From NCBI GenBank assembly GCA_921293015.1, contig OV121097.1:27005429-27069428 (forward strand): a stretch of DNA of 64,000 nucleotides, written 5' to 3'. Numbering within the stretch: the first letter of the stretch is position 1; each line of letters starts with the position of its first letter. The stretch comes from Phorcus lineatus. Lineage: Eukaryota > Mollusca > Gastropoda > Trochida > Trochidae. Positions 1 to 64,000 of this stretch are shown piece by piece. The notes under the pieces were generated by a model. That model was given only the letters and a program-made list of their open reading frames with translations, was not told the origin of the DNA and did not search any database. The translations under genes were made by a program, and so were the position numbers.

Positions 1-382
1 AATTTAAAATCTGATTGTTTGTCATGCCCTGGTTTCAAAATGAACAATAAAACTAATTTCATTATTGCACTCTGTCAAAGACTTGAGACTTGGAACTGAT
101 TGATTGAAATTCTTGTAAAACGACGATGCACAGATTTCCAACTTCATTTTAAGCAATTTATTGTCTTAAGTGTCGTACAATAAGAATGGGCGCATTAACC
201 ATTATGAGGGCCAGTTATGATTTCCTTGCAGTAAAACGAAAAAATAATTGGGGTACTTTTGAGTGTCTTTAGTTTTCAAGATTGCACCAAGAGTGACTCT
301 CCTATTGTTAAAGACAAATTTTAAGTTTTATAGCAGTTAAGTTATTATCGACTCTTACAAAGCCCTAACATTATCATAAGTC
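1..382. other. AT-rich sequence, no gene seen
   Basis: I see no convincing coding potential, RNA gene or repeat structure here. A near-perfect short palindrome (CACTAAGG/CCTTAGTG) at about 382-400 marks the edge of the next element. Confidence 0.6.
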
Positions 383-1050
383 ACTAAGGTGACCTTAGTG
401 CAATGTATAAGAATGGGAGATAACAGACCTACCAAAGAAAAAATCAAATCGCAACAGAAATCAGCGAAACGACCACATTAACAGACGAAATCGCATCACA
501 ATATTGCGATCCGCATCGAAAAGTTACGAAATAGCATCATTCAAGCGACGATCAGCACTTTAAATGTGTGATAGCGCAAAATGAAACACTCGATACACAA
601 CACTGTCACTGTGCACTAAACATGTTTTGAAGCTCATTGCGATATCTCGCCTTTGTGATCACGAAATGCGATTATTCATAAACCTCATAATCAAATTATC
701 TTTATAGCTATTCGTTTTTAGTTATTAATTCTTAAATTCACTATTATTCATTTACTCATGACTGAGTTCCATGTTAGACGATAGATTGACAGAAAATGTG
801 CAGGTGACGGCATGGTTTGACCTACCTCAGTAACTGCGCTTGCGCAGTAACCGTGTTGCGTATCGAGTGTTTCATACTGCGCTATCGCACGTTGTAAGTG
901 CTGATCATCACTTGAATGATGCTATATCGTAACTTTTCGATGCGGACCACAATATTGTGATGCGATTTCGTCTGATAATGTGGTTGTTTCGCTGATTTCC
1001 ATTGCAATTTGATTTTTTCCTTGGTAGGCCTGGATAAGGTTAACCTTAGT
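383..1050. mobile_element. Inverted-repeat MITE (non-autonomous DNA transposon)
   Basis: Two long arms, about 427-602 and 854-1030, are reverse complements at roughly 85% by eye. They surround a spacer of about 250 bp that contains the hairpin ACTGCGCTTGCGCAGT. Outside the arms, each end carries ACTAAGGT followed closely by ACCTTA, so each terminus is itself a small palindrome. The left end holds about 24 extra bases between this palindrome and the arm. I found no clear target-site duplication, so the exact ends are uncertain. Short reading frames inside do not resemble a transposase. The superfamily is unknown. Confidence 0.65.
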
Positions 1051-4000
1051 AAAAGTTGCTTGGTGAAGGAAGGCTAAAGGACTAGATTTTTTAAAGCTCT
1101 CCAAGCAATAAGTAAGTTGGTAGTACCATACAGCTTACAAATATCTTAGCAATAAGAGAAATGTGAAAATAAAGGCAAAACTGAGAGTCCTTTATATCTA
1201 TCTTGTCTGCAACTCTTGTATAACTCTTTGCAAAAGTGGTGCTATTACTAAAATTAAACTGAACCTTTTATCTTATAAGCTGTAATATTTCCATCATTGA
1301 AATTGCAAACCAACCTTCAAAAAACAAACCTCCAATTCAGGATTTAATAAATCTACTTGAAAAACTTCCTAACATAATATACAGAAAACCCCCAAACAAG
1401 TTAACATTTCAAAGAAATTCTTCAGCGTCAGCAAACTTTTACACAAATTTTGATTTTTATCCAAAAAGAAAATGATCTTTTAGACATGTTTTGACATTCC
1501 ATTCAAAAATTACTGAATGAACTCACTGGTTTGTATCTAGCAATTACACAATCCACTGCTAGAGCAATTTTAGCCCTCAATGTGAGATAACACTGATTGA
1601 ATAATGAGTCAATTTCCTGCTTATCTTACCAATACATGAGATACAAGATTAACTTCCTGGAAGCCTTCCAGGAGAAGAAATTGTTGTGTAAGCCAATCAA
1701 TCATACCGAGCAAAGTGCGTAAAATGAAATTTCAAATTTGATATCTAAGGATTGGTTTTTTTGTGGGGGCAAATGTTACAAGCAAAACACTCATTTGCCT
1801 GCAAAGTTGCAGTGAAATCAGGAAATCAGAAATATTAAACGTAAATCGCTAATTTGTTTATTTGCATTTTCTGATATTTTGGAACCAAAAAAACATATAC
1901 AAGGGTATCAGAGAAAATTCTTGCATTGCACATCACTTGAAACATCACCTGAAAATTATTTTTACCAAAATACCTAAATTTATTTTTTTTATTTCTAAAA
2001 TTGAATCTTAATTCACATGCCATTAAGGCATGATAAATTAATTATGATATCCATGCTCAGGTGTACATAACATTATACCTCAGCCCAGAATCTGTATATC
2101 TTCCAACATACCAGCTGGCACCAGATTTACCCAACAGTTGTACACAAGGTGATTATCGGAAAGTAAATTATGTCAGTAATGCATTAAGGTGTATTTGTGG
2201 TCTTCCACAAGATGTGCTTTATCTGTCTGACAAGATAAAACAACTGACACAGCAGATGTGTTTTCTCCTCAATTTATCTGCTCAAGGCTTCTGTCGCTTG
2301 TCAATGCATAAGTCACTGTCTGTTCTATGTTATGTTCAATGCTTACCGTGATTTCATAGTTCAGAGTTACTCATGCCAATGCAAATTAATAAGAAAATCA
2401 TAATTACAGGGAGGTCCATGGGAATAGAACAGGAATGGCCTCTTAAGTTTTATATCGTACACCTAGAGTACAGTAATAACGCCAGACCTCATCAATCCCC
2501 AATCATTTTTTGAAGTTATTAACAAAATCAACTCCAATGCTCAATCTAGTCTGTCATATTTCTTAAAATTTGAATTTACTTAAGAACTATTTAATTGCAT
2601 AGTAAATCTAAATTTTAATGAAATTCCAATTCTAAATACTATGACAAGGACACAGACATATTGTCCAGAACAGCTTTTTCAAGCTTATTCAAGATAATTT
2701 TTTGGCACTTCATTATCCAAAACCCTTCTCACACCCTTCCAAAATATGTCTTTACACAGAAATTTGCTATAGACACATACATTCCAGATCATCCCAAAGG
2801 GTTTGACACTAATGGCTGAGGGTGCCAAACTGGAACCCAATGTATGTTTATGTAGGTAACAGGTCGCTGCTTGTTCTACAAACACCACAAGAGGGCGCTG
2901 TGTCAGATGATGCCTCTATATCTCCCGACCCCCATCCTAGTGACTCACGATATGTGTTTATTTTGCACCTTTGGCATGTTGTAAATATACAAGGATCTTC
3001 ACCTGAGCTTTAAAGGAAATGTTTACCCTTTTTAAGGATCATACAAAATTTCCTACATATCTGTGGTCTCTGCTGAAACCAGCTTTTTCACCAGAACATG
3101 GATGAAAATATTTTGTTGATATCCTACCGATTTTGACATGTTGTTAACCTTCAACATAAGAATTTTTTCAAATTGAACATCCTTTGTAAACCAAAAGCAT
3201 TCAACAGATCGAATGTACAAGAATTGTGATAGATCAACTAAATCTTAGTTTGAAGACCAATTTAGATACATTACATGAGCATGTAATGAATATCCATATA
3301 TTGCAAAGATGATTATCAGATCAACAGATGTCTTTCAATCTTTTAACAACATCTTGTCCAATGCCTCTTGACCTCATCTATTCAGATATACCTCGAAAGA
3401 CCTACGGGTCAAGATTCATGTCAAGAGATTGTTGCCAACGCATATCCAAACTTTGGTATGGACATAGGCGCCAATCTCACTTCAATACAGGTCCTTGTTA
3501 GAACTGTTAACTGATTAAAGACATCCTGCAAATCCAATCTCTGACATGAACACCAACGCCAAGCTCACTTCAATGCAGGTCTTGTTAGTATAATCACACA
3601 TCCTGAGACCACTGGTCAAGCAATTAGATTAATAACAATGACCCCACTTCTGTGTATAACTTCCAGTTGTTTGATTCATTTCATGAGGATGTATTTCCTC
3701 AAGACCAATCAAGAGTCAAAAGTAATTTATTTCATGTTCTATTGATACCAACATTGTAAATTATCTTGGTAAATCAATTTCTGGATTTAAAAACTATATA
3801 TCCTGATTGAAATACTATTTTTTAATTTTCTATAAACATTCAAAATTTGCTGTCTATTTTCTTGTCATTTGACATCTAATTAATGGATGACCAAATCATG
3901 AAATGTACCTTCTTGACAACTTATAACATTTCAAGATGAATTATATCTTCCATTTCCAATATTCTCATAAGTTATCCCCCAATAGCAATTACAAATATGT

Positions 4001-5083
4001 AACTCTGTTTCTGGACCTCTTTGACAAGCAATTCATCAAAACCAATTAATCAAACTGTTTTGAAAGAGTCCTTTATAGAAAGCTACTAGTGGACTGCTAG
4101 CTAATAAGGATTTCCTACTGACAATTCAAAAACGTCACCTTTGACGCCATATCCTTGCAGGAACATTCCTAAAAGCATGATGAGGGTTATATTAGTGTCT
4201 TAAACCAATTAACCAAATTGTTGTCTTCCTTTGATAGCGGTAAGGGGAGACAACTGCAGTGAAATATAGTCACAGAGGTTCCACGAAGTCTGAACTTGAG
4301 TGTTGCCGATTTCGGCTAACAGGTCATGTGACCTCATCTGATTGGAAGCGGCAATTTAGTGGCAGTAGATTGCAACTGACTTAACAGCGATTATGGCTAA
4401 TTGGTCTACAATCAACTAAATCCATCTCGGATACTTCAACGGTTTGACATCTGAAGCATCTAACACTGTTAAAACATGCACTCAGAATGTAGCCATAAGA
4501 GAATGCTCATTGATGAGCTTGAGTCTCAGTAGAAAAAAAGAGACTTAACTTACAAGAGAAAACTGAACTGAAGATAAGGAGCATTGAGAATTGCAAAAAG
4601 AAAAGCAATTTTTGGACAAAAATATTTTATTGTGAACAAATAAACAAAATTTTGGCCAGAAGTAGACTTAATATTTCCAGAAACTGTATGTAATGAGCTC
4701 AAGATAATTCAAATCATTATGATGAAAATCTATGAGAGCATTTGGAAATGGAAGAAAAGCAACTTCTGTACAATAACTTTTAATTGGAAACAAGTAAATA
4801 AAGTTTGACTATACAGAACTAAGATGGTAAATCATATCTCTAAAATAGGACACAGGCTATATAAATTCAAAATTCAATTCAACCAAAAATAATTATATTT
4901 CATTTGTTGAAAATAAGAATAACAATAAAGTATCAATATCTTCTTGCTTAGAAATTCATTCAATATCATTTATATCTGTATGAGGAATCCATCAAAGCCT
5001 CTGAAGATACAGGACTCCATAAATCAAGGAAATTGAGGCAAGTTCTAAAGTGTCAGTTTACTGCTGACCTAACCTCCATTTGG
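1051..5083. other. AT-rich non-coding stretch
   Basis: No exon or transposon is recognised. Short open frames (for example 2061-2351 plus) have no motif or splice context and look like chance. Minor structure: a hairpin CATGCC/GGCATG near 2017-2033, and a loosely repeated phrase around 3460-3600 (CTCACTTCAATRCAGGTC twice, about 95 bp apart). A CTCF-like site is listed separately. Confidence 0.5.
2885..2901 (+). promoter_or_regulatory. CTCF-like motif
   Basis: CCACAAGAGGGCGCTGT closely matches the bilaterian CTCF core consensus CCACNAGRGGGCGCT. It is one of the few GC-rich words in an AT-rich stretch. The match is seen directly; occupancy is inference, and a single match can arise by chance. 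Confidence 0.35.
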
Positions 5084-5395
5084 TGAGGTGAGGTGAGGTG
5101 AGTTGAGTTGGTGTTTAACGCCGCTTTCAAGATTATTTCACTTATATCGCGGCTGCTAGTATTATTGCAGGGAGAAAGCCCACAACACCACTGTTGCTAT
5201 GCATTGCGGTGAAACCTGCGAGCATCGGCTGGAACTAGCGAACCATGGGTGGTACTACGCTGAAATTCAGTGTAGCATTGCACCCAAACCTGACTGTGTG
5301 TAGAAGAGTTCTCTACTGCAGACAAAGTTGCCGAGCCCCTGGCGGGATTCGAACCACTGACCTCTTGATCCAAAGCGAACACGCTAACCCGCCCC
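5084..5395 (-). mobile_element. tRNA-derived SINE, near full length
   Basis: Read on the minus strand, it starts with a tRNA-like head whose B-box is GGTTCGAATCC, followed by CCGCCAGGGGCTCGG. A body of about 200 bp follows, including an internal TGCAATAATACTAGC stretch, and it ends in GCGGCGTTAAAC plus a (CTCAC)n tail. The same body recurs at 50400-50713. Compared with that copy, the A-box region here is shortened, so this copy is probably inactive. No clear target-site duplication was found. Confidence 0.8.
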
Positions 5396-6839
5396 CTTTA
5401 CTATAAGACATTCGACTGTCATTATCTACGTTCTTCCTGCTCATAACCTTCAACACAAGCGGAAGGGCTCCTGTAACCACAGCATGCATCACTTCCTGTT
5501 TGCACTCTTATAGCTAGTCCATATCCTGATGTGCAGATTGTGGCCCCAAGTTGGATGAATGACAAAGTAAATGAAAATAAATCTGACTTGTTTGTTTTGT
5601 CAAAAAGGTTTTTAATATTTCACATGTTTCTCCACTCATGCAGGATGAGGTGCTACTCTCATTAAAACCCTTGACTAATCCAAGCTGTTAACACTACAAA
5701 ACAACTATTACCAGGTACCCAATTTAACTGCTGGTCGAGGGGAACAATTACAAAACATCTCAAAAACCTTATTTGACATAACATATTTGATAATGAATGT
5801 CTTGATGTCAGCCAGTCGTCAACCTTTACGACTATGAGATCATCTAAAGGTATGAAGTCGGTCACCTATCCAGTGAATCAACAGGGCCAATGTTGCTGAA
5901 CTTTCTGTTACCTGTCAACTGAGTCAACTTTGCACAGGTCAGGACATAATTCCTCGATATTTATCTCCATTTGCTGAAATGTTTTTCTGATGAAGTTCAT
6001 CTTAACCCCTAACCTACTGGTTGATCCGAAATTCTATTTCTTGGACTTATGATGTCTGAAAATAGAGAGAATTAACTGATATCTGCTGAAGATGAATCAG
6101 AGGCCATTATTGCCTCTTACTGAACATCCTGTTGAGCTAACTGAACAATTATTTGAACAATGATGACCTATCCTACAAATGGTAATACAATATATTATTT
6201 AGATCTTGACGATCAGATATATCCCTTCCACCCGGCTTTTGACATTTACTGGCATTAGAAATGGAAAATCAGGAAAACAATCTTGCTGCACCCATCAAAA
6301 CTTAACTGATCTTCTACTTAGATTCTCGGAAATGTCAAAACCACCCCAATTTGAAACCATGATTCAAGATATTATGTCCAAATCAAAATCCAATCTTAAA
6401 TAATTGAGTGAGTGAGTGAGTTATGCATAGCACAGCTCAGCCATTAGGGGAGTGTACAAAATTAAGTATTCAGCTTGAACATGATTTACCGTATCATTTA
6501 TCTTACTTAACTTTATCTAATTTTTATAAGTAAAATACATTCTACAAAAGTTCCCACTCCTTAGCTTTCCAAAATGTCATTTTTTATCCAAACATGCTTT
6601 CCAGGAGATCTTTGAACCTACACAATCCTAGGAAACAGAGAAATGCCACTACATTGGCTGAAACAGGAACTCTCCAAGAATCTGCCTGCCCCTGCACTCC
6701 CTGATAAAATCTAAAGACATTCTTCCTTCCCTTTTCACACATTCAATCTGTGATAAGATCAATCCTTCAATCAAGACCTTTAACTTTCTTTCACTCCTGA
6801 ACTTCATAGGCTGTTTACTATAACTCGTTCTTCCCATTT
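5396..6839. other. AT-rich non-coding stretch
   Basis: No gene seen. A short (GAGT)n run at about 6404-6421 resembles the reverse of the (ACTC)n tails on other retroposons in this window and may be a remnant tail. Confidence 0.5.
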
Positions 6840-7740
6840 TACAATTCCACCATCCTTGAAAAAATCTTTCTTGAAATTCTTTTTTCTTCTCTCATTTAAT
6901 TGAAACTTCATAGAAATTGTTCATTCTTCTATTTCTTCATTCATTCCATCAATTTTTGAAAAAGTAACTAAACATGTTTTTAGTCATTTTCTCTCAATCC
7001 AATACACCATGGTAACATCTGATATTCTTTTCTTCCCCCTTCACTTCCCATCTGTGAATAAGATAGTAATCTTTTCATACTCCTTTTTTTTCATTGATTC
7101 TATCTTTGTCCGTTCCTATCTCCTTCCATCATATGCTAATTCTACCTGATATCTCTATTCTATTTTATCTTATTTCCTCACCCAAGCCTTCTGTCTTGGT
7201 TAAGATCTAACCATTTTGTTTCATCTCCCCCTTCCTTACCATTTTCACTTTCGACCTCTCCTCCACCAGCAAATCCTCACATATATATATACTTTTCTAT
7301 CTTGTTTTTTTTCTCATTCAACATACCTTTGTTAATCTTTGAATTTGCATCATTTTAAAACTGAGGTAATATCTTCCTTCATTCTTGCCTCTCACTGTTT
7401 CTATAAATACAATATTCATCCTCTTCTCTTCCACTCTTCCTATATCACTTCATCATTTGTCCCTTTCCTTACTCTTCCCATCCGAGATAAGATCATCCTT
7501 TTTAATTCTTTCTTTAAATCTTATCCATTAATAACATTTTCATCTCCTTATCGTTCACTTTCTACATCGGTTCTTTATTTGTCCTTTCCTCACTCTTTCC
7601 ATCTTTGATGAGATCATTTTTCACTTATTCCTTATATCTAAATCTATTCTACTATATCATTATTTCTTTTCTTTCTCATTCTGTCTGATAAGATCTGTGC
7701 AATCTTTTTCATTCCTTCTGTCTATCCATTATTCAGCCTC
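6840..7740. repeat. Pyrimidine-rich low-complexity tract
   Basis: The plus strand is dominated by T and C for about 900 bp, with runs such as TTCTTTTTTCTTCTCTC. A loosely repeated phrase around GATAAGATC appears near 6750, 7050, 7480, 7600 and 7690, suggesting a decayed tandem array. Open frames inside are products of base composition. Confidence 0.5.
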
Positions 7741-8772
7741 TGCTCCATCAACACGCACATGCATGTTTACGAGCCCAACATGTGCACAAATCTCACCTTG
7801 TGTACCAAACAGACTCAAATTACATCTGATCTAAAAAACACTAGTTAAAACAAAGAAGGTTATGATTCCTTTTCAAACATGTTTAACCGCCATTATCTAT
7901 TTGCTTTTTTATTTTTTAAGATTCATTAAATCATTTTTTTTCAAAAACAAAATTTACAGTCATATTGTTTCTTCACTAAAAGTTTTGATACATACTACTA
8001 AAGAAATCTATATATATCTCTGCAAAAAGAGTTTCTATTTTTTAATTTTTTTTATTATATTGTATACCATATACATTGTATATCTTATTTAAACAATTAA
8101 TTATTCAAACAATTATTTTGAAGAATATGAGAAAATTGCACTTTTTAGTTACAAGAAACATAACTTACAAAAGCCTTTAAAAAAAGACATCAAATATAAT
8201 ACAATCCTCACTTTGACTGTCACACATAACTTTCAATAACAATAAAGCCTAATAAAAACAATATAACGATGAAACAAACTCTTATTATTAAAAAAATCCC
8301 AGATAATCTTTTTTCATAACCTTTTGTTTTATTCATGGTCTGTTCCACTTAAAGCGCTTTTCTTATCAGCTGGGAGTTCAGGATTGTCAATAAACACTTT
8401 CTAATACAGTTTGACAACAAAGTGGCAATAAATTCATTCTAATAGGAAATGCCAGGCTCTCAGAGATGTCTTATCTTTCCCATCTTGCTTCCAGCACCCA
8501 TTCTTGTCAAATGCTAAATTTACTACTCTCCTGATCTTTTTAAAATTGCATTCTGGGTAGGGTTTTTTTGTTGACAAAGGGATTTGAGAAAAAACGGTAG
8601 GATAGGATAGAGAGAATTGCGTATAACATTGTACTGGATTATCAATACTCTATCGTATATTCAAGCTTAGAAATATATTTTGTTAATCTTGACATAGATC
8701 AAGTAAAGCAAACTTGAATTACCCAACTCCATAATTAAGGTTCCGATTAAAATTATGAAAAAAGTACAATAT
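7741..8772. other. AT-rich non-coding stretch
   Basis: No gene, RNA or mobile element recognised. The frame at 7862-8092 is rich in Phe, Ile and Tyr codons, as expected from AT-rich DNA. Confidence 0.5.
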
Positions 8773-9003
8773 ATGTATACATCCCCACTTAAGTTATCTG
8801 TAGCAAGATATCTTTCAAGAAAAGAATTTAACTTGTTATAACTGACACAAAATTTATGCTGATTTTGTTATTTTGTATACAATATGTATACATCCCCACT
8901 TAAGTTATCTGCAGCAAGATATCTTTCAAGAAAAGAAATTAATTTCTTATAACTGACACAAAATTTATGCTGATTTTGTTATTTTGTATAACAATGTATA
9001 CAT
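8773..9003. repeat. Tandem repeat, 110-111 bp period
   Basis: Two full copies (starting 8773 and 8884) and the start of a third (8994) share ATGTATACATCCC. The full copies also share AAGATATCTTTCAAGAAAAG and a common 3' half. The copies differ at only a few bases by eye, so the duplication looks recent. Confidence 0.8.
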
Positions 9004-9471
9004 CCCTGCTTTAAAAAGTTAACTTTCAACTTTCCAGGGCTGAGAACCCAGATGTATCAAGATAGACCTGCTGAAGGCAGTTTCGAGACTGAATAAAAGG
9101 CTCCTCATTATTATACAGTCAAACTTAAAACAAGGCCTCATATAGGATAGACTACGTTTATAAATCGTAAAAAAATTGTACTTGTCCAACATAAAAAATA
9201 TTCCAATGCCATATCTTTAAAAGTCAATAATAAAAAAAATTAGCCTCAAAATATCCTTTCCTAATCAAAATCACACATCAAGCCTGAGTCCATTGTGTTG
9301 ATGGGAAGGGTTTCATGTGATCATATGACATCATCTCATTTCCTGCTTTGGCCTTTAAACGTCATTGTGTAATGAAGTGATTTTGATTGAATCCTCTGTG
9401 TCATTAACAGCTATGCTGAGGATAAAATAGTACGTTTTTGAGTAAACGTCATTATTTGTACTTACCGTCGA

Positions 9472-9603
9472 CGACTCACCGTAGCCCCTTGATTGCCTAT
9501 CAATTATCTCTCGACCAATAACACAGAGAAAACAATACGGGAGTTACCTGCTCATCCCCGCCGCGCCACCTATGGTCACGTGACCAAAACCTCATCCCAA
9601 CTA
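9472..9603. repeat. DIRS element terminal inverted repeat (low-coordinate copy)
   Basis: About 130 bp that is the reverse complement of 15351-15480 with only one or two differences. The outermost bases (about 9426-9471) are not shared with the other end, as is typical of DIRS1-type elements. Confidence 0.9.
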
Positions 9604-9671
9604 CCTGGAGCCAGTGAACGCTAGAGCGAACCTACTCGCAGGAGGGGAGGCATGGGTGGGAATTAAAGATT

Positions 9672-9765
9672 GGTGAGTCGTCGACGGTAAGTACAAATAA
9701 TGACGTTTACTCAAAAACGTACTATTATTTAGCGTACTCTACCGTCTCCGACTCACCGTAGCCCC
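9672..9765. repeat. DIRS internal complementary region
   Basis: The first half (9672 to about 9724) is the reverse complement of the low-coordinate end of the element. The second half (about 9724-9765) is the reverse complement of the high-coordinate end. The two halves meet at CGTACTATTATTTAGCG, the sequence expected from joined termini. In the DIRS family this region is thought to template completion of a circular intermediate. Its position near the 3' end of the minus-strand frames fits the family. Confidence 0.9.
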
Positions 9766-9960
9766 GACTACCACAGAGGGTGGAGGGCTGCGAGAGCAAG
9801 GAGGCGGAAGAGCAAGTACTCCCCCCACTATCGTCTACCTAGGGGTGGGTGCACAGGAACCCTGCTAAGGAGGGAGCCCGCCCCGACCCGGAAGGAGAAC
9901 AAACGAGACACGGAGGTGCGAAGTGAAGTTTATTACAAAAACAACAGAGCGCGAAAGGAC

Positions 9961-11124
9961 CTATCGGTGAACTGCAACCCCTCTAGGGGGAGCGGAGCCC
10001 CCCGTGCGGTGCTGAGCGAACACCTGTGGCCCCAGTCTGGCCACACCCGCAAGGTCCTCCGTGGACAAGTCTCGGAGGTAATGATTAGCGAAGACCATGC
10101 CGGACTTCCAGAAACAGCCCGCCATGATATCTGCTACGGCGATGTTACTGTGGAAAGCCATAGTGGCCGAGATCGCTCTGATCTCGTGAGGGTTAGCACG
10201 AGCTGGCGGGGCTAACTCCTTGGCTTTATAGGCCTCAAGGATAGCGGACCGCAGATAGACGCCCAGTAGACGCTTGTCTATCTCCTTCGTGCTCACCTGG
10301 GAGTGAGGTAGGAATAATCTCCTCCTCCCCTGGCGGAGAGAACGCGTGCGTTCTGCGTAAACCCGAAGCGCGCGGACTGGACAGAGGAGTCTGCTCTCCT
10401 CGTCCGTGGGGGAGGCTGAGCCTGAGAGGGCGGGAATGTGGAACACCCTGCCCCGTTCGTCCGACCCCTGGTTCTTGCATACGAAGTCCGGTGCAAGACC
10501 CAGCGAGGCCTTACCCCCATCCCTCGCTTCGAACCGAAGCAAATCAGCCTGAAGAGCGTGTAGCTCTGAAATCCTGGCGGCCGAAGCCATCGCCACCAGG
10601 AAGGCAGTTTTGACTGTCAGACGGAGAATGATGGTTCCCGATAGAGGCTCATAGAAGTCTGAGCACAAGTGCTCGAGGACAACCGCTAGGTCCCACTCGG
10701 GGGGTCTCGGTTTGAGTCTCCCGTCCACCTGACGGTAGGTCCTAATCACCTCCTTAAGGACAGAGATGTCCACGGAGGAGTCACGCTTGCGTAGGACCGA
10801 CATGATTGCCGCTAGATGCGTGTTAATCGAGGAGGCTTTAAGTCCCCTCTCCTCCCTGAGGTACACTAGGTATTCCGCCGCCTGGGGGACCGTAGCTACC
10901 TGGACGTCCCAACCCTTGTCAGAGCAGAAGGTGACGAATGACCTCCACTGCACGTCGTACAATTGGCGGGTGGAGGCACGCTGGGCAGAGGAGACCGCAG
11001 CTGCGACTCTCTTAGAGTAGCCCGCCCGCTTCAGCCCCTTTTGGAGACAAGCCAAGCGTGAAGATTCAGTGCTTGCGGGTTTTCGTGTACCCGCCCGCTT
11101 GGCTCGCTCACTAAGAGATTCCAT
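9961..11124 (-). CDS. DIRS tyrosine recombinase
   Basis: From the Met at 11124 this frame encodes about 387 residues. The N-terminal core-binding region contains ASTRQLYDVQWRSF and, slightly later, SSINTHLAAI. The catalytic domain shows the family's landmarks in order: RISEL, HEIR and NHYLRD, the Arg, His-x-x-Arg and Tyr positions of tyrosine recombinases. The same frame stays open further upstream, but there it overlaps the reverse transcriptase frame and is probably not translated. The start overlaps the end of that frame by about 94 bp. It is expected to act in the nucleus, integrating circular element DNA. It looks whole. Confidence 0.85.
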   Translation of the reverse strand: MESLSERAKRAGTRKPASTESSRLACLQKGLKRAGYSKRVAAAVSSAQRASTRQLYDVQWRSFVTFCSDKGWDVQVATVPQAAEYLVYLREERGLKASSINTHLAAIMSVLRKRDSSVDISVLKEVIRTYRQVDGRLKPRPPEWDLAVVLEHLCSDFYEPLSGTIILRLTVKTAFLVAMASAARISELHALQADLLRFEARDGGKASLGLAPDFVCKNQGSDERGRVFHIPALSGSASPTDEESRLLCPVRALRVYAERTRSLRQGRRRLFLPHSQVSTKEIDKRLLGVYLRSAILEAYKAKELAPPARANPHEIRAISATMAFHSNIAVADIMAGCFWKSGMVFANHYLRDLSTEDLAGVARLGPQVFAQHRTGGSAPPRGVAVHR

Positions 11125-13181
11125 CTGAGTGGAATGGGAATAGGTTCCCCCTGGGACAACCTCCGAAGGGGTACGAACCACGGCCTCGCTGGCCATAGGG
11201 GCGCTATCAGGATGAGCCTGACCACCCGGGTCGCCTGAAGTTTCGCCACCACTTGATTTAGAATGCTCGGGGGAGGAAAAGCGTAGGCATCCATCCCCTC
11301 CCATTCGAACGACAGAGCGTCTAAGCCCCACGCCCCGGGATCGGGGACGGGAGACACGTAGACCGGCAGCTGGTGGTTCAGTCGTGTCGCGAAGAGATCT
11401 ATGTGCGGTCTCCCGAAGAGCTGGCAAACCTGTTGAAAAGCCCTGGGGAGGAGTTTCCACTCCGTGGACGGGGGTTTGTCCGGCCTGGAGAGTGCGTCCG
11501 CTAGGACGTTCCTCACCCCCGGAATGTGCACCGCGCGGATTGACATGTGCAGCCTGTCCGTCAGGCGAAATAGATCTAGCGCTAATTGGAGGATGGCAAG
11601 TGCCCTGGTCGAGCCTTGCTTGTTTATTCCCCAAGCCGCTGTCGAGCTGTCCGTGTGCACCAGTAGCACTTGGCCCCACAGCAGAGCGGACCAGTGACAG
11701 ATTGCCAACCTGACAGCCTCCATCTCCAACTCGTTGATGTGGCGGGTGCGCTGAACCGACGACCAGAGCCCCGCCGTCTGATCCGTTCCCAGGTGGGCCC
11801 CCCCGCCCTGAGTGGACGCATCCACGAATAGGTGAGCTGTCGCCGCGGGGGGTCTGAGAGGGACGCCTGAGAACACGTTCTCCTGCACCCTCCACCAGGC
11901 TAGGTGAGGGACGAGCCGCTTGGGAAGCGGGAAAGCGTGACTGCACGCTTCCTCCCTGACGTGAGGATTGAGAAAAACCTGTAGGGGCCTCAACTCCAGC
12001 CGACCCCTCGCGGTGAGGTCCTGGGCTGAAGTGAGTAGCCCTAGTATCCGCTGCCACTGCCGTAGCACGAGCGGACCCTTGAGTCCCCGTTCTAGGAGAC
12101 CGTCTATCCTGCCCATCCGTTCCTGGGGAACGAAGGCCCTGTACTGAACGGTGTCCAGTCTGGCGCCCAGGAAGGTGAGCGAGGTTGTGGGTTGTAAGTC
12201 CGACTTGGCCAGGTTTACCAACCACCCCAGTCTCCTGAACAGCCCGATCACGAAATCCCGCTGTTCTCGGAGGACTGCGGGCGAGCGGTGGTGACTGAAC
12301 CCGTCGTCCAGGTACATAGCGAACTGTACATTGTGATGGTGAATTAATTGGACAACCGGCTGAGTCACTCTGGTGAAAAGCCACGGAGCGGATGATATCC
12401 CGAACGGGAGCACGTTCCACTGAAAGTGGCGCCCCCCCAGGACGAAGCGGAGGTACTTGCGGTGTTCCCGAAAGATGGGAATGTGCAAGTACGCGTCCTG
12501 GAGATCTAGAGATATCATCCAGTCCGATCGCTCCAGAAATAGCATCACTGACGACACAGTCAAGAGACGAAAATATGGCGGCCGTACGAGGTAGGAGCGG
12601 TTGAACACTGACATGTCGTGAATGAGCCGCCATTTTCCCGAGTCTCTCTTGGGTCGGACGAAAACGGGTGAGTAAAACCCGGGGGTTAGATCCTGGAGCG
12701 GGACTTCCTCCACCGCCTCCTTGGCGATGAGAATGTCCACCTGTTCCAACGTGAGAGCGAGCCTGTCGGCTGACAGCGGTCGCTCTGTTGGTTTGCAGGT
12801 GAGCGGAGGGGGAGACAAGACTGGAATCTGAAACCCCCGCTCCAGGATCCGACACACAAAGGGATCTAAGCCTAGCTGTTCCCAGTTTGCCACGAACTGC
12901 CCGAGACGCCCTCCGACAGGGCCATCCCAGGGAACAATCATAGGTGGAGGAAGCAGCGGAGCGCTCCACGAGTCACTGCTTCTTTGGGGTGAAGGGACCC
13001 TTCCCCCGCTTGGGCCACTTCCCTTGAGAGGAGAGCCTACCTGGTGAGGGGCCGGAGACGTTGCCTGAGTCTCTCCCTCCCCGACCCCCGAACCGAAACG
13101 ACACACCCCCCGTCTTGGGAGTGTGAGGCTGGGACGTCTGTTTCCCCTTCTTGGGTGTAGTGAACCCTTGCCTCCGTTCAC
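11031..13181 (-). CDS. DIRS reverse transcriptase and RNase H
   Basis: The 716-residue frame contains a reverse transcriptase domain, with GFYSPVFVRPKRDSGKW, then SLDLQDAYLHIPI and the YLDD active-site box. An RNase H domain follows, with FVDAS, ELEMEA, HTDSS and HIPGVRNVLADALSR. This is the pairing typical of DIRS elements, which lack an aspartic protease and a DDE integrase. It overlaps the gag-like frame upstream by about 209 bp and the recombinase frame downstream. The first 80 or so residues are Pro/Ser-rich and lie in the overlap, so translation may begin further in. It looks whole. Confidence 0.85.
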   Translation of the reverse strand: MNGGKGSLHPRRGNRRPSLTLPRRGVCRFGSGVGEGETQATSPAPHQVGSPLKGSGPSGGRVPSPQRSSDSWSAPLLPPPMIVPWDGPVGGRLGQFVANWEQLGLDPFVCRILERGFQIPVLSPPPLTCKPTERPLSADRLALTLEQVDILIAKEAVEEVPLQDLTPGFYSPVFVRPKRDSGKWRLIHDMSVFNRSYLVRPPYFRLLTVSSVMLFLERSDWMISLDLQDAYLHIPIFREHRKYLRFVLGGRHFQWNVLPFGISSAPWLFTRVTQPVVQLIHHHNVQFAMYLDDGFSHHRSPAVLREQRDFVIGLFRRLGWLVNLAKSDLQPTTSLTFLGARLDTVQYRAFVPQERMGRIDGLLERGLKGPLVLRQWQRILGLLTSAQDLTARGRLELRPLQVFLNPHVREEACSHAFPLPKRLVPHLAWWRVQENVFSGVPLRPPAATAHLFVDASTQGGGAHLGTDQTAGLWSSVQRTRHINELEMEAVRLAICHWSALLWGQVLLVHTDSSTAAWGINKQGSTRALAILQLALDLFRLTDRLHMSIRAVHIPGVRNVLADALSRPDKPPSTEWKLLPRAFQQVCQLFGRPHIDLFATRLNHQLPVYVSPVPDPGAWGLDALSFEWEGMDAYAFPPPSILNQVVAKLQATRVVRLILIAPLWPARPWFVPLRRLSQGEPIPIPLRWNLLVSEPSGRVHENPQALNLHAWLVSKRG

Positions 13182-14715
13182 CCGCCAGCCTGTTGGTCAG
13201 GTCCTGTTGTTGGACCTCGTGACGCTGTCTGAGGGCTTCGGGGATAGCACCCGCGAAAAGTGTGTGGGCTGACCCGGGGACTCCTCGGAGATTGCTACGA
13301 ATCCCGACGGGGAGGTTGGTCCGACCGAGGAACCCGTCTCTGCGTAGGTTGGTGATCCCCGCCGAGATACGCCCCGCGCTGAGCATAACCTGCGCCAGGC
13401 CTCCCGCCACGGAGCCGAACGCACGGTAAAGGGCCGGGGCTCCCTTTTCCATCTCCGCCTCCCTGGCGAAGACCGTCATCGCCTTACAGGCGTGAGCGAC
13501 GGAGTTAACCGTCCCCAAGATGGACCTGGCCTCCTTGTCCAAGTGGACTAGGTGAGCGTCCGAGACGTGGTGAGGGGTCGCGGGTGCAGCCACCCGTCTG
13601 ATGTCCTCGTCCAAGACTGGAGGATTAAGAGGGATGGGGGGGTCTGCCACCGGGAGGGAGGACCGCTGGCGGTCCGTCAGCACTAGGGGAGGGATGAGCC
13701 TTCCCGGCGCTGCGGCCGCGACCGCCGACTTGAAATCCTTCCCCGCCGTGTCATACAGGCGATGGGGGGGAAAGACCTGCCTCGTGCACCGTGGAGCCTC
13801 CTCCTCACAGAAGGACTCCAGCCGGGCCCGCTTGGTGGAAGAAGGTGATTCGTCCACCTCCTGAAGGGAAAGGCCCGCCCATTCCGCCACTGCGTCCATT
13901 TTGTCGGCCGCGTCCGACCCCGACGTACTCCCACTCCCTCCCTCGGATATAGGAATGAGGGGAGGGTTCGTCGTGTCCACAAACTCTGGGTCCGAGCGGA
14001 TGGGGGACCCCCCGGGGGTGGGCAAGTCGTTGGGGGAAACCTCCGGGGAACGGAGAGTGACCCTTCGCCCGGGACGAGGGGGAGGGGGAGGCGACACGGG
14101 GGTGGACCCCTCCACCGAGGGGGGAGTCTTCTCCCGTCTTACGGAAGCAGGGGGGGAAGCGCCCTCCCTGGCATCAAACATCCCCGTCACCATGTCTTTG
14201 ACGGACGCAAGTAATTGGGCGGAGAAGGCCGCTTCATCAAAATGAACTCGGTCCCCCGCCCTCCTCTTCCTCTTCTTCGACTTCTTCCGCACGCGGAGGG
14301 GAGAAATGCGAGGAGGGACGGAAGACCCTGAAGGGGAGCGGTGGCGAACGGGAAGGCGGGGGGGAGGGGGGGAGGGTAGACCTCCGATAGCGTCCCTGTC
14401 CGAATCGGACCCCCCAACCTCCGCCTGAAACTCCCTCGTGTCTTCCGAAATCACGAGCCCCTCCGAGGGGGAGGTGACAGTGGACGAAGGCGGATGGTTC
14501 CCGGAAGAGCGAACCCTACGCTTCGCGCATATGGCGTCCCTTTCACTCTTCCGTAAAGCCTGAAGGTAGAGTTTGAACCCCTCCGAAGTGAGAGATTCGC
14601 ACTCCTCACACCTGTCTTGTAGGGTGCAGGCGGACGTGCAGAACCGACAGAGGGAGTGGGGGTCGTGGGTCCCCGACTTCCGAAGTCCGCATCGCCCGCA
14701 GAAACCAGGGTACAT
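12973..14715 (-). CDS. DIRS gag-like protein
   Basis: The 580-residue frame occupies the first-gene position of the element. Its N-terminus is rich in paired cysteines (CGRCG, CRFC, CEEC), suggesting a small zinc-binding module. A long Pro/Ser/Arg-rich low-complexity section with a basic KKSKKRKRR patch follows, then a conserved-looking region around residues 330-500 and a Gly/Arg/Lys-rich tail. Identification rests mainly on position and composition, since gag proteins of this group vary widely. It looks whole. Confidence 0.65.
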   Translation of the reverse strand: MYPGFCGRCGLRKSGTHDPHSLCRFCTSACTLQDRCEECESLTSEGFKLYLQALRKSERDAICAKRRVRSSGNHPPSSTVTSPSEGLVISEDTREFQAEVGGSDSDRDAIGGLPSPPPPRLPVRHRSPSGSSVPPRISPLRVRKKSKKRKRRAGDRVHFDEAAFSAQLLASVKDMVTGMFDAREGASPPASVRREKTPPSVEGSTPVSPPPPPRPGRRVTLRSPEVSPNDLPTPGGSPIRSDPEFVDTTNPPLIPISEGGSGSTSGSDAADKMDAVAEWAGLSLQEVDESPSSTKRARLESFCEEEAPRCTRQVFPPHRLYDTAGKDFKSAVAAAAPGRLIPPLVLTDRQRSSLPVADPPIPLNPPVLDEDIRRVAAPATPHHVSDAHLVHLDKEARSILGTVNSVAHACKAMTVFAREAEMEKGAPALYRAFGSVAGGLAQVMLSAGRISAGITNLRRDGFLGRTNLPVGIRSNLRGVPGSAHTLFAGAIPEALRQRHEVQQQDLTNRLAGERRQGFTTPKKGKQTSQPHTPKTGGVSFRFGGRGGRDSGNVSGPSPGRLSSQGKWPKRGKGPFTPKKQ

Positions 14716-15350
14716 CGCTGACGATACCCTGGTTCGACGACACTTACCTGTGAGTGCACAAGGTATGTCCGTCCCTCACCGGACGGAGCGGAGCGGAGCG
14801 GAGCAAGCGCGTACAAGACGGAGGACGGACCAGTCCACCACGTCTGTCACCCGCCAGACGGACCGAGAAGGAGTGAAGCGAACGAGCGTACCGAGCGGAG
14901 GGCGGGCCAACCACTCACGTCCGTGTTCACTCACGCAACCACTCACCACGCGGACGCGTGTGAGAACCACTCACCCCAAGCGGGCGGGCAAGGCGAGACA
15001 CAAGGTACGTCGCTGACGCTACCTGCACTCGTCCCACGCACCAGCCGAGGGGTCAAAGGGCAGCCACCCGGAGGGATGCTGCCTGCGACCTGAGAAGCAC
15101 GAGCGCGCACGTGCAACTCAAGCGACACGACCCAAGCCGGGACGCGCGACACTAAAGGCCTGCCTGTACACACAAGCAGAACCGACAACAAAACTACCTC
15201 CAATTGACAATTGGAAGTGGCAGGGAGTAAGAGAAAACCACTCTTACACCCAAGGAATAACGTCAAGAGAAAAACTACAGCAAAAGTGCTATAAAGGCAA
15301 AGACACTTCGAGAGAGCTCAGAGATACGTCCGATCACTGAGCGACAGGAA
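14716..15350 (-). other. DIRS 5' leader
   Basis: GC-rich, non-coding section between the gag-like frame and the high-coordinate terminal repeat. It contains a short (GGAGC)n run near 14787-14802. Promoter activity of the element would be expected in or next to the terminal repeat; this is inferred from the family. Confidence 0.55.
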
Positions 15351-15480
15351 GTTGGAATGAGGTTTTGGTCACGTGACCATAGGTGGCGCGGCGGGGATGA
15401 GCAGGTAACTCCCGTATTGTTTTCTCTGTGTTATTGGTCGAGAGATAATTGATAGGCAATCAAGGGGCTACGGTGAGTCG
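15351..15480. repeat. DIRS element terminal inverted repeat (high-coordinate copy)
   Basis: Reverse complement of 9472-9603. The outermost segment to about 15506 is unique to this end and is copied in the internal complementary region. Confidence 0.9.
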
Positions 15481-15506
15481 GAGACGGTAGAGTACGCTAA
15501 ATAATA

Positions 15507-16362
15507 AGGGTATGATTCATGCACACTGTTTGAGGAAGGGACATAAGGCACACAGCTTTATTGTTTTTTAAATGCTGAATTTTTTAACCTTTTGCCTGCA
15601 GGATTGTTAAACAAATTTTTTGGTCAACATAATTTTTAAGATTATATTGATTTTACAAAGTTGATCCTAAAATTGCATGTTACAAGAGGCTAAACTGGTT
15701 TATTATTTCTTAAATGGGTGTTAAGTTGTTAACCTTTAGCCTGCTTGATTTTTAAACATTTTTTCCGGTCGACATAATTCACAAGCTTATTGGATCATTT
15801 TGCAAAATGGATTTTAAAATTGCATGTTATTGGAGGCAAACTGGTTTATTTTAAGTAGGTTTTAAGTTGTATCTCTGCAGCATGGACTAGTTTAAATGAT
15901 TATTTAGGTGATGATATTTTGTTTTACAAATAATAATTATGATCAAAATAATCGTTGTTGTTTCTGAAATGATTAAAAAGTGAACTATGAACATAAAGTT
16001 TGTCATGAAATTTGTGTGCAAAGAATAGCCCAATCCAACACACAAAAATTCATATCTTGCATTGCTGATCAATAACCTTTTGTACTATTTCATATTTTTA
16101 TTATTTTTTCATGTTAAATAAGCAAATGCCAAAACAACAACAGAAATTATTTAAGTCATAATCAGCAATTAAGGAGCATTAAGAAGCGATGCACATAGAA
16201 AAGGCAATATATTGTAGATAACAACCTCTTTATCGTTGTTTTCAAGTTGTTGCTCAGAAAATCTTGTATTTCTTATTTCAATGTCCTATTCAGCTGAAAT
16301 ACCTTTTTGAAACATTCAATTGAAAGTCAGGATTTGTGAATAAACCTCATACATACCTAACA
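15507..16362. other. AT-rich non-coding stretch
   Basis: No gene seen. A diverged duplication of about 150 bp occurs near 15580-15850, with the phrases TTTTAACCTTTTGCCTG/GTTAACCTTTAGCCTG and TAAAATTGCATGTTA repeated. Confidence 0.5.
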
Positions 16363-16617
16363 TAGGTTAAACCCCATTGGTGCAAATTAAGATGTACATA
16401 TACTGTTACACCATTTACACCATCTATATATATATATATATATATCACACTGCAGAAACTGTTAATTCCATTGGTGCAAACTAAAACGAAAGTCATAATA
16501 TACCATTTATACATAACACTGAAGAAATGGTGAATTCCCTTGGTGCAAACTAAGACGAAATTCAGTATGTACCATTTATACATAACACTGAAGAAATGGT
16601 TAATTCCATTAGTGCAG
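16363..16617. repeat. Tandem repeat, 69-bp period, with TA microsatellite
   Basis: ATTCC(A/C)(T/C)TGGTGCAAACTAA-type units start near 16465, 16534 and 16603 (69-bp spacing). A diverged first unit near 16370 has been expanded by a (TA)n run at about 16426-16445. Confidence 0.75.
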
Positions 16618-17597
16618 AAGAAGTATGTAGAGAATTCTAAAAATATCCAACTCTTGCAAATTGAGCTGTCAGTCTCCCATCAAGGGTTACAGCCTCTCAT
16701 ATTCCATAGTATTCAGAGTTGTTACATGCGTGTAAGCTAAACCAACACCTCCCTACCGCTTACCTAACTACCGCTTACCTAACTACAGTTCATGGGCAGA
16801 ATATACTATGTACTACCTACTACTTGGTTAACTCCCTGTACCTTTCAACTAAATTGCAAAATTGGAATGGTAAAAATAACAATATGCTTTCGGAATAAAA
16901 GAGAAGATTTTTTTATTATCATTTATGAAGAATATTTAATCATTAGAAGAACTAGCTGCAATAAACATGAATAAATACTTGAATTCTATTTGGGGATTAG
17001 TTGTTCTTTTGATCGGTTAACGTTTGGAACAGACAAGCATGGCAAAGGCTAAACAGAATTCTACATAGCATATGTGAAGTTGAACAAATTTGACTGAATG
17101 CTTTCATATTTGACTTTAATACTGCCATTCAATGTTACTTTTCATAGATGACTTTGTTATCAAGTCTTCAAAGAATAGACAACTGTCCATGAAGGCAAAT
17201 GTGGAGTATTTTCAAGAGTCTAATGCAAATAAAATCTACATAATAAATATACACTTTAGATATAAGTTTTTCAATTCTTAAATTCTCTGCTCTATCAATC
17301 ACTCAAAAACTTATTGACTTTGTACAGAACTTCATTCCTCATTACCACACATCTATATCCACAAAACATTACAAACACGATCTTTGGGATACCAACCTCA
17401 AAATATGGATATTTAGGCTTTCAGTCACCTCAAAGCAACACACAGGATGATTATACCAGTAAATCTGGCACTCCTAAGAACTCTCTCCAAGTTTCAAACT
17501 TTAACTGTCGTAAACAACACCGGTACGTCAACCCTTTGACCGGGCAATAGTTCACTGAATATCCACAAGACAAAGCCAGGAACCCTAGATAACCTAC
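16618..17597. other. AT-rich non-coding stretch
   Basis: No feature recognised apart from a small duplicated phrase CTACCGCTTACCTAACTAC near 16755-16785. Confidence 0.5.
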
Positions 17598-17718
17598 CTT
17601 GTTTTTGGCGCCCATGATGTAAGATGGTATGTCACCGATTGAGTCTATACTTAGGTACTCATTTCCTATGCAGCGTCCAAAAAATAGCGGACAAGATCGA
17701 CTTTCCGTCTTTAAGGAT
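17598..17718 (-). CDS. Candidate further exon of the RasGAP-like gene
   Basis: On the minus strand, TTATTTCTGACTCAG precedes the interval and AAG/GTAGGT ends it. Entering in phase 2, as the 22143-22246 exon requires, it stays open for exactly 40 codons and exits in phase 0. The peptide contains the phrases LFFGRCIGNEYLSI and SIGDIPSYIMGAKNK. It does not resemble the SHESLL-type segment that follows the basic motif in vertebrate SynGAP proteins. It could be a lineage-specific or alternative exon, or a chance open stretch. An ATG near its end (MGAKNK) would also allow an alternative start. Confidence 0.35.
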
Positions 17719-18897
17719 CTGAGTCAGAAATAACGTCCCACTCTGCACATGCTAAGCATGAAACTCTCACTGGCAGAGTCCATTCTCTCTAGAGGGGTGG
17801 GAGGTTTAATTAAAAACTGCTGGTATTTTTAGGCCTCAATAGGATTCAGTGTAAGGATTTTCAAGAATTTGTTTTTGAGACCTTCTCACCAACTTGAAAA
17901 CATGAACATCATTTACAATTAAGATCATTGACTTAAAAAAACAATTAATAATAAAAGGGTACCAAAATAACTGAACAAGATATGATCATGTTTACTAAAT
18001 TTGAATCATATAAGTATCTTTAGATTATAATCATTTCTTTGATATACTAAAGTGCCTTAAAATAAAAAATTCCAGAGTGCTTAACTTAAATAGAAGAACT
18101 TAAAAGCTCCTTTTTATTTTCCATTGTGATTTTTCATTTTTAAAATCCTTTTACTTTCTATTCATTCGGGGAAAAGTTACCTATATTTGAAAATGTGTTA
18201 CGTATCTTTTCCCATATTGAATAAAATATGTTTAGTAAATTCAAAATTAAAATTTTTTAAAATAAATTTGTTTATGATAAAGTTTCCAATTTGAAATAGA
18301 ACCCTTTTTTTTTTTTACACTCATCACTCAAAACTCCCAACTCTCAACTCTAAATCTACGTCCATGATCAACTTCTTAACAGCACTTTCAAAGTTTCTTC
18401 ACAAAAAATATGCAATTACACCATACTGAAAACCTCTTCATAACTAGCTTCAACCAAGAGCAATTTGATCCAAAGTATACACAACCAATTACAAAATCAT
18501 CAGGTAATCCAATTACATAAGATCACCATGCCCCAAATTACCTACTAAAGAGAAACGCCCATCACAATTCATCTGCTTAATTTAGGTTGGCATCTTTCGC
18601 CCCTGAATCAGATACGCTACACTTAGTAGAAAAACAAGAAATCCAGCATCCCTTTTCATGTTCAATTTGATGACAGGTGTTACAATATGCCACACCTGAA
18701 TGTATACCTATTAACACTTATACATTTTTTCATACATATTGCTTCTAAAAATTTCATAAGGAGAATGGATGGAAAAACTTTTTAAAAAATTTTTTTTTTA
18801 ATTTTTAATTTGATACTTCCACCAAAAAATTTTTCTATTAATATTCATATTTTTTCTGAATTTGTCTTTTACATAAAAAATAGAGCCATGGGCTCTG
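17719..18897. other. AT-rich probable intron
   Basis: No gene or mobile element recognised; several homopolymer A and T runs. Confidence 0.5.
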
Positions 18898-19008
18898 TAG
18901 CTCATCAGACTTTTGATAGAAATAGGTGTTGTGGTTTAGACCATGGGGTCATGGGCAGTGTAGGAAAGATAGCCTGTCCCAACGTCCGAGTTATTCACAA
19001 TCAAATAA

Positions 19009-20870
19009 AAAAGGCCCATTGCCCATTTGGGGTCAAGGGGTCACCGAACCTACAATTCAGAATCCCCATTGTCCAAGGAGTCTACACACAACTATTAAGC
19101 TATCAAGACCTTTTGGAACTGGAGAAGAAGATGAAAGTAGGATTTTAAGGTTTTGACCCCTGTGACCCCATTTGGGGTCAAGTGGTCACCAAACCTACAA
19201 TTTAGAATTCCCAGTGTCCAAGGAGTCTTCACACAATTTTTCAGCTCTCTAGACCTTTTGGAACTAGGGAAAAAGATTAAATTAGGGTTTTTAGGTTTTG
19301 ACCCCTGTGACCCCATTTGGGGTCATGGGGTCACCAAACCTACAATTTAGAATCCCCGTTGGCCAAGGAGTCTACACACACCTTTTCAGCTCTCTAGACC
19401 TTTTGGAACTGGAGAAGAAGATGAAATTAGGTTTTTCAGGTTTTGACCCCTGTGACCCCATTTGGGGTCATGGGGTCACCAAACCTACAATTTAGAATCT
19501 CCAGTGCCCAAGGAGTCTACACACAACTTTTCAGCTCTCTGGACCTTTTTGAACTGGAGAAGAAGATGAAAATAGGTTTTTCATGTTTTGACCCCTGTGA
19601 CCTCATTTGGGGTCATGGGGTCACAAAATCTACAATTTAGAATCTCCAGTGCCCAAGGAGTCTACACACAACTATTCAGCTCTCTGGACCTTTTGGAACT
19701 AGGGAAAAAGATTAAATTAGGTTTTTTAGGTTTTGACCCGTGACCCCATATGGGGTCATGGGGTCACCAAACCTACAATTTAGAATCCCCGTTGGCCAAG
19801 GAGTCTACACACACCTTTTCAGCTCTCTAGACCTTTTGGAACTGGAGAAGAAGATGAAATTAGGTTTTTCAGGTTTTGACCCCTGTGACCCCATTTGGGG
19901 TCATGGGGTCACCAAACCTACAATTTAGAATCCCCGTTGGCCAAGGAGTCTACACACACCTTTTCAGCTCTCTAGACCTTTTGGAACTGGAGAAGAAGAT
20001 GAAATTAGATTTTTCAGGTTTTGACCCCTGTGACCCCATTTGAGGTCATGGGGTCACCAAACCTACAATTTAGAATCTCCAGTGCCCAAGGAGTCTACAC
20101 ACAACTATTCAGCTCTCTGGACCTTTTGGAACTAGGGAAAAAGATTAAATTAGGTTTTTTAGGTTTTGACCCCTGTGACCCCATTTGGGGTCATGGGGTC
20201 ACCAAACCTACAATTTAGAATCTCCAGTGCCCAAGGAGTCTACACACAACTATTCAGCTCTCTGGACCTTTTGGAACTAGGGAAAAAGATTAAATTAGGT
20301 TTTTTAGGTTTTGACCCCTGTGACCCCATCTGGGGTCATGGGGTCACCAAACCTACAATTTAGAATCCCCGTTGGCCAAGGAGTCTACACACACCTTTTC
20401 AGCTCTCTAGACCTTTTGGAACTGGAGAAGAAGATGAAATTAGGTTTTTCAGGTTTTGACCCCTGTGACCCCATTTGGGGTCATGGGGTCACCAAACCTA
20501 CAATTTAGAATCTCCAGTGCCCAAGGAGTCTACACACAACTTTTCAGCTCTCTGGACCTTTTGGAACTGGAGAAGAAGATGAAAATAGGTTTTTCATGTT
20601 TTGACCCCTGTGACCTCATTTGGGGTCATGGGGTCACAAAATCTACAATTTAGAATCTCCAGTTCCCAAGGAGTCTACACACAACTTTTCAGCTCTCTGG
20701 ACCTTTTGGAACTGGAGAAGAAGATTAAAATAGATTTTTAAGTTTTTGACCCTTGTGACCCCAAATGGGGTCACGGGGTCACAAAATCTACAATTTAGAA
20801 TCCCCATTTGCCAAGGAGTATGCACATAAAATTTCAGCTCTCTAGAGTCATTGGTTCTGGAGAAGAAGTC
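19009..20870. repeat. 145-bp tandem array, about 13 units
   Basis: Units begin around TTTTGACCCCTGTGACC at about 145-bp spacing. At least three variants can be distinguished: CCCCGTTGGCC with GGAGAAG, CTCCAGTGCCC with GGAGAAG, and CTCCAGTGCCC with TAGGGAAAAAG. Most units match a consensus at well over 90% by eye, while the first and last are more diverged. One unit is a few bases short. Confidence 0.9.
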
Positions 20871-20888
20871 GAAAAAGTGAAAAGTTTA

Positions 20889-20932
20889 CGGATGGACGGA
20901 TGGACGGACAGATGGACGGACGCCGGACGCCT
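20889..20932. repeat. GGAC/GGAT microsatellite
   Basis: Imperfect tetranucleotide run (GGATGGACGGAC type) immediately after the 145-bp array and before the terminal hairpin, as in pearl-type elements. Confidence 0.8.
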
Positions 20933-20976
20933 TGCCATGCCATAAGCCCATCGGGTCTTTCAGACCTGATGAGCTA

Positions 20977-22142
20977 AAAACTTGATCAGTGACAAAACTT
21001 AAGTCAGTGACCACTTTTACATGTTTTAATTGTATTTTGTAATTCATTAAAGAGTATGGATGAATTTATCTATGTATCTTTTTATTTGATACATTATCCA
21101 AAGATACATCTTTTCTTCTAATGTTTTTCAGTAATTTTACAAAACATAATGAATTGATAGAGAATTTACCAAAGATATTTTTGGGACACTCTCATTTGAT
21201 TCACTTGTTTTTCATTTTTGAAAAAAGAGAAATCAAGAGTACATTATTTTTTTAACGTCAGGCAAAATAAAACGTAAGATTAAAGAAATATTATTTTGGT
21301 ACAACCTCTCTTTAAGTATGCATTAGTTATTAAGCTGCCTGTTTGGTTATTTGATCTCATCTGCTATTTTTGTGGATTTTGTTTGTTTATTTCTGGCAAA
21401 TTCTCTGATAATGGTTTAAGCTATGTCTTTAGATCTTCTTGTGCGCAATGTTTAACAAACATTTTATAGATGATAACACCTTCTCCCAATAGAAACTTGT
21501 GAACTCTGTTTGAAGTTCGTACTTAAGATAAACCATCCTCCTATCTCTGCAACCCACATTCATAACATACACATTTGATGTGCATTAAAAAGTTTTAATT
21601 TCTCTTGTTTAAAAGAATTTTGTACTAAATAAAATAAATCCGGAAGATTCAGGAATGTTCATTTATCAATTGAAGTCCATCTCATAGCTAAAAGAAATGG
21701 CTAAAATATTCACATATGGTATTCTCCATTGAATTTTTAATTTACAGTTACCTTTAATTTAATTAATACCAACCTTTTTATTCAAATTTAATAAACTTAG
21801 GTGACAATCAAAGCGCACGAAATTTTACATAAAAATACTTTAAATACATGCATACAACATAAACATGAAGATAGATTCTTAATCATGCTGGTATCTCAAG
21901 GACATGTTTAAAACATCCTTAGACCTAATGATCACAAACATGATAAACAAACATAATAACTGAAGACAAACTTCAAGAACCCAAAACTCCAGCCACTTTC
22001 ATCACCATAATCTTCTTGCAGGAATCTGTTTGGTATCCATGGTATCCAATCAACACCCCTGTCAAGCTCCGTTTGGTAAATCCAAGATGGCTGACCTGTG
22101 CATGCAGCTGAAAGGTGAAGGTCAGAAGGGGAGACTACTCAC
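20977..22142. other. AT-rich probable intron
   Basis: Lies downstream of the donor of the 22143-22246 exon. No coding, RNA or repeat feature recognised. Confidence 0.5.
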
Positions 22143-22246
22143 GTGTCATTTTCAGAGACATTGGATCCAGACCTCTTCCTGTCCAGCTTAGTGACGCTCT
22201 TTGTTCTCTTAAGGTTTGTCCGAAATCCTTTCTTGGTGAAAAAGTT
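22143..22246 (-). CDS. Exon of a SynGAP/DAB2IP/RASAL2-family RasGAP
   Basis: This 104-nt exon is bounded by an acceptor (ATTTATTTCAG) and a donor (GTGAGT). It enters in phase 0 and leaves in phase 2. It encodes 34 residues, including FFTKKGF, then LKRTKSVTKLDRKR and SGSNVSEND. The KRTKSxxKLDR signature is shared with SYNGAP1, DAB2IP and RASAL2, where it precedes the PH domain. Members of this family speed GTP hydrolysis by Ras/Rap and act at the membrane and cell cortex. The upstream exon fits in phase; the PH, C2 and GAP domains are not in the window. Alternative: another protein with a similar basic Ser-rich stretch. The splice structure is clear; the family call is good but rests on a short motif. 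Confidence 0.7.
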
Positions 22247-25200
22247 CTGAAATAAATATTGTCATTTTTGAAAATACATAAATTTCCATTCTCTTAGATC
22301 TAAAACATAAGCCAATGTGAATGTAATGGTACTATGAACTATCTTAGTAGTAAGAGAACTTTCAACAATCTAGATTATAGTAATTGAAAAAATAATACTT
22401 TGTTTCCATTTTCCAAGAAAAATTCTAAGTAACTTTCCTTAAAAACATTATTTTACTTTCAGTTTATAAATTTTGGTAAATAATTTTGCAATGCTATTCA
22501 TAAAGATGTCTTTAAAAAAAAACCTAAAAAGACTTAATCAGGAATAAAATACCAGGAAAAATACTAGATAAAATAAAAATACTAATATTTTTTGTTCAGT
22601 ATCAATCCTGGTAATATTTATGGACACTAAGGTTACCTTGGCCTTGGTGTTTAACTAATGGATTTGCAACTGAAACTTACACATAAGAACAAAAACATCA
22701 AGGAATTTGAGAGCAAATTCTGTGCATCTTCTTTATCAACCTTAACACTAAAAATAGAGGAGATATCTTTGCCAGATGCAAGTGTAGAAAGTAAATGGCA
22801 GTCACACAAGGCAGGTTAGTTCATCAATCTGGTCTCACAGCCCAGCACCTCTCATCTGTACATATTACAAAGTGTCAGGTCAAACAGAAACATATGTTTG
22901 TGATGTGCAAATCTAGACGAATGTTCTGCATGTGCATAGATTCTTGTAAAAAATCAATCTGCAAGATCACCTACTGGAGTGTTTATATGTAGAAGCATGT
23001 ATATGCAAATTGCACAGTTTTAATTTACACATGATAGGTTTAAAGGTCAACATACATGTGGCATGATTAGGCCATTTTTTATGCATATTTAATTTTGCTT
23101 ACATTCATCCAAATTTAGAAAATCTTCTTTGCAATTTTGAAGTCAATACTGCCATCTTGATTTTAGAAAGTTAAAACTACATGGGAGATATATTTGGATG
23201 AACATCCAAAGTTTTGAAAGCTGAAAGTTGACAAAAAGATAGTCATTATCATCACAAACTCAGTTTCAGTCATTTACTGAATTGCCAACATAGTTTCTTC
23301 ATGAATTATTTCAGGTGATTGAAGTCACCTGTCCAAGAGCAAAAACTAGCCACTGTCAGGAATATTCCAAAGTTCAGACATATCACTGTCTTAAAAACAG
23401 AATCCCCAGAATATATTTGCTTTCCTTTGGTGCAATAAAGAGCAAGCAGTTCTTTGGCTAAAACAAATATAGTTATATTGTATGAATAAATATGCAATTT
23501 CTTCACGCAACCCTCAGATACAGTTCCAAACCCTTTATTAACCCTTTACTTGCAGAGCCTGCAATATTCTGTGACAACCTATTTCAAAGCAAAGACAAAC
23601 TTGTATTTAAACTTGTGTTTAGTTGTAACTTCTTGAATTTGAACACTAAGAATTTCTGATACTCAACAACTCAGCAGCTATAGGGTTAAGGTAATATCTA
23701 ATATTGTTATCATTCAAAAAAGTTAAATTCTAATAACAAACCAAGTATAGGAGAGCAAGATCTCTGAATAACAACTTTATTTAATGAATCGTGACAATAA
23801 ATCACATTTTGAGTACATATGTGAGTAACCTCCCTTTGTAACCTTCACCTTTCAAGTGAATTGGTACACTTTGTCAATGTTCAATCTAAAGAAGTTGTCT
23901 TTCTGCCATGCATGTGCACGCGCTGCACAGATACATCAGACAAGGACCCCAGTCATAACAGTGACATAAGGCCATCCATCAATACGGCTATCTCTATCAT
24001 CAGTGCAGTCTATAAGCTTTCCTGATCCAATATAACGTTGGTCTATCTCTTCCTTCCGTCCATGTTTATACAACTGCAGTCATAACAAGAAATTGGCACA
24101 ACTGAGATTCCCTCAACAGGCATGTCTGAGGCGACATGAAAATGGATCTTTGATAATCATAAATAAAGAAAAAATGGGGGAAATCAAAGAATTTCTAAAA
24201 ATGCCCAAAACTTAAATCCTCAACCTTTTATTAAAAAACACTTGAACGACTGTTTCCTTTATATAAAACATATTGGAAAAAAATGAATCCAGGAAATATT
24301 AAATGTTTGCCTATCAATAGAAAGTTCTTAAAAAAAGATTACTGAGCAAATGCTTAAAGAACTTCTTCCGCAATGAAACGGTTCAGTTCAAGTATGTTCA
24401 TCATGACATTTTTTTTATTGGGGTTCAAGAAAAAATGAGAACATTAACATTTCATTTTTTCTTTTAGCAGGGTTAAATGAGGGGAACATTTTGTCTCGCG
24501 TTGTGATGTAATTGAAGCTGACAGTAGCGGGGAGAGCTCCATGACCCCCAGATTGCAGACTCCCCAGATCTGTTGAGGGGTGAAATATGCTTTAAAACTG
24601 AGACTGTGGGGTTGTGATGCAAGACAGGCTGTCACTTACACAGCGCCTCCCCTGGGCTTGTCAGTACATGGCCTTTGGGGTGGGGGGTAGACTAAAATTT
24701 AGTCTATGAAATATTTTAATAATTTACCGTTCATTCAATATCATTTTTTTCTCATGTGTATGTCAATAATCTAGACTTGCGGAGTGAGGACCTATACTGT
24801 ATCAAAGGCTCCTAATTAATACATATTCAATAAGCAGTACGAGGTAGGGAGCTGGTAAGACTAACAGTCCATGTAAGGCTGGTGAGTCTATAAAACTGGG
24901 TGTCTGAGATTAATTGTTATAGAGATTTAAATATTCAAATTTGTTTAGTAATGAATTACAATAGGTGCCTTAGAGATGTGGGGTGTTGTCCAATTGAAAT
25001 AGGGAGAACTTAAGTTCACAGACAGAATGACATTTTAATTATTCAATAAAAGGTCACAGGCCCATAACACATTCAAAAGCAGATAAATTTTGTACAAACT
25101 TCATAGAAAAACAAAAAATACTTTCCTAACTTGAAACAGAAATAGACATAAATTGATTATGACTGACAAATTTCAAGCTCTGTTATCCTTTCAGTATGAC

Positions 25201-26983
25201 TGACAAATTTCAGGCTCTACCTGTTATCCTGTCCCTAAAGACATTCAGTCTACTGAATTAAGAAGCATCAAACCCCTTGAAAAGATAAAGACAATCTGTA
25301 TGGAAAAAAACATTAAGTGTACTTTGGTACACCTTGCAGCTTAATTCACTTTAGCTCTTATCTACGTAATTAACTCTCAGACTCAATTAAGAATTCATTT
25401 GCAAGATAACTCTAGCCCATTGCACTTTATATCTACGTCATATATACAGCCTGCAATAGCTAATTAAAAACAGGAAACTGTTTACAATTGTATACACCTT
25501 CGAAAAACATTGTCGTCTTTGTTTCAAAGTTACACTTACCCTTTGCTATTTATTTTGCTTAAAAAAGCAAATGTTGGAATGGAGAATAAAAAATCTGATA
25601 AACAAACATGAATTTTGAAAATAAGCTTTTCATGAAATATGGCACATTGATAGTTGAAACAAAAGCTTCCAGTGAAATACAAGAATCATCAGATGGCCAA
25701 GCCAACTGGTTTTATAAGAGACATATGTTCCCCAAAGCATGTCCCCACAAAGAATGTTGTTTTTCTTAAACCTGACACACCCTTTTTTCTCCATCTTTGT
25801 ATAAACACAGATATTTGTCCACACTAATGAGAATCATGTCTGAAATTCAGAGAAAAAACAAAAGCAACACTGGATAACTGGGAATTCTCAAACCAATCTC
25901 CTTGTGACAAATATTCCTCAAGCTTCTACAAAGGTTAGAAAGAGCAAACTATAACTGCTTTAAGTCTCATCATTTTTTGGAAATATTTGAATTTTATACC
26001 AAAATTCAAATCAAAGTTAAAAAACTAAATTTATCAGATCCGCAGGAACTAGTGAATTCAAAATAAATATATTTACAGTTTAAATGATAATCAAGAGAGT
26101 GTGATAATTATATATAAGAGGATTACGACAAAGGCTAGATAAGGCAATTATTTCTAAAATATGCCCCCACCCTGAGAAGATTAGTTCTGATATAACCAGG
26201 TGTCTAGTTAAAACATCTTCAAACTCTACTTACTGTAGAAAAGGAAAGACTCAAATAATCCCTCAGAAGTAAAACTATGAAAGTTGTACATACATTGATC
26301 CTGGTAATACTAAATGTTTACATCGATGTCAGTTTCACACAGAGGGGGTCTCTGTGATGCAAATGTTACTTATACCTTAATCAGCTTATACTTATTACCT
26401 TTTTACATTCATCAGATAGTGTTTTAGATTTTAGATGTTTATAAATTCAGATATAATTTTTTTTTTTTTCATTGTGGTGGCAAGATCTTTAATAGAGGAA
26501 CTATTTTTTTAGATTAAAGTGAGAAACTACTATTATTGAAAGCACTTTTAGTATATCAAGTTCAATACTATAAAATATTTGTTGTCAATTATGATTGAAA
26601 TATGATAGACATATAAATGGGAGCCCTGAACAATTTTCGATTAGTCAAGGCAATCTCAACTTTTCAAAATTGTCAAAATTTAATATAAGATTCTTTTACA
26701 AGCAAACTTCATTGTGTTCACGTATGTAGGTAGGCAATAAATGAATAGAATACAATCCAGCTGAAACATTTCATCAAAGCTAACTTCCTGATTCGACTGT
26801 TTGACACATTCATTCAGACAGAAATGCTATTAATGTTTTAAAATTTATTCATAAAATAAATCAAATAGAATATAGGGTTCTGAAGTTTACAAGACTATCA
26901 AAAATATCATAACCTAGTTATGTAATAGTAACTGTTACTGTGCAAGTTTACTAGATCGTTGTGAACAAAGGGAGGTAACTCAC
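22247..26983. other. Probable 4.7-kb intron
   Basis: AT-rich sequence between two phase-compatible exons. No exon, RNA gene or full mobile element recognised. A somewhat GC-richer patch at about 24480-24690 was examined and shows no convincing exon. A copy of the word GAGTAACCTCCCTTTGT is at 23823-23839. Confidence 0.55.
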
Positions 26984-27096
26984 CACGAAGCGGGAGGAGG
27001 TGGTGGGAGTATCCATGACGTCCTCTTCGATGCCGCCAGACACGAGCGGGACGCTCCCCCTCCGCTCACTGGAGGAGACTTTCTCAAATGAGGAAT
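26984..27096 (-). CDS. Exon of the RasGAP-like gene (Ser-rich N-terminal region)
   Basis: This 113-nt exon stands out as GC-rich in AT-rich surroundings. It has acceptor TTATCTTTCAG and donor GTGAGT, enters in phase 1 and leaves in phase 0. With the preceding exon's final G it encodes D-SSFEKVSSSERRGSVPLV, followed by SGGIEEDVMDTPTTSSRFV. The segment is Ser/Glu-rich and probably disordered, with an RRGS-type basophilic kinase site. It joins in frame to the 22143-22246 exon, giving SSRFV-NFFTKK. I know no domain for this segment; the assignment depends on linkage to its neighbour. Confidence 0.65.
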
Positions 27097-30000
27097 CTGA
27101 AAGATAAAATCGAAGATAAGTAATTTGTGACAATCAATAAAAGAAAACATCTAAAATCTGAAATATATCATCCAATTTGAGAGATGTTAATTATAATGAG
27201 AAGAATCTGAAAAATTAAGTTTGGAAATAAGTTATTTTGCAGCAATCAATACAAAAAGATCATCACCAATTCAATCTGTAATAAAGTATTATCAAGTAAG
27301 AGATGAAATCGAATATAAGTGTATGAGTTCAAAGATAAATTTAGTTATGAAATTAACAATAATATGAATGTGGATTTCTCAACTCTCGAGGTAAGAATAA
27401 AGATAATATTTCTCTCAATAAATATCTATGAGGCAGGAAAAATTTTTTTTAGTTCACAATGCATAAAAAACAAACATAATACTGATATTTTATAAAAGAA
27501 ATTACATTTCAATAACTAAACATTTACTATAGCAATGCTTGAACACAAAATTAATATGAAATCAATAATAAACTGTTACAATGACTTACATTTTTCTTCG
27601 CAATGGTATGTAAAGCAATATTAACTTCAATCAGCACAAATATGTAATTTGCTAGACAATGACACAAAACATCAAGAGCCCCCATAAAGAAACAAAACGA
27701 GATAATCCTATATCAAATGAAAAGAACACGCTCAGAAGTGTCATAAAATACCACTAATTTCTATACGAGTCATCATCAATTAAAAAAGAAGAACATTTTT
27801 GTATGGTCATTGTCCATCCCAACCAATAAATAAGTGCCCACTAAAGAGAAATGTGATTCACAACTTGAGTTTATTATCCCTAGTAATTACATTATACCCT
27901 CTATAATCAGGATCGCTAGCATCAACGTTTGTTTCCTATTTCTCAAAGACACGACTCATTTGATAAAGGCGCCGCTAAGTCTAAATAATATCTTCGATCC
28001 GAGTCAATCAAACTATGAGCGCTTGTTAACTTTGATGATGGTTGCCCATCGCTGTAAAAGATCCATTTATATTGTCTCCAGGGAGATTGGTAGTAAAGCG
28101 TGAAATAGGGTTTCCGTGTTGCTTTCCAGCTCTCTGTTGAGTCAGTGTTTCAAAAAATGTTTTGATAGTCGTTATGTAGCTTTTTTTTATCACATTAAAC
28201 TATTGGACGCATAATTTTCAAATGATTTTTTAATTTGTAATAAAAAAACTTTTTCCTAAAATATTTATTCATCAACACATGATAAATTCAATATTTCAAT
28301 GGATAGTATAACATCATAAATCATACTACATATTAAGTCAAAATTTTGGAAAATGTTACCAATAATTAATGGAAAACAAGATCATATGCTAGTGATAAGA
28401 TAAACAATTTCATATTGAAATCATCATATGATATTTCAACGAGTAGTAGATCATCATCATAATTGACAATAAATTATGCTACATATTAAGGGAAAGTGTT
28501 GAATTATATTTCTAATAATTATTGGAAAGGATGCACAAGATCATATATCAATGATCGAAATGTAACATTGAAGTTATCATAAGTTTCTGATATTCCATAT
28601 CAAAGTTTACTTATATAATCAATGATAAACATTATATTTCATATACTCAAATACCCATATCTCTGTTGATATCAACATGTATCACAAGTGAATGAAGCAT
28701 CTGTAAAAGTTTTCAGCATTGTAGAGCCAAGATTTCAGCCACCATTTAATTGCAAACTGGCACCCTTCACTAACTTAAAACAAAATCTAACTTCTTAAAG
28801 TCATAGAATCAATTTTGTAAGGCAACTAGACTGGGGTAATTATTCTTCATGAGCAAAAATCTGATCACTTACACCAATATTTCCTGTCGCTTCTGCAAAG
28901 ATTTTTATTTTTATGCCCGTTTTAAAGTTTGATGATGCTACTTATTGGCGTATGCCGTTTCAGACCAATGACGTACCGAATCAAGTGCAATCCTATCGCG
29001 AGTACGAAATACTGCAAATCTAGTAATTGCAGCGCCGATACTTATGACAGACACATACATCACTGAGTTTACCATCTTTGTGTCATTTCTGTATTTGAAA
29101 AAAGGTTTAGCTATTGGCTATTTTAATTGGATATTCAGCTGGGAAATTTCATGTGTTCTACATCATGGCCTTAGGGAAATGATGTGGTAAGGACTAACGC
29201 TCGCCAAAGACATAGGGTAGGCTGTTTTGAACTTCCTTATTGAGGGCTATAATGCACGCAGATTTCTGAAAATTGTTGTAAATGTCAGGAGGGAGAGTTC
29301 TGTAATGTGATGAACTTTTTGTCCGGCGTGCATTACAATTTGCCTTGCAAAAATGAGACTATGACTTTAATAAGACTACTAACAAATGCATGACTCACGA
29401 GTTCATGAAATCAGAACCACTAAATCAAAATACCTGCTGCTGAGTTTACAATCAGTTTATTGTCATATGATATTCTATTTTACTTGATATACTACAAGCT
29501 AATCACACTTCAAAATTAAAGAACCAACCATATACCTTTATTTGCCAAAGTGCTTTTTTTTTATCAGACACAATTTGAAATGTAGTGCAATTGATCCATA
29601 ATTTGTTTAGATTACGGAATCAAATTAACTGAAATATTTTGCAAGTTTTACATATTTGATCTGACCACAGTTACCCAGGGAGAGGGATCAGATAGGCCAA
29701 GGAACAAGCAATCAAATAAATAATTACAAACCAATCAACACTACCTGATCCCACTAACGAAGTCGTTGATGAGACGCTTGATGAATAACTTGACCTGCCA
29801 ACCTAGGTCAACATGTCCCTTGGGTCAGTTTGTCTAACGAACCTCGAGCAATTAGTCTTAGTTAATTGTACCTCTGACCTTCACCTTGAGACATCACCTC
29901 AATTACACTCTAGTTAAAAGGACAGTCCTATCAAGGTATTTGGTGAAAGCAGATGTTAAACCGCAACTCAACAAAAAAGTTATTTTTGGTGGAAGATTGA

Positions 30001-31130
30001 AGTTTATATTTACATGAATATAACATAAAGCAGTTGCATGAAACGTGTTACTGAGAGTAAAATTTGTGTTGATTTAGATCTCACATCGTGATAGAAAAAA
30101 AGTCTTTTCAACAAAAAAATCGATGAGAAGTGAAAAAAATGTGCAAAAAATGTAAAAAGCCTTGCTATGGCACTAAATCTTATCATAAATGATATGTAAA
30201 TGTGTGGATATTCTGTCAATATATATAGTATATTTTCATCATAATGTAAAATTAGTATAAGTACACTGCTTTCTTTGTGTACTTTCCCACCTTAAAAAGA
30301 TGGAGGAACATATGCGAATAGGACAGCCCCTTTAAGGCTTTATGGGACAGAATTTTAAGATTTACATATTGGGAATTCAAATATGAAGTTAAAATAAAAA
30401 TCTTTCAAAGTTAAATTTTAGTGAAGATGTGACATACAGACAGTTTAAATGAAGTACTGAAAGATCATGGGTTGATCACAAGTTGTGCATCGATATTTTG
30501 TCTGTATTTGCTTGTTATCGAAATCACTTATTCACTTGGGAACATGAATTGGAAAAATCACAGACAGCAAACTTACAATATCGAACCTTACTTTTTAGTC
30601 ATCAAAGATAGCAAAGTTAGTATGTCTTAAAAACAGAAATCTTTCATAAATAACATGACACATTATCAATCCATGTCAAAAGTGAAACCATCGTGGACTC
30701 AATATTACAAGTGACAAAAGGCCTCAACTTCCGACATCTTGTCACTTAGAGGGATGACAACATTTAGATGAAGAATTCTAAGATGGCCCTCAGAAATCCT
30801 GTCAATCATTTTAGTCCTCTTTAATCACAATCAGAAGAAGTCATGTCTATATCATATATATAAGTCTACCCACTACGTAGTTGATACTTTTTTGACCTCA
30901 ACATAACCTCTGGAAAGAATACCTAGATATAAAGACAACTACAGAAAAAGCCTTTCTTTGCATGAGGTTCACATATTTCTTATTTTTTCAAAACCAAATA
31001 ATAAAGGTCTAATGTTGCAAGAGATTACCTGGGTTTGAACCAGACCCATGGTGCAGGCAATCAAACAAGAACATGATTGGACTACACTGGGTCGACAAGT
31101 GTGTTTTACAAAGATGAGATGAGACCTGTT
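27097..31130. other. Probable intron, AT-rich
   Basis: No gene recognised. A pair TAATGCACGC (29250-29259) and GCGTGCATTA (29326-29335) forms a 10-bp inverted repeat around 66 bp, possibly the end of a small unrecognised element. Open frames such as 27834-28103 plus show no motif. Confidence 0.5.
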
Positions 31131-31142
31131 CAAGATTCTGTG

Positions 31143-31200
31143 ACTCGCTGCTAATGGCTGAAATATTGCCCAAGCGGTGTTAAACAATAACTCACTCACT
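31143..31200 (+). mobile_element. 5'-truncated LINE/SINE tail insertion (58 bp)
   Basis: A short insert, ACTCGCTGC to (ACTC)n, contains GCTGAAATATTGCCCAAGCG and GTGTTAAAC. It is flanked by perfect 12-bp direct repeats CAAGATTCTGTG (31131-31142 and 31201-31212). This is the signature of target-primed reverse transcription with severe 5' truncation. The tail resembles the 3' end of the SINE family in this window. Confidence 0.85.
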
Positions 31201-31212
31201 CAAGATTCTGTG

Positions 31213-33424
31213 GTATTTGAATATGAGAAGAGCTAGGGTCTGTTGGTGACGGTTGGTGGCCAGGATTTGAACCAGACCTAAATGAAGCAGGTCTGTCAAA
31301 CATAGATGTGACAACATCACTGTTGGGTGGGATATTCTTCCTCTGATTCTAAGAAATCATGTAAAAGACCTAGGAAATTGTAATTGGTTCAAAGGTCTAA
31401 GGTTCATTTATGATTCACCTTATTTCAGACCTGTCAAACACATCAAACAGCTTCATCTGGTTTGAAAGTCTGCCTCAGGTTTCCTTTTTAATAAATATTT
31501 ACAAAACAAAAGCAAAAGTCAAATGGTACTGGAATACTTCACTTGCCTGGATTAAAACCTGATCAAGTTAAGTGGTTATCAAACATCATTATGACTTGGC
31601 TACTCATGCATTCCGGAGACTGATTCAAGTTAACAAGTCCCTCATGCATGTGGTTCAGGTAAGTGGCTGTCTTGCCTGGATTTAAACCAAACATGTACTG
31701 ACACCTGTCAAACAAGACCATGACTGTGCCAACCTTGACTTGAACAGCCCCTGAATACAAATTTTGTTTTTTACTGGAACTAAATTATTGTGAAGCCTGT
31801 CAAACAGTGCAATGACAAGAACATCTTTGGATTGTAAACTGTACGTGGGTTTGGCCAAAACACTCTACCTGATTCAGTTCTTCAACATATCTGGTCTTTG
31901 AAAATAGCCAAAGATAGGCGTTGAAATTTAGTGAGCAAGAGTCTAGTATTGCAAGGAAGTTACTCAAGTCATACCAATTGTTTTATCTCACGATTTCGAT
32001 AATTTGAATTTGAACCAACAGGAAATGGTGACTCCTTTAATCATCACCTTCTAAGATCAGTTTTGAAACACTGACTTTGTGACTGATTCAATAAGCATTT
32101 CTATTAATTTGGAAAACACATGGTGAAATGCACTAAAATATGGTGAACTTTCAGAACTTAAACATTTTTTAATTTTAAAAATCATCTGTACAAATGTCCT
32201 AACTTCACACTAAAAAATAATATTGAACAACAGTGTCTTCAATAAACAGAACTTCCTGTTTCAGGTAATAAAATCTGCTCCGGATTGCATAAAAATCTCC
32301 TGATTGGATAGAAATGTTATGCAAGACAGTCAATATTTGCTGATCTTGCCAAATCATTTTTCTTGCTTGCATCAAGACCATCATGGCGCCAGACAAATAG
32401 AGTTACACTGCCACAGATGGGTCTGATCCGGCGTCGGACGCGAGACAGACATGTCCGCCTGGTGTTTGCTGAATGGAGTAATGGAGTGATATTCCAGGAA
32501 GGAAGCTCTTCATGATCAATCTGGATCAATCTGGATCAATATAGCAATGATTCATCATCCCTCCAGCCTTGCAAACCTTTTCTTGAAATAAACTATAGAA
32601 ATCAAATCAATGATGAATATGAATCTAAGTGATTCAAACATCTTTCCTTCTCACTTCATTCTTTTCAATTTGTCCGAAAGAACATTTCATCCTCTTCTTT
32701 CTGCCCTTCTCTGTCTACTCATATTTACAAATTCCCCTATACAAAGGTCTCTAAACATGTATCTTACTGCTTTCTTAGGGGTGAAAAGATGATATACTTT
32801 CAAACCCATTGTGATAAGGACAACATTAAATTAGCCTAAATTTAATCATTTTTCTTGTCCAAAGGTTCAATACCTCTACTTCTTCCAAAACTTTTCCAGA
32901 TATACATGAAAACACTTGAAGCAACAACCTTAAATCATGCAACCACAGATTTAGACAATTATTGAAATACATACACACCTTTCATTCAAAATAACTGATA
33001 GCATCCTAAATAATTTTGGTCATAATATAAAGTTTTAGCATATTCTATTGATGATTACAAATATTGCCTTTACATAATGCCAAAGATTATTTTTGGGCTC
33101 AAAGCTCTCCATGTTTCATTATCCTGGTATAGCCCAGACTCAAGTCTCTCAACTTATATCTGGGACTGGTGCAGAGAATATCCCTCTCTATCTCTCAGTT
33201 TATCAACCACTGAGGTCACCCAACCATCAAACGAGCCACACCCAATGTTGCTGAACTTCACCAATTGCTGTCTAACCAATCTATGCACAGGACCATGTTC
33301 CACCACATAGTTTTAGGTTCCCTTTCCAAATTTTCAATATTTGAAATTCAATTTCTGAATGGAATTCCACCTTTCCTGACATCAAATCTGGCATATCCAC
33401 CATTATCCATTTCTCTCTATTCTC
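31213..33424. other. Probable intron
   Basis: No exon recognised. A CpG-containing patch near 32420-32465 is open on both strands but lacks convincing splice sites. An 11-bp unit (GATCAATCTG) occurs in tandem near 32513-32535. Confidence 0.45.
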
Positions 33425-33592
33425 AACATCTTCTCTCCCCCCTCCCCCATTACTTCCCTCCCCCCTCCCTCCCCTCCCCAAGCACATCACCCCCCTCCCC
33501 TCGCAAATCACTTTTCTCCCCTCCCCAATCCCCTACCCCATCATTTCTCTCACCCCTCCCCATTCCCAATCACTTCTCTCGCCCCTCCCTGA
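33425..33592. repeat. C-rich pyrimidine tract
   Basis: About 165 bp of runs such as CCCCTCCC separated by short AATCACTT phrases, giving a loose 25-50 bp minisatellite. The minus strand has many G-runs and could form G-quadruplexes. The proline/serine-rich reading frame through it is compositional. Confidence 0.75.
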
Positions 33593-34674
33593 TTCTGTCA
33601 ATCTCCTATGTTGTGTGCCTAATGGTTCCTGCCAATGTTGATCACATGTCTAGATTGGTCTTGTAGGAAATCATTGTGGGCAGAAAAAGTATCAGTTTCT
33701 GTATAGTAGGACTCAAATTTCCTTGAATCTTGTTTTGATACAAAAAGCGTTGCTTCCAGCCGAATTTGACTCAGAAATGGTTTTATACTTATATTGGTTT
33801 TGAATCATGTTTCAGAAGTGTTTTCCGTGATTGCTTTTGTTAGAAAATGTAGGCTAAAAGAAGAAGAATAAATCTGCAGTTGTGTTTGAGTTCCTTGTTG
33901 GAAAAAAATCTTTCTCAATAATTTGATATTTCAAAATGAAATTACATAAATTGTGTTCTTTATTAAAATCAGAATGGCATCTTTTTCTCAATATTATGAA
34001 CGTAATCTACTTTTTTATTTCAAATGATAATGATATAAAAGTACAATCTATTTCAATTCTTTCAACTGCAAACGTGTTATGGCATTACTTATTATGTACT
34101 TATAACCATTCAATAAATGCTTAATTCACTCAATATCCTTTCTTTCAGCTTGTGAATGATGAAAAAATCTATTTATACTTATATACCTATATTCATTTAC
34201 CTGTACATGTATGTCACCTTTATTATACAGGTAAGTAGGTAAACAAGAGGCAAACAAATACAAATTTCCTACCTATAAATATACATATACTCACATGAAT
34301 TACCTATTCAGATTTTAAAATCAAACGTTTTGATTTTATTTGAGTCTTTTATCAACAGATGAAAATAAACCTCATATTTGTGAACACTAATTTCGATTAT
34401 GACATATGCACTTTAGATAAGTATCCTAAATACAGACGGGAGAGACTTAGAGTCTGTGCTCGTTATCTCACCTGCTGTCTCATCAAGCACAGGTAGGTCA
34501 CTACAAATCCCTTTACCCCCTCACAGGTGGGGCTTGCACACTCACTACACTAAACTGTGCATACAATTCAGTTAAGTTATTCTTAAGGCGAACAAACCCT
34601 AATTTAAATCTATTTTCAATATTGCTTAAAATTATGTTAAAAATCCATCTCTAAATTTATTTTGACTCCCAGCG
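33593..34674. other. AT-rich probable intron
   Basis: No gene seen. A GC-richer patch at 34440-34550 contains the word CTCGTTATCTCACCTG (34459-34474), which recurs inverted at 60156-60171. Confidence 0.45.
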
Positions 34675-34975
34675 ACAGTTTAGAAACGTAATTATTATTT
34701 AAAATCATAAAATAATAATCATATTAGTCTTTGTTTACACTTATTAATTTTCATTTTGATTTCAAATGACATTTTGGAAACATAAATAGGATTTAAAATC
34801 ATAATCATATTATAGTCTATGATTATACCTATTTCATTTTGATTTTAATTGACATTTTAAAATCATAAAAAAATGATCATATTAGTCTTTGTTTATACTT
34901 ATTTCATTTTTATTTCAATTGACATTTTGGAAAAGTAAATAGGATTTAAAATCATGAAATCATAATTATCTTTAC
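34675..34975. repeat. Degenerate tandem repeat, 70-86 bp period
   Basis: Phrases ATTTAAAATCAT, CATATTAGTCTTTG and TGACATTTTGGAAA recur about four times with irregular spacing. Confidence 0.65.
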
Positions 34976-35460
34976 GCATATTTATCATTTTAACTGTTTA
35001 AACATTTTGTTGTACTCAGTAGAAAAATCTTCATGAAATATTTACTTAGATTTTATTATAACTGTATCCATGGAAACAAAAAACTGTACATATGAATGAA
35101 ACCTTGACAGCAAATGTGTCTTCAATGATGTTATTAGTGGCCAATACACATTGTACTTTGGATGAAAAGACCGACAAAAACTGAAACAACAAATTAAACC
35201 AAAGAAATCAACATGTCAGTTGTCATAGTGTATGTCATCGTGACATAGTTACCTATACATATGTAAATACCTTTGGTGAAGGGAAAGTACATGACTGTCA
35301 TCAGAAAAACATTTTCTACATTAGATTACAGAAGAAAAGGTTTGATAAAATGCTTAAACAGATTTAAGGAAAACATGTTCTAAATCAAATATGAGGAAAA
35401 ATAATTCTAATCTGAAATCAGATTTGAGGAAAACATGTTCAACACCAGATTGTATCTTAC

Positions 35461-35569
35461 CTGTAGTTTCAACTTTTTCCTCGTTAGGGTCAGGTGAGAG
35501 GAGTTTTGTTTCTGTTCCCTCCAGTTTGGTTGGGGAACGACCCCGCAGACAGGGGCAAATGTAATCCAT
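35461..35569 (-). CDS. First coding exon of the RasGAP-like gene
   Basis: The ATG at 35569 opens a frame of 36 codons plus one base, ending at a good donor (CAG/GTAAGA). It encodes MDYICPCLRGRSPTKLEG and then TETKLLSPDPNEEKVETT. The final G completes an Asp codon with the 27096 exon. The two cysteines next to basic residues near the N-terminus could be palmitoylated, which would suit a membrane-associated regulator; this is inference. No better upstream in-frame start is seen. Other family members use several alternative N-termini, so this may be one of several first exons. Confidence 0.6.
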
Positions 35570-35726
35570 TATGATGGTTATATCCTGTACTCAAAGCTTA
35601 TCTTACATGTGTTCAAATAAAGTTTCTACATACATAAGCAATCCATAGGAATGACAACCAAACTGAACTACCACTTAATCAATGTAATCCAGATACTTTA
35701 TACTCCTCAAATATCACGTCAATATA

Positions 35727-35931
35727 CAGGTAACACAAATACCTGTGTATCATCCCAAATTTGATTAAGTCATCCCCAGATATACGTAATCCAGACACAA
35801 CGCAGGTAGATGCACACTCCTCAGGTAACCCATATAGATATCACCAATATCCAAATCAATCACAGGTGAGTTTAGTTAACGACAGGTAACAGCCAGGTAC
35901 ACAGGTGTGTCGCGTATCAATTAGCACCTGT
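35727..35931. promoter_or_regulatory. Cluster of CAGGTA/CAGGTG motifs upstream of the first coding exon
   Basis: At least nine CAGGT(A/G) words on either strand (near 35728, 35741, 35803, 35822, 35863, 35883, 35894, 35902 and 35926) lie within about 200 bp, starting about 160 bp upstream of the ATG at 35569. CAGGTG/CACCTG is the E-box core read by Snail/Zeb-type factors. Enrichment is seen directly; function is inferred. Confidence 0.4.
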
Positions 35932-38737
35932 CAAGTTTTCATCTATCTACATCCATCAAAGAGCACATTAAAGAGTGTATATGACAATAACTCCTCATAA
36001 CTTCCTCGGAAATAACCTCGACCTAATAATTTTCACCTTGATCACAGGTAAAGACGTTTTTATCTCCGATTCACGATTTTCTGTGAGAAATCCTCCAATG
36101 TTGAGTCAATGTTTCCATAAATTGTCCATCACGTGTGATATTATGACAGACAGGAGAGATGACATCGAGTTGGGTCAAACCCGTGCCCACAGTGTTGTAA
36201 ATCCACGCTAAAATGTGACACACAGATATGAAATAGTGTAAGAGAGATAGAAATAAACATTATGACGCCAGCAGGCCAGCAAAGTAGTGTTCAGCTATAC
36301 TTGTCCTGATTACTACGATGTTACGAGACTATTTCAGTAAATAGGATTTCTTTCAATAACAGGAAATATGTCACCTATAAACTATAAATATCATAGTAAT
36401 TCATGAAACTTTCTCAAATAGTGATCCCATTCAAAGGTTTTCCATATAAATCAATATGAAATCTTATAATTACAATAGTTTTTACTCAAAAAAATACTTT
36501 AAATCTTCCTACTATAGTTCTGATTCATTGTGATACATACGGTGATAAGGAACACGAAAGACATATATTCCAATACACATGTAAAATGTCACATTTATGA
36601 CAAACACCTGGCTCTCATCACAGCATAATCCTTTCTGTATCAACTTTGTCACACACAAGAAGAAACAGCTCTCAAAGTTCTGAATCAGTCAACTGAGCAT
36701 GCGTACGTATTTTTTAATATTTCCTGCTCATATTACTCACACTTTAACACCTGCCAGGTAAGAATGTATTTCCTCGTTTAGGAGGGAAAACAAAACAGAA
36801 CATCTAGCCTACTTTTCAAACCTTCATAACAAATTCAAACAAGTTGCGCTCACGGAAGCGATACAAATTCAAAACAAGTTTCAGTCACGGTAAATAATCC
36901 CGCGAGCGAATCGTAATAAAAGATCTGACTCGATCCACTTTCAATGCCCAGTGTGCAGAGGGTAACACCATCATTGATATCGCCTCGGTCCCACCCATCA
37001 TTATCAAACAACAATCCCCTCGCTCGCGACCTCGATGATTTACCCCCCTACATTATATCAGTCGATAGACCCGTTGGCTACTTGTTTCTTGATGCATATA
37101 TTCGGAACACCTACACTTATCACTCCATCTACCGCATGACTGGTTATCATGTAACAAGTGTATAAACAAATGAAATCAAAAGGTATTAGCTTCTAACAAA
37201 AGCTCTTCACCTGCATTTCCTTCCTCTGTAAGTTTCAAAGTGATCATGTCCTTGTGTGGTTGTAAACAATTATAATTGAGTTGTAAGTAATAAAAATCAT
37301 GCATGTTTTTAAATAAAATTTTATCAAACTATTGAAAGGAAAATAGTTGCTTAATATAAGAAGTAACTTTATTTCATTTTTACATGATTTAGGTTTGTTT
37401 ATATAACTGGATTGGTTTAACACTAAACAAAGTTTTCATGATCTTAATACTTATACCTTTTTATGTTGGTTCTTTTGAGAAGAAAATAATAGTTTGTTTT
37501 ATAATTAACAAGTTTCCCTTTTCTTAGATATCAAATTCAACAGAAATGTATTATAAAATATATTTTTCAGCAATAAAATGTGTCAAAAAAATAAAATCTT
37601 TCCCCATTAATTACTGTTAAAATCTTTTATTATTTTACTCCACAAAAATACTATTGCCTATTAAAATTATTCTATCAATATATTTTCCCACCAAAATACC
37701 ACAACTCACACAATCTGTCACATACATCACAATTGCACCGAACGACCCCAGCTAAGTGGTATGACATAAGTAGGAAAAACAGGAACAATCAACTTCCTCC
37801 GTAATAGAACCTTCCTGATAACAATGACATGGAGAAATAAATAGGTTACAATTGACTCATTATTTATTATGTTTTGTTTTTTCTTAATTTTCAAATTTAT
37901 CAGCTCTCTCTCTGCCTCCAAAATTGACAAGACTATCTTGTCTATCCATTTTCAAAGTCATATTTTTAAATTCATATTCATTCTTGTAGTATATGTTTAT
38001 CAAAGATATAAACATGGAATTTCCTATTACATTTAATTGGATAAACTACCTTAGCAGCTGATTTCATATGTCATAGGCAAAAAGCTATAGTTACTCAAAA
38101 ATAAATTTGAAAAAAATTAGATAAAACCTTTGAGGTTATCATTTTACTAAAATTAGGATTTCTGGATCTGCTACAGACTAACATATAGTCCCTGCAAAAA
38201 AGATTTCACCTAAAAAGTATTTTTCAATATTTGGTATGAAATAATATTAAAAAGGAGTCCTGTTCAATTCTTAATTTCAGGCTGAATCAACTAGACTTGC
38301 CAACATTTTCTAGACTTAAGAAGGCTCCTTTAATATTAAGCCATAGGGTCTGGATGACAGACTAGATCTTCTAAATGACATTTTGACCTTTTTTTATTCT
38401 TTAATTGTATGAATCTGTTAACAGAATCCCAAAAGAATTACATCTAAGCTTGCTTTGTAGAAGCTTAAATCCTTAAACTTAATAGAAACATCTGATTTAT
38501 ATAGATATATAGATAAACCTTTAAACAGCTCTTTCATAACAAATCTGGAACTCTTCTGATAAATCAAAATCAATAAAATACAGTTACCTAATCTATCAAA
38601 ATTAAGTCGTCATGACAACAAGCTTGCTCAGAACATTTTATAGAATTACATTGAAAGTTGATCTTTTAAATATCATCTAAAAATAAGTTTTGCGAGATAC
38701 GTCTAACCACAGGGATGATTTATCTTCCAAAATCAAT
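35932..38737. other. AT-rich upstream/intergenic sequence
   Basis: No gene recognised. The somewhat GC-richer part at about 36840-37070 was checked and no supported exon was found. Confidence 0.45.
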
Positions 38738-38872
38738 TTCACATTTCGAAGGGAAATTCATTTATATAGCATGAAAACCTTTTTCACATTTCGAAGGGAA
38801 ATTCATTTATATAGCATGAAAACCTTTTTCACATTTCGAAGGGAAATTCATTTATATAGCATGAAAACCTTG
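38738..38872. repeat. Three perfect 45-bp tandem units
   Basis: TTCACATTTCGAAGGGAAAT and the remainder of the 45-bp unit repeat three times (38738, 38783, 38828), differing only at the last base of the third. The open frame through it follows from a unit length divisible by three and has no support as a gene. Confidence 0.95.
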
Positions 38873-39163
38873 TGTTATTGTAGTTATTCACACTTACCTA
38901 CCAAAGCAAAGCAGTTGGCTGAAATATTGTGAAGTAAACAGGTAAGTAGGCCGATTGTCGGTTTTACTAAGTACCACAATCACTCAATCATTTATTCAAT
39001 ACTAATTAAGCTCTATCATGATCAAAGTTTTATTTTTCCGCATGTACAGAAATCAAATGTAGTCATACAGACCCTACTGCAAAATAACAAAATTAGCCGT
39101 CTAAATTCTAGAAAATGTAACCAATGCTAGTTGAATCAGCTGTAATTAAGTATTATTTAGGAC

Positions 39164-39233
39164 TCCTTTTAATCTTTTAATCTCAATTACGACAAAAGTC
39201 CTTTTAATCTTTTAATCTCAATTGCGACAAAAA
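39164..39233. repeat. 35-bp tandem duplication
   Basis: Two copies of TCCTTTTAATCTTTTAATCT plus 15 more bases, differing by one base and one inserted A. Confidence 0.9.
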
Positions 39234-41092
39234 GAAGTTTTCTGACGATCACACCAGCACACAACAAAACATACCTAAGCATTCAGGTATTCTTGCCAAT
39301 ACCAACACCCAAGAACATCCTTGTTCCCACACAGCTTAGTCCCAATTATGAGGAATGCCAGAAAATACATGTACTTTCAAACATACCATACTACTAACCA
39401 ACACCCTCCAAAGATTTAAACTCAAAGATCAACACACCATCTTTCTGCAAAATAAAAGATGAATCTTTCTGACTTTAGTGTCACACTAAGACACACCCAT
39501 CTTGACTATAGCCACACTCAAGACTTACATACCCATGCTGACCATAGGAGCTTAGCGCAAAGTATCAGGAATTCCAGACTAAAACACTATTACTGGAGGA
39601 AAGAAGATTACCTTCTCATTACCTTCTCATTACCTCCTCCCCTCTGCCCCTCCCAGACCCCTTAGCTACTTGATCGCTGACTCAAGATGTCTACACTAGC
39701 AACTTGGTATCAATACCAATTTGGTGTAATTCCGGCGCCATTATCCAATCCTCTTCATCCTGATAGTCTGTGACTCTGAGACATGGCACGATCCAAACAT
39801 GACTGCTTCCCAATACATTTTGACCCTTTTCCAGGAATCCATGATGAAGACGGAATAATTGGTTGATTCAGAATAAATCAAGCAAATTCCAATGCCTCTA
39901 GAAGACAAATGTTCTTCTAGGAATTGATAGTTAGCCATCTGGTCATCCTGATGAAGTCTGATAGCATATTGCTTTCTTCTTGTCTGATAATTTCTATCAA
40001 GAGACCATTCAAAATGAACAGAATTTCAATCTTGATCAGGAGTAATTTCTGATTAAATGATATGTTTTAAATAATGAGACCTTCAGCCAATTCATATGCA
40101 GCTTCTGGATTTAATGAAGTCATCAAACAATATAAATTCAATCTGGTTCCAAATCTTATCCACCCCAAATTACGGCATGCCACATGCAGGTCACATTCCA
40201 TAGAGCTCATTACATCTTCATCAAATCAACTCCCAAAGGAATTTTGTGAAGCAAAATGCAGTGGATGTCTCTTGTGCTTCAATATGCTTCACTTGATCCC
40301 AATCCCTCTGTGAATCACTTACACGTCCCTCACAGAACACTAACAATTGGAGAAGACACAAGGTGTCAAGACACATAACACATCCACATTATCTTCTGTT
40401 CATTTAACTCAAGAACGATGTCAAGCACGCAAGTTTAATTTATATCCAAGGCTGTCTTTTACATACAGTTACATACATAACAAAATTCTTCAAAACTTAT
40501 TTCATGTAGTTTTCCAATTTTCTTCTGTTCATTGAACAGAATAACCATCTCAAGGGCTCAAGTTCAACCAACTCAAGGCAGTCTTTTAAAAAAGGTTCTA
40601 ACCGAATTCTTCTCAAACTCTAGAATTGTTCCTTGTAGATTTTAAGTTTTCTTTGTACAAGAACCAACTCAACATTCTGTATTTAACTTAAAGTTTGAAA
40701 AAAATTCCTCTCAAACACAAGAATTATTCCTCAAGGCTGTCTGACACAAGAACTCCTAACAGAATTGTGTTTTACAAGTTGGACTATACAGATCTCGGTG
40801 AAGCCTTTCTATTGAAAACTCTTCATCTTGAGTACATCAGATAAGGTCAAATCTTTGTTGAAACTAAGACAGTTTCTTCACAATAGCATATGTAAGTTGG
40901 TCTCCTGTCCTGTAATAAGGCTTCTGCAAACTCTGTTCCTATTCTGAAAGTATTACTTTTTGCCAACTCAATTTGGGTTTAGCTAGTATTCCACAAGAAA
41001 GAAAAGAAGGTGTAAAGTGCATCTCTTTGAAGTTTGAAGTCTTGTTGAACAACAGCTATATATCTCTTTTTCTCCACAAATTTTGGTTATAT
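39234..41092. other. AT-rich non-coding stretch
   Basis: No gene or element recognised. Loosely related phrases (CTGTTCATT..AACTCAAG, TTTCTTCTGTTCATTGAAC) near 40395-40760 suggest decayed duplication. Confidence 0.45.
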
Positions 41093-41100
41093 GTTAACTC

Positions 41101-41828
41101 CATGGGCCCCGCTAACAGAGTCCCCTATGTATAGACTATTGATAGGGTAATTCACCCTCCATCTTCGATCTAAAAAATCTAATTTTACGCTATTGTCGAC
41201 TCAAATTGCATTATGTAGTAATAGAACACATTCCCAGAGATACTCCGCCGCTAACCTTTCCTTCATACTTATCGTTTTATTCCTGCTTTTAATCTTTCTT
41301 TCGCGAAGCGGTCAGGTCACATTTACCTTACCCGGAAGTTTACAATGGCTGCCGACATGGCCGCAGCCAACACGCTTCTTGAACCTCATTGGTTGATTAG
41401 TAGAATGCCATAAACACTTGATTAATCGAGGGAAATTCAAAATTTGTTCGCATGACATTTTTAACACGTGAGAGATAACAACAATGTCAGAAGTCAAGTT
41501 AACTCAGTGGTAATATTTTTTAAAGACATTAATTTTACAATAACTCGTCATAAACAATGACTGGTCGACCGCCATTGACAACTTCCGGGTGGGGTAAATG
41601 TGACCAGGCTCGCTTCGCGAAAATTAAGTCAGAAATAGGCATTATTAAAAAAAAATTAAGGTAAGATTAGCGGCGGAGTATCAAAGGATATATGTCCGAT
41701 CATTTCGTGATATACTTTTAGTTTTTATTTGCGTTTAAAGAGCATTTTACACGCTAGAGTTCGAAGATGGCGGGTGAATTACCCTGTCAATAGTCTATAC
41801 ATAGGGGACTCTGTTAGCGGGGCCCATG
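41101..41828. mobile_element. 728-bp fold-back MITE, hAT-like target duplication
   Basis: The ends are CATGGGCCCCGCTAACAG and its exact reverse complement. The terminal inverted repeat runs about 70 bp with very few differences, and weaker complementarity continues inward for about 250 bp per arm. Perfect 8-bp direct repeats GTTAACTC flank it (41093-41100, 41829-41836). An 8-bp duplication fits hAT-like transposases, although the terminal bases are not a classical hAT end. Reading frames inside are not transposase. The perfect duplication suggests a fairly recent insertion. Confidence 0.9.
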
Positions 41829-41836
41829 GTTAACTC

Positions 41837-43984
41837 TTGTCTACTTGAATTGCATTTTGTTTCTTCTTTTTATATTACAAATATTTTTTTCCATGTTTAT
41901 GAAGAGTAAATTCTAATCCCTTTTAGTATGTATCCTCCTGACATTTTCAAAGCTCCACTTCACTCCCTTTATGATTCTAAGAAACGGCAGAATGATAGGC
42001 AGAATTTCTGTATCCACATAATTCAAATACACTCCCAGGTAATACCTCACACCTGTAGATGGTCGTTATCTACCTGGAGGTCCCGGAGGTCCCAGAGGTT
42101 GACTTATACAATTAATAATTTCTATGTTCTTCAATACCAATAATATATGTGACAAGCTCCTTTACAAACACAAATATATTTTGTAGAGTATTTCAACAAT
42201 CACAAACTAATCCAAGAATTCTTCATTTTCACACATCTCTCCCAATCTTAGAACCTTTTTTTCCCACCACACTGAGAGTATCTGTCAGTCCAATCATAAG
42301 TCTGTGACAAATGTCTATAACAAACACAAATAAATCATGTGAATATTTCCCTGCAAGAACTCCAAGAATTCTTCATTTCCAGATATATGCTGTTAAAATC
42401 CAAGAAAATCCAAGAAAATCCAAGAATGTTCAGACCAATTCCATCCATATTCCAGACTGACTTCCTTAGAAGGCAATACGGCTTGTAACCAACGTTATGT
42501 GATAGTAACACTCACTCAGTCCCTTGGCGCTATTGATCCTAGAACATGTATAACTTGCCCTGATTCCTGAAAGTGCTTTTGACTTGCTAAAAGTATAAGA
42601 TCATGATAAAATTAATCAAATACAGTTGTCCTTGTTCACAGAAGAATGATTTCTATGAGAGGCAGGTTGGGTTAAGATGATGATAGCTACAGCTCTCAAA
42701 GACTTCCAGGAAGTCTGGCATTCCTCAACCATCAGCGCTAGCCACATGTCCTCGTCAACAGCACTTGTACACTTGATTGGGGAAACATTTCCTCTAATGT
42801 TGCTAAAATTCTCAAATACTGAAGTCAAGTATGCTAATGGGAGTAAATCAGTCCCAAAATAACAAACTATTGGCGCCATTGATTACCAAATTTCCATTTG
42901 TCTCATTTTCCCATAGGTATTAGCTTGATTGATAATAGTTTCATTGAATTTGATCTTTGGTGCTCAATCACAATATGAACATTGATTTATTGTCAAGGCC
43001 TTAAATAAATCTTAAAATCATGTTAACATCAAGAACTGAGACTACTAAATGAGTTCATGAATGTTGACCATCTACTGAACCAATTGAACATGAAGATATC
43101 TTCATATATGTGGTTAAAATTTTCCAATTTTTTTCAAGACTTCACATCAATCATTGATTTAATTGTCAGAATATTTTCCAAAAATCAACTTATATAATAA
43201 TTCATCCTAAACTTCCTAAAATGAACCTGAATGAATATTCTTCTGTAATGAAGTTACCTTAATATGGTAAAAAAATATCTTTCTATTTTTTTTCTTGAGT
43301 CGATGCAAATATTATATATATATTCATGATGAGAAGCCACTCAATTTCCGTTGCATGAATGAAAACATACATCCAGAGAATTTACAATCTCATGTCTGCC
43401 AGTAGAGCTCAATATCAATATCTTCTGTAATAACATTTCAGAATAACGTTATTCATGCATATTTGATGACAGTAACTCAAAAGGACGGTATCATGACCCA
43501 AGTAACAAAAAACAAAGTAAGAAAGAAAAAATGTTTCTGCTCCATGCTATATATATGAGACTTAATGTTTCAAAATGCCTAAAGCAATATTTTGCAAAAA
43601 CATTTGAAATGACAATCTTCTAATGCAAATAGTTCCATATTTCATGATCACTTAGCTTTGGTTCATTTAGGTTAACCCTTTAGCTTCTAATTCAATAACA
43701 CTCCAGATATGATTCTCATTACCACGTTGACAAACTACATCATTAACTTTAACCTACGGTTAACCTCCGGTTGAAGTAGTTGAAGCATTGAGAGGAATAA
43801 TTACCATCAACCACTGCAGCAAGTTAAAGGTTAATTCACGAGAGATTTTTAATGGCCATTAACAATCGTCTTGACTTAGCTGACTTTCACCAAGGGACAA
43901 GCAATATCCAATCTTGCATCGAGAAAAGTGTGGGTCATCATATAGCAAGACGTTGTATAACTTAATCTTCATATGTATATCACA
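41837..43984. other. AT-rich non-coding stretch
   Basis: No gene recognised; small repeats only, such as ATCCAAGAAA three times near 42398-42425. Confidence 0.45.
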
Positions 43985-44480
43985 ATAACATCACTGCTAT
44001 CGATTCATCATCATTATTGTTATTATCATCATCATCATTATCATTCTGACAGTCCTCATTATCTTCACATGGTCATCATCTTAAAAACTTTCATCATCAT
44101 TGTCATCATCCTCGAAAGCATCACCTTGGATCACATAATAACAATTATCATCATGTCATCATCTTAACAATCATTATCATGTTCCTTTTTATTTTATCAA
44201 CAATCACCACTGTCATCAGAACAATCATCATTATCATCTTAATAGTCATCAATGGTCGTCATCATCATGGTCATCATTCTAACAATGATCATCAATGTCA
44301 TCAAAACAATCATCATTATCATCATCATAATCATTTAAAATGGTCGTCATCATCACATTTATCATTCTATTAACACTCATAATTTTTGTCTACTATCAAA
44401 CATCAACGTCATCATCAAGGTCATCATCACTATGGTTGTCGTCATCATCTTCATAATTAAAGTCATCATCATTATCTTTG
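43985..44480. repeat. (ATC)n-rich imperfect microsatellite
   Basis: Interrupted CAT/ATC trinucleotide runs for about 500 bp on the plus strand. His/Ile/Ser-rich reading frames here are compositional. Confidence 0.85.
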
Positions 44481-45780
44481 AAAGATTTAAGTCACAAATC
44501 TACAATAAATATTCATCAACCAGGAGCCAATTGATGTCAGAACGACTTTTGGCAAAAGTTCCAATGCAAATCTATTAGCCTCCCTGAGTTATGTGTACAC
44601 TACGAGCCCCTGAAGACAAATATACGTTACTCTAACTGTCTGCACTGGTCCTGTGGGTCGGCCATATCTACATCGCTGATCTACATTAACCAGTGACCAT
44701 AAATAAGTAATTGGGCAGTCGTCAGTACAAGCAAATACACATTACGCCCATTGCAGACAGAGAGGTCTTTACACAGTGCTTCATTTGGCACGAGTGCTGA
44801 GTTGATCTCTTTTATCTCTGAGAATTGTGGCGAAAGGCTGTTTGTTGTATCCAGATGTGTTTTTGGTGATATTTGATTGTTAAGTTAGTATGTAGAAACC
44901 CTTGGATAAAAAGTTAAATTGAATGATTTTATGAGTTTCAAAATCTTTATCTTTAACAATTAATAAATTACCACTCAAGTTAATAAGCGATTATTTACCT
45001 GGACTCTCCTGATCATTAAAGTTAATTCTCAATTGCAAACATAAGGTGAATATTACAATAAAAAGTTTTCTCTGAAGAAAGTTTGAAATTTAATCATAAA
45101 AAGAAATGAATAATACCAAAAGGTAAATCAGAAATCAGAAAATTTAAAATAACAAAAGCAACAATATCAATTCATTTGACAATAGAGCTTAGCAAAATCC
45201 TAGAATTTCTAAATCTGTCATATGCAAGGCATCACAAATGTTCCTACATCATAAACACTTGAAATCCAGACAGACTCTAAAATCACAGTGTTTGCTGAAT
45301 TCCACAAAACATCATTTTGCTATTTGAGTGTGTAATGGATTTATTTGCTTCTTCTTTGTCTAAAACTTTGTCTCAAATGTCACTGCATTCCAAGAAATCA
45401 ATATCCACGTTTCCCTTCGGTTTTTCATGAATCAAACTCGTAAGTCTGCAAATTTGACTCCCTGTGATGCAAACCATCTCGCACGGTCGATATCTTGGAA
45501 ATCTGATGAGGGTGGCGAAAACCTAATTATCTCCCTTTCGTATATGAATGACAGTAAGTCAATATTAATGCTGTATTTAAAAAAGACTTGAAGGATGTTT
45601 ATTGTAAAGATGAAGGCAAAATGATTATTCCTCTCTGAAATTTCTTTAAATTTTTCTTATGGGATAATTAAACTGTTATTTATCATTATGAACTGAGAGT
45701 CTTTTATTTTTATGATGGTTATGTATGATGGACAATTCTATGCACTGAGCAAGATGTACTGATGTAAAATGTTGTGAATT
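44481..45780. other. Non-coding spacer between two opposite trinucleotide arrays
   Basis: No gene recognised. A small GC-richer patch at 44560-44680 was examined and no supported exon was found. Confidence 0.45.
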
Positions 45781-46344
45781 AAAATGTCAGTGATGTTGTG
45801 ATGATTATGATAGTGATGATGATGATGAAGATGATGTGTATGATGCATATGATGCTGCTGCTGATGATAATGTGATAGCAATGTGGACGGTGATGATGTG
45901 ATGTGATGGTGATGGTGATGGGATAGTGATGACAATGATGTGATGTAGGGATGATGATGGTGACAATGATGATGACAGGATTGTGATGATGATGACGGTG
46001 ATGATAGTGATGAAGATGGTGGTGATAGTGATGAAGATGGTGATGGTAACGATGATGTGATGGTGGTATGATAGTGCAGATGATGATGATGATGATGATG
46101 TGTATGATGAATATGATGCTGCTGCTGATGATAATGTGATAGCAATGGGGACGGTGATGATGTGATGTGATGGTGATGGTGATGGGATAGTGATGACAAT
46201 GATGTGATATAGGGATGATGATGGTGACAATGATGATGACAGGATTGTGATGATGATGACGGTGATGATAGTGATGAAGATGGTGGTGATAGTGATGAAG
46301 ATGGTGATGGTAACGATGATGTGATGGTGGTATGTGCAGATGAA

Positions 46345-46391
<47 letters not shown>

Positions 46392-46400
46392 GATAGTGAT
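45781..46400. repeat. (GAT)n complex minisatellite with a 264-bp tandem duplication
   Basis: GAT/GGT trinucleotide-rich DNA. A segment starting at TGTGTATGATG (45835) is repeated at 46099 with very few changes. The array ends in an almost pure (GAT)n run at about 46340-46390. The long minus-strand frames (His/Ser/Ile-rich) have no non-repetitive core and are rejected as genes. Confidence 0.9.
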
Positions 46401-48767
46401 GGTGACAATGACAAACAAGGGTGTAGCTATGTAGATAATAATTAGGATAGTAAGATACAATGAAGAAGTTATTCGAAGCACAAACAAAAACATTAAATTT
46501 ACATTAGTAAGGACACAACTGCTGGCGATGATAATGATGATGATAACGATCATTGATCATATTTTAATGATGAAATGAGAAAGTATACTGAGAATAACAA
46601 TGATCATACTGATGACAAGGAAACAGATTTAAGATGGTCATCACATGATGACACAATGATAAGGAGAAAGATGATGACATCAATAATAAAAAGGATACAA
46701 ACCTAATTCCAATTGATTTATTCTTTGCTTATGTCATGATCATAAAGACACTCACAAAACACTAGAATTAGCACAACCAATAAACCACTGAAATAAACAA
46801 GATGTAAATGTGTCCCCCTGTCATAAACCCAACAGCTAAATTAGATGCTGAATCAATACTGCATAACACAAGTAAATACTACATATGAATCATAAATACC
46901 TACTGTGACAGCTGTTGTATATAGCTCCACCTATGTGTAGACACTGATATCTACATAGTCACATGACCTGAAATATACATGCACTTGGTGACCTGCCAGG
47001 GTAATCGAACTCATCAATCCTGATACAATGAGTAATCAATTTTCAAATCAAATAAGAATCCTGTATTTACATTGGTTACTTGAAAAAGATCTTGGTTGGT
47101 GGGGTTCTACTAATGAATGATACAAAATTCGGGTAAGCATTCTGTCCTGTAAAGTATAATTACTTTATGAATAAAACATAGCCTAGTTCTTGATGAGACT
47201 CGCGGAAGCTTTCGGATTACTTCCTGTCAGAGACAAAGACGATTTGTATGTTATGTCAAACATTAGCTTCTTTGTGTCTGTCAAAAGATTTTATTATTTG
47301 AATTGTAACAATGTCTTCATTCATAAGTGAATAAAAAATTTGCATAATAAGCATAATAGGGAAAAGTCAAATATCATTTGATATAAATATTTCAAATAAA
47401 TATATAAAAAGCCAAAATATATAAATTGAATGCACTTTTTTCAATTATTGTTTTCATAATATATACACATATCATTATGATTTTGATGTTTCAAAGGACA
47501 TAAACTCTACATCTACACAAAACCAGCATTTATGACTAGATGTGGTAGAGTTACATCCCTTTGTAAGTGACTTTTCTGGATGCATATTTCTTTTGATATG
47601 GTAACACACTACTTTTTTCTGACAAGCCTATCATAGAATTAAAATGAGTGAGAGAAAACAATCTGCTAAATTTAATTTATCAATTTTAAACTCTTACATA
47701 AGTTATAAACAATCAATAGTTGAAACAAAATCAACGTAATCAAACTAGAATAAAAGTTATTATTATTTTTTAAGTATTATGTTCCAAAATAAAAATAAAA
47801 CATGATATACAACAAACAATGGCAAAGAATTAACAAAATTGACATTTCTTATTTTTACTTTTCAGAGTTTTTAGATATATTGTTGAACATTACTTCAAAA
47901 CATTAAAAATACAATGATAAAAATATTGATAGACAAATATATTATTCATTGAAATACTTTTTCCTGAACAAAAACATCAACAAATGACATTCAAACAGAC
48001 ACATGAATAATTACACAAGTTGACAGTCGACATGTTGTGCTTTCACTTGAGATGCCCAGGGCAAGGGACATAACTCTAACAGGGTTGTTTACAAAAGACA
48101 GGTCTATCGTGACCTGGGGCAGAATCAGCTTAACAACATTTGACCTAGATTTACAATGCTTGTTTGTCAACAAAAAAATAAGTCGGATCTTCAAGAAGGC
48201 TCTTTACATTTTGTATTATAAAAAATAACCTTGGGCTATCTACAACTTTTAATGTGCTTCAGTCATCAAAATCCCGATTCAGTCTAAAACACCAGCAGTA
48301 AAGAAACCTTGAATATATTGTCATGGCATTTTGGATTTTATTAATGAAATTACATATTTCACAAATTAACATTAAAATTACCTTTGTGTCATTAAAATGG
48401 TATCATACTTTTTTAGATTTTTTTTTAATAGACGACACCAATTGACCCCATGCATCTCCAGAATAATGTAGGTATAAATCATTAATTAACACCTTAAAGA
48501 AATAAAGTTTGATCACTAATATTGTACCCCAAAAATTTATATATATCATGTATACATTCCTGAATGTCCTGACTAAAATTTATAGCTGTCATTCTTGGTA
48601 CATAATACTTACATTTTGATTATCCGAGATAAATACTAAATCCCACACTTAAGTGATAAAGAAACAAATGAGTTCATTGTATGTGTAATCTATCTTATAC
48701 ATCTTATCTTTTCAAACAGGTAAATGACTCAATCTCATGACCATAAACTATAAGAAAAAGCTCAACA
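46401..48767. other. AT-rich non-coding stretch
   Basis: No gene recognised. Two copies of a dispersed word related to GAGTTACATCCCTTTGT occur at 47548-47564 and, inverted and diverged, at 48061-48075. Confidence 0.45.
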
Positions 48768-48895
48768 TGCAATGAATGAATGAATGAAGGATTGGATGAA
48801 TGACTTAATGAATGAATATGACTAAAAACATAAATGAATGAATGCATTAATCAATATGATTGAATGACTGATTATGAATATATGAATGAATGAAT
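48768..48895. repeat. (AATG)n imperfect microsatellite
   Basis: Repeated GAATGAAT units interrupted by GGATTGGATG and ACTGATTATG-like segments. Confidence 0.85.
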
Positions 48896-49255
48896 GGGAA
48901 AAAAAGTCACTAGCAAAAATCATGTTTCTTTTTCTTAACAATTCATACATGAAATATATTTTTAAAACTGTTTAAAAAATGGTGCAATTATACCTACTCG
49001 AATAAACTCCTTCATGTTTCACCTGTGCTTTGTAATTAAACAATAGGAAAATTTCCTCCAATTACTATATACAACTTACTTGCCCATGTACAACTTCATC
49101 CTCATAAATATGTTACCGATGACGAAATATTATGATTTATTTAAAGAATTAAATTAGGAAACAAATGATAATTGATTGTCTTGGTTGGAAATTTAAATGC
49201 AAGAAAATTTTTGCATTTTCATCTTAATCCACACAAATACGAAAACGTTTCTCAC

Positions 49256-49287
49256 CCAAGCATACAGAAGTCTTCGAGCAGCATCAT
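49256..49287 (-). CDS. Possible alternative first coding exon (10 codons)
   Basis: Downstream of the promoter-like site at 49539-49569, a minus-strand ATGATG in reasonable context opens MMLLEDFCML and reaches a donor GTGAGA after 32 nt, in phase 2. Phase 2 would not fit the exons at 27096 or 22246 but would fit the candidate at 17718. A short upstream ATG frame also lies in the leader. It may belong to another transcript or be non-coding. Confidence 0.25.
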
Positions 49288-49538
49288 TCCCTTCCTGCTT
49301 GCAATTCTCCTTTACGTTTCCTTTTGGACTATCTAGTACTATTTCCCCCAGGGTATCAATCACAATCTAACACATCCCCTCAAGTATCAATGAGAAAATG
49401 GCAACATTGTTTCACTTCACCAAGGGCTGTGTAATCTGCTGTATTTAACTACCGATGTCACCGTTATTGTGAGAACTGAATCCAAGCTGAGTTAGTCACG
49501 ACTTCAAATAAAGTCTTTAGGGGGTTCTACACCTGTGT

Positions 49539-49569
49539 CTATTTATAGCCCCCCTTTCCCTTGACGTCA
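49539..49569 (-). promoter_or_regulatory. CRE-plus-TATA core promoter candidate
   Basis: On the minus strand a perfect palindromic cAMP-response element TGACGTCA (49569-49562) lies 13 bp upstream of CTATAAATAG (49548-49539). This spacing is common in CREB-regulated promoters. Transcription would start near 49515. The motifs are seen directly; activity is inferred. Confidence 0.45.
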
Positions 49570-50399
49570 GCACAACAAATATACTTTCATGCTACCTGCC
49601 GTATTATTCTTCCATCTGTAAACAAGACATCTAATTTCTCATGTGATTTTGTATTGGCCGAACAAAGAGAGGCCAATTCTCACGGATGAAGCGCTGAATA
49701 AATTAGCATAGCGATGGAAATAATTATTGTTAGCTCAACTTTTATTAAATGTTTAAAAGAATTTTACCTTATTGTCTATATGCAAGTTGTTCGTCATGAA
49801 TTTTTTTTTACGTATTTCAAGTTTTAATGTCTTAAATGATAATAGAAGTTTTCATATATTCATTTTATCACCTTTACAATTTTGTTGAAAATAATGTATT
49901 GCTTATTAAACAAAAAACGTTTATAAAAATCAATTACATAACATCGTTAAAAGAAAATGTAATGTAACTTTGAAAGAACACTTTTAAACCAAATCTTTTA
50001 GAACAAATTTTAACCCCAAGATTTGTCGACTACTTAAAGAGCTTTACCTGTAGGCAACTGGTCTACCAATTTTTTTTTTTAAATGATGTGCTGCACCTTT
50101 ACTTATCTAACAACCTTACAAAAATAAACTTTATGTTTGGAAAGAATATCCACAAATGTTTAAATGATTTATGATCAGACTAAACAACAATGCCTTGTAA
50201 TGCCATAGCTAGGCTTTTCGACAATGACTAGCTTCACTTCTCATTGTTGTTTTTTTTTTACAAAGAATGCGCTCCTATTCATCAAGTTGTCTAATCTTTA
50301 TCACCCAAAATGATTCCCTCAGTAACGTGGTTCAACTGTGTTGTGTTATAATCATGTACTAATGACATATATGAATAAACAGAAATGACCCGATAAGTA
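49570..50399. other. AT-rich non-coding stretch
   Basis: No feature recognised except the 12-bp SINE target copy at 50388-50399. Confidence 0.45.
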
Positions 50400-50713
50400 G
50401 GTGAGGTGAGGTGAGTTGGTGTTTAACGCCACTTTCAAGATTATTTCATATTGCGGCTGCTAGTATTATTGCAGGGAGAAAGCCCACAACACCATTGTGG
50501 CTATGCATTGCAGTGAAACCTGAGAGCATCGGCTGGAACTAGCGAACCATGGGTGGTACTGCACTGAATTTCAGTGTAGCATTGCACCCAAACCTGACTG
50601 CGTGTAGAACAGTTCTCTACTGCAGACAAAGTTGCCGAGCCCCTGGCGGGATTCAAACCACGGACCTCCTGATTCGAAACCGAACGCGCTAACCACTGCG
50701 CTATTCCGTCCCA
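50400..50713 (-). mobile_element. Full-length tRNA-derived SINE with target duplication
   Basis: On the minus strand the head starts GGGACGGAATAGCGCAGTGG, with A-box TAGCGCAGTGG and B-box GGTTTGAATCC, both matching RNA polymerase III promoter boxes. The body of about 240 bp ends in GGCGTTAAAC and (CTCAC)n. Near-identical 12-bp flanks, ACCCGATAAGTA (50388-50399) and ACCCGATTAATA (50714-50725), mark the target duplication. This is the best copy of the family in the window; the tRNA of origin is not determined. Confidence 0.9.
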
Positions 50714-50725
50714 ACCCGATTAATA

Positions 50726-51149
50726 TCGTTTACCCCAATTGGACAGTCCTTTTAAGAATGTTCAAATTTCAGTGAATAAATCATAGAATAGGTATTCAGG
50801 ATAAAACTAAAAATCATCAGATAGAAAAAAAAATTATTTTATGAAATTTGACAAACCAAAGGGTTAATTGGAACAGAACCAAAATATAACAAAGTACAAT
50901 ACTCATTCAATATTTCACAAATTGCAAAGAAAATCAAATGAATGTTTGAATTCACTAAAGAAGAAGTTAACAATTTAAATGCATGATGTATATATATAAA
51001 ACAATATACTCAGTGGCAAATCTACAGGAATCTCCACTTTGGATATATATAAATTGTTCACTGGCTTTTATTTAGGTATCATGGGCTTAATTATTACAAT
51101 AGATAGACATAAGGTTAAATATATTGTATTTTAACTGTTTATTTAAACG
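50726..51149. other. AT-rich non-coding stretch
   Basis: No feature recognised. Confidence 0.45.
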
Positions 51150-51230
51150 GGAGGTGAGGTGATGTAGGGTTCAAAGCCGCTTTCAAGAGTATTTCACTTA
51201 CATCACGGCCGCTCAGTTCCAAACTGTTCG
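51150..51230 (-). mobile_element. SINE 3' fragment
   Basis: About 80 bp matching the tail of the same SINE (CTTGAAAGCGGC region and (CTCAC)n-like end), truncated at its 5' side. Confidence 0.7.
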
Positions 51231-51454
51231 ATGTGAATGTTCCATGTTCCTCAAAGACATTTTTTAAATTTCTAACAAATACATGCTTGATAATGATATT
51301 CCTTGACATGAATTGTAAATTCACTGTTGTCTAGTTGTGAATATGTGGTTTTCATATTCATAGGTAAAACTTACTTTGAAAACATGCAGCAATGACATGC
51401 TTTGATCGAAGAATTGGTGGCAGATATGTTTTTGATAATGAAATTGCTTTGAAT
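51231..51454. other. Non-coding spacer between SINE fragments
   Basis: No feature recognised. Confidence 0.4.
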
Positions 51455-51668
51455 TGAGGTGATATGGGGTTTGAGGCCGCTTTCAAGAGTATTTCACTCA
51501 TGAAGCGGCTGCTAGTATTATTGCAGGGAGAAAGCCTTCAACACCATTGTGGCTATGCATTGCGGTGAATCCTGCGAGCATATCGGCTTGAACTAGCGAA
51601 CCATGGGTGGTACTGCGCTGAATTTCAGTGTAGCATTGCACCCAAACCTGACTGTGTAGAACAGTTTG
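51455..51668 (-). mobile_element. 5'-truncated SINE copy
   Basis: About 210 bp of the SINE body and tail, lacking the tRNA-like head. It ends about 10 bp before the TTAA target of the piggyBac element. Confidence 0.8.
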
Positions 51669-52149
51669 AACCTTAGTTTAACCCTTAAGATGCGGGTCCC
51701 GGGCCTGTCCGGGTTGAAATTTGCTTTGACCGCATGTCCTCTGGGCGAGATGCGACATCCAAACTCTATTTTTCTCACGCTAGCTCATTAACGCCGAGGT
51801 TCACAGTAGCGAAGGACGGGCAATTGTTGCACGGCAGTAGTGTCAGTTTAACGCTAGTACTTTCCGTCCGTGTGTCGCTAAGCTACCGAATTTTGTTTCG
51901 TTGGTGTTCTAAATAATGCGCGTACATGTTCCGAACATTATGCAACGATTGATAACGTTTATCGTACCGATAATAAGCTTTAAAATCACTCAATTTTCCC
52001 CCACTCCCCGCCGCACGTGCTAATAGCCTGTGGGCACTTTCTACCCTCTCGCACGAGCTTACCGACCCGCGCATGCTATCGTTTACTGAGACGCGTGCAT
52101 TTTGACCCTATGCACGCCTTCCTATCGCACGCCCTATGTTCTGAACCCT

Positions 52150-53180
52150 TGGGCGGATTTCAATATAGGTGGGATCATTTGAAAGAGAAAAAAAATGTCT
52201 TTAATCCGATGTAAAAAACATATGTGCGCCTCGTGAAATAAAGATACCGCATGTGCCGCAAAAAAGGTGATTTTTATATATTTTTAGTTTTACACTGTTT
52301 TGTCACACCAATTTTCTCATGATGTGCTCAACATATTTTGACATTTTTTATATCACAAGATAGAGAAAAAGATTGTCTTTAATTCCATGTAAAATGTGTA
52401 CATGCGCAACAATTCATAAAGATACAGCAAGCGCCGCACAAAAAGGTAATTTTGCCGACTTTCTTATCATGTGATCTGAAGCGCGATTTTCATGTGCCTT
52501 TCTTTCACAATGAATTTCTTTTACACCGTGAAAAAGATTTTGTTGAATTTTACATCACTATAAAGACAAATGAATTGTCTTTGATTCCCTATATCAATTA
52601 TTATGCGCGCAAATAAATAAAGACTCAACAAGTGCCGTAAAAAGAACAACTTTCGCACTTCGCAATTCCGTTAGTGACGCAAATAGGGAAACCTTGGCAC
52701 TTCATATCCCCGTGTACAAATGACACATTTCAAAACCATTTATATCATTATCAAGAGGAATAAATTGTCTACAAAGTGATATATAAAATGTACATGCGCT
52801 AAAACAAACGACGATGCAGCAAGCGCCGCACAAAGGGTCCTTTTCATGTGATCTGAAGTTCGATTTTCATGTACCTTTCTTTGGCACTCGATATTTTCTA
52901 TACCACTTGGCGGATTTTGATAAATATTACGTCTAAATAAAGACGGAACGTTGTTCTTCATTTCAATATATTGATCATACATGCGCACACAAAAATAAAG
53001 GCACAAGAAGTGCCGCAAATTTGGCAAGTTTCGCATTTCGTATTTCTGTAACCAAGTGGCGCGCTCAACAATGTTTGGTATCAGCGTAAAGAGCAGAAAA
53101 TTCTCTTCAATTTGATATACAATTTGTTTATGCGCTCATAGAAATAAAGACTCAACAAGCGCCGCTAAAATGTTATAAAT
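52150..53180 (+). repeat. Left array of diverged repeats inside piggyBac
   Basis: About six units of 150-200 bp share a core like TCTTTAATTCCATGTA, then ATGCGCA, then AATAAAGA and a GC-rich GCAAGCGCCGC. Cores lie near 52195, 52377, 52580, 52765, 52950 and 53105. Units are strongly diverged from each other, so the array is old or under little constraint. Confidence 0.7.
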
Positions 53181-53330
53181 AAATGTAATAAGTAAAAAAA
53201 ATTATGAAGGAAACCCTGTTTCTTTAGTGTTCAATTATAGAGTTTTATAAACCATGAAAGTTGAAGGAAAAAAAACTTTTGGATTTACATTCATAGCGTT
53301 ATTGATGTCTTTTTTGAGTTAGGGGATTTT

Positions 53331-53605
53331 TGCGTCGGGCACCGCCATCAGTTCATGGGAAAATTGTCCAACGAAAATGTTGTGGTTGAGACACAGTATG
53401 TCGGGGATGCCGTCGGGAACCGCCATCAGGTCAAGGCAAAGTTGTCCAACGAAAATGTTTGTGGTTGAGACACAATATGTCGGGGATCTTTCGCCGGGCA
53501 CCGCCATCAGGTCATGAGAAAATGTGTCCAACGAAAATGTTCGTGTTCGAGAAAAAAAATTTCAGCGGACTTTCGTCGGGCACCGCCAGCAGGTATGTGT
53601 TTTTT
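53331..53605 (+). repeat. 78-82 bp minisatellite inside piggyBac
   Basis: Four units begin at GTCGGGCACCGCCATCAG-like sequence near 53333, 53411, 53492 and 53574. Each contains GTCCAACGAAAATGTT. The last unit is partly diverged. Confidence 0.85.
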
Positions 53606-53964
53606 TCTGCCAAATTTTTGTTGGTCGAGGAAACTCATTTTTGAAAAAAAAGTTTGGTAGCATTCCGATGTTTTAAATATTTTGCTATATATGTCGGGAT
53701 GGCATGAGTTCCTTCCAGTGAACTAAAGACAAGGGGCCGGGTGCTCGTTGACTACGGCCGTCCCGACGGATAGGCCCGTGGAACCTATCATTCTCGGAAG
53801 AGAAGTCAAAAGTTGAAAAACTTTTGTAATCCACAACTGACAATCAGAACTTTCCTGACGTAGAAGGCAGTTGTTCGCGACTCGCCGGCTCGTTGCATAG
53901 GAGTCAGAAGGCGGCATCAGGGTTGATAATGTTGATACAACGTCGGCGGCCGTCGGTGCCATCG

Positions 53965-54170
53965 GCACCTTCGGCGGGATTGTGAAAAGTCGTCCGAAAG
54001 TTAGAAAGTGTCCGGCGACATTAGAACTTGTTCGGCAGGATTGTGAAAAGTTGTCCGAAAGTTAGAATTTGTCCAGCAATGTTAGAATTTGTCCTGATTT
54101 GTTATTTTTGCAAATCGTGAAAAAAATGTCCAGCTTTCGCCAGGACAATTAGAAAAAGTCCGGATTATTG
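53965..54170 (+). repeat. Short repeats around GTCCGAAAGTTAGAA
   Basis: The phrase GGATTGTGAAAAGT(C/T)GTCCGA is duplicated about 60 bp apart, followed by several related GTCC(A/G)GC and TTAGAA words. It lies directly ahead of the transposase leader. Confidence 0.75.
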
Positions 54171-54349
54171 ATGGCCGCTGGCGCCAAAGGCGCGCAACGG
54201 CAAATTTGTTTCAAACACTTACAAAATGTGGCAATTGAATGTCCATGAAGCTCACATTGAATTTCTCTGTACAACAGGTCATGTGTTGATGTTATTATAT
54301 CTTGCGTGTGCCTAAATTATTTTCAATCATTTACAGATTGATGTGAAAG

Positions 54350-56338
54350 ATGCCTAAGGCCAGGAGGCCGCGAACCAGGAGTTGGGAAGGTCCGTCAACG
54401 TCTAGCGACGACGACTTCATCAACGAGGTCCATGCCGATGAAGCTTCTGATATGGAATCAACTGATGAGAGTGATAGTGACAGTGACAGTGATGGTGAAA
54501 GTGACATTGATAGTGATGTAGAAATAAGAAACATTGCAAGACACATATTAGCAGCTACGGGTGAAACTGCTACGACTGGTACTTCCACAGAAGAAGAGTT
54601 CAGTGGCTTTGATGAGCAATATAATGAAATGGACACACATTTTGATGACCGTGACAACTTTATGGAACGCTGGACAGAGGGTCCGAGGCCACGTGGACGT
54701 GTTGATCTCCAATTTACTGGCAACACGGGATTAGGACGCTTCATAGAATTGCCTGATAATCCGCATCCTGTAGACTATTTCGGGTTGTTTTTTCATGAAG
54801 ATGATTATGGATCAATGGCAGCAGAAACCAACAGATACTTCCACCAACAGGTTGACGATAAGGTTCTAAAGCCCTGTTCAAGGTTGAGGCAATGGTATGA
54901 TACGAATGCTGAAGAAATGAAAGTATTCGTAGCAATGACTATAGCAATGTCTTTGGTTGTACAGAGAAACTTTTCTGAGTATTGGTCATCGAGTGATGTG
55001 ACGTCGACGCCTTTCTTTGCCAAATGTATGCCTCGTGATAGGTTCTGGTTATTACTAACGTACCTACATTTGAATGATAATAACCAAATGCCTGGACGAA
55101 ACACACCCCAGTTTTCACCAATCAATAAACTTGGCTATTTGTACAAGCGCATCGTGCATCGTTTTTCCAGAATTTACAAGCCGCATCAAACTATTTGTGT
55201 TGACGAAGGGTTGGTGCCTTGGAAAGGCAATCTGAGTTTCAAAGTATACAATCCCGACAAGCCGAAGAAGTATGGGATAAAGGCCTACATGCTGTGTGAC
55301 TCAACCAATGGTTATGTTTGCAAGTTTGAACTCTACACTGGAAAAACAAATGAATCTGTTTCTGTCGGTGGGAAAACGTATGATCTCGTCATGGACTTGG
55401 TGAAGGATTATGCTGGGAAAGGATATCATGTGTTCATGGACAATTTCTATTCCTCTGTGGCATTGTATATAAACTTGTGGGAAACGGGAACTGGTGCGAC
55501 TGGGACGTTGAGAGGCAATCGCAAAGGCATTCCTGAGAAGGTAAAGAAGGCACAGAAAAAACAGAAGAAAGGGGATATGATGATCTATCACAATCAAGAC
55601 CTACTCGTTGTGAGGTATGAGGACAGGAAGTCAGTGCTGCTCATGTCAACCGTAGAAGACACTGAAATTGTAGAGACAGGGAAGAAGAACCGAGTGACTG
55701 GGGAAGCAAATACGAGACCACGTATTGTGCACGAGTACAACAAATATATGGGAGGTGTGGATCGGGCCGACCAGATGCTGTCGTACACCCCGTTCAAAAT
55801 GAAAACTCTTAAATGGTGGAAGCGAGTGTGGTTTCATGTGTTAAACGTTGCCATGTTGAACTCTTACATTCTCTATAAAGAATTCTCAAAAGACAAAACC
55901 TTGAAAACAAGCCGTCAATTCAGAAAAGATTTAGTGCAGCATATGATCACCTTCGCCGACACGGAAAAAGTACCTTCCCTGCGTAGACGTCCTCGTGGCA
56001 GGCCAAGCACAAGCGACGAAAGTGTGTTACGTCTTCATGGTCGACACTTTCCATCAAAGATTCAGCCTGTTGGAAAGAAGAAGAGGCTTTCCCGTATGTG
56101 TGTTGTTTGCTCCAAAGCGAAAAGAGAACTCTTTCGAAGGGCAGTGGAAGAAAGCAATGAGCCAGTTCGAAAGAAGAAAAGGGTAGGCAAAGAATCTTCT
56201 TACGAATGTAGCGAGTGTAATGTGGCTCTATGTGCAGCACCATGTTTCAGAATTTATCACACGTCACAAGATTGCACTAAAGCTTATATCAGTTTGATGT
56301 CAGAGAAGGAAAATGAGGGGGATAATCAAGAAGATTGA
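54350..56338 (+). CDS. piggyBac transposase, 662 residues
   Basis: An intact DDE_Tnp_1_7-type transposase that excises and inserts the element at TTAA. Residues 1-60 are acidic and Ser/Asp-rich. The catalytic aspartates appear in their family contexts: CVDEG (D285), FMDNF (D364) and GGVDRADQ (D471, D474). The conserved KKYGIKAY and VLNVAMLNSYILY stretches are present. The C-terminal cysteine-rich zinc domain is complete: CVVC at 584-587, CSEC at 620-623, C628, C632, H637 and C642. An acceptor-like TTCAATCATTTACAG ends about 15 bases before the ATG, so a leader intron is likely. Length is typical of the family. Basic clusters near 545-610 could serve nuclear import. Confidence 0.95.
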   Translation: MPKARRPRTRSWEGPSTSSDDDFINEVHADEASDMESTDESDSDSDSDGESDIDSDVEIRNIARHILAATGETATTGTSTEEEFSGFDEQYNEMDTHFDDRDNFMERWTEGPRPRGRVDLQFTGNTGLGRFIELPDNPHPVDYFGLFFHEDDYGSMAAETNRYFHQQVDDKVLKPCSRLRQWYDTNAEEMKVFVAMTIAMSLVVQRNFSEYWSSSDVTSTPFFAKCMPRDRFWLLLTYLHLNDNNQMPGRNTPQFSPINKLGYLYKRIVHRFSRIYKPHQTICVDEGLVPWKGNLSFKVYNPDKPKKYGIKAYMLCDSTNGYVCKFELYTGKTNESVSVGGKTYDLVMDLVKDYAGKGYHVFMDNFYSSVALYINLWETGTGATGTLRGNRKGIPEKVKKAQKKQKKGDMMIYHNQDLLVVRYEDRKSVLLMSTVEDTEIVETGKKNRVTGEANTRPRIVHEYNKYMGGVDRADQMLSYTPFKMKTLKWWKRVWFHVLNVAMLNSYILYKEFSKDKTLKTSRQFRKDLVQHMITFADTEKVPSLRRRPRGRPSTSDESVLRLHGRHFPSKIQPVGKKKRLSRMCVVCSKAKRELFRRAVEESNEPVRKKKRVGKESSYECSECNVALCAAPCFRIYHTSQDCTKAYISLMSEKENEGDNQED

Positions 56339-56442
56339 AGAAAGAAGAAAGAAGCAGAAGTGTGGACGAGCGTTACTCTCCTTATAAAGTTTATTCTTCA
56401 CATCAATAAGGTGAATAAGTGTAATATAAAATACTGATTGTC

Positions 56443-56448
56443 AATAAA
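56443..56448 (+). terminator. Polyadenylation signal AATAAA for the transposase
   Basis: First AATAAA after the stop codon, about 105 bases downstream, followed by a T-rich run at 56453-56462. Inference from position. Confidence 0.5.
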
Positions 56449-56599
56449 ATAATCTTTTTTTTAAGTCGTAAAAGACACAGAGAAAGTCAATGTGAGCTGT
56501 CACTGGACGTTCGATACGAGCCGCATCAAGAACATACCCCCGATCTTTCGCAATTTGTATTCTTAGAATCGGGTGGCGAAACTTCATACTTTTTACATC

Positions 56600-57790
56600 A
56601 TCGTAAAGGAAAAAGAACTGGCTTTGATTCAATATGAAATGTGTATGTGCGCAACACATAATAAAGAAGCGGCAAATATTGCGAAAAATGTCGCAATTAT
56701 CAATTTTTTTCCCAAAATGTCTGAGGGTCCCCCTCTTTAACGGTTCATATCTCCCGAACTATTTGGCACTTTTAAATTTTTTTTTCACCTTTCTCAAGCG
56801 GAAAGATTGATCTTTAATTCCATGTATAATATGCATGTGCGCAGATAATAAAAATGGTGCGGCGAGTGAAGCGACAAATGTCGCAAATAAAACGATTGTC
56901 AAAATCTGTTTTCAAGTAGTTGAGGGTGTTGCTCTTTCGCGGTTCATATCTCCCGAACTATTGTATACTTTTTTATATTTTTTTCACCTATTTCAAGAGA
57001 ATAGAATTGTCTTTAATTCCATGTATAATATGCATATGCGCAGTCAATAATAACGATGCGGTGAATGATGCGACTGGTGTCGCAAATAGAAAGCTTATCA
57101 AAATTTGTTTTCAAGTAGTTGAGGGTATCCCTCTTTCGCTTTTCATATCTTTTGAATCAGTTGGCACCTTTTCATTATTTTTTCACAGTCGTAAGCACGA
57201 AAGATTTATCTTTAATTCCATGTATAATTTGTACATGCGCAGCAGGAGATAACGATACGGCGTGCGTATAGAATGATTGGTTTTATTATCTCGGAATGTT
57301 CGGCCGCGAGTGACTGCACGCGCCGAGAGGATCGGTATGCCAGGAACCAACGCTGGTGCCTAGAACACTGGCTCTCGCATGCTGGTGCCTCGGGGGTACC
57401 CCGGGGGTATAACGGCACTAATTAGCGTACCGGTGCCAGACTGCCCTAGGGAGAATTAGTTCTGGCTAAAAATCGCGTTATGTCGGAGCATCCTCGGGGT
57501 ACCCCCAACCATCTTTCGCGGCGTATATCTTTTGAACTGGGTGACATATTCTAACAATTTTTTATCATCATAAAGAAGAATAAATTGTCTACAATTCGAT
57601 ATATAATACATGTATGCGCGCTCAGTATTAGGGATTTTATTCAGTCGGAAATAAAGACAATCTTTAGATAATTGGAGAAATCTAACTAGAGGTCGCATTG
57701 TAAAAAGATATATATCATCGTAAAGAGGAATTATGTATCTTCAATTCAATATAAAAAAATTAATTGTGCGATTATATTTAAGGATTTTCC
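56600..57790 (+). repeat. Right array of diverged repeats inside piggyBac
   Basis: About six units related to the left array and in the same orientation, with cores near 56620, 56808, 57008, 57208, 57587 and 57738. Three central units share TTCATATCTCCCGAACTA-type sequence and CTTTAATTCCATGTATAAT almost unchanged. A GC-rich non-repeat segment (57295-57530) interrupts the array. Confidence 0.75.
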
Positions 57791-58162
57791 GTAACTCTAA
57801 ATAAAGACAATCTTCATATTGTAATAGAAATCGTTCTAGGTAAGATAAAAATTTCATTCAAATTGTCGGATAAAGATCGTTCATTTGTGTACGGGATGGG
57901 CGGGCTAGTTTTGTATCGAACGGCCATTTTCATCCGTAATTCGCCATGTGAATACACCATATATTGTAAAAACGGTCGCGTCTCGCGGTGCTAAATAATT
58001 CAGCCACAGGGGCTAATTGCGCTATAACGGTAGCGAGGCGAGTGCTGGAAAATTCAGCCACGGGGGCAAAACTGGTCAAAATAATATTCAGCAACTTAAG
58101 AGTTAAAGAAGGAAAATGATGACTAATAAAGATATTATCTCTTTCTCATACATGACATTGCT

Positions 58163-59163
58163 CAGGGTTCGTACAGAATTTCAAGACCCAAATTTAAGGC
58201 TTTTTTAAGGCTTTTTAAAGGCTTTTTTTGACAAATTTAAGGCCAATAATGCAAGCAGTAAAACGAGAAATCACATTGAAAAGGACAAAAAAATCGCCGA
58301 TGTACTATTGTTTGCATGATACGATCCGTGATCAGTTACAGTCTTTAAAGTCCATATGATTTCTGCTTTCGTTACGTGTTCATTGGTCATGAAACTAGCC
58401 ACGCTCGTCTTCGTACTTTTTTTTTCATTTTCACTTGTCATCGAAGTAGGGGCGAGTGGGACACACAGTGACACATCAGGTACATCGGTAACAATTTCCG
58501 TCTTTGATTTTGAACAGAAATCTGTCATTTCCAACTTCATTGGCGCCGATCGTTCATTACAGTGTGCCTTGTGTTTGGCTCCATTACTGTGAGAGACTAT
58601 CGCACGTTCGCCCATCTTTCCTTATTCAAAAGACTTTCGGCAAAATGTACAGTAAACACGATATTTGTTGTCCTTCAGGTGTGTCGCCCAAGGATATTTC
58701 TTCATCCATGAAGAATTGAAAGCAACCTTCCCCATGACGATTGGTTGCTATTTCAAGCAGTGTCAATAGAACGTCATTTCCATATCAATGGCGGGAGGCA
58801 TTTAATGTGACAGAGCATGCGCACTAGATCCCATAGACACTCAGAAACGGCGGAATTACACGAAGATTTCTGAATGTACTGATGCAAAGGGAACGAACTC
58901 CAAATTTATTCTGAATCAGACGCACGCAAATGAAATCAATAGCAATACTTTCGAGAGGTTTGGTTGTAAATTTTAAAGTTATTTTGAATCAGATGCATAT
59001 AAATAAAATTAATAAAATCTTTGAGACGGTTGATAGTGAATTTAAGGCTTTTTTAAGGCTTTTGTAGCATTTTCCAGGCTTTTTAAGGCTAAATTTCGTT
59101 TTTAAGGCTTTTTAGGGCCAAGTGCCCAAATTCCAGGCTTTTTCCAGGCCTGTACGAACCCTG
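58163..59163 (-). mobile_element. Internally deleted hAT element
   Basis: The ends are CAGGGTTCGTACAG and, reversed, CAGGGTTCGTACAGG, with repeated AAGGCTTTTTAAGGC subterminal words. TTGCT is directly repeated at both flanks (58158-58162 and 59164-59168), fitting hAT subgroups with 5-6 bp duplications. Only the N-terminal part of a transposase remains inside, so it depends on an autonomous relative. An internal tandem duplication of about 85 bp lies at 58897-59046. It sits about 60 bp from the piggyBac end. Confidence 0.85.
58271..58723 (-). pseudogene. hAT transposase N-terminal remnant with BED-like zinc finger
   Basis: Minus-strand translation gives SSWMKKYPWATHLKDNKYRV followed by YCTFCRKSFE. 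After an in-frame stop codon (58622-58624) it continues GKMGERAIVSHSNGAKHKAH. The C-x2-C and H-x5-H spacing and the MGERAI..H..AKH context match the N-terminal zinc finger of hAT transposases in many animals. Further on, TKAEIIWTLKTVTDHGSY matches the segment that normally follows. The dimerisation and catalytic regions are missing, replaced by the element's end. It is non-functional as a transposase. Confidence 0.75.
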
Positions 59164-59168
59164 TTGCT

Positions 59169-62105
59169 ACTGTATAAAGATAACTGAGCTGTTTTGACAT
59201 GGAGTGGTAAATGACGAAAGTTCTCGACTCCTTCTCGATAATCATTATATTGATTTATACCAAAATATACTCACTTATCATGTTACATTCTATACAATTA
59301 TTTACACATTAATAGTTTTTATTACTATGTGTAGATAATGTAAAATAATCTGATAATTTGTGTAGGAGCAAGGTTTAACAAGAATTTATATAATTAGTGA
59401 GAAAATTGTTAACACATTAGTTTTTGAATTAGTAAAGACATTGAAAAACTTTAATAGGTTAACAAAATATTAAACCATGTTAATATTAAATAAATGTTTT
59501 TACATGTATTAAACAGGTTTAAGTCATCATTCATTCTTAAAACAAAATCCTAATTAAAAACACAGCTGATCAAATATTTACTTACAATTAAGCTGATATA
59601 TAAGCATGGCTTGTAAAAACAGATTAAATGACATACAAAATAGTGACAACTGAAAAAGAAAAGCTACTGGTATATATGGTTATCCCATATTGTAGATTAT
59701 TCACATACCAAGTGGGTATCTACCTAAATAGATCAAATACATGAACAGTAAACTCTCAAGATAATTATCTGATCACTATCAAACATTGTCGTAAGATAAT
59801 GATCATGTTATATCTTATCAATACTTATACTTGTATCAATTACTTCCATACATGGTACATGTATATTTCATACATTGGAATTTCAAGGTAAAAAAGATTC
59901 TTATCTTATAATATAGAAAATACATACCATCAAAATAGAAAATGAGAATAAACAAATACGTAAGCTCATCAGAATATAAAACTATCGACCAAACTTACCC
60001 AAATACACAGGTAAATTCCATAAATGTGTAGTCCAGCTAAACGACTCTCACCTGAGTATACAGGTAAGATAGACAGGTAAATCCACAGGTGTGCTCACTC
60101 CCACTCCCCGACCCAACTGGCCCTGGGTCAGCACTCTGTCCCCCCTCGTAAATCTCAGGTGAGATAACGAGATTATCCCCTCACAAAGGTAAAGTCACAG
60201 CGTATGACCGCGGCTTGTAATATTGACATTAGCTATAGTCCCATTTCAAGGCTACATTCCTTTCTCTCCACCATCCAACAATAAAGGGATGCTAATTTCA
60301 CATCTACATCCAAGAGAGGCCCAATGGTTGGTCAATTTCTAGATAAATTCTTGACCGACTGGTCATGAGAGCACGATATCACAGGACATCGTGACATGAG
60401 GTCATTCTGTGACAGTTTGATATCAGATTAACCACACGGGCGTGATATATCACAAGTAGAACAGCTCTCTCTGTATCACATGCGCAATGTACATTCGTCA
60501 ATAGCAAACTGACATATGTCAATGTCAACAAGGTCTTCCTTTGCACTTGGAGGGAGGTTCTATTGCAATGACTCAATAAAAAACGTCTCAGCCAAAACAA
60601 CCTCAACAACTTCAAATAGTTAAAACTTTCATTCTACAAGTCACAAATTACAATCACAAATTACAAAAATCAATAAGATTTTGATTTCTCACTAAAATCT
60701 TGTAGGATACAAACTTACCTACGTATGTCCCACATCAGAGAAGTCAATAAAGAAATTCACTGCATAACAGCCTCCAGGAGAAATGACACAAATCTAAAGG
60801 CCAGCCTATGTAAATAAATCCCAACACAGACCCAAGTGTGCAGTCGATAGCAACTCCATTAGCACAGTCTATATATGTAGATGTGTGTACATTTCTTCAT
60901 AGCATTGAAGGTCCCACTAGCACAGATGTCAGTTTTGCATTCCAAAGGTATACATATATAAGTAGAAATATGAAATAGAGAACACAATGGATCATATATT
61001 GAATCACAACTCGGATAAAGTTGTATGAGGTAAATTATCATTGACATATTTACATATGGCAATATAGCAATAGATATGTTTACAACTAATTATTGTATAG
61101 AATTACGAAGTTATCTTATTCAAATACACAATATTTACAAATCTCTTCAAAGTTATGTATGCTATCGTAAATATTTATTTTACGCGTAAATTGGTCGGTA
61201 TGTCATTACACTATACAAACACCTATCTTTCACTGTACACTATGGATCTATGGCTGTTCAAATCTATGTATGTCAAAATAAACGTTTCAGATGTCTATTG
61301 AAGATGTGCCTTTGTTTGACGAAATACTCGAGAGAAATCAATTTGTAGTATACTCCAGTAATGAATAAAACATAAACCATACAATCTACTGCAACAAATT
61401 CATAATTGAACAAAATAATTCAACACTTTTTGCTTCACCTTCATTTTTTTTAAAATTTAGGCACCATTTAACATACTTTACATAAATCAAAATCAACTTT
61501 GTAAACAACACTTCATTTCACTGATATTGATTTCCTGTCCTTTTGTAATAATGGATACAAATTACTAACTCTTCATACAAACTGCTCTAAATGAAACAAT
61601 TAAGTTCCATATCACAATCATGGGACAATATCCAACAGGTCTCTTAAGGTTATGATAGATATTTAGAACAATAACACATTGATACAAATCTACAAATGTT
61701 TGAAATAAACAACATACACCCTTAGCTTTAAACACTTTTCAAAAGATAAAATACAAATTATCATAAAAGCACAACATAACCCAAAATAATAACTGATACA
61801 AATTTGCTACAATGGAACATCAAAGGGGACACAATATCATATATTTGAAAATATTCTCTCTTTATCTACTGAGCAATAAAAAGAAATTAATATCCGATAT
61901 AATGAGATCCAATTCCGGAATAATTCAAACCTTCAGAGGCCTGGAGCCAGGTTGAAGTGCTGAGCAGACACATGAAATATGGATTTTCCCCCAGGATATA
62001 TTTATACTAAACAAATATTGTTACAGTGGGTTTCATAATTACGTACAAGGATCACAAGCTTTAAAGTTTATCTGCTATACCTATGTTATATCTATATATA
62101 TACCA
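59169..62105. other. AT-rich non-coding stretch
   Basis: No gene recognised. CAGGTAA/CAGGTG words cluster near 60008-60095, and the word CAGGTGAGATAACGAG is at 60156-60171. Confidence 0.45.
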
Positions 62106-62113
62106 ATTGGATA

Positions 62114-62225
62114 AGCCACAATGGTGTTGCAGGTTTTCTCCCTGCAATAATACTAGCGGCTGCGATATAAGTGAAATACTCTTGAAAGCGGCGTTAAACC
62201 CCAACTCACCTCCCATAACCTCACC
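62114..62225 (+). mobile_element. 5'-truncated SINE copy with target duplication
   Basis: About 110 bp of the SINE 3' half (GCAATAATACTAGCGGCTGC to GGCGTTAAAC and an ACTCACCTC tail). ATTGGATA is directly repeated on both sides (62106-62113 and 62226-62233). Confidence 0.85.
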
Positions 62226-62887
62226 ATTGGATATCTCTATGGTTTATTTGTAGACATATGTTCCCATAAGTCTTTCGAAGTTACAAGGATTTACGAAATT
62301 CTTCCAAGCATTGAGGTCTGTCTAATCTAATTTGATTGAATTTTTTTTATCTATGAACGTATTAAGATTATTGCAGGAGCGAGTGTGTCATACAAATATC
62401 ATAAAACGATTGTGAATTATTTCAAAACATGGACTCCCTCTTTCTCTCTGACTGTGACTCTCTGTGTGTCTGTCTACATATCCCTAGTTAAATTAAAACC
62501 ATTTCAATTTAGTCTTCACTGAGAATATTTACATTGTTTGTGATGTGAAGTCACTTCACCTTAACATGACCTAACAATACACAAGACATACAATAGCTTA
62601 TATAAACATTACGCTTCATCGGTTTATGATGAACAGCTTTCCTGAATAAAGAATTCTTCAAGATTTTGGGCACCACAGGATTATCTGTTGAAAGCTGATA
62701 AAAGGAAATTGTGAAGCAAATTTTCCTTCCTCTTGAGCATGAATGTAAGTTTTCACGTAGGGCTATTATACAGAAGGTGTATGGATCCTTTCATTGTTGC
62801 TTGTGTATACCCTCATCCTACACCTCAGGTATACTGTTTGACCAATATATTTTTTATGGCAAAGATGATGTATGATTAAATAGATTA
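62226..62887. other. AT-rich non-coding stretch
   Basis: No feature recognised apart from a short CTCTCTGTGTG-type run near 62440-62475. Confidence 0.45.
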
Positions 62888-63632
62888 CTGTAAAATCATT
62901 TATTTTCGCGGGGTGTTATTTTCGCGCAAACATAAAAAATGACTGATTCGCGGGGTTTAATTTTCGCGCATATCGACTAAGCAATAGGAAAAATTTGGGG
63001 AGCAAAACTACATGCACCGTGCAGCAAAGATTACAGTGAAATAGTTATTAACTTATAAAAACAATATTTATTCTAAAAGTCAATGATCAAATTTTTTTTA
63101 TTTATTGTCATTAAACGTCTTCAAGGTTTGAAGTGGTAACGATACCTGTCGCCAAGTTTTCCCGGAAGTAAACATTCGGAACGGTTTAGTTTGATCTTTA
63201 ACTCCAAACAATAGTCTTTGAATGATGTGATTTCTCGAGATCTCGTTCAAAGAAATATCATACCGAACCGAAAATATACGCACGGAATCGAAGCTCTAGT
63301 GTACCGCAATCAAAACATCAGGACACGCATATTGGCGATCAAGAGTGGATTCCGCCAGGCCGTATTATTGTGATGACTGTGTTTGCACAACAAACAACGT
63401 GCATATCGGCGTACGATGTACACACTTGTGAGAGCTCTTAATTAGTGACTCGTCATTAATGAACGAACCAAACAATGTGAGTAATAAAATGTGTCAACCA
63501 AATTATTTGTCTGTTACTGGTTTTCTTCACGTTCAAAACCATAATATTTCGCGATGTTTTATTATTCGCGCATTATGGCTTTGCGCGAAAAGCGCGAAAA
63601 TTAAACCCCCGCGAAATATTATGATTTTACAG
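62888..63632. mobile_element. 745-bp MITE with CTGTAAAATCAT ends and TA duplication
   Basis: The terminal inverted repeat starts CTGTAAAATCAT and continues through TTTCGCGGGG and AATTTTCGCGC for about 45 bp with some differences. TA flanks both ends (62886-62887 and 63633-63634). A second CGCG-rich palindromic block (TTTGCGCGAAAAGCGCGAAA) lies just inside the right end. No transposase is present. Similar TTTCGCG-ended MITEs are widespread in invertebrates; the superfamily is not certain. Confidence 0.8.
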
Positions 63633-64000
63633 TACATTGCAACCCTGTCAAGTGATTAGATAAATGACATCTTGGATACTACAGTTCTTGTGAGAATAAA
63701 TATCAAATTCTGTATTCTCTTTATAAAATGAATTATATAATTAAATAATATATCTAGAATGTTTTAATGATCTTACCTTCTAAATGGAACTTGAGACCAT
63801 TTAATAAGTGTGGTAATCAATAAATGTTTCTTTCAGAACAACTTCAAGACAGAGGATGATATTACCATGGTGTGATAGCGGTTGATATCACATTCCATCT
63901 TAAACAACAAAACAACATCTATCTGCTAAGTGACAATAACAGTCACTCCCAGTTAATGAGGCTTGAAAAACACTTAAAGAGGCAAGCCTCTTAAGAATAA
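63633..64000. other. Non-coding end of window
   Basis: No gene recognised. The small hairpin AAGAGGCAAGCCTCTT lies near 63977-63993. Confidence 0.45.

Follow-up and report, generated by a model that had tools for sequence, protein, structure and literature searches.

A piggyBac family in Phorcus lineatus with same-direction arrays of a 190-bp unit, with and without a transposase gene

Elements of the piggyBac superfamily have tips that start with CC[C/T]T and inverted repeats of 12-19 bp (PMC2872659). The left end of piggyBat is 586 bp long and carries short motifs, among them GCGGGA at bp 11-16 and three spaced motifs at bp 11, 55 and 99; the element is restrained by its inner (third subterminal) binding site (PMC11707139). 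In the T. ni piggyBac, short ends are accompanied by an internal repeat, a 19-bp palindrome near the tips that is bound by the cysteine-rich domain (PMC7351741). Galileo, a Foldback-like element of the P superfamily in Drosophila, has tandem repeats of ~210 bp near its ends in variable number, gene-less copies that are mostly repeated ends, and chimeric copies, with exchange between subfamilies proposed (PMC3573991); the tandem repeats carry transposase (THAP) sites (PMC3688188). The coral CMITEs are short piggyBac-related MITEs with TTAA, CC[C/T]T tips and a related gene-bearing piggyBac; their internal region is better conserved between families than their tips (PMC2872659). Judged by titles and abstract openings, literature searches on piggyBac together with MITEs, satellites and repeats of the tandem or subterminal kind listed no piggyBac with arrays like those described below, and a search on transposon end swapping gave no match.

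The DNA considered here (the window) is a stretch of 64,000 nucleotides from Phorcus lineatus, contig OV121097.1. Elsewhere in this genome, on contig C74, COX1 is open throughout under the invertebrate mitochondrial code, and the source looks lophotrochozoan. The window contains one complete element of what I will call subfamily A, with the following features, given in window positions:

51682..58102, + strand: the whole element (piggyBac, subfamily A; 6421 bp), flanked by TTAA at 51678-51681 and at 58103-58106
51682..52167, + strand: left end, 486 bp ahead of unit 1, with GCGG at bp 11-14
52168..53183, + strand: left array, 6 units (profile search)
52168, 52346, 52548, 52738, 52925, 53074, + strand: left-array unit starts (profile search)
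52960..54070, no strand assigned: block 98.2% identical between subfamilies A and B, left edge near unit 5
53333..53594, + strand: 5' region of the gene, 3.3 tandem copies of an 82-bp repeat
53970..54092, + strand: 61-bp tandem repeat, 2 copies
54249..54270, + strand: 22-nt inverted repeat bracketing the gene, left arm, 95%
54350..56338, + strand: transposase gene, 662 aa, no internal stops, between the two arrays
56443..56448, + strand: AATAAA 3' of the gene and 5' of the right array, read off the sequence
56477..56498, - strand: 22-nt inverted repeat bracketing the gene, right arm
56591..57817, + strand: right array, 6 units (profile search)
56591, 56781, 56980, 57179, 57558, 57708, + strand: right-array unit starts (profile search)
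57999..58102, - strand: right tip, GCTGAA at bp 11, 45 and 99 from the tip (identical positions in B)

The element belongs to the piggyBac superfamily. Its transposase matches PF13843 (DDE_Tnp_1_7) with E=5.4e-94 (315.8 bits, the cut-off being 22.4). The C-terminal cysteine-rich region scores 22.4 bits with zf-Tnp_2, slightly short of the cut-off of 24. The TTAA target site is duplicated on either side of exact borders that read CCCTTAAG... from 51682 and ...CTTAAGAG up to 58102. The tips, CCCTTAAG and CTCTTAAG in A and CCCTCAAG at either side in subfamily B, are inverted over ~8 bp, the right tip of A being CTCT, and the longest inverted pair within 50500-59500 is 31 nt. The nearest solved transposase chain is that of piggyBat (9c0f, E=1e-72, with residues 101-638 aligned, including the cysteine-rich part), as against E=3.4e-39 for T. 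ni piggyBac; by E values, not a tree, the transposase appears closer to piggyBat. The left end agrees to this extent, that GCGG starts at bp 11 in both A and B, with GCGGGT at bp 11-16 of A where piggyBat has GCGGGA. In this element, however, the repeated motif lies on the right end (bp 11, 45 and 99) rather than the left, and the GCTGAA-bearing right tip is likely to be the module that the transposase recognizes.

The arrays set this 6.4-kb element apart from the systems closest to it. The description of piggyBat consulted mentions no 190-bp direct arrays; T. ni piggyBac, which shares superfamily, TTAA target and short ends, has its palindrome near the tips rather than arrays of 190-bp units; and coral CMITEs form tandem arrays of whole elements, whereas here the units lie inside one element. 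Galileo differs in having a P-type transposase and long inverted ends, whereas the present element has a transposase of piggyBac type and arrays of direct repeats running one way (12 of 12 units), yet chimeric copies and repeat-only gene-less copies are found in both. The family appears, by analogy, to work like Galileo/Foldback elements but is not one.

A sequence-only reading had described about six copies of a diverged unit before and six after an intact transposase gene, all reading the same way. This description holds. In a search with a profile of the unit, all 12 units lie on the + strand, in the sense of the gene (E from 1.8e-14 to 7.9e-24), while the best minus-strand match inside the element has E=0.03 and the best match elsewhere in the window E=1. 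The unit is ~190 bp long and diverged, with spacings of 149-202 bp and one gap of 379. The profile was made from the same 12 window units, and other genomic copies serve as the independent check: every one of 11 other A copies yields 12 units, and every one of nine B copies yields 14. The same reading had paired a TTTAATTCCATGTA core with AATAAAGA in most units, and this was overstated. An exact TTTAATTCCATGTA occurs in only 4 of the 12 units, and an in-register poly(A)-type hexamer is present in 6 of 12 (8 of 12 if those ~25 bp downstream in the last two units are included). The best-kept string is TGCGC, in 11 of 12.

Another idea was that the gene had inserted into, or captured, an existing satellite. 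The length of the unit, 150-200 bp, resembles that of satellites, and one cluster of units (L036) shows, in the 3 kb examined, only ~0.6 kb of diverged right array with its spacer. The same arrays, however, lie within TTAA-bounded ends in 20 of the 20 A and B copies fetched from other loci. Among 65 clusters of units on C1 and C2, 53 have a landmark of the element at most 7 kb away; all seven of the 12 landmark-less clusters that were fetched are pieces of the family, six with gene or end sequence, and exact units that looked isolated proved to belong to other subfamilies of the same element. No cluster holds more than three exact units among the matches listed, a count of exact matches only, which diverged independent arrays could escape. 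Since clusters hold few exact units and the fetched ones are family pieces, it is extremely improbable that this single copy landed in a satellite; for this copy the idea is refuted, though capture in the distant past is possible. The arrays seem instead to belong to the body of the element itself.

Copies elsewhere in the genome bear this out. Ten full-length A copies are 99.66-99.84% identical to the window element and an eleventh (L026) 99.68% across 6338 bp. The left and right arrays have 6+6 units in the window element and all 11 A copies, 8+6 in the nine B copies, which carry TTAA at each end, and about 4+6 in one copy of subfamily C. A gene-bearing copy lacking the arrays, which would have told against the arrays belonging to the element, was sought in vain: they flank the gene on both sides in 22 of 22 copies examined (window, 11 A, nine B, one C), and the array-less relatives that do exist were none of them seen with a gene. 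The core of the transposase occurs at 507 places in the genome. This is probably a young, high-copy family with a transposase nearest that of piggyBat, and near-identical copies at different TTAA sites suggest that it has been transposing. Arrays as a feature of all piggyBacs in this genome did not survive a look at one other piggyBac gene (L032, 568-aa frame), a single case: the 8.5 kb examined there contain no unit.

The arrays move along with the elements, and a gene-less form (N) with nine units outnumbers the gene-bearing one, the N core being found at 1,033 genomic places versus 507. N is ~2.44 kb and consists of left end, nine units in one direction and right end; nine full copies have nine units apiece, and the seven read whole (L040-L043, L045, L046, L048) have TTAA at both ends. 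On C1, 30 pairs of left and right ends form size classes, 19 of them at 2425-2447 bp. Of 26 right ends on C1 that appeared unit-less, 13 were fetched: nine belong to gene-less elements with nine units, one to a shortened gene-less element with three, one to a B-like gene-bearing piece with four, and two have none. These two are a 179-bp right-end fragment (L051) and L047, which is MITE-like, 154 bp long and carries the right end of the family. Because L047 has no units, the arrays are not strictly required for mobility.

What the units might do is best approached through their conserved core. TGCGC is present in 11 of 12 units in A and 13 of 14 in B (24 of 26 together), 8 of 10 in C and 5 of 6 in the part of D that was read. 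In three N copies it is present in 2, 3 and 2 of nine units, counts that are not independent because N copies share ancestry. Conservation is also lower in N at 41 other columns (77% versus 88%), and general divergence may account for some of the loss, although the core falls further (61% in N versus 97% in A/B). CpG content of the arrays is similar in N and A/B. TGCGC matches neither tip motif, GCTGAA nor GCGG. AATAAA is not conserved in the units, while TGCGC is conserved in those of A and B. The suggestion that the arrays bind transposase or a host protein gains indirect support from the TGCGC core, as the candidate site.

The companion suggestion, that arrays bearing AATAAA stop read-through transcription, is weakened and now seems quite improbable. 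In its favor, the non-coding part of A has AATAAAGA 7 times on the forward strand and 0 times on the reverse, where a first-order model expects 0.23 and 0.19. This strand bias is explained by the units being direct repeats, however, and the in-register hexamer is not kept between subfamilies and is equally frequent without a gene (6 of 12 units in A, 4 of 14 in B, 4-5 of 9 in gene-less elements). An AATAAA also precedes the right array.

That TGCGC is retained beside the gene and mostly lost without it could mean that the arrays are control regions, TGCGC being a candidate site, e.g., an NRF1-type half-site (RTGCGC), for a host factor that insulates the gene or maintains its activity. One reported NRF1 site is TGCGCATGCGCAG, ending in CATGCGCAG (PMC3820735); CATGCGCAG is present in the unit at 57179, and the last N unit has GCGCATGCGC. 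On the other hand, TGCGC is a short string, the link to NRF1 is one of resemblance, and half of the units sit downstream of the gene, so I regard this as rather unlikely. The same retention, together with N being the commoner form, would also fit units that are extra transposase-binding sites, setting or damping activity, with gene-less elements escaping the brake by shedding most TGCGC. The restriction of piggyBat by its inner site, the THAP sites within the Galileo repeats and the ATGCG at bp 9 and 69 of the A left end all lend this some plausibility. Against it, the units run in the same direction on both sides and are not mirrored toward the tips; the B left end lacks ATGCG in its first 400 bp, yet B units retain TGCGC; and N elements with A-type ends (N-A) and B-type ends (N-B) share a similar body, so that the units do not follow the type of transposase. 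The idea draws on analogy with these systems, and it is rather unlikely.

Perhaps the units do nothing, being tandem duplications that hitchhike and are occasionally homogenized. Unit number does differ between subfamilies, and L047, the MITE-like relative, has no units. A first test for selection on the whole unit seemed strong (502/582 versus 427/552 identical), but its columns had been picked from the same data; when one array served to choose the well-kept columns and the other to test them, the odds ratios were 1.41 (p=0.10) and 1.21 (p=0.47), so that purifying selection on these columns taken together amounts to no more than a trend. The possibility that the unit forms an RNA structure was considered and rejected (across 26 units of A and B, the mean z is -0.56 on the forward and -0.49 on the reverse strand, with 2 and 3 below -2), and no Rfam family matches the window at the gathering threshold. 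Neutrality is harder to reconcile with the presence of TGCGC in 22 of 24 A and B units, where other 5-mers have a median of 5 of 24, or with the uniform length of N. I take it to be a possible, if less than probable, account.

The arrays also coincide with steps in identity between copies. The left ends of A and B are 57.7% identical over the first 130 bp, yet N-A matches A at 100% and N-B (L040) matches B at 99%; over the last 132 bp A and B are 93.9% identical. Between A and N-A, identity is 96-100% across bp 1-400 (50-bp bins) and 100% in the last 100 bp. The steps in identity lie ~400-550 bp inside the left tip and ~100 bp inside the right one, at the array, which starts at bp 487, or next to it. 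The bodies of N-A and N-B are mostly 87-95% alike, and since A-type and B-type ends are both found on this similar body, the ends appear to have been exchanged as modules. In the C copy the left end is of the A type and the right tip of the B type. The block at 52960-54070 is read as a segment exchanged between A and B, because the genes of the two are only 90.8% identical (dS 0.396). Comparison of copies shows, as far as sequence can, that ends and an internal block have passed between lineages.

The reading I favor, and think probably right, is of a family built from three modules: ends, which measure about 400-500 bp at the left and 100 bp at the right; a body of ~190-bp units in tandem, whose shared direction is most simply explained by tandem duplication; and, in gene-bearing copies, a gene region placed between two blocks of units. 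The array would be both chassis and recombination platform, offering homology for unequal crossing-over, conversion or template switching between copies, a role drawn from the copies compared, not from events seen. Recombination along it would shift unit number (6, 8, about 4, 9) and give gene-less elements the ends of an active transposase. TGCGC would be a contact site of a host factor or the transposase, and if it matters mainly where the gene is present, it would serve control of the gene or of the element's own mobility rather than a general need in cis.

If this is true, gene-less transposons have a route for keeping pace with diverging transposases, as in the two left ends, 58% alike, each with a gene-less partner matching at 99-100%. 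The family would also be a natural system in which to ask if subterminal arrays promote piggyBac transposition, restrain it or are simply carried along, a question prompted by the restriction of piggyBat by its own ends (PMC11707139), and many near-identical copies in one genome make testing practical.

More speculatively, in a reading that is rather unlikely to be right, ends, array chassis and gene may evolve and recombine separately, the array-only element being the basic form and the gene a cassette bracketed by the 22-nt inverted repeat; gene-less elements would then track new transposase lineages through array recombination and have discarded TGCGC, a brake or switch. The 22-nt repeat gave background matches only when sought in N; around the gene its arms agree at 21 of 22 positions in A, 20 of 22 in B and 21 of 22 in C. 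Two of the copies examined, L017 and L020, each have one further match to the unit profile in the flank, lying at diverged pieces of the family.

The element at 51682-58102 of the window is complete, with a length of 6,421 bp and TTAA on each side. By its transposase and its TTAA it is a piggyBac: the 662-aa product matches PF13843, the domain of piggyBac transposases, at E=5.4e-94, and the only solved relatives found at E<=0.01 are piggyBat (9c0f, E=1e-72) and the T. ni piggyBac (3.4e-39), of which piggyBat appears the nearer, as judged by match scores. The sequence-only reading had described an intact transposase gene between same-direction arrays of about six repeat units each, and a search with a unit profile agrees: six diverged units of about 190 bp precede the gene and six follow it, 12 of 12 on the + strand, each with about 60-80% identity to a reference unit, and spaced 149-202 bp apart (one interval is 379 bp). 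Tandem repeats of 82 bp and 61 bp lie between the left array and the gene. The gene and the other repeats of the window are located as follows.

Features of the window
19022-20868: 145-bp tandem repeat, 12.8 copies, 91% matches; the unit profile shows no relation to the element
45791-46389: TGA-rich repeat, 264-bp period, 2.2 copies, 95% matches
50528-50603 and 51582-51657: 76-bp sequence in two copies, 96% identity
54350-56338: transposase gene, open frame of 662 aa
58191-59153: scattered TTTAAGGCTTTT-type 11-bp repeats, directly right of the element

Since the second 76-bp copy stops about 20 bp short of the left TTAA, the element is either adjacent to another repeat or nested in it. A search for tRNA genes found none in the 64-kb window.

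The arrays are intrinsic to the element. A 201-bp probe gave 539 first-look candidates in the genome (958 Mb, 74 contigs), of which 40 were scored, all at 100%, and 20 of those were fetched whole. Eleven belong to subfamily A, that of the window copy (ten full-length at 99.66-99.84% identity, and L026, 6338 bp at 99.68%), and nine to subfamily B, about 86% identical over 5.8 kb and 6,781 bp long in the one copy measured. Copies lacking the arrays would have told against the earlier reading; all 11 A and 9 B copies carry them, with 12 units in every A and 14 in every B, in a single direction within each copy. The left array of B is longer by 349 bp, or two units. Loci L017 and L020 each show one extra unit match in the flank, amid diverged family pieces. 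A third subfamily, C (L031), is 5.5 kb long and has 4 + 6 units, the fourth shortened.

Genome-wide, the transposase core occurs at 507 places and the unit pattern at 5222 (both with up to 3 mismatches), the right end has 444 exact matches, and the left ends of A and B (up to 2 mismatches) number 444 and 276; reversed-pattern controls gave 0 in each case. Multiplying 507 by 7 or 8 gives less than the unit count, which fits the existence of more partial and gene-less copies. Among the matches listed, my impression is that family copies are crowded at about 33-36 Mb of contig C1 and 26-29 Mb of contig C2.

The suggestion that the unit is an independent satellite is not borne out as far as sampled. 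The 100 exact unit matches listed fall into 65 clusters on C1 and C2, with at most three of those matches per cluster, and 53 of the 65 lie no more than 7 kb from an element landmark (the landmark lists comprise exact or best matches only). Seven of the remaining 12 were fetched, and all seven are pieces of the family, 79-95% like A in the main match; six contain gene or end sequence, and one (L036) consists solely of right-array and spacer sequence, about 0.6 kb in all.

The family does include array-bearing elements without the gene. Among the matches listed, 26 of 39 exact right ends on C1 have no exact unit within 7 kb inward, and 13 of these were fetched. Nine (L040-L043, L045, L046, L048, L052 and L053, the fetched stretch starting within the left end in the last two) are gene-less elements of about 2.44 kb, here called N, with nine units in one direction. 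The others are a shortened gene-less copy of about 1.33 kb with three units (L050), a B-like piece that includes gene sequence along with four units (L049), a 179-bp right-end fragment without units (L051), and a unit-less MITE-like element of 154 bp that shares the right tip of the family (L047), found in the last ~160 bp before its right TTAA (strand reversed). This last element stands against a strict need for arrays. At least one of the 13 unfetched right ends, C1:35536960, is not gene-less, since it is paired with a left end of B type 6.83 kb away and contains the probe sequence. An N-specific core occurs at 1033 places genome-wide; on C1, 15 of the 26 unit-less-looking right ends have it within 400 bp, as compared to none of the 13 unit-bearing ones. 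Pairing of left and right ends on C1 yielded 30 elements: 19 of 2425-2447 bp, three of about 5.54 kb, six of 6.26-6.50 kb and two of 6.78-6.83 kb (20 of the 50 listed left ends have no partner in the exact-match list). The same genome has a different piggyBac transposase frame of 568 aa (L032, 3345-5048), with a similar match at C15:4226321; in the one case of L032, no units were found in the surrounding 8.5 kb.

Divergence between subfamilies A and B reaches 42% over their first 130 bp; it is 19-20% across the arrays, 9% for the gene and 6% over the final 132 bp, but just 2% across 52960-54070, a 1.1-kb block that begins near unit 5 and holds the 82-bp repeats. Given a synonymous divergence of 0.396 in the gene (dN/dS 0.093), the best reading of the block is that A and B have recently exchanged this 5' region. 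In their first 130 bp, N elements with A-type ends match A at 100% and L040, with B-type ends, matches B at 99%; past bp 600 the two N types are mostly 87-95% alike (82-96% per 100-bp bin). On the left, identity changes in a step about 400-550 bp in from the tip; on the right it does so about 100 bp in, clearly for A and its N type and less sharply for B and its own. The right-hand step adjoins the last of three GCTGAA sites (bp 11, 45 and 99). By analogy with the piggyBat motifs at bp 11, 55 and 99 (PMC11707139), I read the tips as putative transposase-recognised modules. Subfamily C combines an A-type left end with a B-type right tip, and the ends are mosaic within the family.

The array probably provides homology for exchange between copies, a role also suggested for Galileo and its repetitive ends (PMC3573991). 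The element works like Galileo, but lacks two features that define it: it has no inverted long ends, and its transposase is of the piggyBac rather than the P type. No piggyBac with such arrays was found in the literature on piggyBac tandem or subterminal repeats, satellites and MITEs, of which coverage was partial and which leaves absence unproven.

When the units of A and B are pooled and the two B units of the shared block excluded, TGCGC is intact in 22 of 24; the next best non-overlapping 5-mer reaches 13, against a median of 5. Over all units, TGCGC stands in 11/12 units of A, 13/14 of B, and 2/9, 3/9 and 2/9 of three N elements (N with A-type ends vs. A, Fisher p=0.002), and each of nine full N copies, which share ancestry, has it in 2-3 of 9 units. 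Conservation of the core columns is 61% in N vs. 97%, a larger drop than at 41 other well-kept columns (77% vs. 88%), and CpG content is alike in N and A/B. This pattern suggests that TGCGC may be bound by a protein of importance chiefly in gene-bearing elements. The binder may be the transposase, for which there are precedents in the transposase sites of Galileo repeats (PMC3688188) and in the brake of piggyBat (PMC11707139); equally, it may be a host factor, for example NRF1, whose site is given in PMC3820735. Selection on the whole unit shows a trend only. A neutral hitchhiking repeat is a serious rival explanation. AATAAA or ATTAAA stands in register in 6/12 units of A, 4/14 of B, and 5/9, 5/9 and 4/9 of three N elements.

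A 22-nt inverted repeat (54249-54270 and 56477-56498) flanks the transposase gene, matching at 21/22 positions in A and C and 20/22 in B. It is absent from the gene-less elements and may be a sign that the gene was once a separate cassette.
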